From an uncultured Bacteroidia bacterium (GTDB taxonomy: Bacteria; Bacteroidota; Bacteroidia; Bacteroidales; ML635J-15), in NCBI GenBank assembly GCA_902791865.1, contig CADAXK010000002.1, positions 372,001-436,000 on the forward strand: a stretch of 64,000 nucleotides of DNA. The letters are read 5' to 3'. The position numbers and the translations under genes were made by a program. This document shows positions 1 through 64,000 of this stretch, in pieces (the stretch's first letter is position 1; each line of letters starts with the position of its first letter). The notes under the pieces are model-generated. The model saw nothing but the letters and a program-made list of their open reading frames with translations. It was not told the origin of the DNA and ran no database searches.

Positions 1-654
1 ATGCAAGGCTACGGCAGCCAACTGACAATTATTGATGGCGCTTTGTCGCGCAAATCGCTTGGTTCTCCATCGGTTACCGACTGCATGATACTTTCGACTG
101 GCGCAGCCGTCTCGCACGACTACAAGGAACTCACCCGCAAGACAAAGTTCGTCTATAGCCTGATAAACATCGAAGCCTACGAATCGCCTGTAAACGAACA
201 GCTTCTGCGCACCGAACGTGGCATCTGGGCTATCGACGGCAACAACGAAGTCCACGACCTAGACATCGACTCCACCCTATTGCTCGAAAACAAGAAGGAC
301 AAGCTTTTCGAGTACGGCACCACCATTTTCGCCAGCGGTATCGTCACCGACAAGGTTTTGAATCTTTTGCGCATGCAAAAGGAAATCCAAAACACCACAT
401 TGATCGTCAAGGATTTCACAAGGATTTTCGTCACTCCAGAATCGCTCTACCCCTATCTGTCGAAAGGTGGCAAAATCAAGGTTCTGCTACGCACAAAACT
501 CATTGCCGTCTGCGTAAACCCCACCTCGCCCAGCGGTTACATTTTGAATTCGGAAAGAATCACGACAGAACTTTCGGAAGCACTGAACATACCTGTGTAT
601 GATGTGTTTAAGGAGAGAATGAAGAATGGACAATGGACAATTAACAATGGATAA
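1..654 (+). CDS. KamB-like lysine 5,6-aminomutase reactivase subunit, 3' part
   Basis: Open reading frame already running at the left edge; the ATG at position 1 is probably internal, so about 217 C-terminal residues are seen. The segment IIDGALSRKSLGSPSVTDC followed by LSTGAAVS resembles what I recall of KamB, the protein that works with KamC to reactivate the B12-dependent lysine 5,6-aminomutase in lysine fermentation. That is a family-memory call, not an alignment. The last residues (RMKNGQWTINNG) are encoded by an intergenic-type repeat (tggacaattaacaatgg), so the original stop seems to have been lost and the protein extended by about ten residues. The remaining kam genes should lie to the left of the window. 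Alternative: another Rossmann-like protein of unknown role. Confidence 0.5.
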   Translation: MQGYGSQLTIIDGALSRKSLGSPSVTDCMILSTGAAVSHDYKELTRKTKFVYSLINIEAYESPVNEQLLRTERGIWAIDGNNEVHDLDIDSTLLLENKKDKLFEYGTTIFASGIVTDKVLNLLRMQKEIQNTTLIVKDFTRIFVTPESLYPYLSKGGKIKVLLRTKLIAVCVNPTSPSGYILNSERITTELSEALNIPVYDVFKERMKNGQWTINNG

Positions 655-882
655 TGGACAATTGATAATTGATAATTAAACATTTTTGCCAATCCAAACC
701 AAAACTATATTTTTGTGACAAAATAAATATCAATGAATAACGAATCACAAAATATAAGCAACATTAAAACCTGGGAAAAGGCATTGAACTTTGATGTACG
801 GTCGCGGCGCGCCACGACGCAACAAGAACGGCGAAGTCCTCAACGAAATTAAACATAGAAAACCAGAAACTTAGAAACATCC
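624..882. repeat. Intergenic repeat region before the enoyl-CoA hydratase gene
   Basis: The stretch holds three repeat-like pieces. At 627-678 are tandem variants of tggacaat/ttgataatt that also encode the tail of the upstream gene. At 796-822 is a GC-rich near-palindrome centred on ggcgcgcc, akin to the palindrome at 18118. At 822-876 is a copy of a dispersed element (cggcgaagtcctcaacgaa, then ttaaacatagaaa and agaaact) that recurs near 14560-14620 and 18145-18225. A 39-codon open frame (733-852) lies inside; I see no support for it as a gene. Confidence 0.55.
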
Positions 883-887
883 CTCCC

Positions 888-1640
888 ATGCCCAAAACAA
901 TATCAATAACCCACGGTACCATCACCACCATCAAGTTCGACAACGAACCGACGATGAACGCCATGAGCCAACTTTTCCTGAAGGAATTCCACGAAGCCGT
1001 TGAATCGATACGCAACGACAAGGAATGCCGAGTGCTAATCATACGTGGAACAGAGAAAGTTTTCTCGGCAGGTGGCAATCTGCACGAAATTTCTGGTGCC
1101 GACTACGAAAAAGCAGTCCTGATGGCAACTAACGCACACTACATCTACGATGGATTGCTAAACCTTGAAATTCCTGTCGTCGCAGCACTTGACGGCATAG
1201 TTTATGGTGGCGGACTGGAACTCGCACTGCGCTGCGACATCCGTTTCTGCTCTCCCGAAACCCGCATGAAGTTCCCCGAAGTCGATATGGGCATAATCCC
1301 TGGTGCTGGCGGAATCTCGTTCCTGTCGAAGTACATCTCCCCTGCCGACATCGCATACTATGTGTATTCGTGCAAGCAAATTACTGTGGACTACGCAAAT
1401 CTACACGGAATCGTGCAAGATGTTTTCCCACGCAACGAACTGTATGCCAAGGCAGAAGAATTTGCGGAACTGCTAGCATCAAAACCACGCGAAGCACTGC
1501 GCGCCGCAAAGCATGAAATCACAGCTACAATGTCAAAACCTTTGAGCGAAGCACTACAAATTGAGATAAGGGAATTTGCATCGACCTTGCAGACCGATGG
1601 CAAAAGAATTATCGCAGAGTGGTTTGAGAAGAAGAAATAA
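888..1640 (+). CDS. Enoyl-CoA hydratase/isomerase (crotonase) family protein
   Basis: A 250-residue crotonase-fold protein, the usual length for a single-domain hydratase. Seen motifs: FSAGGNLHE, which forms the first oxyanion-hole loop; GGGLELALRCD with the first catalytic glutamate position; and FPEVDMGIIPGAGG with the second glutamate and second oxyanion-hole glycine. Both acidic residues of classical crotonases are present, so hydration of an enoyl-CoA is likely, but substrate cannot be told from sequence. It is cytoplasmic, with no signal peptide. The HAD phosphatase gene follows after 9 bp, suggesting co-transcription. A role in amino-acid or butyrate-type fermentation would fit the KamB-like gene to its left, but that is inference. 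Confidence 0.85.
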   Translation: MPKTISITHGTITTIKFDNEPTMNAMSQLFLKEFHEAVESIRNDKECRVLIIRGTEKVFSAGGNLHEISGADYEKAVLMATNAHYIYDGLLNLEIPVVAALDGIVYGGGLELALRCDIRFCSPETRMKFPEVDMGIIPGAGGISFLSKYISPADIAYYVYSCKQITVDYANLHGIVQDVFPRNELYAKAEEFAELLASKPREALRAAKHEITATMSKPLSEALQIEIREFASTLQTDGKRIIAEWFEKKK

Positions 1641-1649
1641 TCGCGAAAT

Positions 1650-2300
1650 ATGAAAAAACTTATCATATTTGACCTTGACGGCACACTTCTAAACACTATC
1701 GGCGACCTTACAAACGCCTGCAATTATGTGTTGCACCAGCATGGATTTCCACCACATACCCACGACGAATACCGCTATTTTATAGGGTCAGGAATCCGCA
1801 GGCTCATAAAACTTGCATTGCCAGAAGAATACAGGGACAATGATGAGTTCTGCAAACAAATACTTGATGAGTTCATAATCCGCTACAATGGTCATCTGCA
1901 TGAAGAAACCTGTCCTTACGATGGCATTATTCCCCTACTCAAAGAACTGAACAACAAAGGCATAAACATAGCCATCGCATCAAACAAGTATCAGGAGGGC
2001 GTTGATGCTGTTGTTGAATTCTATTTCCAAGACATAAAATTCGCTGCTACAGTAGGCACAAGCACAGAAATCCCCGTAAAACCAAACCCGACAATAGTAC
2101 ACAAGATTATTGAAAAATGTCCAGTAGCAAAAAAAGAAATCCTATACCTTGGCGATTCAGGTGTTGACATGCAGACTGCAAAAAATGCAGGACTTACTGC
2201 TCTTGGCGTCCTCTGGGGCTTCCGCACAAAGGATGAACTTATTGCCAATGGTGCCGACTATACAATTGAAAAGGTTGAAGAGATTTGGAATTTTATATAA
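1650..2300 (+). CDS. HAD-superfamily phosphatase, phosphoglycolate phosphatase-like
   Basis: A 216-residue haloacid-dehalogenase hydrolase with all four motifs visible: FDLDGTLLNT near the N-terminus (nucleophile and acid/base Asp), IASNK (motif II), a Lys in PVKPNPTI (motif III) and YLGDSGVDMQTAKNAG (motif IV, Mg2+ binding). The helical cap of about 60-70 residues between motif I and II is of the C1 type found in Gph and PpaX-like phosphatases. The exact phosphomonoester substrate cannot be assigned. It follows the enoyl-CoA hydratase gene by 9 bp and probably shares its transcript. It ends about 100 bp from the convergent DUF4838 gene. Confidence 0.85.
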   Translation: MKKLIIFDLDGTLLNTIGDLTNACNYVLHQHGFPPHTHDEYRYFIGSGIRRLIKLALPEEYRDNDEFCKQILDEFIIRYNGHLHEETCPYDGIIPLLKELNNKGINIAIASNKYQEGVDAVVEFYFQDIKFAATVGTSTEIPVKPNPTIVHKIIEKCPVAKKEILYLGDSGVDMQTAKNAGLTALGVLWGFRTKDELIANGADYTIEKVEEIWNFI

Positions 2301-2406
2301 TAGAAAAAACAATAGTTTCTGTCAATATATACCACATTTCAAAACCTCATTATTATAAGCAAGTTAGCAATAATATTATTTAAGAAATACAACTTTGTCA
2401 TCCTAA

Positions 2407-4692
2407 TTATCTTACAATCACCTCGTCACAAAAAATCCAGCACGGCTGCCCTACTCCACGATGCCACTCGGGATTCACACGCAAAGATTCGGCCTTGAGC
2501 CGCACATATCGTGATTTCTGCTCTTTAAAATTAAGTTGAAAACTCACAATCTTGCATTCAGCCAAAGATTCCTCGTTCTCGTAGCTTTTCTTTGCCACTT
2601 CGCGCCAATTCTTACCATCGGCTGAGAGATAACAAGTTACACATTTCGGTGCAAAAATCCACGACAGAGGATAAAACAGGAAGTCGGCACTCACCTCGCC
2701 TACACTCTGCTCCGATTCCAAGTCTATCACCACATCCATGTCGTTTCCGTTGAAACCAAGCCAGTTGTAATAATAGTTCATAACGCCAGACTTGCCATCC
2801 GTCAATGCCTTTGGACCACCGACATCATAGGTATTGCTCCATTCTGTCGAACAAATCACCGACTTGCCCAAGGCAAGATTTTTGCCAGTCGATTTTGCGA
2901 CAAAGTTTGCAAGGTTCTCCTGCAACTGGGCCGGCGTATATTTTGCTTCGTCAAGCTGCTTTACACCAAGTCGCTCGCAATCGGCAATAAAATTCTTCGC
3001 CAGAAGCATTTTTTCCGGCTTTACGACCTTCTCGCCATTGCTTCCAATGGTAAAAAACGACAAATTATCGTCAATACCATACATTGAAAGGTCAATTTCG
3101 GCAAAATCAAGCGGCATTTCCAGCAATCTCAACCTATCGTTGTAAATTTTTGCATCCTCGTCTGTACAACCATCGTATGACGACACTGCGTACGCCGAGG
3201 CGAAGAATTTGCGATATTCTGTAATCTTGTCAGGCGACAAATAACTGTCAACCGCATCAATCGGATAGCCATAAATGTTAAGTCCCTTGCCCGATTCAAC
3301 CAGAGCCTTCTGCATTGTGTCATAATATTTTGCAACGAATTCTGCCCTGTTTTTCCCGTAATGCGCATCAAGGAAACGGCTACGCAGACTGTCAACATCA
3401 AGATTTACATTCCAAAGCAAATGCGCAATGAGATAAGTCCTCCACTCGTAGTTTTCGGTAATGTTCTGGTTTGAACCCTGCTCAAAAATCATCGGAATGC
3501 CATGCTTGTAAAAATCTTGTAAGTTTGGCTGAATTACATGCAGATTCGGGAACGGGTCCATATAGTTGCGGAACTGTACCACATAATCCCACAGGAAAAT
3601 GTTGTGCGTCAAAGCAGTCCAGTCTGCCAAATCGCGCTGGAATGAATGTTCAGACGAGTCGGCAGAAATTGGTCTATGGCGCGGACATTCGATAGAACAG
3701 AGCATTATGTTCACATTGTCGGCCGGCTTTATGTTCTTTGGCGCGTGGCGCGTCTGCTGGTAGGCAAGCGTCGAAATCACCTTGTCGGGAAAACGCTCAG
3801 CAACCTGATTCACAAACCATATCATTGTCCCCGATGCGCCGCCATAGATTGAATCGAGACGACGACAATTCTCGCACTGGCACGACGAATAATTGTCGTT
3901 CTGCGACACCGACCAGATTTTCTTGTCGGGATTTTCCTTCATCTTGGTTTCCAAATTCTTGCAAAGTTCCTCCAACACTTCGGGATTGCTAAGGCACAAC
4001 TGGCCGTCGCGCACTCGCCTGCCATGCATATCGGAAAACCATTCTGGATGGCTGTCAAAATACTCCGAAACTGGCACTAAATCCTTGAAAGTATGCACAA
4101 AAAGTCCCCATTCGTTATTGAAATCAGCTCGATTATGCAACTTGTGCCACTTTGCATAACGCGAATCGGCATTGGGAATCAGTTGCAAGGTCTCACGGTA
4201 GCGGAACGACGGATTCTGAAGGTCGTGGATATCAAGCACAACCTTTTCCGACTGCTTTTCTATATGCAATCCGTTGCTACAAGTATAGGTACAACCAAGA
4301 TAATTTTCAAGCAGGTGATACACACCATACAACGATGCTATTTCCCGATTTCCAAATATATAAAGGTTACCATTTTCGGTATGAATTAAGAATCCATCGT
4401 CACGTATTTCGTCTTTGTACCTATTGTAAATATCCTGCGAAATTGAATTGCAACCTATCGAAATGACATTTCCACCTGCATACCCATTGCAAGTAACAAC
4501 CGGATATTCATGTCCGAAAATTTCAGCAAGTAAATCGCTCAACTCGTATGCTGCCACACAATCATACCCAGAAGTATCACCTTCATACACAATAACATAA
4601 TCATCTTTCTGTGAAAGCACCACCGAATTGCGACTAGTACACGAACAAAGTGCAAGAACAAAGCATGCAAGGATAAAGAAAAGATTCTTCAT
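2407..4692 (-). CDS. DUF4838 lipoprotein with F5/8 type C domain (glycosidase-like)
   Basis: A 761-residue lipoprotein (signal peptide ending LALCSC, Cys17 as lipid site). The N-terminal region (about residues 30-145) resembles the N-terminal domain of alpha-glucuronidases and precedes a DUF4838 core (about 170-480) containing the cysteine-rich segment CQCENCRRLD and the ECPRH motif. The C-terminal ~150 residues look like a discoidin-type (F5/8C) carbohydrate-binding domain, with LTDGK followed later by sheet-rich segments. DUF4838 proteins sit near glycan-degradation genes in Bacteroidetes; the activity is unproven. It follows the VWA gene by 28 bp on the same strand, so both may share a transcript. 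There is no susC/susD pair nearby, so it is not in a classical PUL. Confidence 0.75.
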   Translation of the reverse strand: MKNLFFILACFVLALCSCTSRNSVVLSQKDDYVIVYEGDTSGYDCVAAYELSDLLAEIFGHEYPVVTCNGYAGGNVISIGCNSISQDIYNRYKDEIRDDGFLIHTENGNLYIFGNREIASLYGVYHLLENYLGCTYTCSNGLHIEKQSEKVVLDIHDLQNPSFRYRETLQLIPNADSRYAKWHKLHNRADFNNEWGLFVHTFKDLVPVSEYFDSHPEWFSDMHGRRVRDGQLCLSNPEVLEELCKNLETKMKENPDKKIWSVSQNDNYSSCQCENCRRLDSIYGGASGTMIWFVNQVAERFPDKVISTLAYQQTRHAPKNIKPADNVNIMLCSIECPRHRPISADSSEHSFQRDLADWTALTHNIFLWDYVVQFRNYMDPFPNLHVIQPNLQDFYKHGIPMIFEQGSNQNITENYEWRTYLIAHLLWNVNLDVDSLRSRFLDAHYGKNRAEFVAKYYDTMQKALVESGKGLNIYGYPIDAVDSYLSPDKITEYRKFFASAYAVSSYDGCTDEDAKIYNDRLRLLEMPLDFAEIDLSMYGIDDNLSFFTIGSNGEKVVKPEKMLLAKNFIADCERLGVKQLDEAKYTPAQLQENLANFVAKSTGKNLALGKSVICSTEWSNTYDVGGPKALTDGKSGVMNYYYNWLGFNGNDMDVVIDLESEQSVGEVSADFLFYPLSWIFAPKCVTCYLSADGKNWREVAKKSYENEESLAECKIVSFQLNFKEQKSRYVRLKAESLRVNPEWHRGVGQPCWIFCDEVIVR

Positions 4693-4720
4693 GGGAATAA
4701 TATTTTGAAATTCAATGATT

Positions 4721-6115
4721 TTACAGATTCTGCACCGTCATCTCCCCTTCCTTCACACGGAACTTGAACTCAGCCGAGTTCTTTGCCGAATGGCTATGTT
4801 GGTCGCGGAAAACAACGCGGTAATATCCAGGCTGTAAGCGAAGCTTGTAGTGAGTCTTGTCAGGCGAAAATTCGTAAATGTCGGTCAACCGGTCACCTTC
4901 CTGATGCAACAAAGTACCAAATGCCGGACTACGGAAATTTATTATCACGGTTCCGGGCTGCGGAATATCAATCTTGCGAAGCTTGCCCTGGTCGATGCGC
5001 ACGGCATTGACGTATGTACGAGGCATAGTCAGGATTTCCAAATCGTACTGACCAACAATGAGTTTCTGCTTCTTGTCGGCATCGATGGTATGAATAGTGT
5101 GAGGAAGTCCAGTCTCGCGGATTATGCACTTTATGTCGGAATCGGCTGGGTCATCGCCTTTGACATCCACTAGCAAAGTACCCTGTGGTGCAGGTACATC
5201 AATTATGTTCAACTTGCCTTCCTCAATGGTTATGCCGTCCTTATAAACAGGCGGAACTGTATGCACCTTCAGTTTGTACTGTGAAAGCACATCCAAATAA
5301 ATGGTATCGGGCTGACCTGCAGCGTTCATTGTGTGCATATAGGTGTAGCGCACATCGCCCGACTGCATGTCGTGAAACGACATGGCAACATTGGTTTCGG
5401 TAGGCTTGCCGTTTATATCGAGCAGATTTACGCGCACAGTCGTCAGCGAAGTAACCTCCGAAACAATGGTGGTTATCGCCTGGCGGAACTGACGCTCGTT
5501 TCCTGCATCAAAGTAGTTGCCCATACAGGCAAGCATATCGGCCTGCTTGACATCAATGTTGATACCAATAATATAAGGTTTCAGCACAACACCTTTTTTC
5601 TGCAGTGCGGCACTTACCTCGCAAGGGTCGCCGCTGCACATTTCGATGCCGTCGGTAATGAGGATTATAATGTTGCGGCTGTCCTTGTCGTCGGGGAAAT
5701 CGCCTTCACTTTTGCCGAGCGAATAGGCAATAGGCGTTGTTCCTTTGGGCGTTATCGACATAAGCTTGTCGCGTATGATTCCGATTGTGCTCTCTCCAAA
5801 CGACACTTCAAGCTTGGAATCGGTGCAATCCTGCGGAGGCACAGGGCTTTGATGTCCATAAACGCGCAAAGCCACCTCAAGAGGATGTTTTTTCTGAACC
5901 CTTTCGAGCGAATCGAGCAATTCGAACATAAGTTCGCGGGCCTTCACAAACTTCTGTCCTCCCTCCCACTTGTCGGACATACTCATCGACGCATCAAAGA
6001 TGAAAAGTATGCGCGTCATCGGTGATTCTGGTTCTTCTACTATTGGCTTGCGAGCTTGCGAAAATGCAAGCATTGAAACAAAGATGGACAATATGATGAG
6101 GAGTATCTTCTTCAT
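4721..6115 (-). CDS. Secreted von Willebrand factor A (VWA) domain protein
   Basis: A 464-residue exported protein with signal peptide (MKKILLIILSIFVSMLAFSQA). The VWA domain spans about residues 35-215: the MIDAS motif reads FIFDASMSMSD, with a later conserved Thr in TPKGTTPIA and the Asp in LITDGIEM. The rest is a run of beta-sandwich-like segments, each with the pattern KxxxGxLxxIDxP (EEGKLNIIDVPAPQG, DQGKLRKIDIPQPG). Family members bind metal and protein partners. The start is placed at MKK (6115) because the longer ATG at 6145 lies upstream of the -7 element at 6132-6139. It is the first gene of a pair with the DUF4838 lipoprotein. Confidence 0.75.
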   Translation of the reverse strand: MKKILLIILSIFVSMLAFSQARKPIVEEPESPMTRILFIFDASMSMSDKWEGGQKFVKARELMFELLDSLERVQKKHPLEVALRVYGHQSPVPPQDCTDSKLEVSFGESTIGIIRDKLMSITPKGTTPIAYSLGKSEGDFPDDKDSRNIIILITDGIEMCSGDPCEVSAALQKKGVVLKPYIIGINIDVKQADMLACMGNYFDAGNERQFRQAITTIVSEVTSLTTVRVNLLDINGKPTETNVAMSFHDMQSGDVRYTYMHTMNAAGQPDTIYLDVLSQYKLKVHTVPPVYKDGITIEEGKLNIIDVPAPQGTLLVDVKGDDPADSDIKCIIRETGLPHTIHTIDADKKQKLIVGQYDLEILTMPRTYVNAVRIDQGKLRKIDIPQPGTVIINFRSPAFGTLLHQEGDRLTDIYEFSPDKTHYKLRLQPGYYRVVFRDQHSHSAKNSAEFKFRVKEGEMTVQNL

Positions 6116-6131
6116 GGCAATATATTTACTG

Positions 6132-6139
6132 CAAATATA
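6132..6139 (-). promoter_or_regulatory. -7 promoter element for the VWA gene
   Basis: TATATTTG on the minus strand fits the Bacteroidetes consensus TAnnTTTG. It lies about 17 bp before the ATG at 6115, giving a very short leader, and rules out the longer start at 6145. Confidence 0.5.
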
Positions 6140-6163
6140 ATGCAAAAGAGCAATATAAAAACA

Positions 6164-6191
6164 AAAAAGCCGACATCGCTATCGGCTTTTT
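6164..6191 (-). terminator. Intrinsic terminator after the 6212-7042 lipoprotein gene
   Basis: Arms AAAAAGCCGA and TCGGCTTTTT enclose an 8-nt loop. The A-run becomes a U-tract on the minus strand, 20 bp past the stop at 6212. Confidence 0.75.
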
Positions 6192-6211
6192 GCATATCGG
6201 AAATTACGTTG

Positions 6212-7042
6212 TCAGTACACCACCTTCACAGTAACATTTGTTTCTTCCTTTGATCCACTAGCAATATCAAACGAACATCTATAGTATTTAATGTCAGTAA
6301 TGCGACCAGCATCATCTGTTATGTACTTGTGAGTAAGCAATAAAACTCTTGTCATCGCACCATCGCTGTTATAGTTGCTGCCCTTTATCTCAGATGGCAT
6401 ATACTTTGAAACCAATCCTTTGGGTGCCACAGACTCTACAGTTGGGAATCCGCCAAACATATCCGAAAATGCCAGTATATCAACATTAGGACGAACTACA
6501 TCGCTATACTTGTATTCAATTGTATCGTACCAATTTCCATCTTCAACACACAAGACGGCAGTCATTTTTGAAATATTGTCTCCATCCCACAAATATTTGT
6601 TTCCACAATCGGCATCACCACGAGCACTCAACTTTCCGGAATTGTATTCGTATGCTGCAACCGTAACCGTATCTTCGGTTATCCATTCTTTCTTAATTAC
6701 AAAACCTTCCGCATCTAGCGTAAGCGTCAACTTTTCCTTTGGTCCTTCGCATACAATTGTGCCGTTGCCGTAAGTCACAGTAGCCTTTTCGGTAAATTCC
6801 GATTCCGCTCCAGCATTGTAAGTCGTAGAAACCGCAACCAAACGCCCAGATTCGTCGTACTCAAAATCGACAACACGTTTCTGCCAGTCGTCATCGTTTA
6901 TCAACAGTTGTTTTACAAGATTCTGAGGTTTTTCCTGAACATTTGTCGCTATGCTGTCGGTTTGCTCGGCCTGATTTCCTGTATTTGCACAACTTAGACA
7001 AATCATGCACAACATCCCTATAACTAACATCAAGTTTTTCAT
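6212..7042 (-). CDS. Hypothetical lipoprotein with YD-repeat-like sheet
   Basis: A 276-residue lipoprotein: the signal peptide ends CLSC, followed by a low-complexity linker (ANTGNQAEQTDS). The mature part has segments such as VVDFEYDESGRLVAVST and DDAGRITDIKYYRCSF, which are like the stranded YD/RHS-type or DUF4595-type folds common in Bacteroidetes surface lipoproteins. I do not recognise a precise family, and no catalytic motif is visible. It is flanked by another lipoprotein gene upstream (7117-7938, same strand, 74 bp gap with a weak hairpin) and by a strong terminator downstream. Confidence 0.6.
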   Translation of the reverse strand: MKNLMLVIGMLCMICLSCANTGNQAEQTDSIATNVQEKPQNLVKQLLINDDDWQKRVVDFEYDESGRLVAVSTTYNAGAESEFTEKATVTYGNGTIVCEGPKEKLTLTLDAEGFVIKKEWITEDTVTVAAYEYNSGKLSARGDADCGNKYLWDGDNISKMTAVLCVEDGNWYDTIEYKYSDVVRPNVDILAFSDMFGGFPTVESVAPKGLVSKYMPSEIKGSNYNSDGAMTRVLLLTHKYITDDAGRITDIKYYRCSFDIASGSKEETNVTVKVVY

Positions 7043-7082
7043 AATCTTATCCCTTTTAACGATTTAACTTCTTAGTAACGAG

Positions 7083-7105
7083 AACACAATGAAAATTATT
7101 GTGTT
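7083..7105 (-). terminator. AT-rich hairpin between two lipoprotein genes
   Basis: AACACAAT and ATTGTGTT form an 8-bp stem with a 7-nt loop just past the stop of the 7117-7938 gene. It has no strong U-tract, so it may be a weak terminator or an RNA-stability hairpin. Confidence 0.35.
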
Positions 7106-7116
7106 GACCAATCCAT

Positions 7117-7938
7117 TTATCGCTGTACCCTTTCGTAATAGATATTCTTTACATTGGAAGCTATCGTATTGTCCCAAAAGTTATAGAACATAATGCCATT
7201 AGGCGAATAATATTTAAGATTCTTATTGTAAGCCATATATGATGCGCCCTCAATCCTAATTGTAGTGTCATTAAGCAAATAATATCTGCATCCTGCCAAG
7301 CCCGAATGTCTTTCTATTATGCCCGAAGTCGTAAAAACAAGAGTATCCTTATAATCATAAAAAACGCCTTCCGACATTGAGGCATTTACTGCCCATTCGC
7401 CTAACAGAAATGAAGTTGGGCTTATTGCTGTACTCCTAAATACCAAATAATTATTTTCATCCACATAGAGTTTCATTGTATCATCATTTATTTTGTATGT
7501 AGAAGATTCGTTAATCCTATCCTGATATAAAAATCCATCATCACATTCATTCATATACGTCATCGTTCCTATCCTAATCGTAGTATTTACAGAATCGCAA
7601 GAGAAACGACCATTAATCTCATTGCAGCAAGCAACTCCAGATATGCTGTCCTGATAAAAATTAAGCAAAAAAGGATATGGATTGATTTGCGGCCAATGTT
7701 CCGGCGTTCTTGAAACATTATTTTCCACGAAAGCAACCAGTTGCCACGATGTATTCACAAGCGAATACAATCTTGTATCTGATTGTTGTGGCTGCTCCCG
7801 ATGTTGCTGATTTTGCGTCGCCTGTGGTAGAGTTTCAATTTCCTGCTTTTCACAACCTATGACTAACATTGTTCCAACGACTATCATTGCCACCACTAAT
7901 GGCATTGCTACATTTTGTAACATTGTAAGTTTACTCAT
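7117..7938 (-). CDS. META-domain-like lipoprotein
   Basis: A 273-residue lipoprotein with lipobox VIGC (Cys29) after a signal segment, then a Gln-rich linker. Residues about 60-170 carry the META/HslJ pattern: NTSWQLVAF, then GVACCNEINGRFSCD, IRIGTMTYMNEC, YKINDDTMKLYVDENNYLVFR. The C-terminal ~100 residues contain a second lipocalin-like segment starting LLGEWAVNA. HslJ-type META proteins are envelope proteins linked to stress or antibiotic resistance; a specific function cannot be assigned here. A good -7 element lies at 7994-8001, leaving a leader of about 50 nt. The in-frame ATG at residue 6 is an alternative start. Confidence 0.65.
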   Translation of the reverse strand: MSKLTMLQNVAMPLVVAMIVVGTMLVIGCEKQEIETLPQATQNQQHREQPQQSDTRLYSLVNTSWQLVAFVENNVSRTPEHWPQINPYPFLLNFYQDSISGVACCNEINGRFSCDSVNTTIRIGTMTYMNECDDGFLYQDRINESSTYKINDDTMKLYVDENNYLVFRSTAISPTSFLLGEWAVNASMSEGVFYDYKDTLVFTTSGIIERHSGLAGCRYYLLNDTTIRIEGASYMAYNKNLKYYSPNGIMFYNFWDNTIASNVKNIYYERVQR

Positions 7939-7993
7939 AATACATTCATTTTTTATTTAACATTATTTTCTCCGCCTGCCCAACATTACGTTG

Positions 7994-8001
7994 CAAAGAT
8001 A
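7994..8001 (-). promoter_or_regulatory. -7 promoter element for the META lipoprotein gene
   Basis: TATCTTTG on the minus strand, matching TAnnTTTG, about 56 bp before the ATG at 7938. Confidence 0.5.
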
Positions 8002-8047
8002 ATCCAATTTTCTATATAACAACAAAAAATTACTAAAAAAAACAAAA

Positions 8048-8073
8048 AACGGCATCCCAAATGGAATGCCGTT
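8048..8073 (-). terminator. Intrinsic terminator after the transketolase half-gene
   Basis: AACGGCAT and ATGCCGTT enclose a 10-nt loop whose CC/GG can extend the stem. The A-rich stretch to the left gives a U-tract on the minus strand. It sits 25 bp past the stop at 8098. Confidence 0.7.
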
Positions 8074-8097
8074 ATATAAAATCTAGAATATTCAATT

Positions 8098-8946
8098 TTA
8101 ATAATCGCCTAATGGAGTTTCGGGCAACTGAGCCAAGGCGGCAGCGAGCTGCTCGTCGTTTGGCGGTGTGCCGTGCCACTTGTGTGTTCCCATCATAAAG
8201 TCAACACCCATACCCATTTCGGTCTTCATGAGTACAATGACAGGCTTCTTGTTGCCGAGATGACCTTTTGCATCGGTGATGGTCTTTCGCAGGTCGGCAA
8301 TGTCGTTGCCGTTACACTCGAGTACATACCAGCCAAATGCTTCCCACTTAGCCTTAACATCACCAAGCTTCATCACATCCTCGGTTGTACCGTCAATCTG
8401 CTTGCGGTTAAGGTCAACAAAAGCAATAAGGTTGTCGATTTCGCGGGCATTTGCAAACATAGCAGCCTCCCAAACCTGACCTTCCTCGATTTCGCCATCA
8501 CCCATCAGACAAAAAACTGTATGGTTGTCGGCATTGAGCTTCTTTGCCAATGCAGCACCGCAGGCGGCCGACAAGCCCTGTCCGAGCGAACCCGATGCAA
8601 TGCGAATTCCTGGCAAACCTTCTGCAGTGGTCGGATGTCCCTGCAAACGGGAATTTATAGCGCGGAAAGTCTTGAGTTCCTCAACTGGGAAATACCCAGA
8701 ACGCGCCAGAACGCTGTACCATGCAGCCGATGTGTGACCATTGGAAAGGAAGAACAAGTCCTGTCCCTTGCCATTTATATCGAAATTCTTGGGGTCGTGT
8801 TCCATCACATCGAAGTACAATGTTACCATCAAGTCGGTTACGCCAAGTGAACCGCCCGGATGTCCCGATTTCTTTGCATGAATCATTCTCAGCAGGTCGC
8901 GTCTTACCTGCCTAGCAATTGTCTGTAATTCGGCAACTTTATCCAT
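8098..8946 (-). CDS. Transketolase, N-terminal (thiamine diphosphate-binding) half
   Basis: A 282-residue protein matching only the N-terminal third to half of a full transketolase. Seen: KSGHPGGSLG near residue 27, SNGHTSAAWYS, GSLGQGLSAACG, and the ThDP-binding GDGEIEEGQVWEA with a later N in DLNRKQIDG. Transketolases split into two subunits are common in Bacteria and Archaea, the second chain supplying the pyrimidine and C-terminal domains. No C-terminal half lies anywhere in this window, so the partner must be encoded elsewhere. It starts 4 bp after the small gene 8951-9124, so it appears to be co-transcribed with the toxin-like pair, an odd arrangement. It belongs to the non-oxidative pentose phosphate pathway. 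Confidence 0.88.
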   Translation of the reverse strand: MDKVAELQTIARQVRRDLLRMIHAKKSGHPGGSLGVTDLMVTLYFDVMEHDPKNFDINGKGQDLFFLSNGHTSAAWYSVLARSGYFPVEELKTFRAINSRLQGHPTTAEGLPGIRIASGSLGQGLSAACGAALAKKLNADNHTVFCLMGDGEIEEGQVWEAAMFANAREIDNLIAFVDLNRKQIDGTTEDVMKLGDVKAKWEAFGWYVLECNGNDIADLRKTITDAKGHLGNKKPVIVLMKTEMGMGVDFMMGTHKWHGTPPNDEQLAAALAQLPETPLGDY

Positions 8947-8950
8947 ATTT

Positions 8951-9124
8951 CTATTTATAAACTTTTAATCTAACCTTTTTTGCCTCAAGTAATACAACTT
9001 TACCTCCTTCCGATACAACCAAAGTATCGTTCTGCTGTTTTCTCGTCTCCAATAATTTTCGATAAGAAAGATTCAATCCATTAAGAATTTTCTTTCGTAG
9101 TTCTTTAATTTCGCAATTTTCCAT
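8951..9124 (-). CDS. Small partner protein of the zeta-toxin-like kinase (57 aa)
   Basis: Short gene of 57 codons that begins inside the last 20 bp of the zeta-toxin-like gene in another frame and ends 4 bp before the transketolase gene. The product is charged: it opens MENCEIKELRKKI, contains LNLSYRKLLETRKQQ, and ends with a small sheet-like tail TLVVSEGGKVVLLEAKKV. Small proteins of this form (an amphipathic helix, then VVSExGKVVxxxA) often follow zeta-type AAA_33 kinases in Bacteroidetes, as I recall, and would be the antitoxin or regulator. The overlap argues for translational coupling with the kinase. Confidence 0.65.
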   Translation of the reverse strand: MENCEIKELRKKILNGLNLSYRKLLETRKQQNDTLVVSEGGKVVLLEAKKVRLKVYK

Positions 9125-9680
9125 CTGTAATTATTTGATTAAAAACATCATCGTCATAAACATTCAAGACCTCTTCCTTAGCGCCATCGGCAATGAGCTT
9201 GAAAGGATTGTTGGAATTGTCGATAACCATCCAGTAGTCGGAAATCGGAATGTATATCTGCGACAGATAGCGCATTCCAGCCACATACCGTCTGTAAACC
9301 ACATCCTTAGGCACATCGTGACCACCATGTTCCACACGTTCCTGCACACGGCGCAAAGCAAGTTCAGGAGTGTCAAGCCAAAAGAAAACAAGAGTTACCT
9401 TGTAGCCCTTGTCCTTTGCCTTCTTTATTATAGCCTTGAATGTCTTTGTTGCCAAAGTTGTCTCGAAAGCGAAATCGCTTCCTTCCTCGATGAGAGCGTA
9501 CATGCGCGACAGCATTATTCTTGTTGCTTCGAACTTGATGCCCCTCGATTGAGCGGACAACTCCTTGGCTATTTCGTCTGAATTGATGAACTGCGTACAT
9601 TCCAGCATTTCTGGAAGTATGGAATATGAAGCCGTTGTCTTACCAGCTCCATTGCAACCCGCAATTACATACATATTCAT
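9105..9680 (-). CDS. Zeta-toxin-like ATPase/kinase (AAA_33 family)
   Basis: About 191 residues with a P-loop directly at the N-terminus (GCNGAGKTT, in MYVIAGCNGAGKTT), INSDEIAKEL, FAFETTLATKTF and a lid-like arginine segment RVQERVEHGGHDVPKDVVYRRY. This is the pattern of the small chromosomal zeta-toxin family, which phosphorylates UDP-sugar precursors in characterised members, although many chromosomal homologues are uncharacterised. The start is set at 9680 because the -7 element at 9708-9715 overlaps the longer ATG (9710); 9692 is also possible. The gene heads a three-gene run: kinase, small partner (20-bp overlap), transketolase half. Confidence 0.75.
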   Translation of the reverse strand: MNMYVIAGCNGAGKTTASYSILPEMLECTQFINSDEIAKELSAQSRGIKFEATRIMLSRMYALIEEGSDFAFETTLATKTFKAIIKKAKDKGYKVTLVFFWLDTPELALRRVQERVEHGGHDVPKDVVYRRYVAGMRYLSQIYIPISDYWMVIDNSNNPFKLIADGAKEEVLNVYDDDVFNQIITDGKLRN

Positions 9681-9707
9681 ATTGTATATCATCAATTTTT
9701 GACGATG

Positions 9708-9715
9708 CAAAATTA
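9708..9715 (-). promoter_or_regulatory. -7 promoter element for the zeta-toxin-like operon
   Basis: TAATTTTG on the minus strand matches TAnnTTTG and sits about 28 bp before the chosen ATG. Confidence 0.5.
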
Positions 9716-9846
9716 CCGCATTTATTCCTATCTATAACACCTACAGATGATTTATTTGTGAACAATGGGATTTAATAAATAGATAACAAAATGAGAACTA
9801 ATAGCTTACAATAAATATTATAAATGATTTTGTTCGGGAATACCTC

Positions 9847-10248
9847 CTATTCCACCGACAGAACCTGATCAAATATATCCGGATATTTTACAGGTCTCCT
9901 CTTTTCCATATCGACAAATGCTACCGTTACCTTTATGTCGTTGAGAAGTTCATCCTTGGCATTGAAAATACGCTGGTCGAAAACCATCCTTGCACCACGA
10001 AGCATTACAACACGTGTCCTTACAACTATATCCTCATCAAGATACGCTGGCTTGTGATAATTAATTTCGGCATTAGCGACAGGACATACAATGTTCAATT
10101 CGCTTGCCATCTTCGAAAAAGGCATACCAACCTTGTGCAGAAAACCGCCACGCGCAGCCTCGTATATGCGAAGATAGTTACCGTAGTACACCACGCCCAT
10201 AGCATCGGTGTCGGCATACAAAACACGATATTTATAAGTTGTTTCCAT
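9847..10248 (-). CDS. Acyl-CoA thioesterase, hotdog fold (YbgC/4HBT type)
   Basis: A 133-residue single hotdog domain. The active-site segment YADTDAMGVVYYGNYLRIYEAAR has the Asp of the 4-hydroxybenzoyl-CoA thioesterase/YbgC family. The rest shows the usual alternating strands (AEINYHKPAYLDEDIVVRTRV, ARMVFDQRIFNAKDELLNDIKVTVAFVDMEKRRPV). YbgC-type enzymes hydrolyse acyl-CoA thioesters; the acyl group here is unknown. It is the last gene of a coupled operon: its start overlaps the exonuclease gene by 17 bp. Confidence 0.85.
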   Translation of the reverse strand: METTYKYRVLYADTDAMGVVYYGNYLRIYEAARGGFLHKVGMPFSKMASELNIVCPVANAEINYHKPAYLDEDIVVRTRVVMLRGARMVFDQRIFNAKDELLNDIKVTVAFVDMEKRRPVKYPDIFDQVLSVE

Positions 10249-10852
10249 TTGTCAGCCTTACATAAATCTGCCTTGTAACCCAAGAATCGGTTGCCGCATA
10301 GCGAATTTGTTTTTCTGTCAGCACATCGCTTTCCCAGTTGCTAAGTTGCTGCGACTTCGAAATTCTTACCCCCAACACTATTGCTGACAACTTGCGAAGA
10401 CCTTTCTCCTCGATGCCATATTCCGACACAATGCTCTGCAAATCAATAAATCCGGCAGGCTCGAAAGGCGTAAGTTTCTGCAAGCCCTTAATGTCGTCGC
10501 GACTTGAAAGGCCTATTTTTGTAAACCTGTCGGATGAAAGCAAATTGCAAAGCTCTGCCGGCAGACCAATCTTGTTGAGCCTGAAAATATATGTTTTCTC
10601 CCTACTGCTCAACTGCAGTAGCGCCACATTCTTCCTATTGGCGGCACCCTTCTTGAAACAAGGCTTGGTTTCGGTATCGAATCCCCAAAGAGTTTCGAGG
10701 AAAAGCTCATCCTTCACCTCACGAAACTTCTCCAAAGTATCCACACATACCACCTCGCCATCGTAGGAATAAAGCGGCAACTTCAAGATTTCATCAATGG
10801 TAATATTAGGACTATACGTTTTTTCAATCATCTCTACGATACTTAATTTCAT
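10232..10852 (-). CDS. 3'-5' exonuclease domain protein (DEDDy, RNase D-like)
   Basis: A 206-residue protein consisting of one DnaQ-like exonuclease domain. Motifs: GFDTETKP (Asp and Glu of Exo I), GLSSRDDIKGL (Asp of Exo II) and YAATDSWVTRQIY (Tyr and Asp of Exo III, DEDDy subclass). The HRDC domains of full RNase D are absent. Such small forms occur widely in Bacteroidetes next to a DUF5063 gene, as here (29-bp overlap with it). The substrate is unknown; RNA or DNA 3' ends are possible. The thioesterase gene overlaps its 3' end. Confidence 0.82.
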   Translation of the reverse strand: MKLSIVEMIEKTYSPNITIDEILKLPLYSYDGEVVCVDTLEKFREVKDELFLETLWGFDTETKPCFKKGAANRKNVALLQLSSREKTYIFRLNKIGLPAELCNLLSSDRFTKIGLSSRDDIKGLQKLTPFEPAGFIDLQSIVSEYGIEEKGLRKLSAIVLGVRISKSQQLSNWESDVLTEKQIRYAATDSWVTRQIYVRLTNGNNL

Positions 10853-11342
10853 GGAGTGCCTTCAAAAGAGCCAAAAGCCTTACACCCCAATAATCGGGAA
10901 AATTGTTGCGACAGCAAGCAAGAGCCACAAGCATAACATCATCGTTTGCAATACGGTAGGCGCCAACAAGATCGCCCATCTCCTGATACAAGTCGGCAAA
11001 AATCTCCGACAGACCAACGCTCATCGAATCCATCGAACTCATCATCGTTGCATCCTGAACCTGCACAAACTCATCGTCCTCGTCGAGACGTGTCGATGTT
11101 GTTTGCTGTATGTACGACCATGTTGCCTCATCAACAAACTTTTCAGAAAAATTCTCGTCGTAATCTGTTATTTCTGGTAACATCACACCTTTCTGGTAAA
11201 GCAAAGGCAACATTTTCACAGAATGGTCAATAAAGTCATCCTTAGACATATTGCGAGCATTTTCGAGCAGACGGACAAACTCCTTTGCCACCGTAACAAA
11301 CTCTATTGCTTCGTGCTGATATACAACATTATACTCGTCCAT
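10824..11342 (-). CDS. DUF5063 domain protein
   Basis: A 172-residue acidic, helical, cytoplasmic protein that matches my memory of DUF5063 (ending LACCRNNFPDYWGVRLLALLKALHEI). No enzymatic motif is visible. It overlaps the lipoprotein gene before it through TAATG (stop and start share bases 11340-11344) and overlaps the exonuclease gene after it by 29 bp, so the three are translationally coupled. The conserved DUF5063-exonuclease pairing suggests a shared role, which is unknown. Confidence 0.75.
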   Translation of the reverse strand: MDEYNVVYQHEAIEFVTVAKEFVRLLENARNMSKDDFIDHSVKMLPLLYQKGVMLPEITDYDENFSEKFVDEATWSYIQQTTSTRLDEDDEFVQVQDATMMSSMDSMSVGLSEIFADLYQEMGDLVGAYRIANDDVMLVALACCRNNFPDYWGVRLLALLKALHEIKYRRDD

Positions 11343-11947
11343 TACTTCAAAAGTTTAGCATCAGCCATAATCCAGAATTTCACGGTATTGTATTCGTAGC
11401 CCTCAGCAGCATCGGTACCACCGATATTAATTGTAAACACAGGAGCAACAGCCAATACCTTCTTGGTTATCATATTGTTATCAAAATGCCATTCCTCCAA
11501 GAACCTGAGCTTCAAAATTCTTGTCTGGTCAAGCTTAAATTCAACATTAGGCCTTGATATATATGCATTTGTAGTCTCATCAAAAACATCAGGAACGGGA
11601 AGCGAAACAGTCATTTCGTTCTCGAACAGATTCTTGACCTTGCTATCGGGAATACGTTCCAGATGCTCGTAATCGCCCTCAGGATCGTAATAATAAATCG
11701 GAATATTGCAGTCGCGTGCATCGGCGAACAGATTATCAATAAACTTGTCGCCAGCCGGATATGGCAAATTTTCCCAGAACCAGTTAGGGTCGCTCTCGGT
11801 ACGGTCTTCCAACTGCAAGTTTACAATAGGAACATCGTACAGAATTTTCTTTGTAACAATTTCGCCACCAGCCTCTTCGCCACCTTTGCGACATGATGAA
11901 AATACAACTAGAGACAATACAACTGCGAAAACAATGCTTCTTTTCAT
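11342..11947 (-). CDS. GldN/PorN-like lipoprotein
   Basis: A 201-residue lipoprotein (MKRSIVFAVVLSLVVFSSC, lipid Cys19). The mature part has features I associate with GldN/PorN of the type IX secretion core: KFIDNLFADARDCNIPIYYYD, then ILKLRFLEEWHFDNN followed by VLAVAPVF and a final WIM. GldN is a periplasmic ring component that works with GldK. The lipobox, small size and position away from gldKLM suggest a diverged paralogue rather than GldN itself. Start at 11947 overlaps the methyltransferase stop as TAATG, so the two are coupled. Confidence in the family is moderate. Confidence 0.5.
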   Translation of the reverse strand: MKRSIVFAVVLSLVVFSSCRKGGEEAGGEIVTKKILYDVPIVNLQLEDRTESDPNWFWENLPYPAGDKFIDNLFADARDCNIPIYYYDPEGDYEHLERIPDSKVKNLFENEMTVSLPVPDVFDETTNAYISRPNVEFKLDQTRILKLRFLEEWHFDNNMITKKVLAVAPVFTINIGGTDAAEGYEYNTVKFWIMADAKLLK

Positions 11948-12687
11948 TATCTGCCCTCCACGTTTAATACGTTTGTAAATTTCTTCAGAATCTTCAGCAC
12001 CAGAAAAATGAGCAATCCTGCACCGAAAATACCAATCCAAACACAATCGAGATAGAATCGATGTTCAACAATTGCAAACTCGAGCACACGGAAAGCTGTC
12101 ATTATAAGTATCAGGTTGAAAAATCCGTTGTACTCGCGCTTTAGCACATTACGCACCGAAAACGGCAAGGTCGACTTGCGATGATTGCGGAAACTCGGAA
12201 TAAATGCCGGTGTAACATTTGCCCATTCGAGATAAGCCTCGCCAAACTTTTTGCGCAAAAATGCTTCTTCGGCATACATAATCCTCTCATAGTAAATCCA
12301 ATAGAAAGCACAGAAGAACAAAATGAACCACAAGTCCATGACCATTAGTGCAGGTGCCAGCCACATGAAGAAATTACCGAGATAAAGCGGATGTCTCACT
12401 GTGGAATATATTCCCGAAGTATTGAGTTGTTCTGCCACCTGTCCCTGCGTAGTGTTGCGTCCGCTTGTACCCTTGGGGGTATGTCCGACTGTTATTATGC
12501 GGATAGCCAAGCCAATAAAACCAATGCCTAGGAAAATCAGAGGCAGCCACCATGGCATCACCTCGTTGCGCAAATAAGTAAGGTACGCAAACCATGCAAC
12601 ACCCGGCACCAGTATCAGAACCGGCAGCCAACTGCGACGCTTAAAAAGTTTATTTCCTTGTATTTCAAAAGATTCCTGTAAAGCCAT
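11947..12687 (-). CDS. Isoprenylcysteine/phospholipid methyltransferase-family membrane protein
   Basis: A 246-residue polytopic membrane protein with about five hydrophobic segments. The ICMT/PEMT signature GIYSTVRHPLYLGNF, followed by a conserved EEAFLRKKFGEAYLEW segment, marks the SAM-binding C-terminal half of this family. Bacterial members methylate unknown small molecules or lipids. It has extra C-terminal TM segments after residue 190. It is the first gene of the five-gene coupled operon that runs down to the thioesterase, preceded by a good -7 element at 12707-12714. Confidence 0.75.
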   Translation of the reverse strand: MALQESFEIQGNKLFKRRSWLPVLILVPGVAWFAYLTYLRNEVMPWWLPLIFLGIGFIGLAIRIITVGHTPKGTSGRNTTQGQVAEQLNTSGIYSTVRHPLYLGNFFMWLAPALMVMDLWFILFFCAFYWIYYERIMYAEEAFLRKKFGEAYLEWANVTPAFIPSFRNHRKSTLPFSVRNVLKREYNGFFNLILIMTAFRVLEFAIVEHRFYLDCVWIGIFGAGLLIFLVLKILKKFTNVLNVEGR

Positions 12688-12706
12688 AAATAATATTTTT
12701 GAGATG

Positions 12707-12714
12707 CAAAGATA
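12707..12714 (-). promoter_or_regulatory. -7 promoter element for the five-gene coupled operon
   Basis: TATCTTTG on the minus strand, 19 bp before the ATG at 12687. Confidence 0.5.
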
Positions 12715-12715
12715 A

Positions 12716-12763
12716 TGTAATTTACGATTTACGAATTACGATTGTCGATTTTAGATTTTGGTG
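12716..12763. repeat. Dispersed atcgtaaatc-type tandem repeat, copy 1
   Basis: Short degenerate direct repeats (tttacgatttacgaattacg, then attgtcgattttagatttt). The same motif appears at 25864-25898 and 37377-37405, each time between genes. Confidence 0.55.
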
Positions 12764-12781
12764 CAAGAGGATAAATATGTT

Positions 12782-14023
12782 CTATTCGAATCTCATCGAA
12801 TCGGCAGGCGTAATCTTCGAGACTATAAACGAAGGCAATATCATCATAAGCACAATCACCGACAATGTCCCTACATTAAGAATCAGGACATTTATGACAT
12901 CAAGGTTTATAGGAACAGTTGTAACATAATATGATGCAGGATCGAGCTTCACAATTCCAAAATATTTCTGCAGAATACAAAGCGACAGGCCAATCACATT
13001 TCCCCATAATAAACCCTTAACGATAAGATAGGATGCAAAGTACAAGAAAACTTTTCTAACCGAACGATTTGTAGCCCCGATGCTCTTCAGTATGCCAATC
13101 ATATTCACACGTTCAAGTATCAGCACCAGTAAACCCGAAATCATGTTGAATCCCGTTACCGACACCATCAGTATCAAAATTATCCACACATTCATGTCGA
13201 GCAGAGAAAGCCAGTCGAATATTCCGGGAAACTCATCCTTGATACTTGTGACCTTTAATATTTCACAACCAGGACTATATGAGCAACATATTTGCGACAC
13301 ATTCCTGCAATATTCATCCAGTTTTCCAATATCATCCACCTTAACCTCGAAACCCGACACCTGTCCTTCATCCCAGCCGTTAAGTTTGCGCAGATGTCCA
13401 ATGTCGGCAAAAATATACATCTTGTCAAACTCCTCGAGTTGCGTATCGTATATGCCAACGACAGTAAATTTCCTCATTCTTGGAGGGTTCTGTATGAAGT
13501 ACGAAGCAAACGAATCGCCCAGTTTTAGGTTCAGTGCATTGGCAATACTTTTTGACACCAGCACATCGTTTGTTCGGGCAGTATCGGAAATTTCAGGGAT
13601 TTTTCCTTCGACAAGGTACTCCTCAAAGAACGACCAATCGTATCCGCCGTCAACACCCTTAAAAACTACACCCTGCAAATATTCATCGGTCTTCACGATT
13701 CCAGCCTTAGTTATGTAGCGACTAACCGACCTTATGCCATCCATGTCCCACAACGAACCAAGCCAAGTCTGATCGCCAGATATCGGAACCGTTTCATACG
13801 ACGAATTACTGTCGTAGTTAGTAATGCTAATATGCGAACCGAAACCAACAACCTTACGGGATATTTCATTCTTAAAACCGGTGACAATAGCAACAGACAC
13901 AAGCATCACAGCAATACCGACAGCAATTCCAGCCACAGCAATTCCAATAATATTCCTGCTGAAACCAGATGTCTTGTGCTGACGTTCAACCAATCGTTTC
14001 GCTATGAAAAACTCGTAGTTCAT
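12782..14023 (-). CDS. ABC transporter permease, FtsX/LolC-E type
   Basis: A 413-residue inner-membrane protein with the MacB/LolE layout: one N-terminal TM (about residues 22-50, NIIGIAVAGIAVGIAVMLVSVAIV), a large periplasmic domain (50-270) and three C-terminal TM segments including the FtsX core near MIGILKSIGATNRSVRKVF. Homologues extract lipoproteins from the inner membrane (LolCE) or power other periplasmic tasks with an ATPase partner. No ATPase gene is adjacent. The gene starts 6 bp after the DUF4834 stop, forming a two-gene operon. Confidence 0.8.
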   Translation of the reverse strand: MNYEFFIAKRLVERQHKTSGFSRNIIGIAVAGIAVGIAVMLVSVAIVTGFKNEISRKVVGFGSHISITNYDSNSSYETVPISGDQTWLGSLWDMDGIRSVSRYITKAGIVKTDEYLQGVVFKGVDGGYDWSFFEEYLVEGKIPEISDTARTNDVLVSKSIANALNLKLGDSFASYFIQNPPRMRKFTVVGIYDTQLEEFDKMYIFADIGHLRKLNGWDEGQVSGFEVKVDDIGKLDEYCRNVSQICCSYSPGCEILKVTSIKDEFPGIFDWLSLLDMNVWIILILMVSVTGFNMISGLLVLILERVNMIGILKSIGATNRSVRKVFLYFASYLIVKGLLWGNVIGLSLCILQKYFGIVKLDPASYYVTTVPINLDVINVLILNVGTLSVIVLMMILPSFIVSKITPADSMRFE

Positions 14024-14029
14024 TCGCCA

Positions 14030-14311
14030 TTAGTTTTTGTCAATCTCCTCGTAATCTACATATTCCTCATCAACTTGCTCTTTTTTAGCGTCATCCTTTT
14101 GTGGAATATGATCTATCTTTATGTCACCAAAAGTCCGTCCCGAACCGTTGTTTTCACTTTCTTCCTGCTGCTGGTAAAAATTATCACCAAACTGCTTCAT
14201 CCTTTTCTCGACAAACCTACGCAAAAGCCAAGGCATCAAATAACGGAATAGCAGTTTTGCCAACAGCATGGCTAACACCAAGAAGATTATTATGTTAAGA
14301 AATACTTCCAT
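14030..14311 (-). CDS. DUF4834 family small membrane protein
   Basis: A 93-residue protein with one N-terminal TM segment (MEVFLNIIIFLVLAMLLAKL) and a charged, acidic tail ending DEEYVDYEEIDKN. It matches my memory of DUF4834, found in Bacteroidetes next to a LolE-like permease. The start is set at 14311 because the -7 element at 14362-14369 leaves only about 5 nt before the alternative ATG at 14350. Function unknown. Confidence 0.65.
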   Translation of the reverse strand: MEVFLNIIIFLVLAMLLAKLLFRYLMPWLLRRFVEKRMKQFGDNFYQQQEESENNGSGRTFGDIKIDHIPQKDDAKKEQVDEEYVDYEEIDKN

Positions 14312-14361
14312 CCTAATTAAATTATAACGAGCAAACAAATGCTTCGTCAATCATACGACTG

Positions 14362-14369
14362 CAAAATTA
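14362..14369 (-). promoter_or_regulatory. -7 promoter element for the DUF4834-permease operon
   Basis: TAATTTTG on the minus strand, 51 bp before the ATG at 14311. Confidence 0.5.
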
Positions 14370-14461
14370 CTGTTTTTTTTCTATTGAGTCAAAAATTAAA
14401 ACACAGAACTATTTTTTGTACAATCGTACCAAGACGTGATTCTACATGAACATCGAATTTT

Positions 14462-14546
14462 CAACCTTTAGCTCGCGCAAGCAACCTTTAGCTCGGCGTA
14501 GCCAACCTTTAGCTCAACGAAGTTAACCTTTAGCTCGCGCAAGCAA
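14462..14546. repeat. Four tandem copies of a 20-21 bp repeat
   Basis: The unit caacctttagctcgcgcaag recurs at 14462, 14482, 14503 and 14524 with variable ends (gcgcaag, ggcgtagc, aacgaagtt, gcgcaag). The constant part is aacctttagctc. It lies in a 540-bp gene-free stretch and shows no coding potential. There are no unique spacers, so it is not a CRISPR array. Confidence 0.8.
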
Positions 14547-14554
14547 ATCCTCAA

Positions 14555-14770
14555 ATTCAGGAACCTTAAACATTAAACCAGAAACGGGCGAAGCCCATGA
14601 AACGGCGAAGCCATCGAACCATTGAGGGCTAAAAGGCACAAAGAAGAGAAGGCTAAAAGACTAGTAGAAGACCCGTACAACGGAAGACCAGCCTATCTGT
14701 CCGCAAGACTGCGAGGCTGTCAGACTGTTAGGCTTTAAGCCTGTTAGCCTTCTAGCCTGTAAGCCCCCAA
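14555..14770. repeat. Mixed intergenic repeat block
   Basis: Two parts. At 14560-14620 is a copy of the dispersed cttaaacattaaaccagaaa / acgggcgaagccc / acggcgaagcc element also seen near 822-876 and 18145-18225. At 14704-14766 is a run of short imperfect direct and inverted repeats built on aggct/agcct (gaggctgtcagactgttagg, ctttaagcctgttagcc, ttctagcctgtaagcc). I see no gene in 14312-14850. Confidence 0.6.
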
Positions 14771-14822
14771 AACAGAAACATAAAAATATGTTAACTCCGA
14801 TTGCCCATTCACAATAATTGCT

Positions 14823-14830
14823 TACCTTTA
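14823..14830 (+). promoter_or_regulatory. Probable -7 promoter element for the beta-barrel gene
   Basis: TACCTTTA, one base off TAnnTTTG, 21 bp before the ATG at 14851. Confidence 0.35.
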
Positions 14831-14850
14831 CGGCAAATTTTTCATCAGGA

Positions 14851-15456
14851 ATGAAAAGGTGCTTATTTGCAATATTACTTATGGCTATAGCATTGTCGGC
14901 ATTCTCACAGAACGACAAGCTATATCTCTATGAGCCAGACTCGTCAGCACTTGTAAAGACTAAGCAGGACAAAGAATCTCGTTTTGTCAGCCGAATCAGC
15001 ACAGGCGTATCTGTTGGCGGATTTGGCGGACATGCGTTCGGAGCAGGCTTTGTTGCACCAGAATTTGGCTACAAAGTAACCGACAAATTCACTCTGTCGG
15101 GCGGACTTGCAGTTTCGTACTCAATGTTTTCTCCAATAGAATCAGCTGAAAGCAAAAGCATATACGGGCATCCGCAATACACGCTGTTTGCCAAAGGTTC
15201 CTACTCGCTTACTCCGAAAATCAATGTTTACGGTGCTGCTGCCGTAAGTTTCAACGACTACTACAATCCAAACAAGCCTTCGTTTTCTGGATTTTTCGGA
15301 GCCGACTACAAAATTACCGACAAATCAACTATCAGCATAGCCGTAAGCATACGCGAAGGCAACCGCCACCCGCTTATGCCAGAATATGGATTATACCCAA
15401 TGGCGCCGGCAACGACATTCTCACCGATGTACCAGAACGATATTTTCGCTAGATAG
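14851..15456 (+). CDS. Small outer-membrane beta-barrel protein
   Basis: A 201-residue exported protein: signal peptide MKRCLFAILLMAIALSAFSQ, then a short linker and alternating amphipathic strands typical of an 8-strand barrel (FTLSGGLAVSYSMF, YTLFAKGSYSLTPKINVYGAAAVSF, FFGADYKITDKSTISIAVSI). The first ATG in the frame (14818) lies before the likely -7 element, so 14851 is preferred. Function unknown. The YgiQ gene follows after 15 bp and is probably co-transcribed. Confidence 0.7.
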   Translation: MKRCLFAILLMAIALSAFSQNDKLYLYEPDSSALVKTKQDKESRFVSRISTGVSVGGFGGHAFGAGFVAPEFGYKVTDKFTLSGGLAVSYSMFSPIESAESKSIYGHPQYTLFAKGSYSLTPKINVYGAAAVSFNDYYNPNKPSFSGFFGADYKITDKSTISIAVSIREGNRHPLMPEYGLYPMAPATTFSPMYQNDIFAR

Positions 15457-15471
15457 TCAACCCAAACAAAA

Positions 15472-17289
15472 GTGGAACAAAGAAGCATCCTCGATTTTTT
15501 TCCAACATCCATAAAGGAGCTGAAGGCTTTCGGCTGGGACTATATCGATGTTATCCTCGTCAGCGGAGATGCTTTTGTTGACCATCCGTCGTTCGGTCCG
15601 GCAGTAATAGCAAGGGTTTTGCAGAATGCAGGCTACCGCGTGGCTGTAGTTCCGCAACCCAACTGGCAGGACGACCTTCGCGACTTCCGCAAATTCGGTG
15701 CGCCTCGGCTATTCTTCGGCGTGTCGGCTGGCAATATCGACAGCATGCTAAACCACTACACCGCCAACAAGCGTCTCCGTAGCGACGATGCCTACACTCC
15801 AGGCGGACAAAGCGGTCATCGTCCCGACTACGCAACAAAGGTTTACTGCCAAATACTGAAGGACATATATCCCGATACACCCATCGTCATCGGTGGAATA
15901 GAAGCCTCGATGCGCCGTTTCGCACACTACGACTATTGGCAGGACAAAATCCTAAGCTCGATGCTTGAAATGTCGGGTGCCGACATACTTTGCTATGGAA
16001 TGTCCGAAAAGTCGATTGTGGAGGTTGCCGACCACATAAACAGAGACGGACATCACTACAACTGCTTCAACATAAAGCAAATTGCCTACCTCAGCGATGA
16101 TAACGATATAAAAAAGGACGACATTGTGCTGCATTCCTACAGTGAAATCCTTGCCGACAAACGCAACTACGCCGAAAACTTCGTCATCGTTGAGAGAGAA
16201 GCCAATTCATTCACAAACAGGCGAATAACTCAGCAGCTGGAACATTCAAAACTTATTGTCAACCCAACATACGAACCGCTGTCGGAACGCGAAATGGACA
16301 GCATCTACTCATTGCCTTTCACAAGGCTTCCGCATCCTCGATACAAAGGCAAGCCCGACATCCCCGCCTACGAGATGATAAAGAACTCGGTGACAATACA
16401 TCGCGGATGCTTCGGCGGATGCTCTTTCTGCACCATAGCGGCACATCAGGGAAAGCACATTTCGAGTCGTAGCGAAAAGTCAATCATTGCCGAACTTGAA
16501 CGCATTTCGCGAATGCCAGAGTTCAAAGGTCACATTTCCGACATTGGCGCACCATCGGCAAACATGTACAAAATGCACGGCAACGACGAGGAGCTCTGCC
16601 GCAAGTGCAAGCGACCCTCGTGCATTGCTCCTAAGATTTGTCAGAACCTAAACACTTCGCACGAAGAACTATGCAAACTTTATAGGAAAGCACTGGAAGT
16701 CAGAGGCATAAAGAAAATAAGCATAGGCAGTGGTATCCGATACGACATAGCCCTGCACAAGACCGGCAATGCCGAAACCGACCGCATAAACGAGGAATAC
16801 CTCGAACTTGTGATTTCAAAGTTCGTGTCGGGACGACTGAAAGTCGCACCGGAACACTCATCACCAAAGGTTCTGGAACTCATGCGCAAGACACCTTTTG
16901 CCAAGTTCGAGGAACTGAAAGCCCTGTTCGACCGCACCAACAAAAAATACGGTCTGAAACAGCAGCTTATCCCCTACTTCATTTCGGCACACCCAGGATG
17001 CAAGGAAGAAGATATGGCAGAACTTATGGCACAAATCAGCGACCTAGGCATCTGTCCCGAACAGGTGCAGACCTTCACCCCCACGCCGATGACACTCTCG
17101 ACCGTGATGTACTATACAGAACTGAATCCATACACAATGGAAAAGGTTTATGTTCCCAAGTCGCGCGAAGAGCGAGAAAACCAAAACATGTACTTCTTCT
17201 GGTACACCCCTGAGGCTCGCAAAAAGATAGAAAAAAGACTAAAGCAGATGGGAAGAGATGATATTATAAGGAAGATGAAAAAAATCTAA
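15472..17289 (+). CDS. YgiQ family radical SAM protein
   Basis: A 605-residue protein with the UPF0313/YgiQ layout: N-terminal B12-binding-like region (FLP-like motif FFPTSIKELKAFGWDYIDVI, DAFVDHPSFGPAVIAR, PNWQDD), then the radical SAM core with the cluster motif CFGGCSFC near residue 313, a Cys-rich insertion (CRKCKRPSCIAPKIC), and the C-terminal TPTPMTLSTVMYYTELNPY segment found in this family. The physiological reaction is unknown. The start codon is GTG at 15472; stops lie just upstream in frame and the N-terminus aligns with the family, so GTG is accepted. Confidence 0.88.
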   Translation: MEQRSILDFFPTSIKELKAFGWDYIDVILVSGDAFVDHPSFGPAVIARVLQNAGYRVAVVPQPNWQDDLRDFRKFGAPRLFFGVSAGNIDSMLNHYTANKRLRSDDAYTPGGQSGHRPDYATKVYCQILKDIYPDTPIVIGGIEASMRRFAHYDYWQDKILSSMLEMSGADILCYGMSEKSIVEVADHINRDGHHYNCFNIKQIAYLSDDNDIKKDDIVLHSYSEILADKRNYAENFVIVEREANSFTNRRITQQLEHSKLIVNPTYEPLSEREMDSIYSLPFTRLPHPRYKGKPDIPAYEMIKNSVTIHRGCFGGCSFCTIAAHQGKHISSRSEKSIIAELERISRMPEFKGHISDIGAPSANMYKMHGNDEELCRKCKRPSCIAPKICQNLNTSHEELCKLYRKALEVRGIKKISIGSGIRYDIALHKTGNAETDRINEEYLELVISKFVSGRLKVAPEHSSPKVLELMRKTPFAKFEELKALFDRTNKKYGLKQQLIPYFISAHPGCKEEDMAELMAQISDLGICPEQVQTFTPTPMTLSTVMYYTELNPYTMEKVYVPKSREERENQNMYFFWYTPEARKKIEKRLKQMGRDDIIRKMKKI

Positions 17290-17310
17290 CCGACATTCAC
17301 AAAAAAGGCG

Positions 17311-17318
17311 TACCTTTG
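17311..17318 (+). promoter_or_regulatory. -7 promoter element for the signalling module
   Basis: TACCTTTG, 21 bp before the ATG at 17339, matches TAnnTTTG exactly. Confidence 0.55.
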
Positions 17319-17338
17319 CAAACCAATATAAAAGAGTA

Positions 17339-17680
17339 ATGAAAGCAAAAGAAATAGCAGAATTGCTAAACGGCAGAATAGTTGGCTGCCAGGATAACAA
17401 CGAAGAACTGACAAACGCATTTTCGTCAGACCTAATGAGTGATGTTTTGCGCCTCGGTGGCGAATGTTCGCTGCTAATCACAGGCTTGTGCAACATACAG
17501 ACCGTCCGCACAGCCGAAATGGCGATGATAAACACGATAATCCTCGCCCGCGGCAAGAAAGCAGACGAAGAGATGGTTGAACATGCGGTTGACAACGACA
17601 TTACAATAATCGAGACCGAGTATAGCATATTCAAGACTAGTGGATTGCTATATACTCACGGCATTAAACCTATGTATTAA
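17339..17680 (+). CDS. DRTGG domain protein, first of two
   Basis: A 113-residue single-domain protein resembling the DRTGG domain: AFSSDLMSDVLRLGGECSLLITGLCNIQTVRTAEMAMINTIILARG. DRTGG domains occur in phosphotransacetylases and CBS proteins and are thought to bind a small regulator. The paralogue at 19732-20061 shares SSDLLSDVM and the same order of strands. It opens a six-gene module: the HATPase gene starts 2 bp after its stop. Such stand-alone DRTGG genes sit with [FeFe]-hydrogenase-linked genes in anaerobes. Confidence 0.72.
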   Translation: MKAKEIAELLNGRIVGCQDNNEELTNAFSSDLMSDVLRLGGECSLLITGLCNIQTVRTAEMAMINTIILARGKKADEEMVEHAVDNDITIIETEYSIFKTSGLLYTHGIKPMY

Positions 17681-17682
17681 TT

Positions 17683-18099
17683 ATGCACTACACTTTTGAC
17701 ATTGAAAAAGGCAATTTCACCAATGCCGGCAACGCCTCTGGAAGCGTAAAGAAGACATTGAAGCAACTCAATGTTGACCCTGCGAGCATAAAGCGCATAG
17801 TGGTCGCTCTTTACGAAGCCGAAATCAACGCTGTTGCACACGCATACGGTGGAAAAATCGACATCGATATCGATGGCGATAAGATTGTTATGGTAGTTGC
17901 CGACCAGGGACCGGGCATACCCAACATCGAACTTGCAATGACCGAAGGTTATTCCACTGCATCGCAGAAAGTTCGCGAAATGGGCTTCGGCGCAGGTATG
18001 GGACTGCCAAACATGAAGAAGAACACCGACAAGCTCGACATCCAGACGGAGTTGGGCGTCGGAACAACAATAACAATGACGGTTTTTCTAAAGAATTGA
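17683..18099 (+). CDS. RsbW-like ATP-binding protein (HATPase, anti-sigma/kinase type)
   Basis: A 138-residue GHKL ATPase domain: N-box ALYEAEINAVAHAYG, G1 box VADQGPGIPNIE, and G2 region GFGAGMGLPNMKK. This is the form of the RsbW/SpoIIAB family of serine kinases that regulate sigma factors. No sigma factor or anti-anti-sigma gene is nearby, so the target is unknown. In Thermotoga maritima an RsbW-like gene lies beside a hydrogenase-related gene, as here (my recollection). It lies 2 bp after the DRTGG gene; 141 bp with palindromic DNA separate it from the next gene. Confidence 0.78.
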   Translation: MHYTFDIEKGNFTNAGNASGSVKKTLKQLNVDPASIKRIVVALYEAEINAVAHAYGGKIDIDIDGDKIVMVVADQGPGIPNIELAMTEGYSTASQKVREMGFGAGMGLPNMKKNTDKLDIQTELGVGTTITMTVFLKN

Positions 18100-18240
18100 A
18101 AATAAATCTATTTGTAAAAACGCGCCATGGCGCGTTTCAACAAAACGGCATAGCCACAGAACGGAGAAACCCTCAACGAAGTTAAACATAGAATCTTAGA
18201 AACGGGCGTAGCCCTAGAAACTTGAAAAAAACATTGGCCT
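18100..18240. repeat. Intergenic palindrome and dispersed element
   Basis: AAACGCGCCATGGCGCGTTT at 18118-18137 is a perfect 20-bp palindrome. It is followed at 18145-18225 by a copy of the dispersed aacggcatagcc / ctcaacgaagttaaacataga / acgggcgtagcc element. Both interrupt an otherwise tight gene run. Confidence 0.7.
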
Positions 18241-19578
18241 ATGAGTGAAAACGGATCATACTTCTACCATGCACTGCGCGTTGACCGCAATGTTTGCACC
18301 GGATGTACACACTGCTTGAGGGCGTGTCCAACCGAAGCCATCCGAATCAGGAAAGGCAAGGCGGTAATATACAGCAATAAATGCATCGACTGTGGAGAAT
18401 GCTTCAAAGTCTGCCCCAGCCATGCAATCTACATCAAGCAGGACGACTTCGAATTGCTCGACGACTACAAGTACCGCATTGCACTTGTCCCCGCAACTTT
18501 CATCGGACAGTTTGCAAACGATGTAAAGACATCGCAGATATATGCCTGTCTGAAGAAAATCGGATTCACACATACCTACGAAGTCGAACATGCAGTGTCG
18601 TTCCTCACCGAACTGTACAAGCAATACATGGAGGAACACGATGACATCGACACCTTCATATCACCGTACTGTCCGGCTATAGTGCGTCTTATACAGGTAA
18701 GATTTCCATCGCTTGTGCGCAACATAATCCACCTTGCAGCACCATTGGATATCGCATCGGCAGTAATCCGCCAGCGACTCGTGGAGGCAGGAATTCCGAG
18801 CGAGGACATAGGTATTTTCTATGTGACTCCTTGCGCCGCAAAGATTGCCGCCGTGAAAAGTCCTGCCGAAGGCAAAAAGTCCTTCATCACCGGCGTAATC
18901 AACATGGACTTCCTCTACAACAAGGTAAAACTGATGCTCAGCAGTTCAAAGTCGATTGCCGAACCTATAAACCACAGCCTTACGGGGAAGGACGTTCTTT
19001 GGGGACTTACAACCGGCGAATCGCGCAACTTCAACAATTCATGCTTTGCCGTTGATGGAATCAGGAATGCAATCGAATTCTTGGAAAAAGTTGAGGACGA
19101 AGAGATTGATGTAAGAGGCTTTGTAGAAATGCGTGCCTGCGACCAGAGCTGCGTAGGCGGTGTTCTTTGTCCAACAAACCGTTTTGTGGCAAAGCAGAAA
19201 CTTAAGGACCGTGCCGAAAAAATAGACAGCAAGAAAAAAGGCGAGGAAAACGAAATCAAGGTCGCATTCAACAACAAGGAATTCGCCGAAAAGATTGCGC
19301 AGATGGCAAAAGTTGACGAAATAAAGCCCCGTTCCATCCTCAAACTCAACGACAACCTGCAGATTGCATTCCGCATGGTCGAAAACATGAAGCGCATCGA
19401 AGGAATGCTACCAGGAATCGACTGCTCGGCTTGTGGCGCACCAACCTGCAATGCTCTTGCAGAAGATGTAATTAGGAACGAAAGCAAGATAGAAAACTGC
19501 ATTTTCGCACACAAGAAGATGGACGAATTCTACAAGGTGATGTTCGACATCTGGGGAGAAGATCTAAAGACGTTATAA
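18241..19578 (+). CDS. Putative sensory [FeFe]-hydrogenase-like Fe-S protein
   Basis: A 445-residue protein. Order: two 4Fe-4S sites (CTGCTHCLRACP, residues 19-30; CIDCGECFKVCP, 48-59), a hydrogenase large-subunit domain (about 75-320), and a C-terminal 4Fe-4S domain (CSACGAPTCNALAEDVI with a later Cys). H-cluster motifs are retained in modified form: SPYCPAIV (Cys144), VTPCAAK (Cys198, Lys201), RACDQSCVGG (Cys300, Cys304). Thus all four Cys ligands are present, but the neighbouring proton-transfer Cys of TSCCP is Tyr143. This fits a sensor or H-cluster-like protein rather than a hydrogen-producing enzyme. No hydrogenase structural genes lie in the window. Compare the hydrogenase-related protein next to the RsbW-like gene in Thermotoga. 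Confidence 0.8.
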   Translation: MSENGSYFYHALRVDRNVCTGCTHCLRACPTEAIRIRKGKAVIYSNKCIDCGECFKVCPSHAIYIKQDDFELLDDYKYRIALVPATFIGQFANDVKTSQIYACLKKIGFTHTYEVEHAVSFLTELYKQYMEEHDDIDTFISPYCPAIVRLIQVRFPSLVRNIIHLAAPLDIASAVIRQRLVEAGIPSEDIGIFYVTPCAAKIAAVKSPAEGKKSFITGVINMDFLYNKVKLMLSSSKSIAEPINHSLTGKDVLWGLTTGESRNFNNSCFAVDGIRNAIEFLEKVEDEEIDVRGFVEMRACDQSCVGGVLCPTNRFVAKQKLKDRAEKIDSKKKGEENEIKVAFNNKEFAEKIAQMAKVDEIKPRSILKLNDNLQIAFRMVENMKRIEGMLPGIDCSACGAPTCNALAEDVIRNESKIENCIFAHKKMDEFYKVMFDIWGEDLKTL

Positions 19579-19648
19579 ATTTAAAAGTTCAAAAATTTAA
19601 CGATTTAAAAATTTGATGATTTGATTGATTTGAAAATTTGAAAATTCA

Positions 19649-19683
19649 TTTGTAGAGATGTTGCGTGCAACATCTTCTACAAA
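19649..19683. repeat. Long REP-like palindrome
   Basis: TTTGTAGAGATGTTGC and GCAACATCTTCTACAAA form a 16-bp stem with one bulged base and a 2-nt loop. The gtagaga..gttgc / gcaac..tctac form is a dispersed palindrome known to me from many Bacteroidetes and cyanobacterial genomes. It is preceded (19580-19645) by a run of aaatttgaaaattt-like tandem repeats. It may also act as a hairpin in the transcript. Confidence 0.8.
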
Positions 19684-19731
19684 TAAATGACACGAAAATT
19701 AAACGATTTAAGAATAAAAAAATTTAACGAT

Positions 19732-20061
19732 ATGTTACTAAAAGACATTATAGAAAAGCTTAACCTCAAGGTTTACAACGAGGTAAATATGGATGCTGAT
19801 GTAAAAAGCGCATATTCATCGGACTTGCTGAGCGATGTTATGGGCAACGCAAAGAGCGGTCAGGTATGGATTACCATGCAGACACACAAGAATGTTGCTT
19901 CGATTGCTGCACTGAAGGATGTTCCTGCTGTTATCATCGTTCGTAATGGTGTTCCCGACGACGATATGCTTGAATTTGCAAAGGACAACGATGTCGCAGT
20001 CCTTTCAAGCTCGGAACCTACATTCCCACTCTGCGGAAAACTGTACGAACTCATAAAGTAA
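19732..20061 (+). CDS. DRTGG domain protein, second of two
   Basis: A 109-residue DRTGG domain: IIEKLNLKVYNEVN, YSSDLLSDVMGNAKSGQVWITMQTHKNVASIAALKDVPAVIIVRNGVPDDDML. It is closer to the classical sequence than its paralogue at 17339-17680. The start is set at MLLKD (19732); the longer ATG at 19687 would translate repeat-like DNA. The PHP gene follows after 18 bp. Confidence 0.75.
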   Translation: MLLKDIIEKLNLKVYNEVNMDADVKSAYSSDLLSDVMGNAKSGQVWITMQTHKNVASIAALKDVPAVIIVRNGVPDDDMLEFAKDNDVAVLSSSEPTFPLCGKLYELIK

Positions 20062-20079
20062 CAACAAACAGCCTGTCGC

Positions 20080-20808
20080 ATGAAATTCCGTGCCGACCTA
20101 CATACGCATACAGTCTTGTCACCATGCGGCGACATCGAGATGAGTCCCTCGGCTATCATTATGAAAGCCAAGGAGAAAGGTCTTGACATAATCGGAATTA
20201 CCGACCACAACAGTACGCTGAACGCTGAAGTTACGCGCAAAATAGGCGAACAAAACGGCATAGCCGTAATGATGGGCGCCGAGGTAACAACCAAGGAGGA
20301 AATCCATTGCCTCGGGTTTATGCCCAACGCCGAAAAACTTGCCGAATTCCAGAAATTTCTCGATTCGAAGGTCATTTTCTTCGAAAACGACCCAGACAAA
20401 TTCGGCTACCAGTTTGTTGTTGACGAGGAAGAGAATGTGCTCGACGAAGTCCCTCACCTATTAATAAATGCACTCGACCTGCCAATGCTCGACTTGCAGA
20501 AAAAGGTTTATGAGATGGGCGGGATTTTCATTCCGGCACACGTTGACCGCAGCACATTCAGTATTAGTTCGCAACTTGTGTTTGTTCCCGACAAGCTTAA
20601 GTTTCAGGCACTTGAGTTAAGTTATCACGCTATGCGAAACAAATTCTTCGACAATTTCCCGTGGTTCAGCGACTACAACTACATACAGAGTTCCGACGCC
20701 CACTACATCGACGACATCGGTAAAATTTCGAGCGTTCTGGAAATGGACAGCTTCAGTTTCGACAATCTTAAAAATTCACTTCACACAGGAGAACAGATAA
20801 TATTATGA
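20080..20808 (+). CDS. PHP domain phosphoesterase-like protein
   Basis: A 242-residue PHP-fold protein with the metal ligands of the family: DLHTHT near the N-terminus, GITDHNS, a Glu in GAEVTT, HCLGF, IPAHVDR and SSDAHY. PHP domains hydrolyse phosphoesters or nucleotides; this small form resembles TrpH/YciV-type and the PHP protein found in hydrogenase-linked operons. The substrate is unknown. The next HATPase gene overlaps its stop as ATGA. Confidence 0.82.
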   Translation: MKFRADLHTHTVLSPCGDIEMSPSAIIMKAKEKGLDIIGITDHNSTLNAEVTRKIGEQNGIAVMMGAEVTTKEEIHCLGFMPNAEKLAEFQKFLDSKVIFFENDPDKFGYQFVVDEEENVLDEVPHLLINALDLPMLDLQKKVYEMGGIFIPAHVDRSTFSISSQLVFVPDKLKFQALELSYHAMRNKFFDNFPWFSDYNYIQSSDAHYIDDIGKISSVLEMDSFSFDNLKNSLHTGEQIIL

Positions 20809-21350
20809 AAACACTTGATTTACACATAATTGACATAGTTCACAATTCAATCCGAGCAAAGGCTACGGAGATTGTGATAGAGATGGTTGACAGCGCAAAA
20901 CAGGACTTGCTGTCGCTAAAGATTATCGACAACGGCTGCGGAATGCCCAAGGAAATGATGGATGCCATAAACGAGACATTCTACTCATCACGCCCTGAAC
21001 GCAAAATCGGTATGGGCATCGCCCTGCTTAAATTCCATTCCGAACTATGCAACGGCAAGTTCCACCTGACATCCGAAGTTGGCAAAGGCACGGAAATTTA
21101 CGCCGACTACCAGCGTTCGCACATCGACCTGCAGCCCAAAGGCGACCTTGCTGGATGCTTCAGCAACTTCATCTGCCAGTACCAGGACATCAACTTTATC
21201 ATCCGCTACACCACAGATGATGACTATTTCGAACTTAGCACCGCCGATGTAAAGGAAGTCTTTGAAGGCATGAACCTCAATGATGTCAACATCATCAACA
21301 ACCTAAAGGAATTAATCGCGGAGAATATTAATCCGAGCGAGGAGAAATAG
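20805..21350 (+). CDS. Histidine-kinase-like ATPase domain protein
   Basis: A 181-residue protein with a GHKL ATPase fold: N-box LHIIDIVHNSIRAKATEI, G1 box IIDNGCGMPKEMM, G2 region RKIGMGIALLKFH. There is no phospho-acceptor His domain and no TM segment, so it is a lone cytoplasmic ATPase. Residues 110-181 form an extra C-terminal domain not seen in RsbW. It is the last gene of the module and overlaps the PHP gene by 4 bp. It is different from the RsbW-like protein at 17683-18099. Confidence 0.78.
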   Translation: MKTLDLHIIDIVHNSIRAKATEIVIEMVDSAKQDLLSLKIIDNGCGMPKEMMDAINETFYSSRPERKIGMGIALLKFHSELCNGKFHLTSEVGKGTEIYADYQRSHIDLQPKGDLAGCFSNFICQYQDINFIIRYTTDDDYFELSTADVKEVFEGMNLNDVNIINNLKELIAENINPSEEK

Positions 21351-21375
21351 AGATATTTCTCATTGCAACAAAAAA

Positions 21376-21401
21376 CAGCAGCCGACATTTGCCGACTGCT
21401 G
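21376..21401 (-). terminator. Shared hairpin between convergent operons
   Basis: CAGCAG and CTGCTG pair with a longer imperfect stem. The A-run at 21370-21375 gives a U-tract on the minus strand, so it best fits the end of the peptide operon. Confidence 0.6.
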
Positions 21402-21432
21402 GATATTATAATATATAATATAAGGTGTTGCC

Positions 21433-22113
21433 TTACAACGCTTCCGTTACATTCCCTTCATACTCGCCAGTGCTTATGTTTACGACTTGGATTTGAATGT
21501 ACTTAGTTGAGATGCTTACGCTGATATAGTATCCCGCTGCCGTGAAGTTGTTGCTATTAACAGTAGTGGCGGCGTTATAGATGCCACTCTGCTGACCTTG
21601 CTGCTCCTTGTAGAGCTTTTCGAGTTGCTCCTTGGCAATCACCTTGTAACCTTTTTCTTTCAGTGCATTGATAATCTGGCTGCGGAATATGGGTTCTTCA
21701 ATGGATTCATCGGAGATAGTGATTTTATCCAATGCAAAACTACATCCTTTCTCTATACTTTCGGTTGCTTTGCCGATGGCTTCGACAAGTTTCGTTGTCT
21801 TGGCATTGGGCAGTTCCACAGCAGTGTAGGTGTAACAATAGGATATGTCACCACCGTTGATTTTGATTTCACCCTTGTTGAGGTTGCGGATGGCTACTGT
21901 TTTTTGCGGATAGTTTCGCTTTGCCTCGTTCAAAGCTCCTTTGTATGCCGACTGGTAACTGTCGTAACCGTTTCTAGTTTGCAAATCCCTGCCAAGTACC
22001 AATTCATTTTTCTTTGGCGCTTCCTGCGCCTTGTTGTAATCCTCCTGCGCCATAGCGTTTCCGATGGCGAGAAACATGGCAAAAACCAAAATGATAATTC
22101 CTTTTGCTTTCAT
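21433..22113 (-). CDS. Secreted CsgG/LpoB-like protein, copy 1
   Basis: A 226-residue exported protein (signal peptide MKAKGIIILVFAMFLAIGNAMAQ). The C-terminal ~110 residues resemble the CsgG/LpoB fold: IFRSQIINALKEKGYKVIAKEQLEKLYKEQQGQQSG, then VSISTKYIQIQVVNISTGEYEG. No lipobox is seen, so it is likely periplasmic. It is a tandem paralogue of 22125-22835 (shared EQLEKLYKEQQGQQSG-type and STGEYEG blocks). It is the last gene of the run that starts at the radical SAM gene. CsgG forms an outer-membrane export pore in curli systems; a related role here is a guess. Confidence 0.6.
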   Translation of the reverse strand: MKAKGIIILVFAMFLAIGNAMAQEDYNKAQEAPKKNELVLGRDLQTRNGYDSYQSAYKGALNEAKRNYPQKTVAIRNLNKGEIKINGGDISYCYTYTAVELPNAKTTKLVEAIGKATESIEKGCSFALDKITISDESIEEPIFRSQIINALKEKGYKVIAKEQLEKLYKEQQGQQSGIYNAATTVNSNNFTAAGYYISVSISTKYIQIQVVNISTGEYEGNVTEAL

Positions 22114-22124
22114 CCTACTGACTT

Positions 22125-22835
22125 TTAGAAATTTATGGTTGTATTTCCTTCGTATTCACCTGTACTGACATTGATAACTTGTATCCTGACAGAAGATTCA
22201 GAGATTTTCACATTGACAAAATAACCAACGGCAGAGAAGTTGTTTTCCTGAACGGTGGTATTATCGTTGAAAACGCCACTTTGCTGCTGCTGTTGCTCCT
22301 TTTGTAGCCTTTCAAGAAATTCCTTTGCCACCACTTTGTAGCCTTTATCCAAAAGCACATCTATAACCTTGTCTTTGATTTCTTCCTTATCGACTCCATT
22401 TACCGCAGTCACTTGGTCGATAGCCATTCTTGAACCTTCGCGCACATTGCGGAAAGCCCTTTCCATACCTTTGGACAGGGTTTCTAACCATTGGTCTTGG
22501 GGATTTACCTTATATACCACTTCACAAGTTACAGGTACACGATGATTCCCCCATCCGTCGTTCTCACCCTTAATATTTATAATGTCAACCCATACATTAG
22601 GATATTTTCTCCGTGCCTTTTCTAAAAAAAAAGAATACCATTCTGTGGGACTCATTTTCTGTTTTCCGCCTAATTTCGATTCTAATTCTTTTTTGAAATC
22701 TTCGCTGGTCATAATTTCTTTTATCTTTTCATCATCGGAAAGTTGCTTCCTGAAAGTAGTATAAATTTGTGCATATCCCGACAAACAAGTTACTGCAAAT
22801 AACAGTGTAAAAATAAATTTTGCTACTCTTTTCAT
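22125..22835 (-). CDS. Secreted CsgG/LpoB-like protein, copy 2
   Basis: A 236-residue paralogue of the following gene, with signal peptide MKRVAKFIFTLLFAVTCLSGYAQ. The same C-terminal pattern is seen: EIKDKVIDVLLDKGYKVVAKEF, LERLQKEQQQQQSGVF, then VNVKISESSVRIQVINVSTGEYEG. A Gln-rich run (EQQQQQSG) lies just before the last sheets. The N-terminal part (residues 30-120) is less conserved between the two copies. Gaps of 11 bp (to copy 1) and 27 bp (from the membrane protein gene) suggest one transcript. Confidence 0.6.
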   Translation of the reverse strand: MKRVAKFIFTLLFAVTCLSGYAQIYTTFRKQLSDDEKIKEIMTSEDFKKELESKLGGKQKMSPTEWYSFFLEKARRKYPNVWVDIINIKGENDGWGNHRVPVTCEVVYKVNPQDQWLETLSKGMERAFRNVREGSRMAIDQVTAVNGVDKEEIKDKVIDVLLDKGYKVVAKEFLERLQKEQQQQQSGVFNDNTTVQENNFSAVGYFVNVKISESSVRIQVINVSTGEYEGNTTINF

Positions 22836-22862
22836 ATTGAATCTTTTTTTGATTTTATTTCA

Positions 22863-23621
22863 CTATTTTTTATCGCTTACAAGTTTATATAATTGAGTAT
22901 AGTATTCGTACAAATCCTTTGAATTTGAATTTTCTCTAGTCTTCTCTATAAGTGGTTCTAATCTTTTATATGTTTTCTTAATTGTGTGTCCATATAGATC
23001 CAACATCAACTTTTCGGCAGTCTTGTCTTCTAATCCAGAAATAATTATTCCCATAAATTCCATTCTCATGCAAAAGGTTTTTATTTTATCACGATTAATA
23101 CGCAAACCTTTTTTCCAATTTTCGTCTTTTCCACTACTTTGATCTAATACTTTACTATAATCATCCAAGCTAATCTCATCTCCCTTGCTCATTTTCAGCT
23201 TCTGTTTTATTATGTCTTTGTCGTCATAATAGTCATCAGAAAGAATGTAATCTTGGCATTGTTTAAACGACTGGGAATTTGTCACCATTTTCATAGAATC
23301 TATGAACACACTGAATATGCCTAACTTGGTTTGCTTGAGTAAACTTTCTTGCTGAATTTTTAGGTTTTTCTGCTGTTCTATCAAACTTTCCTGTTGTTTG
23401 GATAGAGAATGAAAAGCCACAGCAAATGCAATACCTGTAAATAATGCAGTAGCTGCTGAAAATGAAACATTCAAAAGCTCCATTGCAGAAAGATGCGGCA
23501 TGAAAAATCGCACAATAAATGGCGCGATGGAAAACAAAAGCCATACAACCATAATGAGAACCAAAATGACCCCAAAAGATTTGTTTTTCTCTTTTCTCAC
23601 ATCTATAATATTTTCTCTCAT
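22863..23621 (-). CDS. Two-TM membrane protein with coiled coil (DUF4760-like)
   Basis: A 252-residue protein: two TM segments (about residues 16-36 and 48-70), then a Gln-rich coiled coil (LSKQQESLIEQQKNLKIQQESLL) and a cytoplasmic helical domain. The end of that domain (FCMRMEFMGIIISGLEDKTAEKLMLDLYGHTIKKTYKRLEPLIEK) resembles DUF4760 and abortive-infection-type proteins with the same layout. It starts 12 bp after the stop of the Cys-rich peptide gene, so it is likely co-transcribed. Immunity, export or signalling roles are all possible. Confidence 0.55.
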   Translation of the reverse strand: MRENIIDVRKEKNKSFGVILVLIMVVWLLFSIAPFIVRFFMPHLSAMELLNVSFSAATALFTGIAFAVAFHSLSKQQESLIEQQKNLKIQQESLLKQTKLGIFSVFIDSMKMVTNSQSFKQCQDYILSDDYYDDKDIIKQKLKMSKGDEISLDDYSKVLDQSSGKDENWKKGLRINRDKIKTFCMRMEFMGIIISGLEDKTAEKLMLDLYGHTIKKTYKRLEPLIEKTRENSNSKDLYEYYTQLYKLVSDKK

Positions 23622-23633
23622 TATTTTTCTTTT

Positions 23634-23780
23634 TTAATCGCAGTTATCACAACAAGTATCACAATCACAATCGCTAGAATCACACCCGAAACAGTTATTA
23701 TTACTGTTCTCCTGCAAGTCAAGATTGCTAAAATCGTATGCAATCATCTCTTCTGAAATTTTTTTCTTGTTCATTTTCAT
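23634..23780 (-). CDS. Cys/Asp-rich candidate RiPP precursor peptide (48 aa)
   Basis: A very short gene that starts 4 bp after the radical SAM stop. The product has a charged leader (MKMNKKKISEEMIAYDFSNL) and then the core CFGCDSSDCDCDTCCDNCD, with seven Cys and six Asp. With Met1 at 23780, the C-X3-D pairs are C30/D34, C33/D37 and C44/D48, and the dipeptide CD occurs five times. C-X3-D spacing is what ranthipeptides such as freyrasin use for Cys-to-Asp thioether links made by SPASM radical SAM enzymes (established for that family). The alternative start at 23774 removes two residues. A metal-binding peptide is the main alternative. The gene is too short for common gene finders. Confidence 0.78.
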   Translation of the reverse strand: MKMNKKKISEEMIAYDFSNLDLQENSNNNCFGCDSSDCDCDTCCDNCD

Positions 23781-23784
23781 CTGT

Positions 23785-25110
23785 TTAATATTTCATTATT
23801 TTTAAAACTTTCTTTTTTATCAAAAACTTAATGGTATCAATAATATTGGTATTGTCTGGTGAAAGTTGAAGCGTTTCGCACAATTCGCCTACGGTGAACA
23901 GACTTCGCTCCTTCAAACCCATAATAAAGTCGTAATACGCCTGATTGACCATAAAGAACACATCATCGGTAACATTGTAAATTACATAAGCACCTTCGTC
24001 TTCCTTCCTTGCTATGATATCTGTTGCAAATTGTAGTTTCGTGTCGGATCTAAGTTCAATGCTTTCGCTACTACAATTTGGTGCCTGGAATGCCAGTCTT
24101 CCTGTACACCACATATCCTTCTTGTTCCAGCCACCGTTGAAAACCTTCGCGCTTGTACGGCAGCCGCCATTGCAATGGTTTAGCCAAGTGCAATCCATAC
24201 ATTCTTGTGGAACATACAGGGCTGAACGCCAATCGCTCATCTTCTGCCAGATGCCGCGCAAATCTTCTTTCAAGATGTTGCCATACGAATATGGATTGTG
24301 TGCGCAGGGGCGTACATCACCGTTGCAAGATACAGCAATCACAGTCCGCCCCGCCTGGCATTTGCGGTTCAGAAAGGCGTGCTTCTCCATCAGAACAGAT
24401 TCGGGGAACACACACTTGGGCAGGGCTTCCAAAATATCCACCTTCATATCCAGTTCCTTTTCAATCCAAAGCAGTTCGGAAATTACCTGCCTTACTTCTT
24501 CGACACTCAAAAGCAAATCGAGCCTCGGATATTCCACATTCAGGCCCATAGGAGTTGCAGCAAACGACTTGCAACCCAATGCTTTCATGTTTTCGGCGGT
24601 CTGTCTGATTTCGTGCAGGTTCTCTTTGGTAACAACCATATTTACCGTAAACCTCACTCCCACAGAAACCAATTTCTTGATATTTGTCTCAAAAAGACTA
24701 TAATTGTCCGTACCTGTGAGCCTTGAAAACGAATCTGTTTCTCCAGAAGGGCAGGAAGTCAGTACGCCTACTTTCTGTTCTTTGAGAAAATGTATGAAAT
24801 CATCGTCTGCAAGGGTTAGGTTGGAGTTGAGCGACACTCTTGTCTTGTTTCCTTTCAGCAGACGAATGACTTTTTTCGTAAGTTCCTTGTTTATTAGCGG
24901 CTCACCACCAGTAACAATAACGCTGAAAATTTTGTTGTCAACAAGTTTCTGTACACATTTTAAAACGGTTTCATCATCCACTTGACGCATAGGGCGATTC
25001 TTGATTTCAGAATCAAGGTTGTAGCAATGAATACAACGATGATTGCAGAAGTCTGTAACTTCAAGTTGCGCTGTTAGTGGCAATGACAAATATCGTTTTC
25101 TTATTTGCAC
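23785..25110 (-). CDS. Radical SAM/SPASM peptide maturase with PqqD-like tail
   Basis: A 441-residue enzyme. The N-terminal cluster motif CNHRCIHC (Cys22, 26, 29) and TGGEPL mark the radical SAM domain. The SPASM region has the Cys set C251, C262, C269, C304, C307, C313, C317 and C335, enough for two auxiliary 4Fe-4S clusters. Residues ~355-441 (VTDDVFFMVNQAYYDFIMG then SLFTVGELCETLQL) look like a fused PqqD/RRE leader-binding domain. Together with the peptide gene directly after it (4 bp gap), this is the pattern of a RiPP modifying enzyme. The start is GTG at 25110, since an in-frame stop lies just upstream. A -7 element sits at 25137-25144. Confidence 0.88.
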   Translation of the reverse strand: MQIRKRYLSLPLTAQLEVTDFCNHRCIHCYNLDSEIKNRPMRQVDDETVLKCVQKLVDNKIFSVIVTGGEPLINKELTKKVIRLLKGNKTRVSLNSNLTLADDDFIHFLKEQKVGVLTSCPSGETDSFSRLTGTDNYSLFETNIKKLVSVGVRFTVNMVVTKENLHEIRQTAENMKALGCKSFAATPMGLNVEYPRLDLLLSVEEVRQVISELLWIEKELDMKVDILEALPKCVFPESVLMEKHAFLNRKCQAGRTVIAVSCNGDVRPCAHNPYSYGNILKEDLRGIWQKMSDWRSALYVPQECMDCTWLNHCNGGCRTSAKVFNGGWNKKDMWCTGRLAFQAPNCSSESIELRSDTKLQFATDIIARKEDEGAYVIYNVTDDVFFMVNQAYYDFIMGLKERSLFTVGELCETLQLSPDNTNIIDTIKFLIKKKVLKIMKY

Positions 25111-25136
25111 TGATATAATTTACAACAATTTACTTG

Positions 25137-25144
25137 CAAAAGTA
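25137..25144 (-). promoter_or_regulatory. -7 promoter element for the radical SAM-peptide operon
   Basis: TACTTTTG on the minus strand, 27 bp before the GTG at 25110, so the operon has its own promoter besides that of the HTH gene. Confidence 0.5.
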
Positions 25145-25179
25145 TAGTCTTATTTCTTTTCAATGTATGGCGAATATTG

Positions 25180-25407
25180 TCACGTGGCAACATCTGCCAC
25201 CTCTTGGAGTGCCTCGGAATAGTAGTGGAAAAAATCTTTGTCAAGAATTTTGCTGATGCGCAACAGTTGCTGCGTGTCGATGGACGGTTTGTTGTACAAG
25301 CGTTGCAAAGTGCGCCTGTCGATATGCAACTGCTCGGCGAGCCAAGCGTTTGTGCGGTGCTGGTGGCGCAGTTCATCGCGGATAAGATTGCCTATGTTTA
25401 TCTGCAT
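25180..25407 (-). CDS. Small HTH transcriptional regulator (XRE-like)
   Basis: A 75-residue protein, MQINIGNLIRDELRHQHRT onwards, with an HTH at about residues 20-50 (NAWLAEQLHIDRRTLQRLYNKPSIDTQQLLRISKILDKDFFHYYS). Small Bacteroidetes regulators of this shape are common and often sit beside peptide or mobile gene clusters. The start at 25407 is chosen because sequence upstream in frame is the structured leader and has only a TTG. Its stop is 69 bp before the radical SAM start, so it may control or be co-transcribed with that operon. Confidence 0.75.
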   Translation of the reverse strand: MQINIGNLIRDELRHQHRTNAWLAEQLHIDRRTLQRLYNKPSIDTQQLLRISKILDKDFFHYYSEALQEVADVAT

Positions 25408-25463
25408 AGTTTTACTATTTGTGCGCTTGGCTACCGATTCCTTGTATGTTTTTCCACAACCAC

Positions 25464-25609
25464 AAAAAAGAAAGGCGAGCGAATATCGTCTCCTAACTGC
25501 GGTCGTGGAATTACCTCTACAAAGAAAGACACAAATGCTCGCCAATATGCGAACTTTTGCCTTTTGTTGTCTTTGTAGCCTCTTTTGAAATTTTCCACGT
25601 TTCAGTTAG
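25464..25609 (-). promoter_or_regulatory. Structured leader with interleaved inverted repeats (attenuator-like)
   Basis: Read on the minus strand, the order is A1 (25609-25571), B1 GGCGAGC (25543-25537), A2 (25524-25493), B2 GCTCGCC (25480-25474), then a U-rich run TTTCTTTTTT (25473-25464). A1 and A2 share complementary blocks (CTAACTG/CAGTTAG, CGTGGAA/TTCCACG, CTACAAAG/CTTTGTAG). B1-B2 plus the U-run look like an intrinsic terminator. Pairing of A and B would form a pseudoknot or mutually exclusive states. It lies 57 bp upstream of the HTH start, within the transcript expected from the -7 element at 25710-25717. I see no gene in 25408-25898. Confidence 0.5.
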
Positions 25610-25709
25610 GTCGGAACAAATAGCAAACGCTATGTTAATATTTTGTTTCTGTTCGTTCTATGTCATTATAATTCAAATTCTACATTTTGTTGTGTTTTTA
25701 TAATCAGCG

Positions 25710-25717
25710 CAAAGGTA
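25710..25717 (-). promoter_or_regulatory. -7 promoter element for the HTH gene leader
   Basis: TACCTTTG on the minus strand, an exact TAnnTTTG match. It would give a leader of about 300 nt before the ATG at 25407. Confidence 0.45.
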
Positions 25718-25863
25718 AGGAAAAATGTAATATGGGCGTAATGAAGATGATATATTTCGGTATTTTTATTGATACACAATAATTCTTTTCGTCTTGCACA
25801 ACCTTGTACAAATCGCAAACCGTAACAGATGCTGAAACAAGTTCAGCATGACTGTGAAGAGAG

Positions 25864-25898
25864 AAATCGTAAATCGTAAATCAAAAATCGTAAATCCC
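25864..25898. repeat. Dispersed atcgtaaatc-type tandem repeat, copy 2
   Basis: aaatcgtaaatcgtaaatc, then aaaaatcgtaaatcc: four near-copies directly after the stop of the WG-repeat gene. Confidence 0.6.
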
Positions 25899-26714
25899 CT
25901 AGATTTTTCCTTCCGCATACCCCAATTTCACATCCAACTCGTAGTTGTATGACGAGCGATGGCTGTAGCGACCTTTGGAATACACCAACTTGTCCTCGTA
26001 TTTCTCGAAATCCTCGTCAGGAACCAGTTTTCCATCAATGGAAACGCATCCATCGCGACCTTCAAGGATTGCACCGAGAGCTTCGTCTGTATCAACAATT
26101 TCCGAAAACAAAATCTCATCGTACGATGGCACAACGAACTGTCCGTCCATTGTGAGAACACCAGACTTACTATCACGGCGAAGTTCAAACATGCAGTCAT
26201 CGTACCACGAATGCCCATCATCTGTATGGGTTATATATATCGGCTGGAAAATAACATCATCCATATTGCATGGCACAAGCAAACGACCTTTGCTATCGAG
26301 CACACCTTTCCTACCCGACTTTGAGACAACGAAAAACTTGTCAAAGCACTGAATCTCATCATATTCAAAAAAGCAAAGTGCAGTTCCCTTTCCATCGGGC
26401 AAAACAAGTCCCCACTTGCCATCAAGCATAGCGGTCACAGGAAATTTCGGTTTGTTTACCTTACCTACACAGCAACCCAAATGCTCGTACTTTGGTGGTA
26501 CAAGCACCTCGTCCTTAACATTTACAAGTTTTTCGCAACCATTTTCCTCCACGACATAGTCCATCCAGTCGTAGTTGTCGCAGACATTGTAAAATGCAAT
26601 TCGCGAAGCTTCTACATCTTCATCAGGCAACTTGTTTGCCACAGCCGAATTATATTCGGCGTATAGTTTCTGCATTTCAAGAAGTTGTTTCTTGTGTGCG
26701 TGCGGTTTTTCCAT
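25899..26714 (-). CDS. WG-repeat-like protein
   Basis: A 271-residue cytoplasmic protein. After a helical N-terminus (EKPHAHKKQLLEMQKLYAEYNSAV), it has repeats with the WG pattern, for example DGKWGLVLPDGKG, SGRKGVLDSKGRLLVPC, SKSGVLTMDGQFVVPSYDEI and GCVSIDGKLVPDEDFEKY. WG repeats form beta-propeller-like or sheet structures and often serve protein-protein contacts; no catalytic role is known. Start at 26714 (MEKPHAH) is preferred to the ATG at 26765 by position and residue content. It is divergent from rfaD. Confidence 0.7.
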   Translation of the reverse strand: MEKPHAHKKQLLEMQKLYAEYNSAVANKLPDEDVEASRIAFYNVCDNYDWMDYVVEENGCEKLVNVKDEVLVPPKYEHLGCCVGKVNKPKFPVTAMLDGKWGLVLPDGKGTALCFFEYDEIQCFDKFFVVSKSGRKGVLDSKGRLLVPCNMDDVIFQPIYITHTDDGHSWYDDCMFELRRDSKSGVLTMDGQFVVPSYDEILFSEIVDTDEALGAILEGRDGCVSIDGKLVPDEDFEKYEDKLVYSKGRYSHRSSYNYELDVKLGYAEGKI

Positions 26715-26824
26715 TTTATACAAATTTGTTTCAAGCGCGAAAATATCAAATAAAGCCACTGCCACACCGATAAATAAAAGTTTTTATTAAAGCGGTAAAG
26801 TTAACAAATCCACAAATTATTTGT

Positions 26825-26832
26825 TACCTTTG
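26825..26832 (+). promoter_or_regulatory. -7 promoter element for rfaD
   Basis: TACCTTTG, 18 bp before the ATG at 26850. Confidence 0.55.
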
Positions 26833-26849
26833 CCCAAAATTCAAAAGCG

Positions 26850-27809
26850 ATGATAGTAGTAACAGGAGCAGCAGGATTCATAGGCAGCAACTTGGCAGCC
26901 ACGCTGATAGAACGCGGATATACCGACCTTGTACTGTCGGACGACTTTTCGCGCGAAAACAAAAAAGGCAACTTTGAGAACAAAAAGGTCAAGTTCATTA
27001 ACCGCAACGAGTTTGCAGACTGGCTCGACAACAACCACAAGCAAGTTGAAACCATTTTCCACCTCGGAGCACGAACCGACACCACCGAGTTCGACCTGCC
27101 TCTGCTTCTAAAGATGAACACAGAATACACAAAAATGCTTTGCGTAAAGTGCTGCAAATATGGTATTCCTTTTATATATGCATCATCGGCAGCAACATAC
27201 GGAATGGGCGAAAACGGTTTTTCGGACACCACCGACCCCAACATTCTTAAACCGCTCAATCCATACGGCATCTCGAAGAATGAATTTGACAAGTGGCTAC
27301 TTGCACAGGAACAAAAGCCGTTTTTCTGGGCCGGCTTCAAGTTCTTCAATGTGTATGGACCTAACGAGTACCACAAAGGACGCATGGCATCGGTTATTAT
27401 GCATGCTTTCAATCAGATAAACGAAACAGGAATGCTCAAGTTGTTCCGCTCGCACCGTCCCGACTACGCCGATGGCGAACAGAGCCGCGACTTTGTGTAT
27501 GTTAAGGATGTCGTTGATGTGCTGATATACTTCATGGAAACGCGCAAACACAGTGGCATCTACAACCTTGGCACCGGCAAAGCCCGTCCGTTCAACGACC
27601 TTGGCAAAGCGACTTTCGCTGCAATGGGACTTGAACCCAACATAACCTACATCGACACTCCTGCCGACATTCGCGACAAGTACCAGTATTTCACAGAAGC
27701 AGACATAACCTCGCTACGAAAAGCTGGATACACTGCCGAATTCCACAGCCTCGAAGACGGCGTAAAAGACTATGTACAGAACTATTTAGCAGGACATAAA
27801 TACAGATAA
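26850..27809 (+). CDS. rfaD: ADP-L-glycero-D-manno-heptose 6-epimerase
   Basis: A 319-residue SDR enzyme, the typical length of HldD/RfaD. The NADP-binding motif GAAGFIGSNL is at the N-terminus, with FHLGARTDTTE, YASSAATYG, the catalytic pair in YGISKNEFDKW, FNVYGPNEYHKGRMASV, and DFVYVKDVVDV. It converts ADP-D-glycero-beta-D-manno-heptose to the L-glycero form for LPS inner-core synthesis. It heads an apparent operon with the MeaB fusion (10 bp gap) and the prolyl-tRNA editing gene. Confidence 0.92.
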   Translation: MIVVTGAAGFIGSNLAATLIERGYTDLVLSDDFSRENKKGNFENKKVKFINRNEFADWLDNNHKQVETIFHLGARTDTTEFDLPLLLKMNTEYTKMLCVKCCKYGIPFIYASSAATYGMGENGFSDTTDPNILKPLNPYGISKNEFDKWLLAQEQKPFFWAGFKFFNVYGPNEYHKGRMASVIMHAFNQINETGMLKLFRSHRPDYADGEQSRDFVYVKDVVDVLIYFMETRKHSGIYNLGTGKARPFNDLGKATFAAMGLEPNITYIDTPADIRDKYQYFTEADITSLRKAGYTAEFHSLEDGVKDYVQNYLAGHKYR

Positions 27810-27819
27810 AACTTTTGTT

Positions 27820-29562
27820 ATGGAAGAATCATTGTTATCTAAACCTGGAAATTACAAATCGCTAGTTGCATATCAAAAGGCTGAAGCAATATATGAGATT
27901 ACATATTACTTCTGCAATAAATATTTAACAAAAGGAGACCGTACAATTGACCAGATGATTCAAGCAGCCCGTTCTGGAAAACAAAATATTGCAGAAGGGA
28001 GTGCTGCTGCGAGTACATCAAGTAAAACAGAAATCTTTCTAAAAAATGTTGCAAAAGCTAGTTTAAAGGAACTTTTGGAAGATTATAAGGATTACTTAAA
28101 TACAAGAAATCTGAAAATATGGGAAAAGGGTTCTGCAGAATTTGAAGATATGCGGAAAAAAGGTGCTGAACACAGCGATGCAGGATTTTTTATGAACATT
28201 GCAAAAAATAGTTCAGACGAAACTATTGCAAACATGGCAATTATTCTTCTAAACCAAACAGATTACCTTATGTTCCGGCTGCTGGAAAGACTAAGCACAG
28301 ATTTCCTTGAAAATGGCGGCTTTGCTGAAAGAATGAAAAGAATGCGAATGGAATACAAAAAGGAAAATGCTTCTGCCCCCAAAAAAGAAAGTGGCGTTAA
28401 TCCCACTGCATCCACCGCCCCTAAAGCCCCTAATGCCTTTAACGCCACTTCGGGGGAACAGAAGCATTTCATAGGAGAAGTCGAAGAAAGCAAAGCCGAC
28501 AAAAGCGCTCTTGCCGTAACCGATGGCGTATCACAGCCGCCACAAGTGAACCCTAACATTTCACGATTCCGCAGACATAAGACCACACTCACCGCCGATG
28601 AATACATAGATGGAATTTTGCGTTCCGACACCAACATACTCGGTCAGGCAATAACAATGGTTGAAAGCGTACGTCCTGAGCATCATGCCATTGCACAAAA
28701 AATAATAGAAGGCTGCCTGCCACATTCAGGCAAATCTATTCGAATCGGTATAACGGGCGTTCCTGGTGCTGGCAAAAGTACTTTCATTGAAGCACTTGGC
28801 GTAAAGATTTGCGACCTGAACCATAAGCTCGCCGTACTTGCCGTTGACCCGAGCAGCGAACGTAGCGGAGGTTCCATTCTTGGCGACAAAACTCGCATGG
28901 AAAACCTTACATCCCACCCAAACGCTTTTGTACGCCCATCACCATCAGCAGGTTCGCTTGGCGGCGTAGCACGCAAAACCCGCGAAACCATAATCCTTTG
29001 CGAAGCCGCTGGTTTCGATACAATATTTGTAGAAACCGTTGGCGTTGGACAATCGGAAACCGCCGTACACAGTATGGTTGACTTCTTCCTGCTTCTGCTT
29101 GTAACTGGTGCCGGTGACGACCTGCAAGGCATTAAGCGCGGAATTATGGAAATGGCCGATGCAATAGCCATCACTAAAGCAGATGGCGAAAACATCACCC
29201 GTGCCGACCTAGCCAAAACGCAATACCAAAACGCACTGCACCTTTTCCCTATGCCAAAGTCACGATGGACACCAATAGCAACGACATGCTCCTCGCTTAC
29301 AGGCGCTGGAATCATGAATATCTGGGAAATGATAACAAAGTATGTCGCACATACAAACGCAAACGGATTTTTCGACTACAACCGCAACGAGCAGGCAAAA
29401 TACTGGCTATACGAAACCATTAACGAATCTATTCGCAACAGTTTCTACCAGAACGAGAAAATCATTGAATGCCTGCCAGACTATGAACAAAAGGTACTCG
29501 ACAACAAAATAAGCAGTTTTGCCGCTGCTCACGAACTATTAGCAAAATACTTTGAAAAATGA
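27820..29562 (+). CDS. Fusion of a four-helix-bundle domain with MeaB-type GTPase
   Basis: A 580-residue chimera. Residues 1-180 match the four-helix-bundle family related to the 23S rRNA intervening-sequence protein (LVAYQKAEAIYEITYYFCNKYL, QMIQAARSGKQNIAEGSAAAS, LKNVAKASLKELLEDYKDYL). Residues 181-245 are a Pro/Ala/Ser-rich linker (NPTASTAPKAPNAFNA). Residues 246-580 are a full MeaB/ArgK GTPase: P-loop GVPGAGKST, DPSSERSGGSILGDKTRM, ETVGVGQSE, TKADGEN. MeaB protects and reactivates methylmalonyl-CoA mutase. The frame is open throughout, so the fusion looks real. No mutase genes lie in the window. The next gene overlaps by 4 bp. Confidence 0.85.
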   Translation: MEESLLSKPGNYKSLVAYQKAEAIYEITYYFCNKYLTKGDRTIDQMIQAARSGKQNIAEGSAAASTSSKTEIFLKNVAKASLKELLEDYKDYLNTRNLKIWEKGSAEFEDMRKKGAEHSDAGFFMNIAKNSSDETIANMAIILLNQTDYLMFRLLERLSTDFLENGGFAERMKRMRMEYKKENASAPKKESGVNPTASTAPKAPNAFNATSGEQKHFIGEVEESKADKSALAVTDGVSQPPQVNPNISRFRRHKTTLTADEYIDGILRSDTNILGQAITMVESVRPEHHAIAQKIIEGCLPHSGKSIRIGITGVPGAGKSTFIEALGVKICDLNHKLAVLAVDPSSERSGGSILGDKTRMENLTSHPNAFVRPSPSAGSLGGVARKTRETIILCEAAGFDTIFVETVGVGQSETAVHSMVDFFLLLLVTGAGDDLQGIKRGIMEMADAIAITKADGENITRADLAKTQYQNALHLFPMPKSRWTPIATTCSSLTGAGIMNIWEMITKYVAHTNANGFFDYNRNEQAKYWLYETINESIRNSFYQNEKIIECLPDYEQKVLDNKISSFAAAHELLAKYFEK

Positions 29563-30071
29563 TTGGTCAAGAAATAGTTTACAAGGCACTAGCCGACTTA
29601 AACATAAAATTTGAATACTACGAATCGCCACGCGACTTCTCGTCAGAAGACGATGGAGCATTCTGGAAACGCATTGGTGCATGCAGATGCAAAAACCTGT
29701 TTATGCGCAACCACAAGGGCAACCAGCACTACTTGCTTATCTCCGACTATTACCGCGACATAAACATCCACGCCATAGAGCACAAACTTAAGCAAGGAAA
29801 ACTGTCGTTCGCATCGCAAGAAAGAATCGATAAGTGGATTAAAGGTACGATTGGTGCAATTTCCGTCTTTTCGTTACTCAACGATACCGAAAACCACACC
29901 ATTGCATTCATCGACAAATCTTTGCTAAACAAAGGACACCTAACCTTTCTGCCCAATCAACTTAACGCATTGATTTCCATTAGCACCGAAGATTTTGTAA
30001 GAATACTTGACTATAGCGGTAACAGGTATGAATTTGTGGACTTGGAAGTGGCAGATGAAATAGAGGCGTAA
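29559..30071 (+). CDS. Prolyl-tRNA editing protein (ProX/YbaK-like)
   Basis: A 170-residue single INS/YbaK domain: YESPRDFSSED, CKNLFMRNHKGNQHYLLISDYYRDINIHAIEHKL, GTIGAISVFSLLNDTENHTIAFIDKSLLN, LTFLPNQLNALISISTEDFVRIL. This matches the stand-alone ProXp-ala type, which removes alanine from mischarged tRNA-Pro. The start overlaps the MeaB fusion stop (ATGA). It ends 6 bp from the convergent papain-like gene. Confidence 0.85.
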   Translation: MIGQEIVYKALADLNIKFEYYESPRDFSSEDDGAFWKRIGACRCKNLFMRNHKGNQHYLLISDYYRDINIHAIEHKLKQGKLSFASQERIDKWIKGTIGAISVFSLLNDTENHTIAFIDKSLLNKGHLTFLPNQLNALISISTEDFVRILDYSGNRYEFVDLEVADEIEA

Positions 30072-30076
30072 ATTTC

Positions 30077-31486
30077 CTACTCATTTATATCCCTATGTGA
30101 TATTTCTACAACAAGCGGCACAACACCTCGAGCCGACAACGACTTGAAGCCCACTACCTTGTTGTCGTATATAATTTCCTTTGGCAGAACCATCAATCCG
30201 CCCAGCACAGTCTTCAACTTCTTATAAAAAGAACCTTCTGCCATACCCATCCTTCTGACCATATCATTTATATCCAATTCATTACGAGAGTACAAAACGC
30301 AAAAATAATCGGTTCCGACATTGTTGTCAAGTTTAAACTCATGCGTTTCATCAGGAATAGCTATATGACTATCGGTATAATCAAGATGCGCACTTACCAT
30401 TTCAGAATATGGGAAAAGCACCTGATGATTTTCAAACAGATCTGATGCAATCACATAAACCCAAGCTGGTTCACTACATTCCACCGAAAGACGAAACTTT
30501 TTCCCTGACATATAGTCATCGTCTGTATAATAATGCACCAATTCGCCTATGGTGTCAAGCTTCAACGACATTGCAAGACCTCCGTCACGTTCCACAATCC
30601 GCATTGCACCCGACATAGAAACCTCCTCTGTACTACCTTCTGCAAGATTTTTCCCTTTGTAAATATCATAGGCGTACCTTGCGACCTTGTTGTAATCATC
30701 ATACTTTATCCAAGTGAATCCACCATCACCCCAATCAGTTCCCCAACTATTCATAACCTCGAATGCTCCACCATACTTCTCATCATCATAACCGACAACA
30801 CACATTGAATGATACCCAAGCTGAGAATCCATAAGTCCATTCCACAAAGCGCCTGCGGTGTTTAATGACATGTAACGCATCATCGAAATTATTACTGGAT
30901 GATTTTGCGACAATGCCTTTTTTGTCAGCTGAACCTTGTTTGCCCCATCAACACAATAATCGTTGAACATTACAGAATATCCATCAATTTTATAACTGGA
31001 AGCCTCGTCAAACAATTCTTTAGGAATATCGTCACCACAAAGGACATCAAACGATCGCAACTTAGGCACACCCTTTTCCATCATAAGCCTTAACGATTCT
31101 CCTATAGATGTGCCCTCGGTGCATCCCTGCGAACTAGACACTTGCTTATATATGAATAGCGGAGCAAATGCCTCACTTGTTACGGAATCTGTATTTGTCC
31201 AGCCATTGGCAATAGCCTCGCAAATCGTTCTAGCCGCATATATAGCCGCCCATGAAGTACATGTATTGTAATCGGACTGCGACCTGGGACGAGGGCAATA
31301 TTTCTTTAGAGAATAACTGGGTGGCAAAACCTTGTAGTCGCGGGTTTCCTGTAATGGTCGTAATGGTATTTTACCATCAATTTCTGGCTTATATACACAT
31401 CCTGAACCATAATTCTGCGCAGAGACCGTAAAACAGAAGAGCAGTTCCAAAAACACACTGATACACAAAATAGAAAACTTCCTCAT
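30077..31486 (-). CDS. Secreted papain-like (C1 family) cysteine peptidase
   Basis: A 469-residue exported protein with signal peptide (ending FTVSAQ). The papain fold has the active-site elements in order: Gln70 and Cys76 in RSQSDYNTCTSWAA, His226 in LGYHSMCVVGYDD, Asn246 in EVMNSWGTDWGDGGF. The C-terminal ~180 residues (from about 305) look like a DUF4384-type sheet domain (KKFRLSVECSEPAWVYVIASD). It lies 3 bp after the caspase-family gene, so both should be made together. No pro-region of usual papains is obvious. Confidence 0.82.
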   Translation of the reverse strand: MRKFSILCISVFLELLFCFTVSAQNYGSGCVYKPEIDGKIPLRPLQETRDYKVLPPSYSLKKYCPRPRSQSDYNTCTSWAAIYAARTICEAIANGWTNTDSVTSEAFAPLFIYKQVSSSQGCTEGTSIGESLRLMMEKGVPKLRSFDVLCGDDIPKELFDEASSYKIDGYSVMFNDYCVDGANKVQLTKKALSQNHPVIISMMRYMSLNTAGALWNGLMDSQLGYHSMCVVGYDDEKYGGAFEVMNSWGTDWGDGGFTWIKYDDYNKVARYAYDIYKGKNLAEGSTEEVSMSGAMRIVERDGGLAMSLKLDTIGELVHYYTDDDYMSGKKFRLSVECSEPAWVYVIASDLFENHQVLFPYSEMVSAHLDYTDSHIAIPDETHEFKLDNNVGTDYFCVLYSRNELDINDMVRRMGMAEGSFYKKLKTVLGGLMVLPKEIIYDNKVVGFKSLSARGVVPLVVEISHRDINE

Positions 31487-31489
31487 GCC

Positions 31490-33316
31490 CTACTGCTTGT
31501 TAAAGTAAAAATCACCAGTAAAAGACGAAGACATCCACGGTCGTTGCATGTTCTTTGTCTTGTCAATAACCTCCGAACCAACCATTTTCAGGAAATGAAG
31601 CACATCCAAGTTAGGATAGTCCAACGCCTTTAGGAACGCTGCCGTATAAGGACTATTTCTGCCATCTCCATCAAGAGCTGTATGTCCCGGTGCTGTCGAG
31701 AAAGAAATGATAGTTCCTTCGGGAGCGCTCATTATTGATAAGCCATGCGACTCAATACTTCTATGCCACGAACGAGAAATAGGATCATTTCGGCAAGCAT
31801 CGAGGACAACCATGTTCAACTTGCACTTGGAACTCTCCATTATATCAAGAATATACTCCATATTTACGCACTTATATTTTATATTGTCCTCAGTGAGATT
31901 ATCTATATCAGTAGGCAACAAATAGTTAACACCTTTGCTTTGTATTCCGTGTCCTGCATAGTAAAACAATGCCACATCATATTCCTTGGCCTTTTGTCCG
32001 AAATTAACGAGTTCCATATCCATGCTCTCATGTGTAGCATCAAGCTTAAGAATCACCTCAAAACCATATTTTTTCAATTTCTCGGCAACATCAGTTGCAT
32101 CATTTACCGGATTTGCCAGATTTAACAACTCATCGGCATAGTTTGAATTTCCAACAATCATGGCAATTCGCTTGTCCTGATATGTGCCAGGCCCACCTGT
32201 ATCTCCACTTTGATATGCAATCACTTTCTCCGACTTTGCTATACCCTCCGCGTTCCTAACATTAACGACAATGCGGTTTATACCATCAGCCAGAGTTACC
32301 ATCCTTTCAATCACCATGTCGTAATCGCTAGCCTCTACCGTTGTGATTCCCCTTGACAATTCTCCATTCAATGCAATACTGACATCCTCTATCTTCGATT
32401 CCGAATTTATACCTAACTTAAGATTATAGTCGCGAGTATCAGATGTCGTTTTAAATTCAATCCATTCAATATCTGCCATTTTTCCTGCAAACTTGCCATA
32501 CACTACAGTCTTTCCATCCTGAATGGAACCGCCAGCATTGCGCACTACGGCCTCAATAGTGTTTGAGCCATCGGCAAGCACTACATTGCCTACCACATCG
32601 ACATTATAGCCAACACCTTTAATCAATTTGGTACCCTTTACTTTTGATCCGTTGTGCATTATTGTAACATCCTCCACTCTTGAACTAGAAGCAATACTCA
32701 AGTTCAAAGGGAATTCCTTCGATGTGACATTCGACTCAAAACCAGGCCACTGTATTGTTGCAAGATACTTGTCAATATCATCGTCCTTTTGCTCCGCCAC
32801 GCTTTTCCAATGCTTTGCCATCGACATATCTCTCTGCACGCCATTTCCATTTTCGTAGCACTTTGACAAATCAGACGCAGCCTCCTTGTTTCCTTGGTCC
32901 GCCGACTTCTTCAACCAAGCTACCGCCTGAACATAGTCTTTTGGAAAACCATCGCCCCCCATATACCAATATCCCAGCATAGCCTGCCCATCATCATAAC
33001 CCTGCTCGGCATATTTTCTCATCCAATACAAAGCTTTCTCCTTGTCGGAATCCCTATAGAGAAGCCCAAGCAAAAACTGCGAAGCAGCATCGCCTCGATC
33101 TGCAGCCTTACTATACCAATAAAGAGCCTTTTCGTAATCCCTTCCTTCTCCGAGTTCATCTCCACCAAAATAATAATCACCCATGAATTTCTGAGCAAGT
33201 ATGTCGCCAGCTTCCGCATGCTTCTGCATTTCAGAAAGCCGTTCACCATCATCTTGCGCATAATATGAATAACAAAACGAAAAAATGATAATCAATAAAG
33301 TAAAAAGTCTTTTCAT
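31490..33316 (-). CDS. Secreted caspase-family peptidase with Sel1 repeats
   Basis: A 608-residue exported protein. After a signal peptide come four or five Sel1-type repeats (about residues 35-165; e.g. EKALYWYSKAADRGDAASQFLLGLLY), then two beta-sandwich segments (about 195-365) each ending in LADG..NxIxVxVRNAxG, and a caspase-fold (clan CD) domain (about 380-605). The catalytic pair is visible: His456 in YYAGHGIQ and Cys508 in VLDACRND. Bacterial caspase homologues act in signalling or regulated proteolysis. It is the first gene of a two-protease operon with the papain-like gene. Confidence 0.85.
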   Translation of the reverse strand: MKRLFTLLIIIFSFCYSYYAQDDGERLSEMQKHAEAGDILAQKFMGDYYFGGDELGEGRDYEKALYWYSKAADRGDAASQFLLGLLYRDSDKEKALYWMRKYAEQGYDDGQAMLGYWYMGGDGFPKDYVQAVAWLKKSADQGNKEAASDLSKCYENGNGVQRDMSMAKHWKSVAEQKDDDIDKYLATIQWPGFESNVTSKEFPLNLSIASSSRVEDVTIMHNGSKVKGTKLIKGVGYNVDVVGNVVLADGSNTIEAVVRNAGGSIQDGKTVVYGKFAGKMADIEWIEFKTTSDTRDYNLKLGINSESKIEDVSIALNGELSRGITTVEASDYDMVIERMVTLADGINRIVVNVRNAEGIAKSEKVIAYQSGDTGGPGTYQDKRIAMIVGNSNYADELLNLANPVNDATDVAEKLKKYGFEVILKLDATHESMDMELVNFGQKAKEYDVALFYYAGHGIQSKGVNYLLPTDIDNLTEDNIKYKCVNMEYILDIMESSKCKLNMVVLDACRNDPISRSWHRSIESHGLSIMSAPEGTIISFSTAPGHTALDGDGRNSPYTAAFLKALDYPNLDVLHFLKMVGSEVIDKTKNMQRPWMSSSFTGDFYFNKQ

Positions 33317-33382
33317 GTTTACAACATTACAATTTTTCTAGACCAACAAAAAAAAATCGGCATAAAGTATAATAATATGTTG

Positions 33383-33390
33383 CAAAATTA
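33383..33390 (-). promoter_or_regulatory. -7 promoter element for the two-protease operon
   Basis: TAATTTTG on the minus strand, 67 bp before the ATG at 33316. Confidence 0.45.
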
Positions 33391-33558
33391 ATGTTAGGAA
33401 ACAAAACAGCAAATTTTTTTACAGAAAAATAATTAACAATGGGGCAAACCTACCATTACACATCATACTAAAGTATTCAAAACAACTAGAATAAATCTTA
33501 ATGCCTAAAACTGTTAATATTTTTTTTATATTACAACCTTTACTTCATATTTTTTATC

Positions 33559-33566
33559 TATTTTTG
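33559..33566 (+). promoter_or_regulatory. -7 promoter element for the 33594 gene
   Basis: TATTTTTG, 28 bp before the ATG at 33594, an exact TAnnTTTG match. Confidence 0.5.
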
Positions 33567-33593
33567 CGCACAAATTGTAAGGTCTGTATTAAA

Positions 33594-35429
33594 ATGTATA
33601 AATATATTACCGCAATAGCATTAATCATACTGGCAGTCATTCCTCACTTTGCCATATCTCAAGAAATTACAGAACGCTGCCTAACTCTTGACAATTTAGT
33701 ACACATGGTCAATATGAACCAGAACGACACAGAGTTTAACGAATTAATGCAAGAAAAGGGATTCCAATGGATTGGCGACACTGTAAATAAAGAATACCTC
33801 AGCAATACCGTAAAACTGCAATATATCTCGACTAACGCATACTACGACAAGGTTAATTGGGACAGCCCAACAATAATTATATTCAACTCAAAAGATGGAT
33901 TAAGCAACATCGTGAATATAAAGCTAGGCAAAAATATCTGCCACAGTTCCTTGAGACCCGACCTTGACAACCACAATTTCTATCCATCCAACGGCGGACA
34001 ATTATATAAGGGTAACTATGAGTATGAAGGAAAAGTCAATGAATATGAAATAGAATATCACGAAGACAGCTCTACTTTACGCATTACAATAAAAAACAAG
34101 AAAGAAATAGATGAATACACACGAAAACTGCTAAAAGAAAGAGAAAAAAACGTATACGCACAAATGGATATTGCACAACAGCTATGCTCACGCCATCTGT
34201 TCAACGAGGCATACTCCACAATAGACTCAGCAATGGGAATATACCCCCCACTTGACACCACTCTTTACAATCTGCGCCGCAATGTAAGAATTCAGCACAT
34301 CGGGTTTCTTTGCTCCCGACTATCCAAAATAGTTAATGACAAGAACTATGTATCTGACGGAATCTCAATATGCAACGAAATACTTGCTCTTGACAATCAA
34401 AACGATTCCATTAACGAAATAAGAAACATACTAATCTACCACGCAAAAAATGAAACACAGCCCTATTCAAAGTTTAATCCGATGGGATTCAAATCGACAG
34501 TTGCAACACTTGAAAATATAATCAACACCGAAATATTAAGAAAACCAAGCCTCCAAAAACAAACCATGTCGCTGGAGTTCAACTTCAATACCGATGACAA
34601 TAACCATACTATAGGTTCCATAAATTTAGGCATGTACGAACCAGACGGATACACTCCTGTCAACAAACAAAAACTTTCCGACAGGAACGAAAATCTGCAA
34701 CGATATGTGAGCATGGTTGCCCGTGGGCCACTGATAATGCCCGCAACAAAATACGGACTCTCAATAAACACACACGAAAGAATTTCATGCAATGTTGAAT
34801 GGATTTGTCACGGTCAGTATATAAAGATGGTTCGTGGCAAAAAAATATCAAGCAACAACGACATGAAACCTTATATCGACTCCATAAACAAGGTGTACCT
34901 AAAGAACATATCGCCCAAAATAAAAAAGGATACATTGCCATACAAGGTTGTGTATAAAGTCGTACAATGGGACAAAATAGTCGATGGAGAATCAGCAACC
35001 GACATTCGTATTTTAGATATAAAAACTCCTAGCAAACTATCGTGGATGCCATCTCTGATTCTACCAGGACTAGGCACCAAAATAAATGGATACCACTCGT
35101 CTGCATTTGCAAGAGCAATGCCTTTCGCCTTGTTCACATCTTTGGCAATATTCGGTCTTTCTTGGGAAAACGGGAAAGGCAAAAAAATAAACAGACCTGA
35201 ATGGGGAAGCGGTAACTCTAGATTCTGGGAGAACAAGAATTTCGGATACATAGCTGGATATATCAGCCTGGCAATTGCTGCTACAATATACATAAACGAC
35301 CTTACTGAAAGCATCATAGCGTCAAAGAGAAACATAAAACGGACACAAAGGTTGCGCGATGCGTTTGAAAGGAACAAATACATCGACTTGAAAACCCAAG
35401 ATATAAAGCTAGACAACCACAATGAATAG
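33594..35429 (+). CDS. Hypothetical secreted protein with C-terminal TM segments
   Basis: A 611-residue protein with signal peptide (MYKYITAIALIILAVIPHFAISQ). I do not recognise the family. Residues 170-280 are charged and helical (KLLKEREKNVYAQMDIAQQL), and the C-terminal third has hydrophobic stretches (LPGLGTKINGYHSSAFARAMPFALFTSLAIFGL; YIAGYISLAIAATIYINDL) that could be membrane-bound. The longer ATG at 33501 precedes the -7 element, so 33594 is used. It is divergent from the two-protease operon and could be related to it. A lipoprotein gene follows after 63 bp with its own -7 element. Confidence 0.6.
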   Translation: MYKYITAIALIILAVIPHFAISQEITERCLTLDNLVHMVNMNQNDTEFNELMQEKGFQWIGDTVNKEYLSNTVKLQYISTNAYYDKVNWDSPTIIIFNSKDGLSNIVNIKLGKNICHSSLRPDLDNHNFYPSNGGQLYKGNYEYEGKVNEYEIEYHEDSSTLRITIKNKKEIDEYTRKLLKEREKNVYAQMDIAQQLCSRHLFNEAYSTIDSAMGIYPPLDTTLYNLRRNVRIQHIGFLCSRLSKIVNDKNYVSDGISICNEILALDNQNDSINEIRNILIYHAKNETQPYSKFNPMGFKSTVATLENIINTEILRKPSLQKQTMSLEFNFNTDDNNHTIGSINLGMYEPDGYTPVNKQKLSDRNENLQRYVSMVARGPLIMPATKYGLSINTHERISCNVEWICHGQYIKMVRGKKISSNNDMKPYIDSINKVYLKNISPKIKKDTLPYKVVYKVVQWDKIVDGESATDIRILDIKTPSKLSWMPSLILPGLGTKINGYHSSAFARAMPFALFTSLAIFGLSWENGKGKKINRPEWGSGNSRFWENKNFGYIAGYISLAIAATIYINDLTESIIASKRNIKRTQRLRDAFERNKYIDLKTQDIKLDNHNE

Positions 35430-35468
35430 CCGTCATTTTATTGTTGCAATGCATTTGTAAAAAATCAT

Positions 35469-35476
35469 TACCTTTG
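35469..35476 (+). promoter_or_regulatory. -7 promoter element for the GIN lipoprotein gene
   Basis: TACCTTTG, 17 bp before the ATG at 35493. Confidence 0.5.
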
Positions 35477-35492
35477 CAAAAAAAATAGAACA

Positions 35493-36203
35493 ATGAGGAA
35501 TATTATTATTGCAACAATAATTTTAAGTGTGGCTTTCTGCTCATGCAAAAAAATTGAAGGTAATGGAGATGTCATTACCGAAACATATACTATCAACGAT
35601 TACTTTCAGGAAGTAACAAACGAAACTGCTTTTGATGTAGAAGTCGTGTTTTCCAACGAAAATAAGGTTGAAATAACTGGCGAATCGAACATTATCGAAA
35701 AACTGTCAGTAAATGTCAAGCATAAAAAATTGATAATCGACAAAGTAAGAAACAAATATCGTCTGCGCTCAACACAACCGGTAAACATTAAGATATACAT
35801 GAAAAGAAATGACTACATGTATTTTTCGAACTATGGTTCTGGCGACTTAACTGTATATTCTCCGCTTGCAAGAAAAATAAAGCTAGACAACACTGGTTCG
35901 GGCGACCTATATGTATTCGATTGCGAACACGAAGCTGTCGAAGTACTAAACTCTGGTTCGGGCGACATTGTTGTAACTGGCGTTGCAGGAGAGGTTTACA
36001 TAAAAAATAGCGGTTCGGGCGATGTCGACTGCTACCATCTAACATCACAATATGTCGAAATACACTCATCAGGGACCGGTCGCACCGAAGCATACGCTAC
36101 CGATGAAGCTGATGTGTGGGAAAGTGGTTCTGGCGAGGTGTATGTATATGGTACTGAACGTGTAAGATACCATTACGAATACAATGACGATGATGACAAA
36201 TAA
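35493..36203 (+). CDS. GIN-domain (DUF2807) lipoprotein
   Basis: A 236-residue lipoprotein: MRNIIIATIILSVAFCSC, lipid Cys at the second Cys. The mature part begins IEGNGDVITETY and is a right-handed beta-helix with the repeating GSGD motif (NYGSGDLTVYSP, NTGSGDLYVFDC, NSGSGDIVVTGV, NSGSGDVDCYHL). This is the DUF2807 putative adhesin head domain. It is surface- or periplasm-exposed, and binding partners are unknown. It is followed 5 bp later by hemW. Confidence 0.8.
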   Translation: MRNIIIATIILSVAFCSCKKIEGNGDVITETYTINDYFQEVTNETAFDVEVVFSNENKVEITGESNIIEKLSVNVKHKKLIIDKVRNKYRLRSTQPVNIKIYMKRNDYMYFSNYGSGDLTVYSPLARKIKLDNTGSGDLYVFDCEHEAVEVLNSGSGDIVVTGVAGEVYIKNSGSGDVDCYHLTSQYVEIHSSGTGRTEAYATDEADVWESGSGEVYVYGTERVRYHYEYNDDDDK

Positions 36204-36208
36204 ATCCA

Positions 36209-37336
36209 ATGCCAGGGATATATGTCCACATTCCATTCTGCAGGTCAAAATGCATATACTGCGACTTTTATTCGATAGCCCTACCCTCTTTAATCCCCGA
36301 CTTCTGCAAAGCACTGAAAAACGAAATTGCATCGCGTAGCAACACTTTTTCGGAAAAAACAATAAACACAATATATTTCGGAGGCGGCACTCCATCTATA
36401 TTAGATGTAAATAGAATTGGTGATGTTATTAGTGAAATACGCAAGCACTACAATATAAGCCCCGATGCAGAGATAACACTTGAGGCCAATCCAGAAAATA
36501 TTACCACTGAATACCTATTAGCACTGAAACGGATAGGTGTAAACAGACTGAGCATTGGAATACAAAGTTTTGATGATGAAATCCTGAAATTTCTTAAACG
36601 CAAACACACAGCTACCCATGCAATTGAATGCGTAAAAACTGCTGCAGAATGCGGATTCGACAATATCTCAATCGACCTAATATACGGCATAACAGGACTA
36701 TCAAACGAAAAATGGCACGAAGAACTTGAGACTGCATTCACTCTTCCGATAACTCATCTTTCATGCTACTGCCTCGGAATAGAAGAAGGCACATTGCTAC
36801 ATAGATTTTGCCGAGAAAACAGATACACTCCTTGCAATGACGACACCTGCCTTAGCCAATTCTTGGATTTCGACAGAATGTCGGCAGAAAACGGATTCGT
36901 ACACTACGAAATTTCCAATGCATGCAAAAGCGGCTGGCAATCACAACACAACTCATCATACTGGGATAGAAGCGAATACATCGGATTTGGTCCATCGGCA
37001 CATTCCTTCGTGGCAAATTCACGCTCATGGAACATCGCCAATGTAAGCGAATACATTAAGTGCGTAACCGATGGAAAAACATACTCAACAAGCGAAATAC
37101 TAAGCAATTCCGACATTTTAGAGGAATACATAATGCTAGGTCTCAGAACTGCCAATGGCATAAGAATCAACGAAATAGAAAAGCTATTCGGCAAGGATAA
37201 ATCCGACAAACTAAACAAAGCCATAGCCGAACTAAACCCCGCATACATACATTTCGTTGGAGATCATCTATCACTAACTGCTCACGGAATGTTCGTTTCC
37301 GACAATATTATAGTGAATCTGCTGAAAAAGATATAA
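36209..37336 (+). CDS. hemW: Radical SAM heme chaperone HemW
   Basis: A 375-residue HemW. The cluster motif CRSKCIYC has the fourth Cys of HemW-like enzymes next to it in the same N-terminal segment (HIPFCRSKCIYCDFYS). Further family signs: YFGGGTPSIL, LEANPENIT, RLSIGIQSFDDEILKFLKRKH, and a C-terminal HemN-type winged domain (EEYIMLGLRTANGIRINE). It binds heme and takes part in heme transfer; older annotation as coproporphyrinogen dehydrogenase is outdated. It is likely co-transcribed with the GIN lipoprotein gene. Confidence 0.88.
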   Translation: MPGIYVHIPFCRSKCIYCDFYSIALPSLIPDFCKALKNEIASRSNTFSEKTINTIYFGGGTPSILDVNRIGDVISEIRKHYNISPDAEITLEANPENITTEYLLALKRIGVNRLSIGIQSFDDEILKFLKRKHTATHAIECVKTAAECGFDNISIDLIYGITGLSNEKWHEELETAFTLPITHLSCYCLGIEEGTLLHRFCRENRYTPCNDDTCLSQFLDFDRMSAENGFVHYEISNACKSGWQSQHNSSYWDRSEYIGFGPSAHSFVANSRSWNIANVSEYIKCVTDGKTYSTSEILSNSDILEEYIMLGLRTANGIRINEIEKLFGKDKSDKLNKAIAELNPAYIHFVGDHLSLTAHGMFVSDNIIVNLLKKI

Positions 37337-37345
37337 ATATAAAAA

Positions 37346-37366
37346 AGGTCGCCTTTTCAGCGACCT
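37346..37366 (-). terminator. Terminator between hemW and tnaA
   Basis: AGGTCGC and GCGACCT form a 7-bp stem. The A-run at 37341-37346 gives a U-tract for the minus-strand tnaA transcript. Confidence 0.7.
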
Positions 37367-37376
37367 AATATAAAAT

Positions 37377-37405
37377 CTACAATCGTAAATCGTACTTCGT
37401 AAATT
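37377..37405. repeat. Dispersed atcgtaaatc-type tandem repeat, copy 3
   Basis: tctacaatcgtaaatcgtac followed by ttcgtaaattta, at the 3' end of tnaA. Confidence 0.5.
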
Positions 37406-38781
37406 TACTTGAGTCTCTTGAACTGGCAAGTGAAGTGACGCATCAATTCTGCTTCCCATGTGATTTCAAGACCACGCTTAATGGTATCGCGACGATCGTA
37501 AACATTCTTCAATGCAGCTGCGATTACATCCATGTGGTTGTTTGTGTAAACACGACGAGGAATGCAGAGACGTACAAAGTCGTTGCCACCAAAACGATTT
37601 TCGCGTGTAACTGGATCACGGTCAGCAAGTACATAACCGATTTCGCAAGCACGGATACCAGCTTCAAGGTAAAGTTCGCAAGTCAAAGTCTGAGCCGGGA
37701 ACTCTTCCTTCGGGATGTTGGTCAACACCTTGTCGGCATCAACAAAGATTGCATGACCACCAGCAGGACGCTGATAAGGAATGCCATATTCGTCGAGTTT
37801 CTTTGCAAGATAGTGAACCTGCTTGATACGAGTTTCAACCATTTCGAATTCAATGTTTTCCTTCAAACCTACTGCCAATGCGTCCATATCACGACCGTTC
37901 ATACCACCGTATGTAAGGAAACCTTCGAAAGGAATGCAGAACAACTTTGCTCCTTCGTACCAATCTTTCTTTCTAGTAGCAATAAAACCACCCATGTTTA
38001 CAAGGGCATCCTTCTTTGCCGACATTGTCATGCTATCAGCATAGCTGAACATTTCAAGAGCAATTTCGCGGAGAGTTTTATTTGCATAGCCTTCCTCACG
38101 TGTCTTGATGAAGTAGCAGTTTTCGATGAAACGAGCCGAGTCGATGTTTACAGGAACACCGTACTTGTGGCAAAGTTCGCAGGTTTCACGGATATTCTTC
38201 ATGCTAACAGGCTGACCGCCAACTGTATTATTAGTAACAGTAAGTACAAAGAAAGGAACGTTGCCCTTATTTTCCTGCAAAACCTTTTCCAACTTTTCGA
38301 GGCTTACATTACCCTTGAAAGGAACTTCGAGCTGAGTGTCGTAAGCTTCTGGAACTGTAACATCAATAGCAAAAGCCTTACGGCTTTCGATGTGACCCTT
38401 AGTTGTGTCGAAATGTGCGTTACCAGGGATAACCATACCTGGCTTTACAAGGTAAGAGAATAATACATTCTCGGCAGCACGACCCTGATGGGTAGGAATA
38501 ACATATTCGAAACCAGTAAGTTCTGTTATAGTATCCTTCATGTGGTAGAAACTGCGTGCTCCGCCGTAGCTTTCGTCACCCATCATCATTGCGCTCCACT
38601 GACGGTCGCTCATGGCACCTGTACCAGAGTCGGTCAACAAGTCGATATAAACATAGTCGCTCTTCAGCATGAAGATGTTATTGTAGGCTTCTGCGAGCCA
38701 CTTTTCGCGTTGTTCTCTTGTGGATTTCTTAATGGGTTCTACCATCTTAATTTTCCACGCTTCTGCAAATGGTAATTCCAT
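37405..38781 (-). CDS. tnaA: Tryptophanase
   Basis: A 458-residue PLP enzyme of the tryptophanase/tyrosine phenol-lyase family. The PLP lysine is Lys257 in TMSAKKDALVNMGG. Specificity-related positions favour tryptophanase: HFDTT (Asp125, where tyrosine phenol-lyase has Thr) and GIRACEIG (Ile, where the phenol-lyase has Arg). It splits L-tryptophan to indole, pyruvate and ammonia. The first ATG is used; it matches the N-terminus I recall for Bacteroides (MELPFAE..WKIKMVEP). It has its own promoter 206 bp upstream and a structured leader. Confidence 0.92.
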   Translation of the reverse strand: MELPFAEAWKIKMVEPIKKSTREQREKWLAEAYNNIFMLKSDYVYIDLLTDSGTGAMSDRQWSAMMMGDESYGGARSFYHMKDTITELTGFEYVIPTHQGRAAENVLFSYLVKPGMVIPGNAHFDTTKGHIESRKAFAIDVTVPEAYDTQLEVPFKGNVSLEKLEKVLQENKGNVPFFVLTVTNNTVGGQPVSMKNIRETCELCHKYGVPVNIDSARFIENCYFIKTREEGYANKTLREIALEMFSYADSMTMSAKKDALVNMGGFIATRKKDWYEGAKLFCIPFEGFLTYGGMNGRDMDALAVGLKENIEFEMVETRIKQVHYLAKKLDEYGIPYQRPAGGHAIFVDADKVLTNIPKEEFPAQTLTCELYLEAGIRACEIGYVLADRDPVTRENRFGGNDFVRLCIPRRVYTNNHMDVIAAALKNVYDRRDTIKRGLEITWEAELMRHFTCQFKRLK

Positions 38782-38986
38782 AATTTTAATTTTTAATTTA
38801 TTAATAAATATTTTTTGATTGTCCTTACGGAAAAAAACGAATGGAAACTATTTCCAGCAATAGTTATACGAATGCCGAAAACGGTTTCCAGAATTAGAAT
38901 GAATCGCGCTCCTTGATATTTAGAAATACCAAGCTCCTTTTGAATGATATTGCGCTAATTCTATTCATTTCTAATTTTAACGAATG
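38782..38986 (-). promoter_or_regulatory. tnaA 5' leader with hairpins and a short leader frame
   Basis: A leader of about 200 nt between the -7 element at 38987-38994 and the tnaA ATG. Pairings visible in RNA sense: AGAATTAG..GCGC (38962-38952) with GCGC and CTAATTCT (38909-38890) around a bulge; GGTATTT with AAATATC (38930-38915); GGAAAC (38889-38884) with GTTTCC (38848-38843). A 24-codon frame (38968-38894) begins about 12 nt into the transcript and contains no Trp, so it is unlike TnaC of E. coli. No other gene is seen in 38782-39096. Confidence 0.45.
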
Positions 38987-38994
38987 CAAAGTTA
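38987..38994 (-). promoter_or_regulatory. -7 promoter element for tnaA
   Basis: TAACTTTG on the minus strand, an exact TAnnTTTG match. Confidence 0.5.
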
Positions 38995-39050
38995 AAATAA
39001 AAATGCAATTGCTTGAACATATTTTTTCACTTACTTATAAACAAAAAAAA

Positions 39051-39075
39051 ACGGAGGACGCAAAGCATTCTCCGT
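39051..39075 (-). terminator. Terminator after the gyrA-TPR operon
   Basis: ACGGAGGA and TTCTCCGT pair around a 9-nt loop. The A-run at 39042-39050 gives a U-tract on the minus strand. Confidence 0.75.
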
Positions 39076-39096
39076 CCATATTAATAAACAGTTATC

Positions 39097-40362
39097 TTAT
39101 TCTGTGAGTTCCTTGATCCTAGCACCCATCTGCTGGCTTTCCTCGTACTTGCCAGTCTTGTAGTACAATTCCTTCAAAATCTGAAGAACCTGCAAATCGT
39201 TTGGCTTGATAGTCAAAGCTTTTTCAAGGTGTGGCAAAGCCTTTGTCTGATATTCCTTTGCAATTTCCTGATACTTCTCAAAAGACGTGAAGTCTGTCGG
39301 CGGAACATTCTTTTCTGCCCATTCCAAAGTATCGGCAGCAGTATTGATATACAAAGCGCCAAGTCCGTAAATTGCATCGTAATTGTTCGGATCGATTTCA
39401 AGAGCCTTGTTGAAGTCGGTTTCGGCGGCCTTGGTGTCCTTCATTTCCTGCGACAAAGTACCACGAATCACAAGGAACTGTGCATTATTCGGGTCATTTG
39501 CCATTGCCATGTTTATATATTCTCTTGCCTTTTCGGTATTTCCAGATGCAACATAGTAGTTGAATGTTTCAATTACAAGAGGATAATTGTCATTCGGGAA
39601 CTTCTTGATACCTTCTTCAAGAACCTTAAGCATTCTTGTGGTATCACCAGTTTCCTTCAATGCCATTGAAAGATTCTGATAAACAGAAATTCTTTCCTTG
39701 TTATCCATACCGTAATCCATCTTTATAAGCATGTCGCAAATTTCGATAGCCTCGTCATATTTCTTGCATCTCATTGCTGCCAATGATGTGTAATAATATA
39801 TGGTAGTGTCAATACCTGCAAATGACGGAATGCCTGATGCTTTGCTCCATTTGCTGTAAGCTGTTTCAAAATCGTTTGCTCGCCATGCTTCCTCTCCTTT
39901 TGCCTTGTAAACCCTCGACATTTCAGGGAACTTTTCACCAAGAATCTCCATCAAAGCCTCGGAACTTTCAAAATAAGCTTCGTTGCCTTCCTGAAGAACG
40001 CTTACAAATTTCATAAGACCCATCTGAGTTGTAAAATCAATGTCCTTATGTTCCGGCTTTACAAAGTTCAATTTCAATGCCTTCATATATGCATCGTATG
40101 CTACATCGATGCAATTGTCGCACAATGCCTGATACTTCTTGTTCTTGGTTGTTGACAATGCAAGGTAAATATTACCCTTGAACCAGAATGTCTTGAAATT
40201 TTCGGCCGTCTGCGGATTAACTTCAGCCTTGTCGATTGCCTTTTTTGCATCATCAAGGTAACCATCCTTCAGATAGCTCCATGCGCTTGTCAACATCTGC
40301 TTCTGGGCGCTCATAGAAAGTGCCATAACCAATGCGACACCTATTAAAAATAACTTCTTCAT
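39097..40362 (-). CDS. Secreted tetratricopeptide-repeat (TPR) protein
   Basis: A 421-residue exported protein: signal peptide MKKLFLIGVALVMALSMSAQ. TPR helices fill the rest (EYINMAMANDPNNAQFLVIRGTLSQ, AAETDFNKALEIDPNNYDAIYGLGALYINTA, ALPHLEKALTIKPNDLQVLQILKELYYKTGKY). Likely a periplasmic scaffold; partners unknown. It follows gyrA by 11 bp, a gene order shared by many Bacteroidetes. Confidence 0.82.
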   Translation of the reverse strand: MKKLFLIGVALVMALSMSAQKQMLTSAWSYLKDGYLDDAKKAIDKAEVNPQTAENFKTFWFKGNIYLALSTTKNKKYQALCDNCIDVAYDAYMKALKLNFVKPEHKDIDFTTQMGLMKFVSVLQEGNEAYFESSEALMEILGEKFPEMSRVYKAKGEEAWRANDFETAYSKWSKASGIPSFAGIDTTIYYYTSLAAMRCKKYDEAIEICDMLIKMDYGMDNKERISVYQNLSMALKETGDTTRMLKVLEEGIKKFPNDNYPLVIETFNYYVASGNTEKAREYINMAMANDPNNAQFLVIRGTLSQEMKDTKAAETDFNKALEIDPNNYDAIYGLGALYINTAADTLEWAEKNVPPTDFTSFEKYQEIAKEYQTKALPHLEKALTIKPNDLQVLQILKELYYKTGKYEESQQMGARIKELTE

Positions 40363-40373
40363 AATCTTAAAAT

Positions 40374-43007
40374 TTAAATGTTATCATTTTCGTTAGTATT
40401 CTCGTTGTTTTCTTCCTCTGCAATTTCTGCACCATTATTTTCTTCTGGCACATTTTCCTGATTATCAGCCGTGACTATTCCATCTGCCTCGGCTTCCATC
40501 TGGGCAATCTTTGCTGCTTCTTCCTCTGCAATACGTTCTAGCTCTGCACCACCTTCAATCTTTGCGACAGATGCAATAACATCACCATCACGAAGGTTTA
40601 TTAAGCGAACGCCCTGAGTTGCACGACCCATAACACGTAATGAATCAACAGCCAGACGAATTGTTATACCCGAACGGTTGATTATCATCAGATGGTCGTT
40701 GTCGGTAACTGCGTTGATACTGATAAGATTTCCTGTTTTTTCAGTAACATTCAATGTCTTTACGCCCTTACCGCCACGGTTTGTAACGCGGTAGTCCTCG
40801 ATGCTTGAACGCTTGCCGTAACCGTTTTCGGAAACTACAAGTACATCCTGTTCCGGACGGACAGTAATCATACCTATTACATAATCGTCGTCATCGAGAG
40901 TTATACCCTTAACACCAGTTGCCGTTCTACCAATCGGACGAACAATGTCGTGCGGGAAGCGAATTGTCTTGCCTCCGTATGCGCCAATCATAACATTGGT
41001 CGGAGCTTCGCCCTCAACATCCTCAATGAGCGATGCTGTGAGAAGCATATCGCCTTCGCGAACATTGATAGCATTTACACCATTCTGACGAGGACGCGAA
41101 TATTCCTCTAGCAATGTCTTCTTGAATACACCGTTACGTGTACACATCACAACGTATGTCCTGTTGATGTAGTCGACATCCTTCAGCGACTTGACATTCA
41201 AGTAAGCCTTAACCTCGTCATCCTTGTCGATATTGATAATGTTCTGAATATGACGTCCCTTTGATGTCTTTGTACCTTCTGGAATTTCATAAACCTTGAG
41301 CCAGTAGCACTTTCCAAGCTTTGTAAATAATAATAAGGTATTGTGCATTGTGGCGACGAACATGTGTTCCACAAAGTCCTCTTCGCGCGTTGCCGTTCCC
41401 TTTGAACCGACACCGCCCCTATTCTGCGACTTGAATTCCGACAACGAAGTACGCTTCATGTATCCGAGGTGCGAAATTGTGATAACAACCTCTTCGTTTG
41501 CATAGAAATCTTCAGGATTCATGTCTTCGGAAGCATAAACAACTTCGGTTTTACGTTCATCACCGTACTTTTCCTTAATTTCGAGCAATTCATCCTTGAT
41601 TACCTGCATTCTCATTTCAACGCTGGCAAGCAATTCCTTCAAGTACTCGATGCGCTTCATGAGTTCTTCGTACTCTGCTCTCAGTTTTTCCTGTTCGAGA
41701 CCAGTCAACTGACGGAGACGCATTTCAACGATTGCAGAAGCTTGAATTTCGGAGAGATTGAAACGCTGCATCAATCTTTCCTTAGCTTCGGTTGGATTGT
41801 CCGACGACTTGATAATCTGGATAACCTCGTCAATATTGTCGCTTGCTATGATTAAGCCCTGAACGATGTGAGCGCGTTCCTCTGCCTTGCGAAGTTCGAA
41901 TTCGGTACGACGGGTAACAACATCAAGTCTATGTTCAACGAAATAGTGAATTAAGTCCTTAAGGTTAAGAACCATCGGGCGTCCCTTTACAAGGGCTATA
42001 TTATTGATGCTGAACGATGACTGCAACTCGGTGTATTTGAACAACTTATTGAGTACTACGTTAGCAACGGCATCGCGCTTGATATCGATAACGATACGCA
42101 TACCAACGCGACGGTCGGATTCGTCGTTAACATTGGAGATGCCTTCTATCTTCTTATCGGTAACAAGGTTTGCAATATGCTTGATAAGTTCTGCCTTGTT
42201 GACCATATATGGAATTTCGGTAACAACGATGCGTTCGTGACCGCGTTCCGAAGTCTCAATTTCGGTCTTCGAGCGGATGACTACGCGTCCGTGGCCGGTT
42301 GCGTAAGCCTCGCGAACACCATCTATACCATAAATAATACCGCCAGTCGGAAAATCGGGAGCCTGGATTATCTTTCCAAGTTCATCGACTTCGATTTCCG
42401 GATTATCAATATATGCAACAGTTGCATCGATTGTCTGTGCAAGGTTGTGCGGTGCCATGTTGGTAGCCATACCTACGGCGATACCGTTTGCACCGTTAAC
42501 TATAAGGTTCGGGATTTTTGTAGGCAATACGCTCGGTTCCTGCAGAGAATCATCGAAGTTGTTGACAAAATCTACAGTTTCCTTGTCCATGTCGGCCATC
42601 ATCTCATCGGAAATCTTCGACAAGCGAGCCTCGGTGTAACGCATAGCAGCTGGGCTATCACCGTCAACCGAACCGAAGTTACCCTGACCATCGACGAAAG
42701 TATATCTCATTACCCAGTTCTGGGCAAGTCTTACCATTGCAAAATATACCGACGAGTCGCCGTGAGGATGGTACTTACCCATCACTTCACCAACAATTCT
42801 TGCCGATTTCTTATGAGGCTTGCCAGGAGCCAAGCCCAAACCTTCCATTCCGAACAAGATTCTTCTTTGTACCGGCTTCAATCCGTCCCTAACATCTGGT
42901 AGCGCACGCGAAACTATTACCGACATCGAATAGTCAATGTACGCCGACTTCATTTCATCTTCGACACTTATCGAAATAATCTTTGCTCTTCCTTCTTCTT
43001 CAAGCAT
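40374..43007 (-). CDS. gyrA: DNA gyrase subunit A
   Basis: An 877-residue GyrA. The winged-helix DNA-binding region with catalytic Tyr124 ([13 protein letters not shown]) is intact. The quinolone region reads [17 protein letters not shown], with Ser at the position of E. coli Ser83. The C-terminal beta-pinwheel contains six blades and a GyrA-box-like [12 protein letters not shown]. The tail (last ~50 residues) is acidic and low in complexity ([16 protein letters not shown], then Asn/Glu-rich). It works with GyrB in ATP-dependent negative supercoiling. The start is the first ATG after a 330-bp gene-free stretch. Confidence 0.95.
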
Positions 43008-43287
43008 TTTTTATCTTTATTTAATTTCTAATCTTTTAATAATCAAATTCTTACAATTAACACAAATCAGTTGCTAAATTACAAAACTTTACGCACATAA
43101 CCAAGCCCAAACAATCTATTTTTTAACAAAAATTGTTTATAAATACCTACTGGCGCAAAAGCCCCTGCAGAAGGAAAAAATCATCAAACATCGAAAAAAA
43201 CATACCAAAGTTATTAACAGGAAACGCAAGTTATTAACATTCCGCATTTTTTATTGGAAGAATGCTTGCTATTTAACAATCATTTTA

Positions 43288-43295
43288 TATTTTTG
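43288..43295 (+). promoter_or_regulatory. -7 promoter element for the HU gene
   Basis: TATTTTTG, 44 bp before the ATG at 43339. The rest of 43008-43338 has no gene; it must also hold the gyrA promoter, which I could not place with confidence. Confidence 0.5.
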
Positions 43296-43338
43296 CTAAA
43301 AATATCTATTAGTATCAACAAACAAAAAAATTTTTAAC

Positions 43339-43623
43339 ATGAACAAAGCAGAATTAATTGAAAAAATGTCTGAAAAAGCAGGCATGACAAAGGCAGATGC
43401 AAAAAGAGCATTAGATGCATTCATGGCTACAACAGAAGAATGCCTTAAGAAAGGTAACTCATTAACACTCATTGGATTCGGTACATTCGGTGTAACAAAG
43501 AGAGCTGCTAGAAAAGGTCACAATCCTCAAAAGCCAAAAGAGATCATCAATATTCCAGCAAAGAATGTTGTTAAGTTCTCAGCAGGTGCAACATTAAAGA
43601 AAGCTGTTAACAAGAAGAAATAA
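43339..43623 (+). CDS. HU family DNA-binding protein
   Basis: A 94-residue HU protein: MNKAELIEKMSEKAGMTKADAKRALDAF, then LTLIGFGTFGV, the DNA-binding arm region RAARKGHNPQKPKEI and VKFSAGATLKKAVN. The Pro in NPQ that intercalates in DNA is present. It is a nucleoid protein; its codon use is unusually AT-rich in wobble positions, as expected for a highly expressed gene. A strong terminator follows. Confidence 0.95.
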   Translation: MNKAELIEKMSEKAGMTKADAKRALDAFMATTEECLKKGNSLTLIGFGTFGVTKRAARKGHNPQKPKEIINIPAKNVVKFSAGATLKKAVNKKK

Positions 43624-43650
43624 TCAGCATCTGTAACAAAAGAAAAAAAA

Positions 43651-43665
43651 GGGAACGTTGTTCCC
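43651..43665 (+). terminator. Terminator after the HU gene
   Basis: GGGAAC and GTTCCC with a 3-nt loop, flanked by an A-run before and a T-run (TTTTTT) after, so it can work on both strands. Confidence 0.85.
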
Positions 43666-43696
43666 TTTTTTGCATTTTATAGAAACACAAATAGCA

Positions 43697-44383
43697 ATGG
43701 AAGCCACCCAAATAATAGAATTGCTTTCAAATTACGTAACAAAAGAAAGACTTGAAACGCTAAACCGCGTCATCGATGAAAGGACAAACTACATCTCGGT
43801 AGTCCTTGAAGACATTTTCCAGAACCATAACGCCTCGGCTGTGCTCCGCAGTTGCGACTGCTTCGGAATACAAAACGTAAACTTCATAGAAAACCGTTAC
43901 AGCTACATGGAAAATAAGGACGTTGCAATGGGATCTTCGCAATGGCTAAGTATCAAACGATTCAACCAGAAAGAAAATAACACTCTTGATGCAATAAACG
44001 CCATGCGCGATGCCGGATACAGAATAGTTGCCACAACCCCACATACCAACGATGTACTCATAAAGGACCTTGATCTAACAAAAGGCAAAATAGCATTGTT
44101 CTTCGGGTCCGAAAAACCTGGTCTATCGGACATTGTAATGGAAAACGCAGATGAATTTGTCAGGATACCAATGTATGGCTTCACAGAAAGCTTCAATATA
44201 TCAGTTTCGGCAGCACTTTGCCTGTATGAACTAACTGCCAAACTCCGCAATTCCGACATCAACTGGCACCTGTCAGAACATGAACGCACAGAACTGCTTG
44301 CTCAATGGATGAAACTAAGCGCACGGAGTGCCGATTGGCTGATAAAGGAACACGAGAAGAGGGAGATGAAAGTTGAGAGTTAA
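43697..44383 (+). CDS. TrmH-type tRNA/rRNA 2'-O-ribose methyltransferase
   Basis: A 228-residue SPOUT methyltransferase. Knot motifs are clear: NHNASAVLRSCDCFGIQNV, LFFGSEKPGLSDIV and IPMYGFTESFNISVSAALCLYEL, plus the conserved helix-rich extensions (LETLNRVIDERTNYISVVLEDI at the N-terminus; WMKLSARSADWLIKEHEKR at the C-terminus). This is the TrmH subtype acting at G18 of tRNA, although a 23S rRNA target cannot be excluded. The start ATG at 43697 is used, since the longer one (43658) lies in the HU terminator. The last residues (EMKVES) come from intergenic repeat DNA. Confidence 0.85.
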   Translation: MEATQIIELLSNYVTKERLETLNRVIDERTNYISVVLEDIFQNHNASAVLRSCDCFGIQNVNFIENRYSYMENKDVAMGSSQWLSIKRFNQKENNTLDAINAMRDAGYRIVATTPHTNDVLIKDLDLTKGKIALFFGSEKPGLSDIVMENADEFVRIPMYGFTESFNISVSAALCLYELTAKLRNSDINWHLSEHERTELLAQWMKLSARSADWLIKEHEKREMKVES

Positions 44384-44520
44384 AAGTTGAAAGTTGAGAG
44401 ATGAGAGTAGCAGCGCAACAATTTGCGCTGAAAAGATGTGTAGTAACAATTTGCGCTGAAATAAAAAAAAATTGCGTTGTATAATCTCGGCGCAATGATT
44501 TGCGCGGAAAAACACGAAAA
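44384..44520. repeat. Three copies of a small palindrome (gcgcaannatttgcgc)
   Basis: CAGCGCAACAATTTGCGCTG (44411-44430) is a perfect 8-bp inverted repeat with a 4-nt loop. Related copies are TAACAATTTGCGCTG (44443-44457) and GGCGCAATGATTTGCGCGG (44489-44507). Before them (44369-44408) is an aaagttgagagt-type tandem repeat that extends into the TrmH gene. Confidence 0.75.
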
Positions 44521-47500
44521 TTATTTCATTTTTACAAATTTAGCATTCCTTGTTCCATCGCCGTTGAAGACGGAAATATTGTAGATGCCTGCGGGGTATT
44601 CCGAAACATCAAGCCTCAAAATATTTCTTCCTGAAAATACGCACCTGCCAAATGCATCATATACATTAACATCAAAATCGCCATCAACACCAGACAACTC
44701 AAACATATCGGTTACTGGATTAGGAGAAACCGACAATCGTTCATACATTTGCATATCGACAGATTCCTCATCCCCTGACTCTCCATAAAGATATGAATAC
44801 TTAGCAACCGCCGCATCAACAGCTTCGGTCAAACGAGTGAACGAATCGGCAGCAACCAAGGCAATACAAACCTTAGCGGTATCACCAACACCGATGCTCA
44901 TAGCACCTGCACCAGTATATTGAACAATGTCGTTTGTTGCATCGGTTATTGATATGTTGGTCATCATATAGTACTTTTCCAAATCGGAAAATCCGTCCGA
45001 AATGTCAACTGCGCCATCGCCACCTGTCTTATTGGGAAGCGAATAGTTTACAGCCGACTGTCCGCTCAGCAATTTCATTCCTGCATATAGAGAATTATTG
45101 CCTTCGTAAGCACAATAGGCGAACTTGCGAGCAGCATCGTAGCGACTGACATTTTCAACTGGTTCGTACAAATCCCAGTCGGCAAAAAGTCCAAAGCAAT
45201 AACCATCTACAGGTTCCAGACCTTTATTTATTATTCCATATTCGACAAGTATGTAGTTTCCATCGTCGGCATAAACATCAAGTGTAATTTCCAGATTGCG
45301 GGAATTATAGTCCAAAGTATCAGTCATCTTTGCAACCACATGCGTAATAGCCAAAGTATCTTCCACATAATGCGGATATTCAACTACCGAAAAATCGGTT
45401 ATCTGGCGCACAGAACTGTAAACTTCAGTTCCTGAAATGCCAGAAATTATACCACAGTCGTAGAATAATTCATAATAATCGTCAAGGTAGAAGCCATGAC
45501 CGACTTCGGTATTCATATCCACATAACCAAGCCTTCCGTTTCCTGCCACAGAAAGGTTCAGCCTTTCTGTATTGACATCCACAAAACCACCATTTACTGG
45601 CACATCAATAATCTGCTCATTGGTAAATTCATCCGAAACAAAGATTATCTTCAACTTAACGATTAATTCTCGCGGAGCATCAGGCAAAACCTCCAACCTT
45701 ATAAGTTCGACACTATCATTCTGCATCGAAGCCAGATTGCCAAACTGCAATTCATCAGTAACAACCTCAATATAAGGACTTTCGACAGAAAACGACATCC
45801 TCAAATCCGATCTTGAACCCAGATAGTTGGTAATCTTTCCTGAAATGTCAACATAATTGTCGTACCTGTCGAACATAGCTTCGTGGAAACGCGTAGAATA
45901 AAGGCTGTCCTGGGATATTGTCAAGGCATGATACAAATTCAGGCGACCATTGCCAAGCAGACCAGCATAGTCACTATTAAAATATACACGATACGAAGCA
46001 TCCAAATATGTCGTATCAAAAACATACTGACCAAAATAAACATCATTATGAATAGTATCGTATTCATATCCACCTATATACACTTGATTATGAATGGTAT
46101 CGTACTCGTAAGCCTGCAAATCATCCGACCAAATGCTGTCAACAGAAATGCTGTCGTAGGAATAAAGCTGGTCGTTCCAAATGCTGTCAATTGAAATACT
46201 GTCGATGTATTCAACAAAAGTGCTGTCAACCTGCATTACAGAATCGGGAACCAAATAGTTCAGAGTATCAATGTTATCGGCAGACACGCGAATGATTTCA
46301 CCAATCTGCATGGCATTATAATCGGGATAGTACGACCTTAATATACCTGCACTACCAGCAACTATCGGGCTAGCAAACGAAGTTCCGCCCCACATTGTGA
46401 CATAACCATTCTCGCTTGTAGAAACGAACATTGTTCCCGGTGCCGACACATCAACCGTCGTTGAATATGATGACTTATTCCACTTTGCATCGTTTATGTC
46501 GGTGGCTGCAACCGAAATCACATTCTCGAACGAAGCTGGGTAAAACTTGCCTTCAACACCTTCGTTTCCAGCAGCAGCAACAACAAGGACATCGTAATTT
46601 ATTGTTGCATAATTCACAACATCCTGCCCCATCTGCTGGTACGAAGTGCTTCCCCAACTGCAGTTCACCACATCGAAACGATGATTGGCGGCATACACAA
46701 TCGACTGATATACATTTACAAGCGAACCTTCATCGTTCATGATTCGCAACGGCACAAACTTGCATTTATAACCAGCACCCGAAACGCCTATGCCGTTGTT
46801 AGTAACAGCCGCGGCAATTCCAGAAACATACGCACCATGCTCATTGCTGTTGCAGCCGTGCGGAATCTGCGCATTGTAGTTGTCGTAGGCGAAGTTCCAG
46901 CCTTTGTAATTGTCAACATAGCCATCATTGTCGTTGTCAATACCATCGGGAATATCTTCGTAGTTGACCTTGATGTTGCCCTCAAGGTCGGGATGGGTCA
47001 GCCCAGTTCCAGTATCAGAAATACCTATTACAATGGATGTATCGCCCTTGCAGATGTCCCATGCTTCGTATGAATGCACATTCCTTGTCCAGTACTGATA
47101 TGCACCATCGCCATTAGCATTTTCTGGACGGGCAAGCGGGTCGTCTGGAACATCAAGCAAAGAAACTCGATACAAAGGTTCCGCGTATTCGACTTCGCGG
47201 CTCTTATTAAGATACGAAATTGCCTGATTTACATCCATATCGCTTTGGAATACAAGACGGTAGATTGTAGTAATGTCAATCATACGACGACCATAGTCGT
47301 TGAACTCCTTTTCGGGACGCACAGCATCGGGAAACTCCTTTTTATAAGCAAAATCGCCAAAACGAAGACGCATACCGTCAATGTACGATGACTTGAAGAA
47401 ATCATCTGAATTTGTTCGGCGGAGTTTTACGATAATCGTATTGGGCTCATAGTTAGCATTTTGTGCAACAACTAGAGAACATATAAACAACATTGCCAAA

Positions 47501-47523
47501 GCAATGGACAAAATTCGTTTCAT
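44521..47523 (-). CDS. T9SS-exported subtilisin-family (S8) serine peptidase
   Basis: A 1000-residue protein: signal peptide (ending SLVVAQ), inhibitor-like pro-region, and an S8 catalytic domain with Asp170 (GISDTGTG), His229 (CNSNEHGAYVSG), Asn320 (AAAGNEG) and Ser382 (GGTSFASP). Between the active serine and the end of the catalytic domain lies an unusual insertion (about residues 430-505) of repeated DSISIDSIW and YEYDTIHNDVY blocks. After about 560 residues there are sheet-rich domains, and the end (LSVSPNPVTDMFELSG..NVYDAFGRCV..YPAGIYNISV) is a T9SS type A sorting domain. ATG at 47523 is used; a TTG lies two codons earlier. Confidence 0.88.
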   Translation of the reverse strand: MKRILSIALAMLFICSLVVAQNANYEPNTIIVKLRRTNSDDFFKSSYIDGMRLRFGDFAYKKEFPDAVRPEKEFNDYGRRMIDITTIYRLVFQSDMDVNQAISYLNKSREVEYAEPLYRVSLLDVPDDPLARPENANGDGAYQYWTRNVHSYEAWDICKGDTSIVIGISDTGTGLTHPDLEGNIKVNYEDIPDGIDNDNDGYVDNYKGWNFAYDNYNAQIPHGCNSNEHGAYVSGIAAAVTNNGIGVSGAGYKCKFVPLRIMNDEGSLVNVYQSIVYAANHRFDVVNCSWGSTSYQQMGQDVVNYATINYDVLVVAAAGNEGVEGKFYPASFENVISVAATDINDAKWNKSSYSTTVDVSAPGTMFVSTSENGYVTMWGGTSFASPIVAGSAGILRSYYPDYNAMQIGEIIRVSADNIDTLNYLVPDSVMQVDSTFVEYIDSISIDSIWNDQLYSYDSISVDSIWSDDLQAYEYDTIHNQVYIGGYEYDTIHNDVYFGQYVFDTTYLDASYRVYFNSDYAGLLGNGRLNLYHALTISQDSLYSTRFHEAMFDRYDNYVDISGKITNYLGSRSDLRMSFSVESPYIEVVTDELQFGNLASMQNDSVELIRLEVLPDAPRELIVKLKIIFVSDEFTNEQIIDVPVNGGFVDVNTERLNLSVAGNGRLGYVDMNTEVGHGFYLDDYYELFYDCGIISGISGTEVYSSVRQITDFSVVEYPHYVEDTLAITHVVAKMTDTLDYNSRNLEITLDVYADDGNYILVEYGIINKGLEPVDGYCFGLFADWDLYEPVENVSRYDAARKFAYCAYEGNNSLYAGMKLLSGQSAVNYSLPNKTGGDGAVDISDGFSDLEKYYMMTNISITDATNDIVQYTGAGAMSIGVGDTAKVCIALVAADSFTRLTEAVDAAVAKYSYLYGESGDEESVDMQMYERLSVSPNPVTDMFELSGVDGDFDVNVYDAFGRCVFSGRNILRLDVSEYPAGIYNISVFNGDGTRNAKFVKMK

Positions 47524-47603
47524 ACTCAAAAATTTTGCGAAAGATAAGAAAAAGTTTCAAAGTTTCAAAATTTATGGTTTCCTGTTTGCGGCAAAAGAGA
47601 ACA

Positions 47604-47639
47604 AAAAAAGCGATTGAATCAAATCTTCAATCGCTTTTT
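47604..47639 (-). terminator. Terminator after the DUF1573 gene pair
   Basis: AAAAAGCGATTGAA and TTCAATCGCTTTTT pair around a 7-nt loop, 21 bp past the stop at 47660. Confidence 0.85.
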
Positions 47640-47659
47640 GTATTAGAAAATACCTTAAG

Positions 47660-48760
47660 TTATTCTTCGATGTTGCCGACAATCTTAACCACCGTACTAG
47701 AATTTGCCGGATCGTTGGTCGTGATGGTAATAGGTTTGCTCTGGTGACCTTTCTTACCAGCCGAATTGAAAGTAGCCTTAATGAAACTTTCCTCACCTGG
47801 CTTGATGACCATCTTTTCGGGATTAGGAACAGTGCAACCGCAAGTTGCCTTTACCTTACGGATGATAAGATCGGACTTACCTTCGTTCTTGAACTTGTAT
47901 TCGTAAGTTACCTTGTCGCCCTGCTTGATTGTACCAAAATCGTATTCTGTCTGCGAGAAAACAATCTTCGGTGCATTTGCGAGTTCGGTTGGTGACAAAT
48001 GCGAAAAGTCTTCAACTATTGTTGCACTTACTGTAATCTTGTTCTTGCTGTTGACGCTATCGTTTACAACCACCGAAATTCTATCCTGCAGGAAGCCCCA
48101 GTCGTTCTTCTGCTTTGCATCATATTCAACGTGAATCAAACCGGTCTGGCCCATCTTCTCATTGGGTTTCTTTGGTGCCAATGTAGCAGGCTCCATCCAA
48201 ACCTTTATATGCTTTGGAACATTCTGGAATGTAACCTTCATCGGAGCATCAGTCATATTGACAACACCAATCGTATCGGTCTTGGTTTCGGTATTGAAAA
48301 CATTGTTCAATGCCAAATGAGCTGACCTAAGCCTCAACCCACCAAAATCCTTTGGATAATAATCTTCAACGCTTTTTTCTCTTGGAGTAACCTCACCAGA
48401 AATTGTAAGTATTGTCGTTGGAGCCTCGCAATTTGAAGTAACTGTTATCGACTTATTGAATTTTCCAGGACGGTTCTGCGGATTGTAAGATGCCTTTACA
48501 AAACCTTTCTTTCCTTTCTCAATCGGTTCCTTTGTATAGTCGGTTGCAGTACAGCCACATGAAGCTTTTACATTTGTAAGTACCAATGGTTCTTCGCCGA
48601 CATTAGTAAACTCAAATACAGCAGTCTGTAAACCAGCCTCTTCCTTGAACACACCGAAATTATGTGTTGTCTTGTCCCACGAAATCTGTGGTTGCTTTGT
48701 CTGAGCAGAAACAGCCACAGCTAGCGACAAAGCTAAAAAAACTAAAATTACCTTTTTCAT
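47660..48760 (-). CDS. Secreted protein with two DUF1573 domains
   Basis: A 366-residue exported protein (MKKVILVFLALSLAVAVSAQ). DUF1573 repeats sit at about residues 25-125 (KTTHNFGVFKEEAGLQTAVFEFTNVGEEPLVLTNVKASCGCTATDY) and 265-366 (TEYDFGTIKQGDKVTYEYKFKNEGKSDLIIRKVKATCGCTVP). Both carry the SCGCT or TCGCT motif. The middle part has two Ig-like segments without that motif. These proteins are common in Bacteroidetes envelopes; the function is not known. It follows a one-domain homologue by 30 bp. Confidence 0.82.
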   Translation of the reverse strand: MKKVILVFLALSLAVAVSAQTKQPQISWDKTTHNFGVFKEEAGLQTAVFEFTNVGEEPLVLTNVKASCGCTATDYTKEPIEKGKKGFVKASYNPQNRPGKFNKSITVTSNCEAPTTILTISGEVTPREKSVEDYYPKDFGGLRLRSAHLALNNVFNTETKTDTIGVVNMTDAPMKVTFQNVPKHIKVWMEPATLAPKKPNEKMGQTGLIHVEYDAKQKNDWGFLQDRISVVVNDSVNSKNKITVSATIVEDFSHLSPTELANAPKIVFSQTEYDFGTIKQGDKVTYEYKFKNEGKSDLIIRKVKATCGCTVPNPEKMVIKPGEESFIKATFNSAGKKGHQSKPITITTNDPANSSTVVKIVGNIEE

Positions 48761-48790
48761 AACACCTATTTTTAATAGTCTATCAATATA

Positions 48791-49201
48791 TTACTTTACT
48801 TCCTCTTCCTCAGGCTTTGCAGCAGGAATAACTTCACCAGTAATCCGAACTATTGATGTCGGCTGGAATTCGTTGGTAGTAACTGTTATCTGCTTAGAAA
48901 ACTTACCTGGTCTATTTTTCGGATTATACGAAGCCTTAACATAACCTTTTGCTCCTGGCTGAACTGGTTCCTTTGTATAATCGGTTGCTGTACATCCGCA
49001 TGATGCTTTAACATTTGTGAGGAACAATGGCTTGTCACCTGTATTTGTAAATTCGAATATTGCAGTCTGAACACCATCTGCCTCATTGAAAGTTCCAAAA
49101 TCATGAACCGTTTTTGCCCATGATATAGCAGGTCCTTCCTGCTGTGCCATCATAATTCCTGAAAACACAATTGCTAATGTCAATAAAACTAATCTTCTCA
49201 T
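48791..49201 (-). CDS. Secreted protein with one DUF1573 domain
   Basis: A 136-residue exported protein (signal peptide ending GIMMAQQ). Its single DUF1573 domain is closely similar to the N-terminal domain of the following protein (SWAKTVHDFGTF, TNVKASCGCTATDYTKEPV, KASYNPKNRPGKFSKQITV). It appears to be a tandem duplication followed by growth of one copy. The C-terminus is acidic (PEEEEVK). Confidence 0.82.
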   Translation of the reverse strand: MRRLVLLTLAIVFSGIMMAQQEGPAISWAKTVHDFGTFNEADGVQTAIFEFTNTGDKPLFLTNVKASCGCTATDYTKEPVQPGAKGYVKASYNPKNRPGKFSKQITVTTNEFQPTSIVRITGEVIPAAKPEEEEVK

Positions 49202-49223
49202 AACCTTTAATTTTTAATGGTTG

Positions 49224-49231
49224 CAAATCTA
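49224..49231 (-). promoter_or_regulatory. -7 promoter element for the DUF1573 operon
   Basis: TAGATTTG on the minus strand, 22 bp before the ATG at 49201. Confidence 0.5.
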
Positions 49232-49328
49232 ATATTAAAATTTGAAATAAACATGATATCGTCTATTACAAATAGCAGTCCAAAAAAACAGAAAAAAACA
49301 ATTCATAGAATTAAAAAAATGTTAAACC

Positions 49329-50351
49329 TTATAAATCCATGAAATTTATCCTTGCCTGTGGAATTACCGAAAGCGGTGAGATTTTCCCTTTTTGATACAT
49401 ATAATAGCCTACTAATGCAATCATTGCGGCATTGTCGGTTGTGTAACTAATCTTGGGAATATACACCTGCCATCTTTTCTTTTCAGCAGCCAGCAACATT
49501 CTATTGCGCAAGCCGGAATTTGCCGAAACACCGCCAGAAATTGCCACCCTGCGTATACCAGTTTGCTTTACGGCCTTCTCCAACTTATTGAACAAAATGT
49601 CGATTATCGTCTTCTGAAGAGAAGCTGCCAAGTCGTTTACATTGTCTGCAATGAAATTTGGATTCTTAGCCACCTCATCGCGTACCGTGTATAGGAAAGA
49701 TGTTTTCAGTCCGCTGAAACTATAATCGAATCCAGGAATAGAGGGCTTTGCAAACTTGAACCTGTTTTCGTCTCCAAGTTTTGACAATTTGTCAATCACA
49801 GGTCCACCTGGATAAGGCAAGCCCATGACTTTCGCACATTTGTCGAATGCCTCTCCTGCCGCATCATCTATTGTCTTGCCAATGATTTCAAAATCGAGGT
49901 AATCACGAACAAGCACAATCTGCGAGTGCCCGCCCGAAACTAACAAGCAAAGGAATGGAAATTCAGGAACACATTCGTCCTCGTCCTTTTCGCGCAAAAA
50001 ATGCGCCAGTATATGTCCGTGCAAATGATTGACACCCACCAACGGAATATCCTGCGACACAGAAAGTCCCTTTGCAAACGAAGCTCCAACGAGCAACGAA
50101 CCTAGCAAACCTGGACCTTTTGTGAACGCAATAGCGTCAATTTCGCTCATTGCAACCTCGGCACGCGCCAAAGCCTCCTTTACTACCAAAACTATATTCT
50201 GCTGATGCGCACGACTAGCCAATTCAGGCACTACCCCACCATATTTCTGATGAATTGCCTGTGTATTAATCACATTCGAAAGCAACCTTCCATCGCAAAC
50301 AACAGCAGAAGATGTATCATCGCACGAAGATTCTATACCTAAAATTTTCAC
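49329..50351 (-). CDS. tsaD: tRNA N6-adenosine threonylcarbamoyltransferase
   Basis: A 340-residue TsaD (Kae1/YgjD family), standard length. Seen: ESSCDDTSSAVV at the N-terminus, GVNHLHGHILAH (the two metal-binding His), LLVSGGHSQIVLV, and the conserved IDDAAGEAFDKCAKVMGL and SFSGLKTS segments. With TsaB and TsaE (not in this window) it makes t6A37 in ANN-decoding tRNAs. It is divergent from tamB, a common order in Bacteroidetes. Confidence 0.95.
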   Translation of the reverse strand: MKILGIESSCDDTSSAVVCDGRLLSNVINTQAIHQKYGGVVPELASRAHQQNIVLVVKEALARAEVAMSEIDAIAFTKGPGLLGSLLVGASFAKGLSVSQDIPLVGVNHLHGHILAHFLREKDEDECVPEFPFLCLLVSGGHSQIVLVRDYLDFEIIGKTIDDAAGEAFDKCAKVMGLPYPGGPVIDKLSKLGDENRFKFAKPSIPGFDYSFSGLKTSFLYTVRDEVAKNPNFIADNVNDLAASLQKTIIDILFNKLEKAVKQTGIRRVAISGGVSANSGLRNRMLLAAEKKRWQVYIPKISYTTDNAAMIALVGYYMYQKGKISPLSVIPQARINFMDL

Positions 50352-50365
50352 TGCACTTTTTTTTG

Positions 50366-50373
50366 CAAATTTA
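50366..50373 (-). promoter_or_regulatory. -7 promoter element for tsaD
   Basis: TAAATTTG on the minus strand, 15 bp before the ATG at 50351. Confidence 0.5.
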
Positions 50374-50442
50374 CAATTCTTTAAATTAGGCTGTCAATAA
50401 TTTTTAAGATATTTGCAGTTTATTCATTATACTGCCTAAATT

Positions 50443-53400
50443 TTGTTCAGATATAAGGTCAGACGGTTTTTTATTATCTTGTTCTTGTTGACAATCAAGG
50501 ACTTGATTATACTTATTACCATTTTATACTCGCCTTATCTGCAAAGTTTCATTGCTAGAAATTGCATAGACTTTTTTGCAAAAAAATACAATATTGAACT
50601 TAGTGTCGGTGAGGTTTACATAAAAATACCAAACCAGATAGTGCTTTCCGATATAGAAATGAAGGATTCGTGCGGAAACATGCTACTGTCGGCAGACAAC
50701 CTTGATGCGACAATTGAAAAGATTTCGTTTAAGAACAATTTCCTTCTCCTCTCCGAAACGAATCTCAACAATCCGCTTATAAATGTCATTGTTGATGAAA
50801 ACGGAACAGCAAACTACAGTTACATACTTGACAAATTCGCTACAGAAGACACTTCTTCTTTTGACTTTAATGTCATCTGCAAGAAACTATCGATTACAAA
50901 CGGGCACCTGAAATACCTTGACAAAAGGTACGACAATTCTGCATCATCATTTAAGCCATCGGATATTGAAATAAAAGATTTTAATGCTGGCATAAGTCGT
51001 TTTAGATACATGAACGACACCATAAACGTCAATATCGACAACTTCTCGATGAACGAAAAATCGGGAATCGCAGTAAACAATATTTCTGGAAAAATAAAAT
51101 ACTACGACAAAGGAATATGCATAAAAGACTTGGATTTCAGAACCAACTATTCGGAACTTATATGCTCAGAAGTTGCACTAAGCGGCAAGGATAGCCTCTA
51201 CCTAAGCAACCCAATGGAAAAGGTTGATAAATTCACCGTAAACATCGACACATTAATATTATGCGTTGCCGACATAGCTCCTTTTTTGCCTCAATATCAA
51301 AATTTTTCCGACAGCATACATGTAAAAGGCAACTTCGTTGGACGGCTTGATGACTTCAAGTTCAAGAATTTCGGAATATCAATGTACAGCGGCACAAGAC
51401 TACATGCCAACCTATCGGTAAACGGTCTTCCTGATGTAGAGCAGACCATTGTATTCGGAAGCATATCGAACATGCAGACAAACAAAGACGACATAAACAG
51501 AATATTAAAACTCGTATCGCCAGAGAACCCGATACAAATTCCTTCGGAACTGGACAACCTAAACAGAATTGCCTTCAATGGAAACCTTTCGGGAATGCTA
51601 AACGACATGATGGCATTCGGACAATTTACCACCAACATCGGAACAATAAACACCGATATAGCCCTAATGCCCGACTGGAAAAACAAAACGCTTGAATATG
51701 ACGGAAGCATTTCGGCAAAAGAATTCAACCTGCACGACATAATACCAGGAAACAACGGACTCGGACTGCTATCGCTAAACCTGAACATAAGCGGAAACAT
51801 TGACTCGCTATCGCATACACAAAACAACCTCAACGGCAAAATACAACGTTTCGACTTCAACGGATACGCATATTCCAACATAAATGTCAGAGGCCGACTA
51901 TCAAATACAACATTCAACGGCAACATAAACATCAACGATCCGAACATTACAGCAGAAATCATAGGAAACTATAATTTCGGAGGTAAAAACAACAAGATCG
52001 AATTATCGACAGACTTGTATGCCAACCTAAAGGAACTCAACCTAGTGCAAGAAAATGTAAGCAATTCCGAACTCAAGCTAGTTCTTGGCGCACAACTTGA
52101 CGGTGACCTAGCAAACCGCCCGATTGGAAACATAACACTTAGCAATGCGGAGTTCAACATTGACGATAAACACATTACCGTAAACCGGTTGTCGGCCATT
52201 TCAAAAATCAACGATGATAAAAAATACAGCATCAACATCGATTCCGACATCTTAGAATTTGACATGTATGGAGATTTCAATATCAGCGAAGTAGCAGGTG
52301 ACATATACCACATGGTTGCCCAATCGCTTCCATCGGTATTCGGAAAATATGTAAAAACAAAAGCCAACGAAAACTACTTCACCTACCATTTCAGGATCAA
52401 GCACATAAACGACATCATCAAATTCTACGACAAGGAACTCATATTCCACGGTGACATATACAGTAGCAACGGATATGTTTTTGGCAACACACAAACACTA
52501 TACGGCAAGATAATGCTACCCAGGATAAGCAGAGGTGACTACTACATTGGCGAAAGCGAAATAGAAATGTACAGCATGAACGGAATTGCAAGTGTATACA
52601 TGAACTCGTCATCCATAGGAAACAACAATTTGTCGCTTGATAAAATAAGCCTTGCCATGTCGGCCGAAAACGACAGTTTAGGTCTAAACATGAACTGGAA
52701 AAACAGTGAAAGTAGCGATAATAGCGGATTTTTCTCTCTCGGCACCAAATTCATTCCTCACGGAAACGATTCTCTACCACGCATCGAAGCTCACATATCG
52801 CCATCCCAATTCATATTCGGAGATAGAATATGGGAACTCGGAGAAACCCAAATCAACTACGACAACAGCGAAGTTGAAATTGAAAATCTAAAGTTAGCAA
52901 ACGCAAACCAGATTCTAAACGTCAAGGGATACATCTCAAAAAATCCGGACAAAATACTATCATTCATAATCGACAATGTAGATGTAAGCAACATAAACCC
53001 GATAACACAGCCTGCTGGTTACGAATTCGGAGGCATACTATCGGGAAGTGGCCGCATATCAAATATTTACGACATTCCTGTATTCACCACTAATGTCAAC
53101 ATAACCGACCTTACCATCAACCAGGAACAACTCGGGAAATTGAGTCTATCGTCGAAATGGGACAATATGAGCAAAGCTTTCGTAATGAGCGGGACAAACA
53201 AGTACATCGAAATGAAAGGCACCTACCTTACAAAACTCGACAGCCTCGATGCCAGCATATTACTTAAAAACCTTAAACTTGATATTTTCGACAAGTATCT
53301 TAACGCGTACGAAATAAGCGGACTAACTGGAGATGCCAACGGAACAATTATGCTTACAGGCAGTATAAAAAAGCCGACAATAAACGGCGTTATAAACCTT

Positions 53401-54894
53401 AAGCAAACAGAATTCACATACGACTACCTGAAATTGAAGGCAATTACCGAAGACAAGGTTTACATAGGCAACGACAGAATTTACTTCGACGACTTCAAGG
53501 TTCGCGACGAAAATGGAAACATCGGCACAATAAATGGCGGCATATACCATGATAACTTCAAGAACTTCAGATTTGAACTTCTGGCGAGCCTGGAAGACTT
53601 CAAGGTTATGAATACAAAACTGTCGGACAACAACTTATTCTACGGAACAGTATATGCATCAGGCGGACTCACAGTAGAAGGAACTCCTAACAATTTCTCG
53701 ATATACGCAGGCGCCACGACAGGACCCGACACTAAGTTTGTGCTTCCAATGGAAGAGAACTACCACGCACAAAACACAAGCTACATAACATTCATATCTG
53801 CGGAAGAACGCAATAGCGACATCAGTAGCAGGAAATTCTCAACAACCGACTACTCCATAAAACTAGACATTGATGTAAAACCCGAAGCCGAAGTACAAAT
53901 CGTATTCGACCCAAGGACTGGCGACCGCATAAAGGCCAATGGAGAAGGTATGCTAAAAATAGAATACACATCTGACGACAAACTTTATATGTACGGTGAA
54001 ATCGAGATTGTAAAAGGCAACTACTTATTCACTCTCGAAAACATCATAAACAAACGCTTCACAATTCCATCTGGAGGTACTATAACATGGGATGGAGATC
54101 CATACGAAGGAAAACTGAACCTTGATGCCGTATACACGACAACAGTATCGCTAAAGGAACTTATGCGCGAAGAATACGACTCCACCGATACCAACAATAA
54201 GAAAGCAACCGTAGAATGCCACATGCACCTTATCGGAAACCTTATGTCGCCCGAGATTCAGTTCAGCATCAACATTCCTAACGGAAGCGACAAGGTAAAG
54301 ACAAAACTTGCAAGCCTTACTCAGGACGAAATAAACAAGCAGTTGCTTTATGTACTGGTAATTAATCAGTTCTACGACCCCAACGCTGAAATGTTGAACC
54401 AAACTGGTACAACAACCAACGCTGTTGGTGTAACTACCACACAGATGCTTTCGAACCAATTGAGCAACTGGCTGTCGAAAATTGTGAAAGATGTTGACGT
54501 CGGTTTCAAATACAGGCCTAGCACCGAATTTACCGGACAAGAAATCGAAGTGGCTCTTAGCACACAGATATTCAACGACCGACTGCTAATAAACGGAAAT
54601 CTCGGAATTAGCGACAAGAAGTTCAACAACGAAAACATTGTCGGCGATGTTGAGGTACAATGGAAACTGAACAAAAAAGGTTCTCTGCGCATAAAAGGTT
54701 TCTCGCGGAAGAATACAGACATAGAGGCCGAATACGGTCCGTACACTACTGGTGCCGGCATATTCTACACCGAAGAGTTCGACACTTTCGGCGAACTCAT
54801 GCGCAAGATATGGAACGGCATATCTTTCAAGCAGGCGAGAGAAAAGCACAAGGCAAAAAAAGCACAGAAAAATGCAACGGTAAAGAAAAAATAA
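50443..54894 (+). CDS. tamB: Translocation and assembly module protein TamB
   Basis: A 1483-residue AsmA/TamB-family protein: one N-terminal TM anchor (FFIILFLLTIKDLIILITIL), then about 1,300 residues of repeated beta strands (FNGNLSG, LSLNLNISGNIDSL, LSGSGRISNIYD), and a C-terminal DUF490 region with ASLTQDEINKQLLYVLVINQFY and GTTTNAVGVTTTQMLSNQLSNWL. TamB spans the periplasm and moves phospholipids or assists outer-membrane protein insertion. The start is uncertain: a TTG at 50443 is the first possible codon after an in-frame TAA, and no ATG lies before the anchor. A near-consensus -7 element (GATATTTG, 50408-50415) sits before it. Confidence 0.88.
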   Translation: MFRYKVRRFFIILFLLTIKDLIILITILYSPYLQSFIARNCIDFFAKKYNIELSVGEVYIKIPNQIVLSDIEMKDSCGNMLLSADNLDATIEKISFKNNFLLLSETNLNNPLINVIVDENGTANYSYILDKFATEDTSSFDFNVICKKLSITNGHLKYLDKRYDNSASSFKPSDIEIKDFNAGISRFRYMNDTINVNIDNFSMNEKSGIAVNNISGKIKYYDKGICIKDLDFRTNYSELICSEVALSGKDSLYLSNPMEKVDKFTVNIDTLILCVADIAPFLPQYQNFSDSIHVKGNFVGRLDDFKFKNFGISMYSGTRLHANLSVNGLPDVEQTIVFGSISNMQTNKDDINRILKLVSPENPIQIPSELDNLNRIAFNGNLSGMLNDMMAFGQFTTNIGTINTDIALMPDWKNKTLEYDGSISAKEFNLHDIIPGNNGLGLLSLNLNISGNIDSLSHTQNNLNGKIQRFDFNGYAYSNINVRGRLSNTTFNGNININDPNITAEIIGNYNFGGKNNKIELSTDLYANLKELNLVQENVSNSELKLVLGAQLDGDLANRPIGNITLSNAEFNIDDKHITVNRLSAISKINDDKKYSINIDSDILEFDMYGDFNISEVAGDIYHMVAQSLPSVFGKYVKTKANENYFTYHFRIKHINDIIKFYDKELIFHGDIYSSNGYVFGNTQTLYGKIMLPRISRGDYYIGESEIEMYSMNGIASVYMNSSSIGNNNLSLDKISLAMSAENDSLGLNMNWKNSESSDNSGFFSLGTKFIPHGNDSLPRIEAHISPSQFIFGDRIWELGETQINYDNSEVEIENLKLANANQILNVKGYISKNPDKILSFIIDNVDVSNINPITQPAGYEFGGILSGSGRISNIYDIPVFTTNVNITDLTINQEQLGKLSLSSKWDNMSKAFVMSGTNKYIEMKGTYLTKLDSLDASILLKNLKLDIFDKYLNAYEISGLTGDANGTIMLTGSIKKPTINGVINLKQTEFTYDYLKLKAITEDKVYIGNDRIYFDDFKVRDENGNIGTINGGIYHDNFKNFRFELLASLEDFKVMNTKLSDNNLFYGTVYASGGLTVEGTPNNFSIYAGATTGPDTKFVLPMEENYHAQNTSYITFISAEERNSDISSRKFSTTDYSIKLDIDVKPEAEVQIVFDPRTGDRIKANGEGMLKIEYTSDDKLYMYGEIEIVKGNYLFTLENIINKRFTIPSGGTITWDGDPYEGKLNLDAVYTTTVSLKELMREEYDSTDTNNKKATVECHMHLIGNLMSPEIQFSINIPNGSDKVKTKLASLTQDEINKQLLYVLVINQFYDPNAEMLNQTGTTTNAVGVTTTQMLSNQLSNWLSKIVKDVDVGFKYRPSTEFTGQEIEVALSTQIFNDRLLINGNLGISDKKFNNENIVGDVEVQWKLNKKGSLRIKGFSRKNTDIEAEYGPYTTGAGIFYTEEFDTFGELMRKIWNGISFKQAREKHKAKKAQKNATVKKK

Positions 54895-54980
54895 GGACAC
54901 CGCTAATATGACAGCAGGTGCCAATCCTTAGTTTCTGGTTGTTTAGATGCAGAATATTACGCCTGTACTATTGGAAATTG

Positions 54981-55934
54981 TTATTCCAACGTCTCCTCTA
55001 TCTGGTAGTCGTTCCTGATTGTAGAATTCCTTGAAATCATCTCACCTACAAAGCCAGAAAGGAACATCTGCGTACCAAGAATCATCATTACCAATGCGAG
55101 GTAGAAATATGCGGTATCGGTAACAAGCGGAGCTGGCACATGCTTGCACAATGCAGCAATCTTAATTCCTCCAACCACACATATAGCAATGAAACCTATT
55201 ATGAACATCACACTGCCCCACAATCCGAAGAAGTGCATTGGACGCTTGCCGAATCGCGACAGAAAATACAGAGAGAACAAATCCAAGTAACCATGCACAA
55301 ACCTGTCCAAGCCAAATTTGGATGTTCCGTACTGCCTCTTGCGATGCTCAACAACCTTCTCGCCAATCTTCGAGAAGCCTGCATTTTTTGCCAAATAAGG
55401 AATATAGCGGTGCATTTCGCCATAAACCTCAATATTTTTCACAACCTTGCTTCGGTATGCCTTCAAACCGCAATTCATATCGTGCAGTTTAAGTCCTGTT
55501 ACTCGGCGAGCTGTCGCATTATACAATTTTGATGGGATATTCTTTGTAAAAGTATTGTCGTAGCGTTTTTTCTTCCAGCCAGAAACGAGGTCGTAGCCAT
55601 CCTCCTTAATCATGCGGTACAATTCGGGAACCTCATCGGGACTATCCTGCATATCAGCATCCATAGTGATTACTACATCGCCACGGCTTGCCTGAAAACC
55701 AACCTGCAAGGCTGCAGACTTGCCATAGTTCCTGCGGAACGAAATGCCCCTTACCTGCTCGTGCTTTTTCTTCAAATCGCAAACAACATTCCACGAATTG
55801 TCTGTACTACCATCATTTACAAATAGAATCTCAAACGAAAACGAATGCTCGTTCATCACGCGCACAATCCATTCGCACAATTCGGGCAAGGACTCCTCCT
55901 CGTTATACAACGGAACTACAACAGAAATATCCAT
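54981..55934 (-). CDS. Family 2 glycosyltransferase (GtrB/DPM-like)
   Basis: A 317-residue membrane-anchored GT2 enzyme. Catalytic domain: VVVPLYNEEESLPELCEW, FVNDGSTDNSW, VITMDADMQDSPDEVP (DxD-type). Two C-terminal TM segments (MFIIGFIAICVVGGIKIAAL and AYFYLALVMMILGTQMFLSGFVG) are typical of polyprenyl-phosphate glycosyltransferases such as GtrB. It likely transfers a sugar onto undecaprenyl phosphate; which sugar is unknown. Start ATG is at 55934, since the longer ATG (56003) lies beyond the -7 element at 55950-55957. Confidence 0.87.
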   Translation of the reverse strand: MDISVVVPLYNEEESLPELCEWIVRVMNEHSFSFEILFVNDGSTDNSWNVVCDLKKKHEQVRGISFRRNYGKSAALQVGFQASRGDVVITMDADMQDSPDEVPELYRMIKEDGYDLVSGWKKKRYDNTFTKNIPSKLYNATARRVTGLKLHDMNCGLKAYRSKVVKNIEVYGEMHRYIPYLAKNAGFSKIGEKVVEHRKRQYGTSKFGLDRFVHGYLDLFSLYFLSRFGKRPMHFFGLWGSVMFIIGFIAICVVGGIKIAALCKHVPAPLVTDTAYFYLALVMMILGTQMFLSGFVGEMISRNSTIRNDYQIEETLE

Positions 55935-55949
55935 AGTTACAATTTTTTG

Positions 55950-55957
55950 CAAATGTA
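55950..55957 (-). promoter_or_regulatory. -7 promoter element for the glycosyltransferase gene
   Basis: TACATTTG on the minus strand, an exact TAnnTTTG match, 16 bp before the ATG at 55934. Confidence 0.5.
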
Positions 55958-55968
55958 AAACAAAAAAA

Positions 55969-55990
55969 CGGGTGGAAAAAATTCCACCCG
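55969..55990 (-). terminator. Terminator after the giant adhesin gene
   Basis: CGGGTGGAA and TTCCACCCG pair around a short A-loop. The A-run at 55962-55968 gives a U-tract on the minus strand, 32 bp past the stop at 56022. Confidence 0.8.
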
Positions 55991-56021
55991 CAAAGTTTTT
56001 CAAAATTACATCAATATTGCA

Positions 56022-59000
56022 TCAGAACAAAACTGTAACAGTACCCTTATAGGTATCTTCGTCGCTATGCAACTTTATAATATACAAGTAAACGCCAGAA
56101 GGTACGAAATGGCCTCTATAGCTTCCGTCCCAGCGCTTGCCATTGCCTCGTTCATGATACAAAAGCTGTCCCCAACGGTTGAACACATAGATATGCGCAT
56201 CAGGGAACAATTCGATATTCTCAATTATCCATTCATCGTTAACACCATCTCCATTAGGTGTGAAAACATTAGGTATACGTATGCAGTCGTTATAGCTTTC
56301 GGAGATAACCACATCGTCAACCGTTTTCGTACAACCACTAGCATCAGTAACTACAATATTATAAACACCTGAACGCAAACCAGTGAATATTGATGAATCG
56401 GACGTGTAATCGTCAAGGGTGTATGTATACGGAGCAGATCCACCCGCAACAACAAGTTCGACATAACCATCGTTAAGGTCCTTACAAGATGGCGCATGCT
56501 CCATAGCGACAACACCAAGTCTTTCGGGCTGAGCTACGGCAACCGAAGTTGATTCAGTACAACCGTTAGCATCCTTTACATCTATCCTATATACACCAGG
56601 GCGAAGATGGTCGTAAACTGTTCGTCCATGTGTTACCGAACTTCCGTTAACGAAACCATAATCATAGGGTTCCACACCACCTTCGGCACGTATTTCTATA
56701 CGACCATTCTTGCTTCCGTAACAATCAACATCCGTTACTTCTGCATTAATTACGACTGGTGCTGGCGAATTTACAGTAAAGTTACCCTGCGACACGCAAC
56801 CATTCGAATCTGTAACGACAACACTGTAAACACCTCTCCTAATTCCAAACAGATTAGGTTCGGAACTTCCATTTGACCATAAATACTGGTAAGGTTCATG
56901 ACCTCCACTAACATTCAATGTTATCGAACCATCATTTGTATTATGACATTTAGCATCACTAATCTGCGAATACATAAACAGTTCTGTTGGAGAATTAACC
57001 TGATAGCTTGCGACACCCTCGCAACCCCAAGCATCCGTCAGCGTAACTACATACAGACCAGCATCTACTCCATAAATTGCAGGTCCGCTTTGTCCACTAC
57101 TCCACTGATATATTACAGGTTGCTGAGCATATACTGATGTTACAGTCAAGGTTGCATCACTTGCTCCGAAGCAACTGATAGGATTAACCTCTTCGATATA
57201 AGCCGAAAGCATACCAACTACACTTATCTGCGAAGTTGCAGTAGCCATACAACCATTGGCATCGGTAACTGTCAACGAATAGCTTCCGCTTGAAACGCCC
57301 GACAATGTCTCTGAAATACCTCCATTCGACCACATATACGAATACGGAGTATTTCCTCCATAAGTATTAGCCATAAGCGAACCTTGAGATACACCACACT
57401 CAACATTATTTGCAATAATGCCAACATTTAACAAAGCAGGCTCTGTAACAACAACTGTAGAAGAAGCCGTACATCCATTGGTATCTGTTACCAATAGGCT
57501 ATATGATCCAGCACCTACCCCCACAAGGTTGTTGCTTGAATATCCGTTGCTCCATTGGTAACTATATGGAGGAACACCTCCGCCAATAGCCGATATGCTA
57601 ACACTACCATTGGCAAGTCCATAGCATGAAACACTACTAGCTGTAAGTTCTATCGACAATACAGACGGCTCGCCAACCCTTACAACGCCTGTCTTTGTAC
57701 AACCGTTCGCATCGGTAACTGTATATCCGAAATCAGAGTTAACCGGCACATTGATATTCTCCAGTCCGTTAGAATTGTCCTGCCATACTACTGAATACGG
57801 AGATGTACCACCAGTAACTACAAGGTTTGCACTTCCCGATTCTCCATAACACCGTGCATTAGCAGAAACCGCATTGACAGAAATATCAGTAGGTTCAACC
57901 AACGATACAAATGTTGTAGATTGACAGCCATTAGCATCTGTAACTACATAATTATATGCGCCCGCTGTAACGTCATAAATTCCAACATTCTGATAAGGCA
58001 ATGTTCCTCCAGTTGCCGATACCGTTACTTCTGCAGTTTCCCCATGACAAAGAATTTGTTCTGCCGACGATGATGCGACAAGTAATTCTGGAGTTTCTAT
58101 TTCGACAGAAACCGTTGACACACAATTGTGAGCATCAGTTATAGTAACATTATATGATCCTGCCGCAAGGTTATCAAACTCATGAGAATTTGACATTTCG
58201 GTAAAGGTACCAGAATTCCAAACGATTGTATATGGGGCCATTCCATCTTGCATATTTATGGTAAAGCTACCATTTCTATCGCCGAAGCAAAGTACCGGTA
58301 CAGGCTGACCAGCAACTACACTCATTTCCGCACCTACTTCAATTGTAACAGTCTGCGTTGCTACACAACCATTAGCATCTGTTACTGTCATTGTATATTC
58401 CCCAGCTTCGAGATGTGACACAACCGAATTACCTGTTACAGTATAATTTGTATTTCCATCCCATGAATACGACAAATTGCCTGTTCCTCCTGTTACATTT
58501 AACCTGGCTTCACCCAATGTCGTACAATATTGGTCAGTTGTTCCAGTAAGCTGGATTGATATTTCATCTGGATTTTGGATAACATAAGTTGTTGTTATCA
58601 TACAACCATTTGAATCCGTAACAGTAAGTCCGTATGTTCCTGCCGGTGCAGTTATCTGTTGTGAATTTACGGCAGGAAGTCCATCGGTTCTCCATGTATA
58701 TGTAAGCGTACCTGTTCCACCTCCTGCATAAGCGTTGACAACAGTTGTTCCATTATGACATTGGATGTCGTTACCAACAATACTACTAATATAAAGTTCC
58801 TGCGGATTCTCAGGACTTACACTAGCCTGTGCAACACATCCCTCAGCATCGGTAACAGTAACTGTGTATGTTGTGTATTCGGTAAGAGCTGTACGCGACT
58901 GACCTGCAATATTTCCAGTCCATACATACGAATAACCTCCATTTCCACCATCGGCCGAAGCTGAAATATCAAAGGCATCGTCATGACAATTAATTACGGA

Positions 59001-62000
59001 TGTAACGGAAGCCGAAACTGTTAGCAGGTCAGATTCTTCAATTTCAACAGAAACATTGTCGGAACATCCATTTGCATCTACTACAGAAACACCGTATATG
59101 CCAGCTCGCAACGAAGAAAATTCATGAGAAGAAGCGGTTTCGGTCAATGTTCCATTTGTCCAAGTTATAGCGTATGGAGAAGTTCCGTTGACGAACTCAA
59201 TTTCGAAACTACCAGTAGCCATACCGTTGCAATAAACCCTATTATTGGATATTACATCCACTGTCATGTCATTGCCGTTAGGAATGTTCACCGACTGCGA
59301 ATAACCACAACCATTTCCATCTGTTACAGAAACATTATGTAAACCAGATGTCAGGCTGACCGTTATTGCAGATGTATATGAATTTACACTGCCACCATCC
59401 CATGAATACGATATGCTACCTTGTCCTCCAAATATTGACAAGTCGACACTACCGAGAGTTTCGCATGTCTGTTCGACAATGTTGTTAAAGTTAACGCCAA
59501 GTTCGTCTGGTTCTGTAATAGTTATATCATCGCTTGCATGACAGCCGTTTTCATCGGCAATCGTATATGTATGCGTACCTGCATTGACATTATCAAAAGT
59601 GCCTGTGCCAGAATAAGCTCCAGTACCGCCATTTCCTGTAACAGTCACAGTAGAGGTCTGTCCGTGACACAATATTTCATCCGCAGAAATCGAAATCTGA
59701 ACTTCTGAAGGCTCTATTGCATTCACTGATGCCATTGCGATACAGCCGTTATCATCGGTAACAGTCACTGCATATAGGCCATACTCTTCCAAGCCATTTT
59801 GCGACTGCGTATTTGCACCATTGTGCCATGAATATGAGTAAGCATGTCCATCAGCAAGGGTTCCGCCATTGGCGGTTACCATTACACCAAATTTATCTCC
59901 GTGGCACAATATTGGAGTTGTCAATTCTGCTGTAGCCTCAAGCAAAGCAGGTTCATCAACTGTAGTTGTCAAAGTGCTTGAACATTCATCAGCATCGGTA
60001 ACAATAACAGTGTAGTTTCCTGCCGGCAAACCGGAAATTTCATACGATGACGACATAACATCATTCTCATTTCCATTTGCCACCGTAGAAGTCCATACTA
60101 TAGAATATGGTGAACGACCTGTTATGTTTTCAACATCTATACTACCTGAACCATTGCCATTACACGAAAGGTCGTGGGCTGCAAGCGAGAACGATACAGT
60201 TCCGCCAATGTCATCGATGGTCACCTGTGCAGTACCAGGACATCCGTTGGAATCGGTAACTAATACTGTATAATTGCCACCAGCAAGACCTGTTACACTT
60301 TCACCGTTTCCAATTGTTTCACCGTTTGCATCATTGGTCCACTGATATTGATAGCCAGTTTCGGAACCTCCAGTTATAGAAGTTACAAATACTGAGCCCA
60401 TAGTTGCGCAAACCTTATCGGTCTTATCTGCTGATACAACTACCGGGTTGGGCTGATTTACAGTAACAGAAGTAGATGTTGCACACAAATGTTCGTCAGT
60501 AACAGTAACAGTATATGTACCAGCAGTAATATTAGAAAGTTCATTGGAATTAGTTCCTACGGTAGCATTTTCACTGTTATGCCATTCATAACTATATTCG
60601 CCAAAGCCATTCGATACCGAAAGCGTTATGGTTGCTGTTCCGCCATTACACAATATTGTGCTAACCGTAGGCTCTGCTATTGTCGGATAGCCAGTCTGCG
60701 AAGTATTTATGCTAGCATTTGCAGTACAATGTGTGCTGTTATCGGTAACTACTACGGTATAGGTACGGTTCACGTCAGCACCAACAATCTGAGCAGAAGC
60801 CTGTCCTCCGTCCCAAGCGTAAGAATAGTCGCCAGAACCATTTACGCCTTCAGCCACGATGACAATGTCGCCTGTACAGAAGCCATCGGTCTGAGTAGCT
60901 TCGGCTGTAAGTTCGCAACTGCAATTACCGACTTCAATTGAAGCCTCATTTGAACACGAACCCTGCGTAACAGTTACCGTGTATGTAGTCTGCCCATCAG
61001 GATGAATTGAAATGGTTTCTGTAGTTGCAGTTGTTGACCATACGTATGACATACCGCTCGGACTTGCTGCCAAAACAGCATCTTCGCCAGAGCATACCTC
61101 GGTATCGCCGACAATAGAAATTGCAGCGTCCGGAGTCGGGTTAACGGTCAGGTGAACCGGTTCGGATAAAGCACGGCAGTTGGTCAGGATATTTCCCTGC
61201 GCCGATATTGCCAACCTGTAGTAGCCTTCATTGGCTTCCTGAACATTTGCCATCGACAAGTCTTCGGCAGTCTGTCCTGCAACTGCTTCCCATACCGAAT
61301 TGTCAAGCGGATCGCCAGTTTCGCTGTAGAACCACTGGTACTGCAACGGCTCAATGAAAGTTCCTTCGTTCAAGTATGTAGCATTTACATTATAAGTTTG
61401 TCCAGAACACAATTCTGTTTCGCCAGCAGGAATATTTATCTGTGGTACGCACAAACGAATCTCAATGTCGTCGATTGCAAAGTCGTTGCCCGAAGTTGAA
61501 GCATTCGGATTATTGAGCGACAACCTTACTCGTGTTACTCCTGCCGGAATTGTGAAGCTCATTCCATAGCGTTCCCATTGTGCATCGCTTATATTTGAAT
61601 GAGCAGAAATTGTCGAAGTTGTATAGTCTGTTATTACAGTACCGTTGTCTGCATTTTCAATATGGAAGTTCAAACCTGATATTGAACTTGATGAGTTAAC
61701 GTTCAGAATCCATACGGAGAAATAGAGTTCCGAACCCGAGCACAAGTCGTCGATTGTTGTTTCGTAGAACTGTCCCGAGGTGCTTCCTGCATCAACCTGC
61801 ATCATGTAGCCACGAGAAACATCATCAGAATGTGTATGGTCTGAAAGATTTCCATGCCATCCTGGATGTCCCGCAAGCGTATATTTTACAAGTGCATATA
61901 CACCCCTACTGTTCTGGCAATCTCCGTGGTTTCTACAATCCCAACCATTAATACCAGTATTCCATTGATAGTTAGCATTATAATTACACTCTGTAATATT

Positions 62001-64000
62001 CCAAGCAGACACATAATTTGTAAGAGTATTCATGCCCATTGCAGTAAGGTCTGACATTGATGCGCAACGGTCGTCGCCAACCTCGTTGCCACCAAAGTCC
62101 TCACGGAAAAGCACCGTACCAGTACTATAGCAGTCGGTAAGGTCCATAAGTATCGTATAATTGACCACAGCATCTACATCACAACCTCCACAAGTCATCG
62201 TTACGGTAAACGAACCGCTCACATTTGACGTTGGTGTGCCAGTAATTTCACCAGTCGTTGAGCTCAACGTTAGCCAGCTTGGAATGTCGGACGATGAGAA
62301 CGATGGTGATGAAGTGCAAGAATGTGTCGGTAATACAGAAATGCCAGTTCCTATATATGCCAGGATTTCATTGTATGAGAGAGTTATTTGGTCGGGAACG
62401 GTAATTATATTTCCGCTTTGTATTGCGCTACAGCCGTAAGTGTCGGTAACGGTAATGGTGTAATTGCCTGTGCCGAGGTCTGGTATTGTATAACTATTTG
62501 TTGATACGCTTACAGACGTTCCGTTTGTCCATTCTATGGTGTAAGGTGATGTTCCAACGATATTTGAAATGGCTATGTTTCCTGTTTCGCCAAAGCAGTT
62601 AGGACTTGTAGCCAAAACATCGAATGTTACATTTGAACGGTTGTCGCCTACCGAAATGCTAGCGGTAGCAGTACATCCGTTTCCGTCGATTACAGAAACC
62701 GTGTGCGAACCAGCGGTCAACTCTACCGTAGTTGCTGCAGAGTATGTGCTTGCACTTCCGCCATCCCACGAATACGAAACAGTACCCAGCGCATTTGTAA
62801 TCGTCATGTCAACACTACCGAGGTCATCACATGTCTGGGCTACAACGTTGTCGAGCGTAACAGTAATTTCAGCAGGCTCAGTAATAGTGATATTATCGCT
62901 TGCCGAACAGTTATTGGTGTCATAAATTGTATAAGAATATGCTGTCGTACTTGCTGTAATGTTTTCAAATGAGCCAGTGCCTGTATATGAGCCAGTTCCA
63001 CCTTCACCAGCAACAGTTATTGTTGTTGTTTCACCATGGCAACTAATTTCGTCAGCGGTAATTATAATCCGAACTTCGGAAGGATTCTCAGCTTCTACAG
63101 AAGATATTGCTTCGCAACTATTGTCGTCGCGAACCGTTACAGTGTAGGTCGTGTATGTTGTCAAACCAGTCTGCGACTGCGTATTGACGCTATTGCTCCA
63201 TGCGTACGTATAGTCGTGTCCACTGGCAAGAGTACCGCCATTTGCTGCAACCGTAATGTCAAATGAATCACCGTGGCACATTATTGGTGTTGTAAACGAA
63301 GCATTTGCTGTGAACTCGTCAGCATCTTCAACTTCTACAGAAATATTGTCGGTGCATCCATTGGCATCGGTTACTGTAACGCCATAATTGCCAGCAGTCA
63401 AATTGGGGAATGTATGTGATGGATTCGTCTCGTTGATAGTTTCGCCATTCCAAGTAATAATCTCATAAGGCGATGTTCCATTGTTGAAGTCGAGAGTAAA
63501 GCTACCGCCATCCTGTTCGTAGCACCTTGTACGCTGACGAGAGTTCAGTGATACGGTCATGCCGCTGTTGTTTGATATGGTAACTGGTGCCGATGCCGTA
63601 CAGTCGTTTCCATCAGTTACAGAAACCGTATGCGAGCCAGAACCCAACGACACAGTAACAGCCGACGTATATGTGCTTGCATCTCCACCGTCCCACGAAT
63701 ACGAAATGCTACCTGAACCGCCAGTAATTATCAACCTGATACTTCCCTGTGTCGAGCAGGTCTGGTCAACCCTGTCAGTTAGGGCAACAGTGAGTTCATC
63801 GGGCTCTGTAATTGTAACAGAAGTTGATGTTGCACACGAATGTCCATCTGAAACAGTAACTGTATATGTGCCAGCATATACGCCAGATAGAACATTAGAA
63901 TTTGTTCCTACCGAATTGTTTTCGCTGTTGCGCCATTCGTAGCTATATTCGCCATATCCTCCCGATACAGAAAGTGTTATGGTTGCCGTTTCTCCATTAC
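56022..64000 (-). CDS. Giant SprB-repeat T9SS adhesin, 5' end outside the window
   Basis: An open frame of at least 2,658 residues that is still open at the right edge, so the true start lies beyond 64000. It contains dozens of ~70-90-residue SprB-type repeats, each with a Cys near the start (ISCHGET, CNGNGSGSI) and ending GxYxVTVTDANGC. A non-repeat block (about 61400-62130) has a jelly-roll-like domain (FREDFGG, TIPAGVTRVRLSLNN, DFAIDDIEIRLC), preceded on the N-terminal side by a putative-Ig segment (IPSWLTLSSTTGEITGTP) and followed by Ig/PKD-like ones. The C-terminus (VFTPNGDGVNDEWIIENI, VFNRWGQLLYH, VPSGVYLYIIKL) is a T9SS type B gliding-motility-type domain. It is predicted to be a cell-surface filament or adhesin. 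Confidence 0.9.
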   Translation of the reverse strand, partial: NGETATITLSVSGGYGEYSYEWRNSENNSVGTNSNVLSGVYAGTYTVTVSDGHSCATSTSVTITEPDELTVALTDRVDQTCSTQGSIRLIITGGSGSISYSWDGGDASTYTSAVTVSLGSGSHTVSVTDGNDCTASAPVTISNNSGMTVSLNSRQRTRCYEQDGGSFTLDFNNGTSPYEIITWNGETINETNPSHTFPNLTAGNYGVTVTDANGCTDNISVEVEDADEFTANASFTTPIMCHGDSFDITVAANGGTLASGHDYTYAWSNSVNTQSQTGLTTYTTYTVTVRDDNSCEAISSVEAENPSEVRIIITADEISCHGETTTITVAGEGGTGSYTGTGSFENITASTTAYSYTIYDTNNCSASDNITITEPAEITVTLDNVVAQTCDDLGSVDMTITNALGTVSYSWDGGSASTYSAATTVELTAGSHTVSVIDGNGCTATASISVGDNRSNVTFDVLATSPNCFGETGNIAISNIVGTSPYTIEWTNGTSVSVSTNSYTIPDLGTGNYTITVTDTYGCSAIQSGNIITVPDQITLSYNEILAYIGTGISVLPTHSCTSSPSFSSSDIPSWLTLSSTTGEITGTPTSNVSGSFTVTMTCGGCDVDAVVNYTILMDLTDCYSTGTVLFREDFGGNEVGDDRCASMSDLTAMGMNTLTNYVSAWNITECNYNANYQWNTGINGWDCRNHGDCQNSRGVYALVKYTLAGHPGWHGNLSDHTHSDDVSRGYMMQVDAGSTSGQFYETTIDDLCSGSELYFSVWILNVNSSSSISGLNFHIENADNGTVITDYTTSTISAHSNISDAQWERYGMSFTIPAGVTRVRLSLNNPNASTSGNDFAIDDIEIRLCVPQINIPAGETELCSGQTYNVNATYLNEGTFIEPLQYQWFYSETGDPLDNSVWEAVAGQTAEDLSMANVQEANEGYYRLAISAQGNILTNCRALSEPVHLTVNPTPDAAISIVGDTEVCSGEDAVLAASPSGMSYVWSTTATTETISIHPDGQTTYTVTVTQGSCSNEASIEVGNCSCELTAEATQTDGFCTGDIVIVAEGVNGSGDYSYAWDGGQASAQIVGADVNRTYTVVVTDNSTHCTANASINTSQTGYPTIAEPTVSTILCNGGTATITLSVSNGFGEYSYEWHNSENATVGTNSNELSNITAGTYTVTVTDEHLCATSTSVTVNQPNPVVVSADKTDKVCATMGSVFVTSITGGSETGYQYQWTNDANGETIGNGESVTGLAGGNYTVLVTDSNGCPGTAQVTIDDIGGTVSFSLAAHDLSCNGNGSGSIDVENITGRSPYSIVWTSTVANGNENDVMSSSYEISGLPAGNYTVIVTDADECSSTLTTTVDEPALLEATAELTTPILCHGDKFGVMVTANGGTLADGHAYSYSWHNGANTQSQNGLEEYGLYAVTVTDDNGCIAMASVNAIEPSEVQISISADEILCHGQTSTVTVTGNGGTGAYSGTGTFDNVNAGTHTYTIADENGCHASDDITITEPDELGVNFNNIVEQTCETLGSVDLSIFGGQGSISYSWDGGSVNSYTSAITVSLTSGLHNVSVTDGNGCGYSQSVNIPNGNDMTVDVISNNRVYCNGMATGSFEIEFVNGTSPYAITWTNGTLTETASSHEFSSLRAGIYGVSVVDANGCSDNVSVEIEESDLLTVSASVTSVINCHDDAFDISASADGGNGGYSYVWTGNIAGQSRTALTEYTTYTVTVTDAEGCVAQASVSPENPQELYISSIVGNDIQCHNGTTVVNAYAGGGTGTLTYTWRTDGLPAVNSQQITAPAGTYGLTVTDSNGCMITTTYVIQNPDEISIQLTGTTDQYCTTLGEARLNVTGGTGNLSYSWDGNTNYTVTGNSVVSHLEAGEYTMTVTDANGCVATQTVTIEVGAEMSVVAGQPVPVLCFGDRNGSFTINMQDGMAPYTIVWNSGTFTEMSNSHEFDNLAAGSYNVTITDAHNCVSTVSVEIETPELLVASSSAEQILCHGETAEVTVSATGGTLPYQNVGIYDVTAGAYNYVVTDANGCQSTTFVSLVEPTDISVNAVSANARCYGESGSANLVVTGGTSPYSVVWQDNSNGLENINVPVNSDFGYTVTDANGCTKTGVVRVGEPSVLSIELTASSVSCYGLANGSVSISAIGGGVPPYSYQWSNGYSSNNLVGVGAGSYSLLVTDTNGCTASSTVVVTEPALLNVGIIANNVECGVSQGSLMANTYGGNTPYSYMWSNGGISETLSGVSSGSYSLTVTDANGCMATATSQISVVGMLSAYIEEVNPISCFGASDATLTVTSVYAQQPVIYQWSSGQSGPAIYGVDAGLYVVTLTDAWGCEGVASYQVNSPTELFMYSQISDAKCHNTNDGSITLNVSGGHEPYQYLWSNGSSEPNLFGIRRGVYSVVVTDSNGCVSQGNFTVNSPAPVVINAEVTDVDCYGSKNGRIEIRAEGGVEPYDYGFVNGSSVTHGRTVYDHLRPGVYRIDVKDANGCTESTSVAVAQPERLGVVAMEHAPSCKDLNDGYVELVVAGGSAPYTYTLDDYTSDSSIFTGLRSGVYNIVVTDASGCTKTVDDVVISESYNDCIRIPNVFTPNGDGVNDEWIIENIELFPDAHIYVFNRWGQLLYHERGNGKRWDGSYRGHFVPSGVYLYIIKLHSDEDTYKGTVTVLF

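Follow-up and report, generated by a model that had tools for sequence, protein, structure and literature searches.

A putative mobile RiPP-type cassette in rumen Bacteroidales pairs a radical SAM/SPASM enzyme with precursor peptides built from adjacent Cys-Asp, Cys-Asn and Cys-Glu units

The window, as we call the whole stretch of 64,000 nucleotides analysed here, contains a 4.46-kb insertion in which a radical SAM/SPASM enzyme gene is followed by the gene for a small Cys/Asp-rich peptide, and the conserved unit of this peptide family is a Cys with Asp, Asn or Glu as the very next residue. We give an even chance to the reading that the insertion represents a mobile cassette of RiPP type; its enzyme would, by prediction, bind a YDFSNL-type leader via a C-terminal RRE-like domain and then likely join the sulfur of each core Cys to the side chain of the next Asp, Asn or Glu in a non-alpha-carbon thioether. 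The observations behind it are the gene order, the leader, the Cys-[D/N/E] units, the RRE-like model of the enzyme tail and the fact that the insertion sits in a variable site. Cross-linking by the enzyme is predicted to turn the peptide into a natural product of a new type.

The insert (window positions 21408 to 25866, 4459 bp, delimited by comparison with empty sites in sister genomes) holds six genes, all on the minus strand and with gaps of 4 to 69 bp, and the open reading frames match the operon layout given in an earlier note on this DNA. A Cro/C1-type HTH protein of 75 aa (25180 to 25407), predicted to be a regulator from sub-threshold HTH_26 and Xre-like matches that were scored on the enclosing ORF (25180 to 25545), is followed by the peptide maturase of 441 aa, which starts with GTG (23785 to 25110; Pfam Radical_SAM, E = 5.3e-22; SPASM, E = 1.2e-08) and carries the RRE-like domain at about residues 355 to 440. 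The 48-codon precursor gene (23634 to 23780) indeed lies directly behind it with a gap of 4 bp; homologues and motif statistics divide its product into a leader with the YDFSNL motif and, after NCF, a core made up of Cys-Asp units. Then come a membrane protein with two transmembrane segments by hydropathy and a DUF4760 domain (22863 to 23621; Pfam, E = 4.7e-09) and two predicted secreted proteins, distantly CsgG/LpoB-like, at 22125 to 22835 (with an N-terminal hydrophobic segment and 38% identity to its neighbour) and at 21433 to 22113. The operon had also been said to end in a terminator. A terminator-like palindrome does lie at 21376 to 21401 (minus strand), at the left edge of the insert, but there are 5 such sites against 4.1 expected from shuffles, and since palindromes much like it occur in the cassette-free sites L019, L020 and L021, the palindrome is a property of the host site. 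No protease or ABC transporter was recognised among the ORFs of the insert by Pfam and the ORF list.

The account in the earlier note can be extended by the finding that the cassette is an insertion at a variable site. The left flank gene is present in 22 of 26 genomes of the genus; 12 loci were taken, one of them the window's own and the other 11 same-genus loci at 95% identity or more. In one of these (L019), window position 21407 is joined directly to 25867, and in four more (L016, L020, L021 and L023) the flanks come within some 20 bases of contiguity, so that 5 of the 11 same-genus sites are cassette-free with contiguous or nearly contiguous flanks; at the remaining 6, one of which reaches a contig end, the right flank is not visible in the examined stretch. 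The insert has a GC content of 39.0%; the values for the 10-kb flanks are 44.5% and 41.1%. In a search at E 1e-60, one of 198 relatives, the window's own genome, has the enzyme, as do two of 393 genomes of the order, one of which is again the window's own. These data fit a mobile cassette that is sporadic in rumen Bacteroidales. As to carriage by phages, no relative of the enzyme was confirmed in viral_contigs. A 24-bp repeat (ATGCTGAAACAAGTTCAGCATGAC; window 25829 to 25852) close to the right end of the insert has three exact copies in the genome. Two of the 6 sites that are not cassette-free in this way carry different genes. In G017 (L031:2888-7401), PADLOC identified two DNA methyltransferases and a restriction enzyme, all of type II, and the site looks like a hot spot for variable or defence genes. 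In G006 (L029:934-2486), it holds a different radical SAM/SPASM gene of 443 aa, whose best NCBIfam match is StsB with 112 bits, below the cut-off, followed by a 68-aa ORF, after which the right-flank genes resume; this is possibly a second, unrelated RiPP cassette.

As judged from its relatives, the peptide gene is real and no chance ORF. A search with the single window peptide gave three relatives (E = 3.5e-20, 9.9e-6 and 6.2e-5), the first of which may be the cluster containing the window's own peptide, and a profile search up to E 1 gave 176 precursor clusters. Moreover, family members adjoin the enzyme elsewhere. A scan of one genome per species over 84,980 species found relatives of the enzyme at 10 loci with 61 to 79% identity, a lower bound, as the scan was seeded on two short conserved stretches and makes visible only relatives of at least 61% identity; L013 was dropped from the locus counts because it lies on the same contig as L006. 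If enzyme and peptide form one system, related enzyme genes should have such a peptide next to them, and in fact one or two small peptide genes adjoin the enzyme at all 10 loci, with Cys-Asp cores at 9. Two peptide genes follow the enzyme at L003 to L008 and L012; one follows it at L009, L010, L011 and in the window. A short precursor gene with a conserved leader and a variable core beside a modifying enzyme is a general mark of RiPPs and is seen here, and the RiPP operon reading of the earlier note is supported in its peptide, its maturase and its RRE-like tail, but not in its freyrasin-type Cys-X3-Asp rule. That the small ORF is incidental and the locus makes no RiPP is hardly credible: there is no known product, and nearly all precursor clusters among the matches listed are nameless or called hypothetical protein, but the adjoining peptides at 10 of 10 loci, the RRE-like fold and an enzyme-peptide fusion (P0068) speak against it. 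In P0068, the representative of a cluster with 18 members, the enzyme ORF continues into a full precursor, either by natural read-through or as a fusion. Three loci show further peculiarities. L010 (6001-8978) is divergent, with one Cys-Asp among five Cys, and where others have DUF4760 it has a second radical SAM gene, without SPASM match, directly after the precursor. The enzyme of L011 is 61% identical and comes from a MAG titled Lachnospiraceae, which may reflect cross-phylum transfer or a mis-binned contig. The enzyme gene of L012 (6001-7208) is split into two overlapping ORFs and lacks a stretch within its tail, pointing to a pseudogene or an assembly error.

The peptide had not been recognised as a member of any named family, and the libraries searched gave no name either: the window peptide had no NCBIfam match at E up to 1, including the model for SCIFF-type ranthipeptide precursors (TIGR03973, so named in the available part of PMC13289728), and fell into no Pfam family. 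The peptide family is also not described in open-licence PMC titles among the matches listed; an earlier listing in the rSAM-RiPP atlas of Clark and Seyedsayamdost (2022) is possible.

Motif statistics were based on 138 precursors, the best 120 of the 176 and 18 from alignment A2. The peptide of L011, which has only three Cys and no NC[FY] yet keeps Cys-Asp units, was not included in the core statistics, as it has no leader motif. That motif is present in 137 of the 138 precursors; in 133 the first Cys stands exactly 15 residues after its start, in 131 this Cys is preceded by Asn and in 131 it is followed by Phe or Tyr. Cores contain 3 to 15 Cys and have a mean net charge of about -7.5. In 76 non-redundant cores with 592 Cys, D/E directly follows Cys in 414 cases (z 24 versus shuffled cores). 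Of the 516 Cys beyond the first, 390 are followed directly by D, 73 by N and 23 by E, together 486 of 516, and these numbers define the conserved unit. Leaders (15-mers) share a mean pairwise identity of 0.62, and cores 0.44. The front class CFTCEAEPCVCDC is combined with eight end classes and the end class DDYDPDHEIWQDN with four fronts; the cores look modular, and recombination may be the source of this pattern.

The core of the window peptide (CFGCDSSDCDCDTCCDNCD) has seven Cys, six Asp and three Cys-X3-Asp pairs, as noted before, and contains five Cys-Asp units; the Cys-X3-Asp pairs had been matched to the spacing of Cys-to-Asp thioether links in ranthipeptides such as freyrasin. According to this explanation, which we judge unlikely, the product is a freyrasin-like ranthipeptide in which each Cys is linked to the Asp four residues on, the links being nested as in PapA and adjacent Cys-Asp being a by-product of nesting. 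Indeed, D/E is found at position +4 of 238 of the 592 Cys (575 of which have a +4 residue; z 8 versus shuffled cores), the PapA motifs are nested too, and, in the passages available on PapB, this enzyme makes the adjacent-residue (CX0D) link incompletely and, given the choice, favours CX3D, a preference which speaks for a freyrasin-like product. However, the signal at +4 depends on the next Cys: D/E is found there in 198 of 242 cases with a Cys at +3 but in only 40 of 333 without, a depletion compared to the 27% D/E among core residues overall. Therefore, Cys-X3-Asp was rejected as a general motif and is regarded as the by-product. The enzyme, furthermore, scores 90.1 bits with the PapB/freyrasin family model (NF047865), which is significant but below the cut-off of 340. 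The cassette shares with PapA/PapB a radical SAM/SPASM maturase and a Cys/Asp-rich precursor, but differs in adjacent Cys-[D/N/E] instead of Cys-X3-Asp units, the Bacteroidales host, the variable cores and the DUF4760 neighbour.

A second alternative, to be regarded as quite unlikely, is that the target of the enzyme is the near-invariant N-C-[FY] at the core start, or a terminal Trp, and that the Cys-Asp repeat is left free to bind metal or to form disulfides. Among the best 120 of the 176 precursors, NC[FY] is present in 118 and a C-terminal Trp in 47, and the variable number of Cys and the acidity of the cores would also fit. This explanation leaves unaccounted for that D, N or E follows nearly all later Cys, and L011 has Cys-Asp units in the absence of NC[FY]. 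Improbable is a metal-handling peptide, metallothionein- or bufferin-like, that the enzyme merely trims or protects. Spacings of the CxC and CxxC kind prevail (of 516 pairs of neighbouring Cys, 380 lie 2 or 3 residues apart), carboxylates are abundant, and excess copper is chelated by bufferins, which are RiPPs, according to the available part of PMC12452194; on the other hand, no metal transporter was recognised among the ORFs of the insert, and sporadic presence and variable cores ill suit a housekeeping buffer.

The enzyme has the CX3CX2C motif (C22, C26 and C29), and both its Pfam domains score above the cut-offs, which places it among the SPASM radical SAM proteins. The eight Cys counted earlier in the SPASM region are there (251, 262, 269, 304, 307, 313, 317 and 335); in an alignment of 27 sequences, all are invariant except C335, which is nearly so. 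At E 0.001 or better, the enzyme matches 566 clusters. No NCBIfam equivalog reached its cut-off; the best score, 104.3 bits, was obtained with GeoRSP (TIGR04303), the top match but far under the cut-off of 400. A sequence search of the PDB gave six distinct sequences: two anSME, SkfB, PqqE, 5v1q, labelled 'Radical SAM' and SuiB according to titles, and 5wgg, named as CteB in a text passage. The only PADLOC matches of the enzyme, to viperin (best 49 bits), were taken to reflect the shared radical SAM core; the peptide was not among the input.

The tail of the enzyme was supposed to resemble the PqqD leader-binding domain. Since a model of the whole enzyme was of too low quality in the SPASM part, the tail was modelled alone with AlphaFold2. 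Its best matches by Foldseek and VIA-align are indeed RRE domains that bind RiPP leaders, with Foldseek E-values that are weak (best 3.1e-03) and for a fold taken from a predicted model. The tail is thus modelled as an RRE-like fold, and leader binding is predicted. The best structural match of the modelled tail is the leader-binding domain of TigE, which we take to be a poly-cyclopropylglycine maturase. TigE is also a radical SAM RiPP enzyme, but there the matching domain sits at the N terminus (chain residues 4-85), whereas that of the cassette enzyme is C-terminal, and the substrate of TigE is unrelated. An RRE at the C terminus of a radical SAM enzyme is described for proteusin epimerases in the passages available from PMC8326336; these enzymes have the radical SAM cluster only, whereas the cassette enzyme has the full set of SPASM Cys.

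For the preferred reading, the adjacent unit is the guide to chemistry: since Cys-[D/N/E] is conserved, the enzyme is predicted to form a non-alpha thioether with the residue that follows. All three residues, Asp, Asn and Glu, have been reported as acceptors in such thioethers (PMC8326336 for Asn, in the part available), and a link to the residue after Cys is therefore inferred. In the NxxcA-type ranthipeptide of that source, the acceptor is also Asn, as would apply to the 73 Cys followed by Asn in the cassette family, but there is a single link, and its Asn stands three residues before the Cys, not directly after it. In the proposed mechanism, the leader would be captured by the RRE tail, a 5'-deoxyadenosyl radical from the radical cluster would abstract a side-chain hydrogen of the residue after each Cys, and the Cys sulfur would close a small ring onto that residue. 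The leader would then be cleaved off by a protease and the variable product would exit the cell and may act outside it. Rather different are Bacteroidales radical SAM RiPP clusters described in the accessible part of PMC10352776, which also combine radical SAM enzymes and precursors in Bacteroidales but mostly have GG-type leaders and PCAT transporters, neither of which was found in the insert. G[GAS] is present near the core start in 6 of the best 120 of the 176 precursors, and a transporter match in 0 of 6 genes, the insert alone being considered. If the adjacent-residue links form, the reaction would be an unusual ring-forming one and the enzyme a candidate tool for making small thioether rings. 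Also, the large, variable precursor family, with its 176 precursor clusters and the 566 clusters that match the enzyme, occurs in a phylum for which a survey of Hungate1000 cultures from the rumen (2026; PMC13289728), in the part available, lists almost no ranthipeptides (n = 2 in Bacteroidota, by the TIGR03973 rule).

Divergence is uneven along the cassette. Over 36 locus pairs (from the window, L003 to L009 and L011; L010, which has no DUF4760, and L012 with its broken enzyme gene were left out), the catalytic part of the enzyme has a mean identity of 0.80, its tail 0.48 and DUF4760 0.38; precursor cores, tail and DUF4760 are far more variable than the catalytic domain. DUF4760 directly follows the peptide genes at 9 of the 10 loci, L010 being the exception; it scores above the Pfam cut-off at eight loci and below it at L006 (E = 0.045), where tblastn nevertheless gave 6.9e-29. 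We infer that the DUF4760 protein is an immunity or export partner. Because the cores are variable, the site elsewhere holds restriction genes and the membrane partner changes fast, a role in conflict or recognition is suggested. We tentatively go one step further and picture, with some doubt, a fast-diversifying mobile RiPP system in which runs of adjacent Cys-Asp/Asn/Glu become strings of small thioether rings (seven-membered for Asp and Asn), with swappable modular cores serving conflict or recognition among rumen Bacteroidales and the rapidly changing DUF4760 protein as cognate immunity or receptor. With the swap-in site, the diverse cores and the DUF4760 partner, antagonism or signalling between bacteria can be tested directly.

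The outer genes of the cassette are less constant. The HTH protein had been taken for the regulator of the system, and a homologue lies upstream of the radical SAM gene at 6 of the 10 loci (L003 to L008). For the two secreted proteins, the CsgG/LpoB-like label of the earlier note is weak by Pfam, with an LpoB match below the cut-off (E = 0.036) for the 21433 to 22113 protein and a CsgG match for neither; an alignment of four sequences for the 22125 to 22835 protein matched the CsgG-bearing neighbours of other loci with 72% probability in hhalign. Complete relatives of both proteins were seen at L007 only, that of the 21433 to 22113 protein being its closest relative seen, with 58% identity, and partial matches at L003, L004 and L006. 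A CsgG-domain protein above the cut-off is encoded downstream at four other loci (L005, L006, L009 and L012). At three of these, the CsgG-domain proteins after DUF4760 (L005:8479-9372, L006:8504-9826 and L009:9127-10431) have differing C-terminal domains, with Fib_succ_major or Lcl_C below the cut-off and a strong FGE-sulfatase match in L009, as if a secreted base bore swappable ends.
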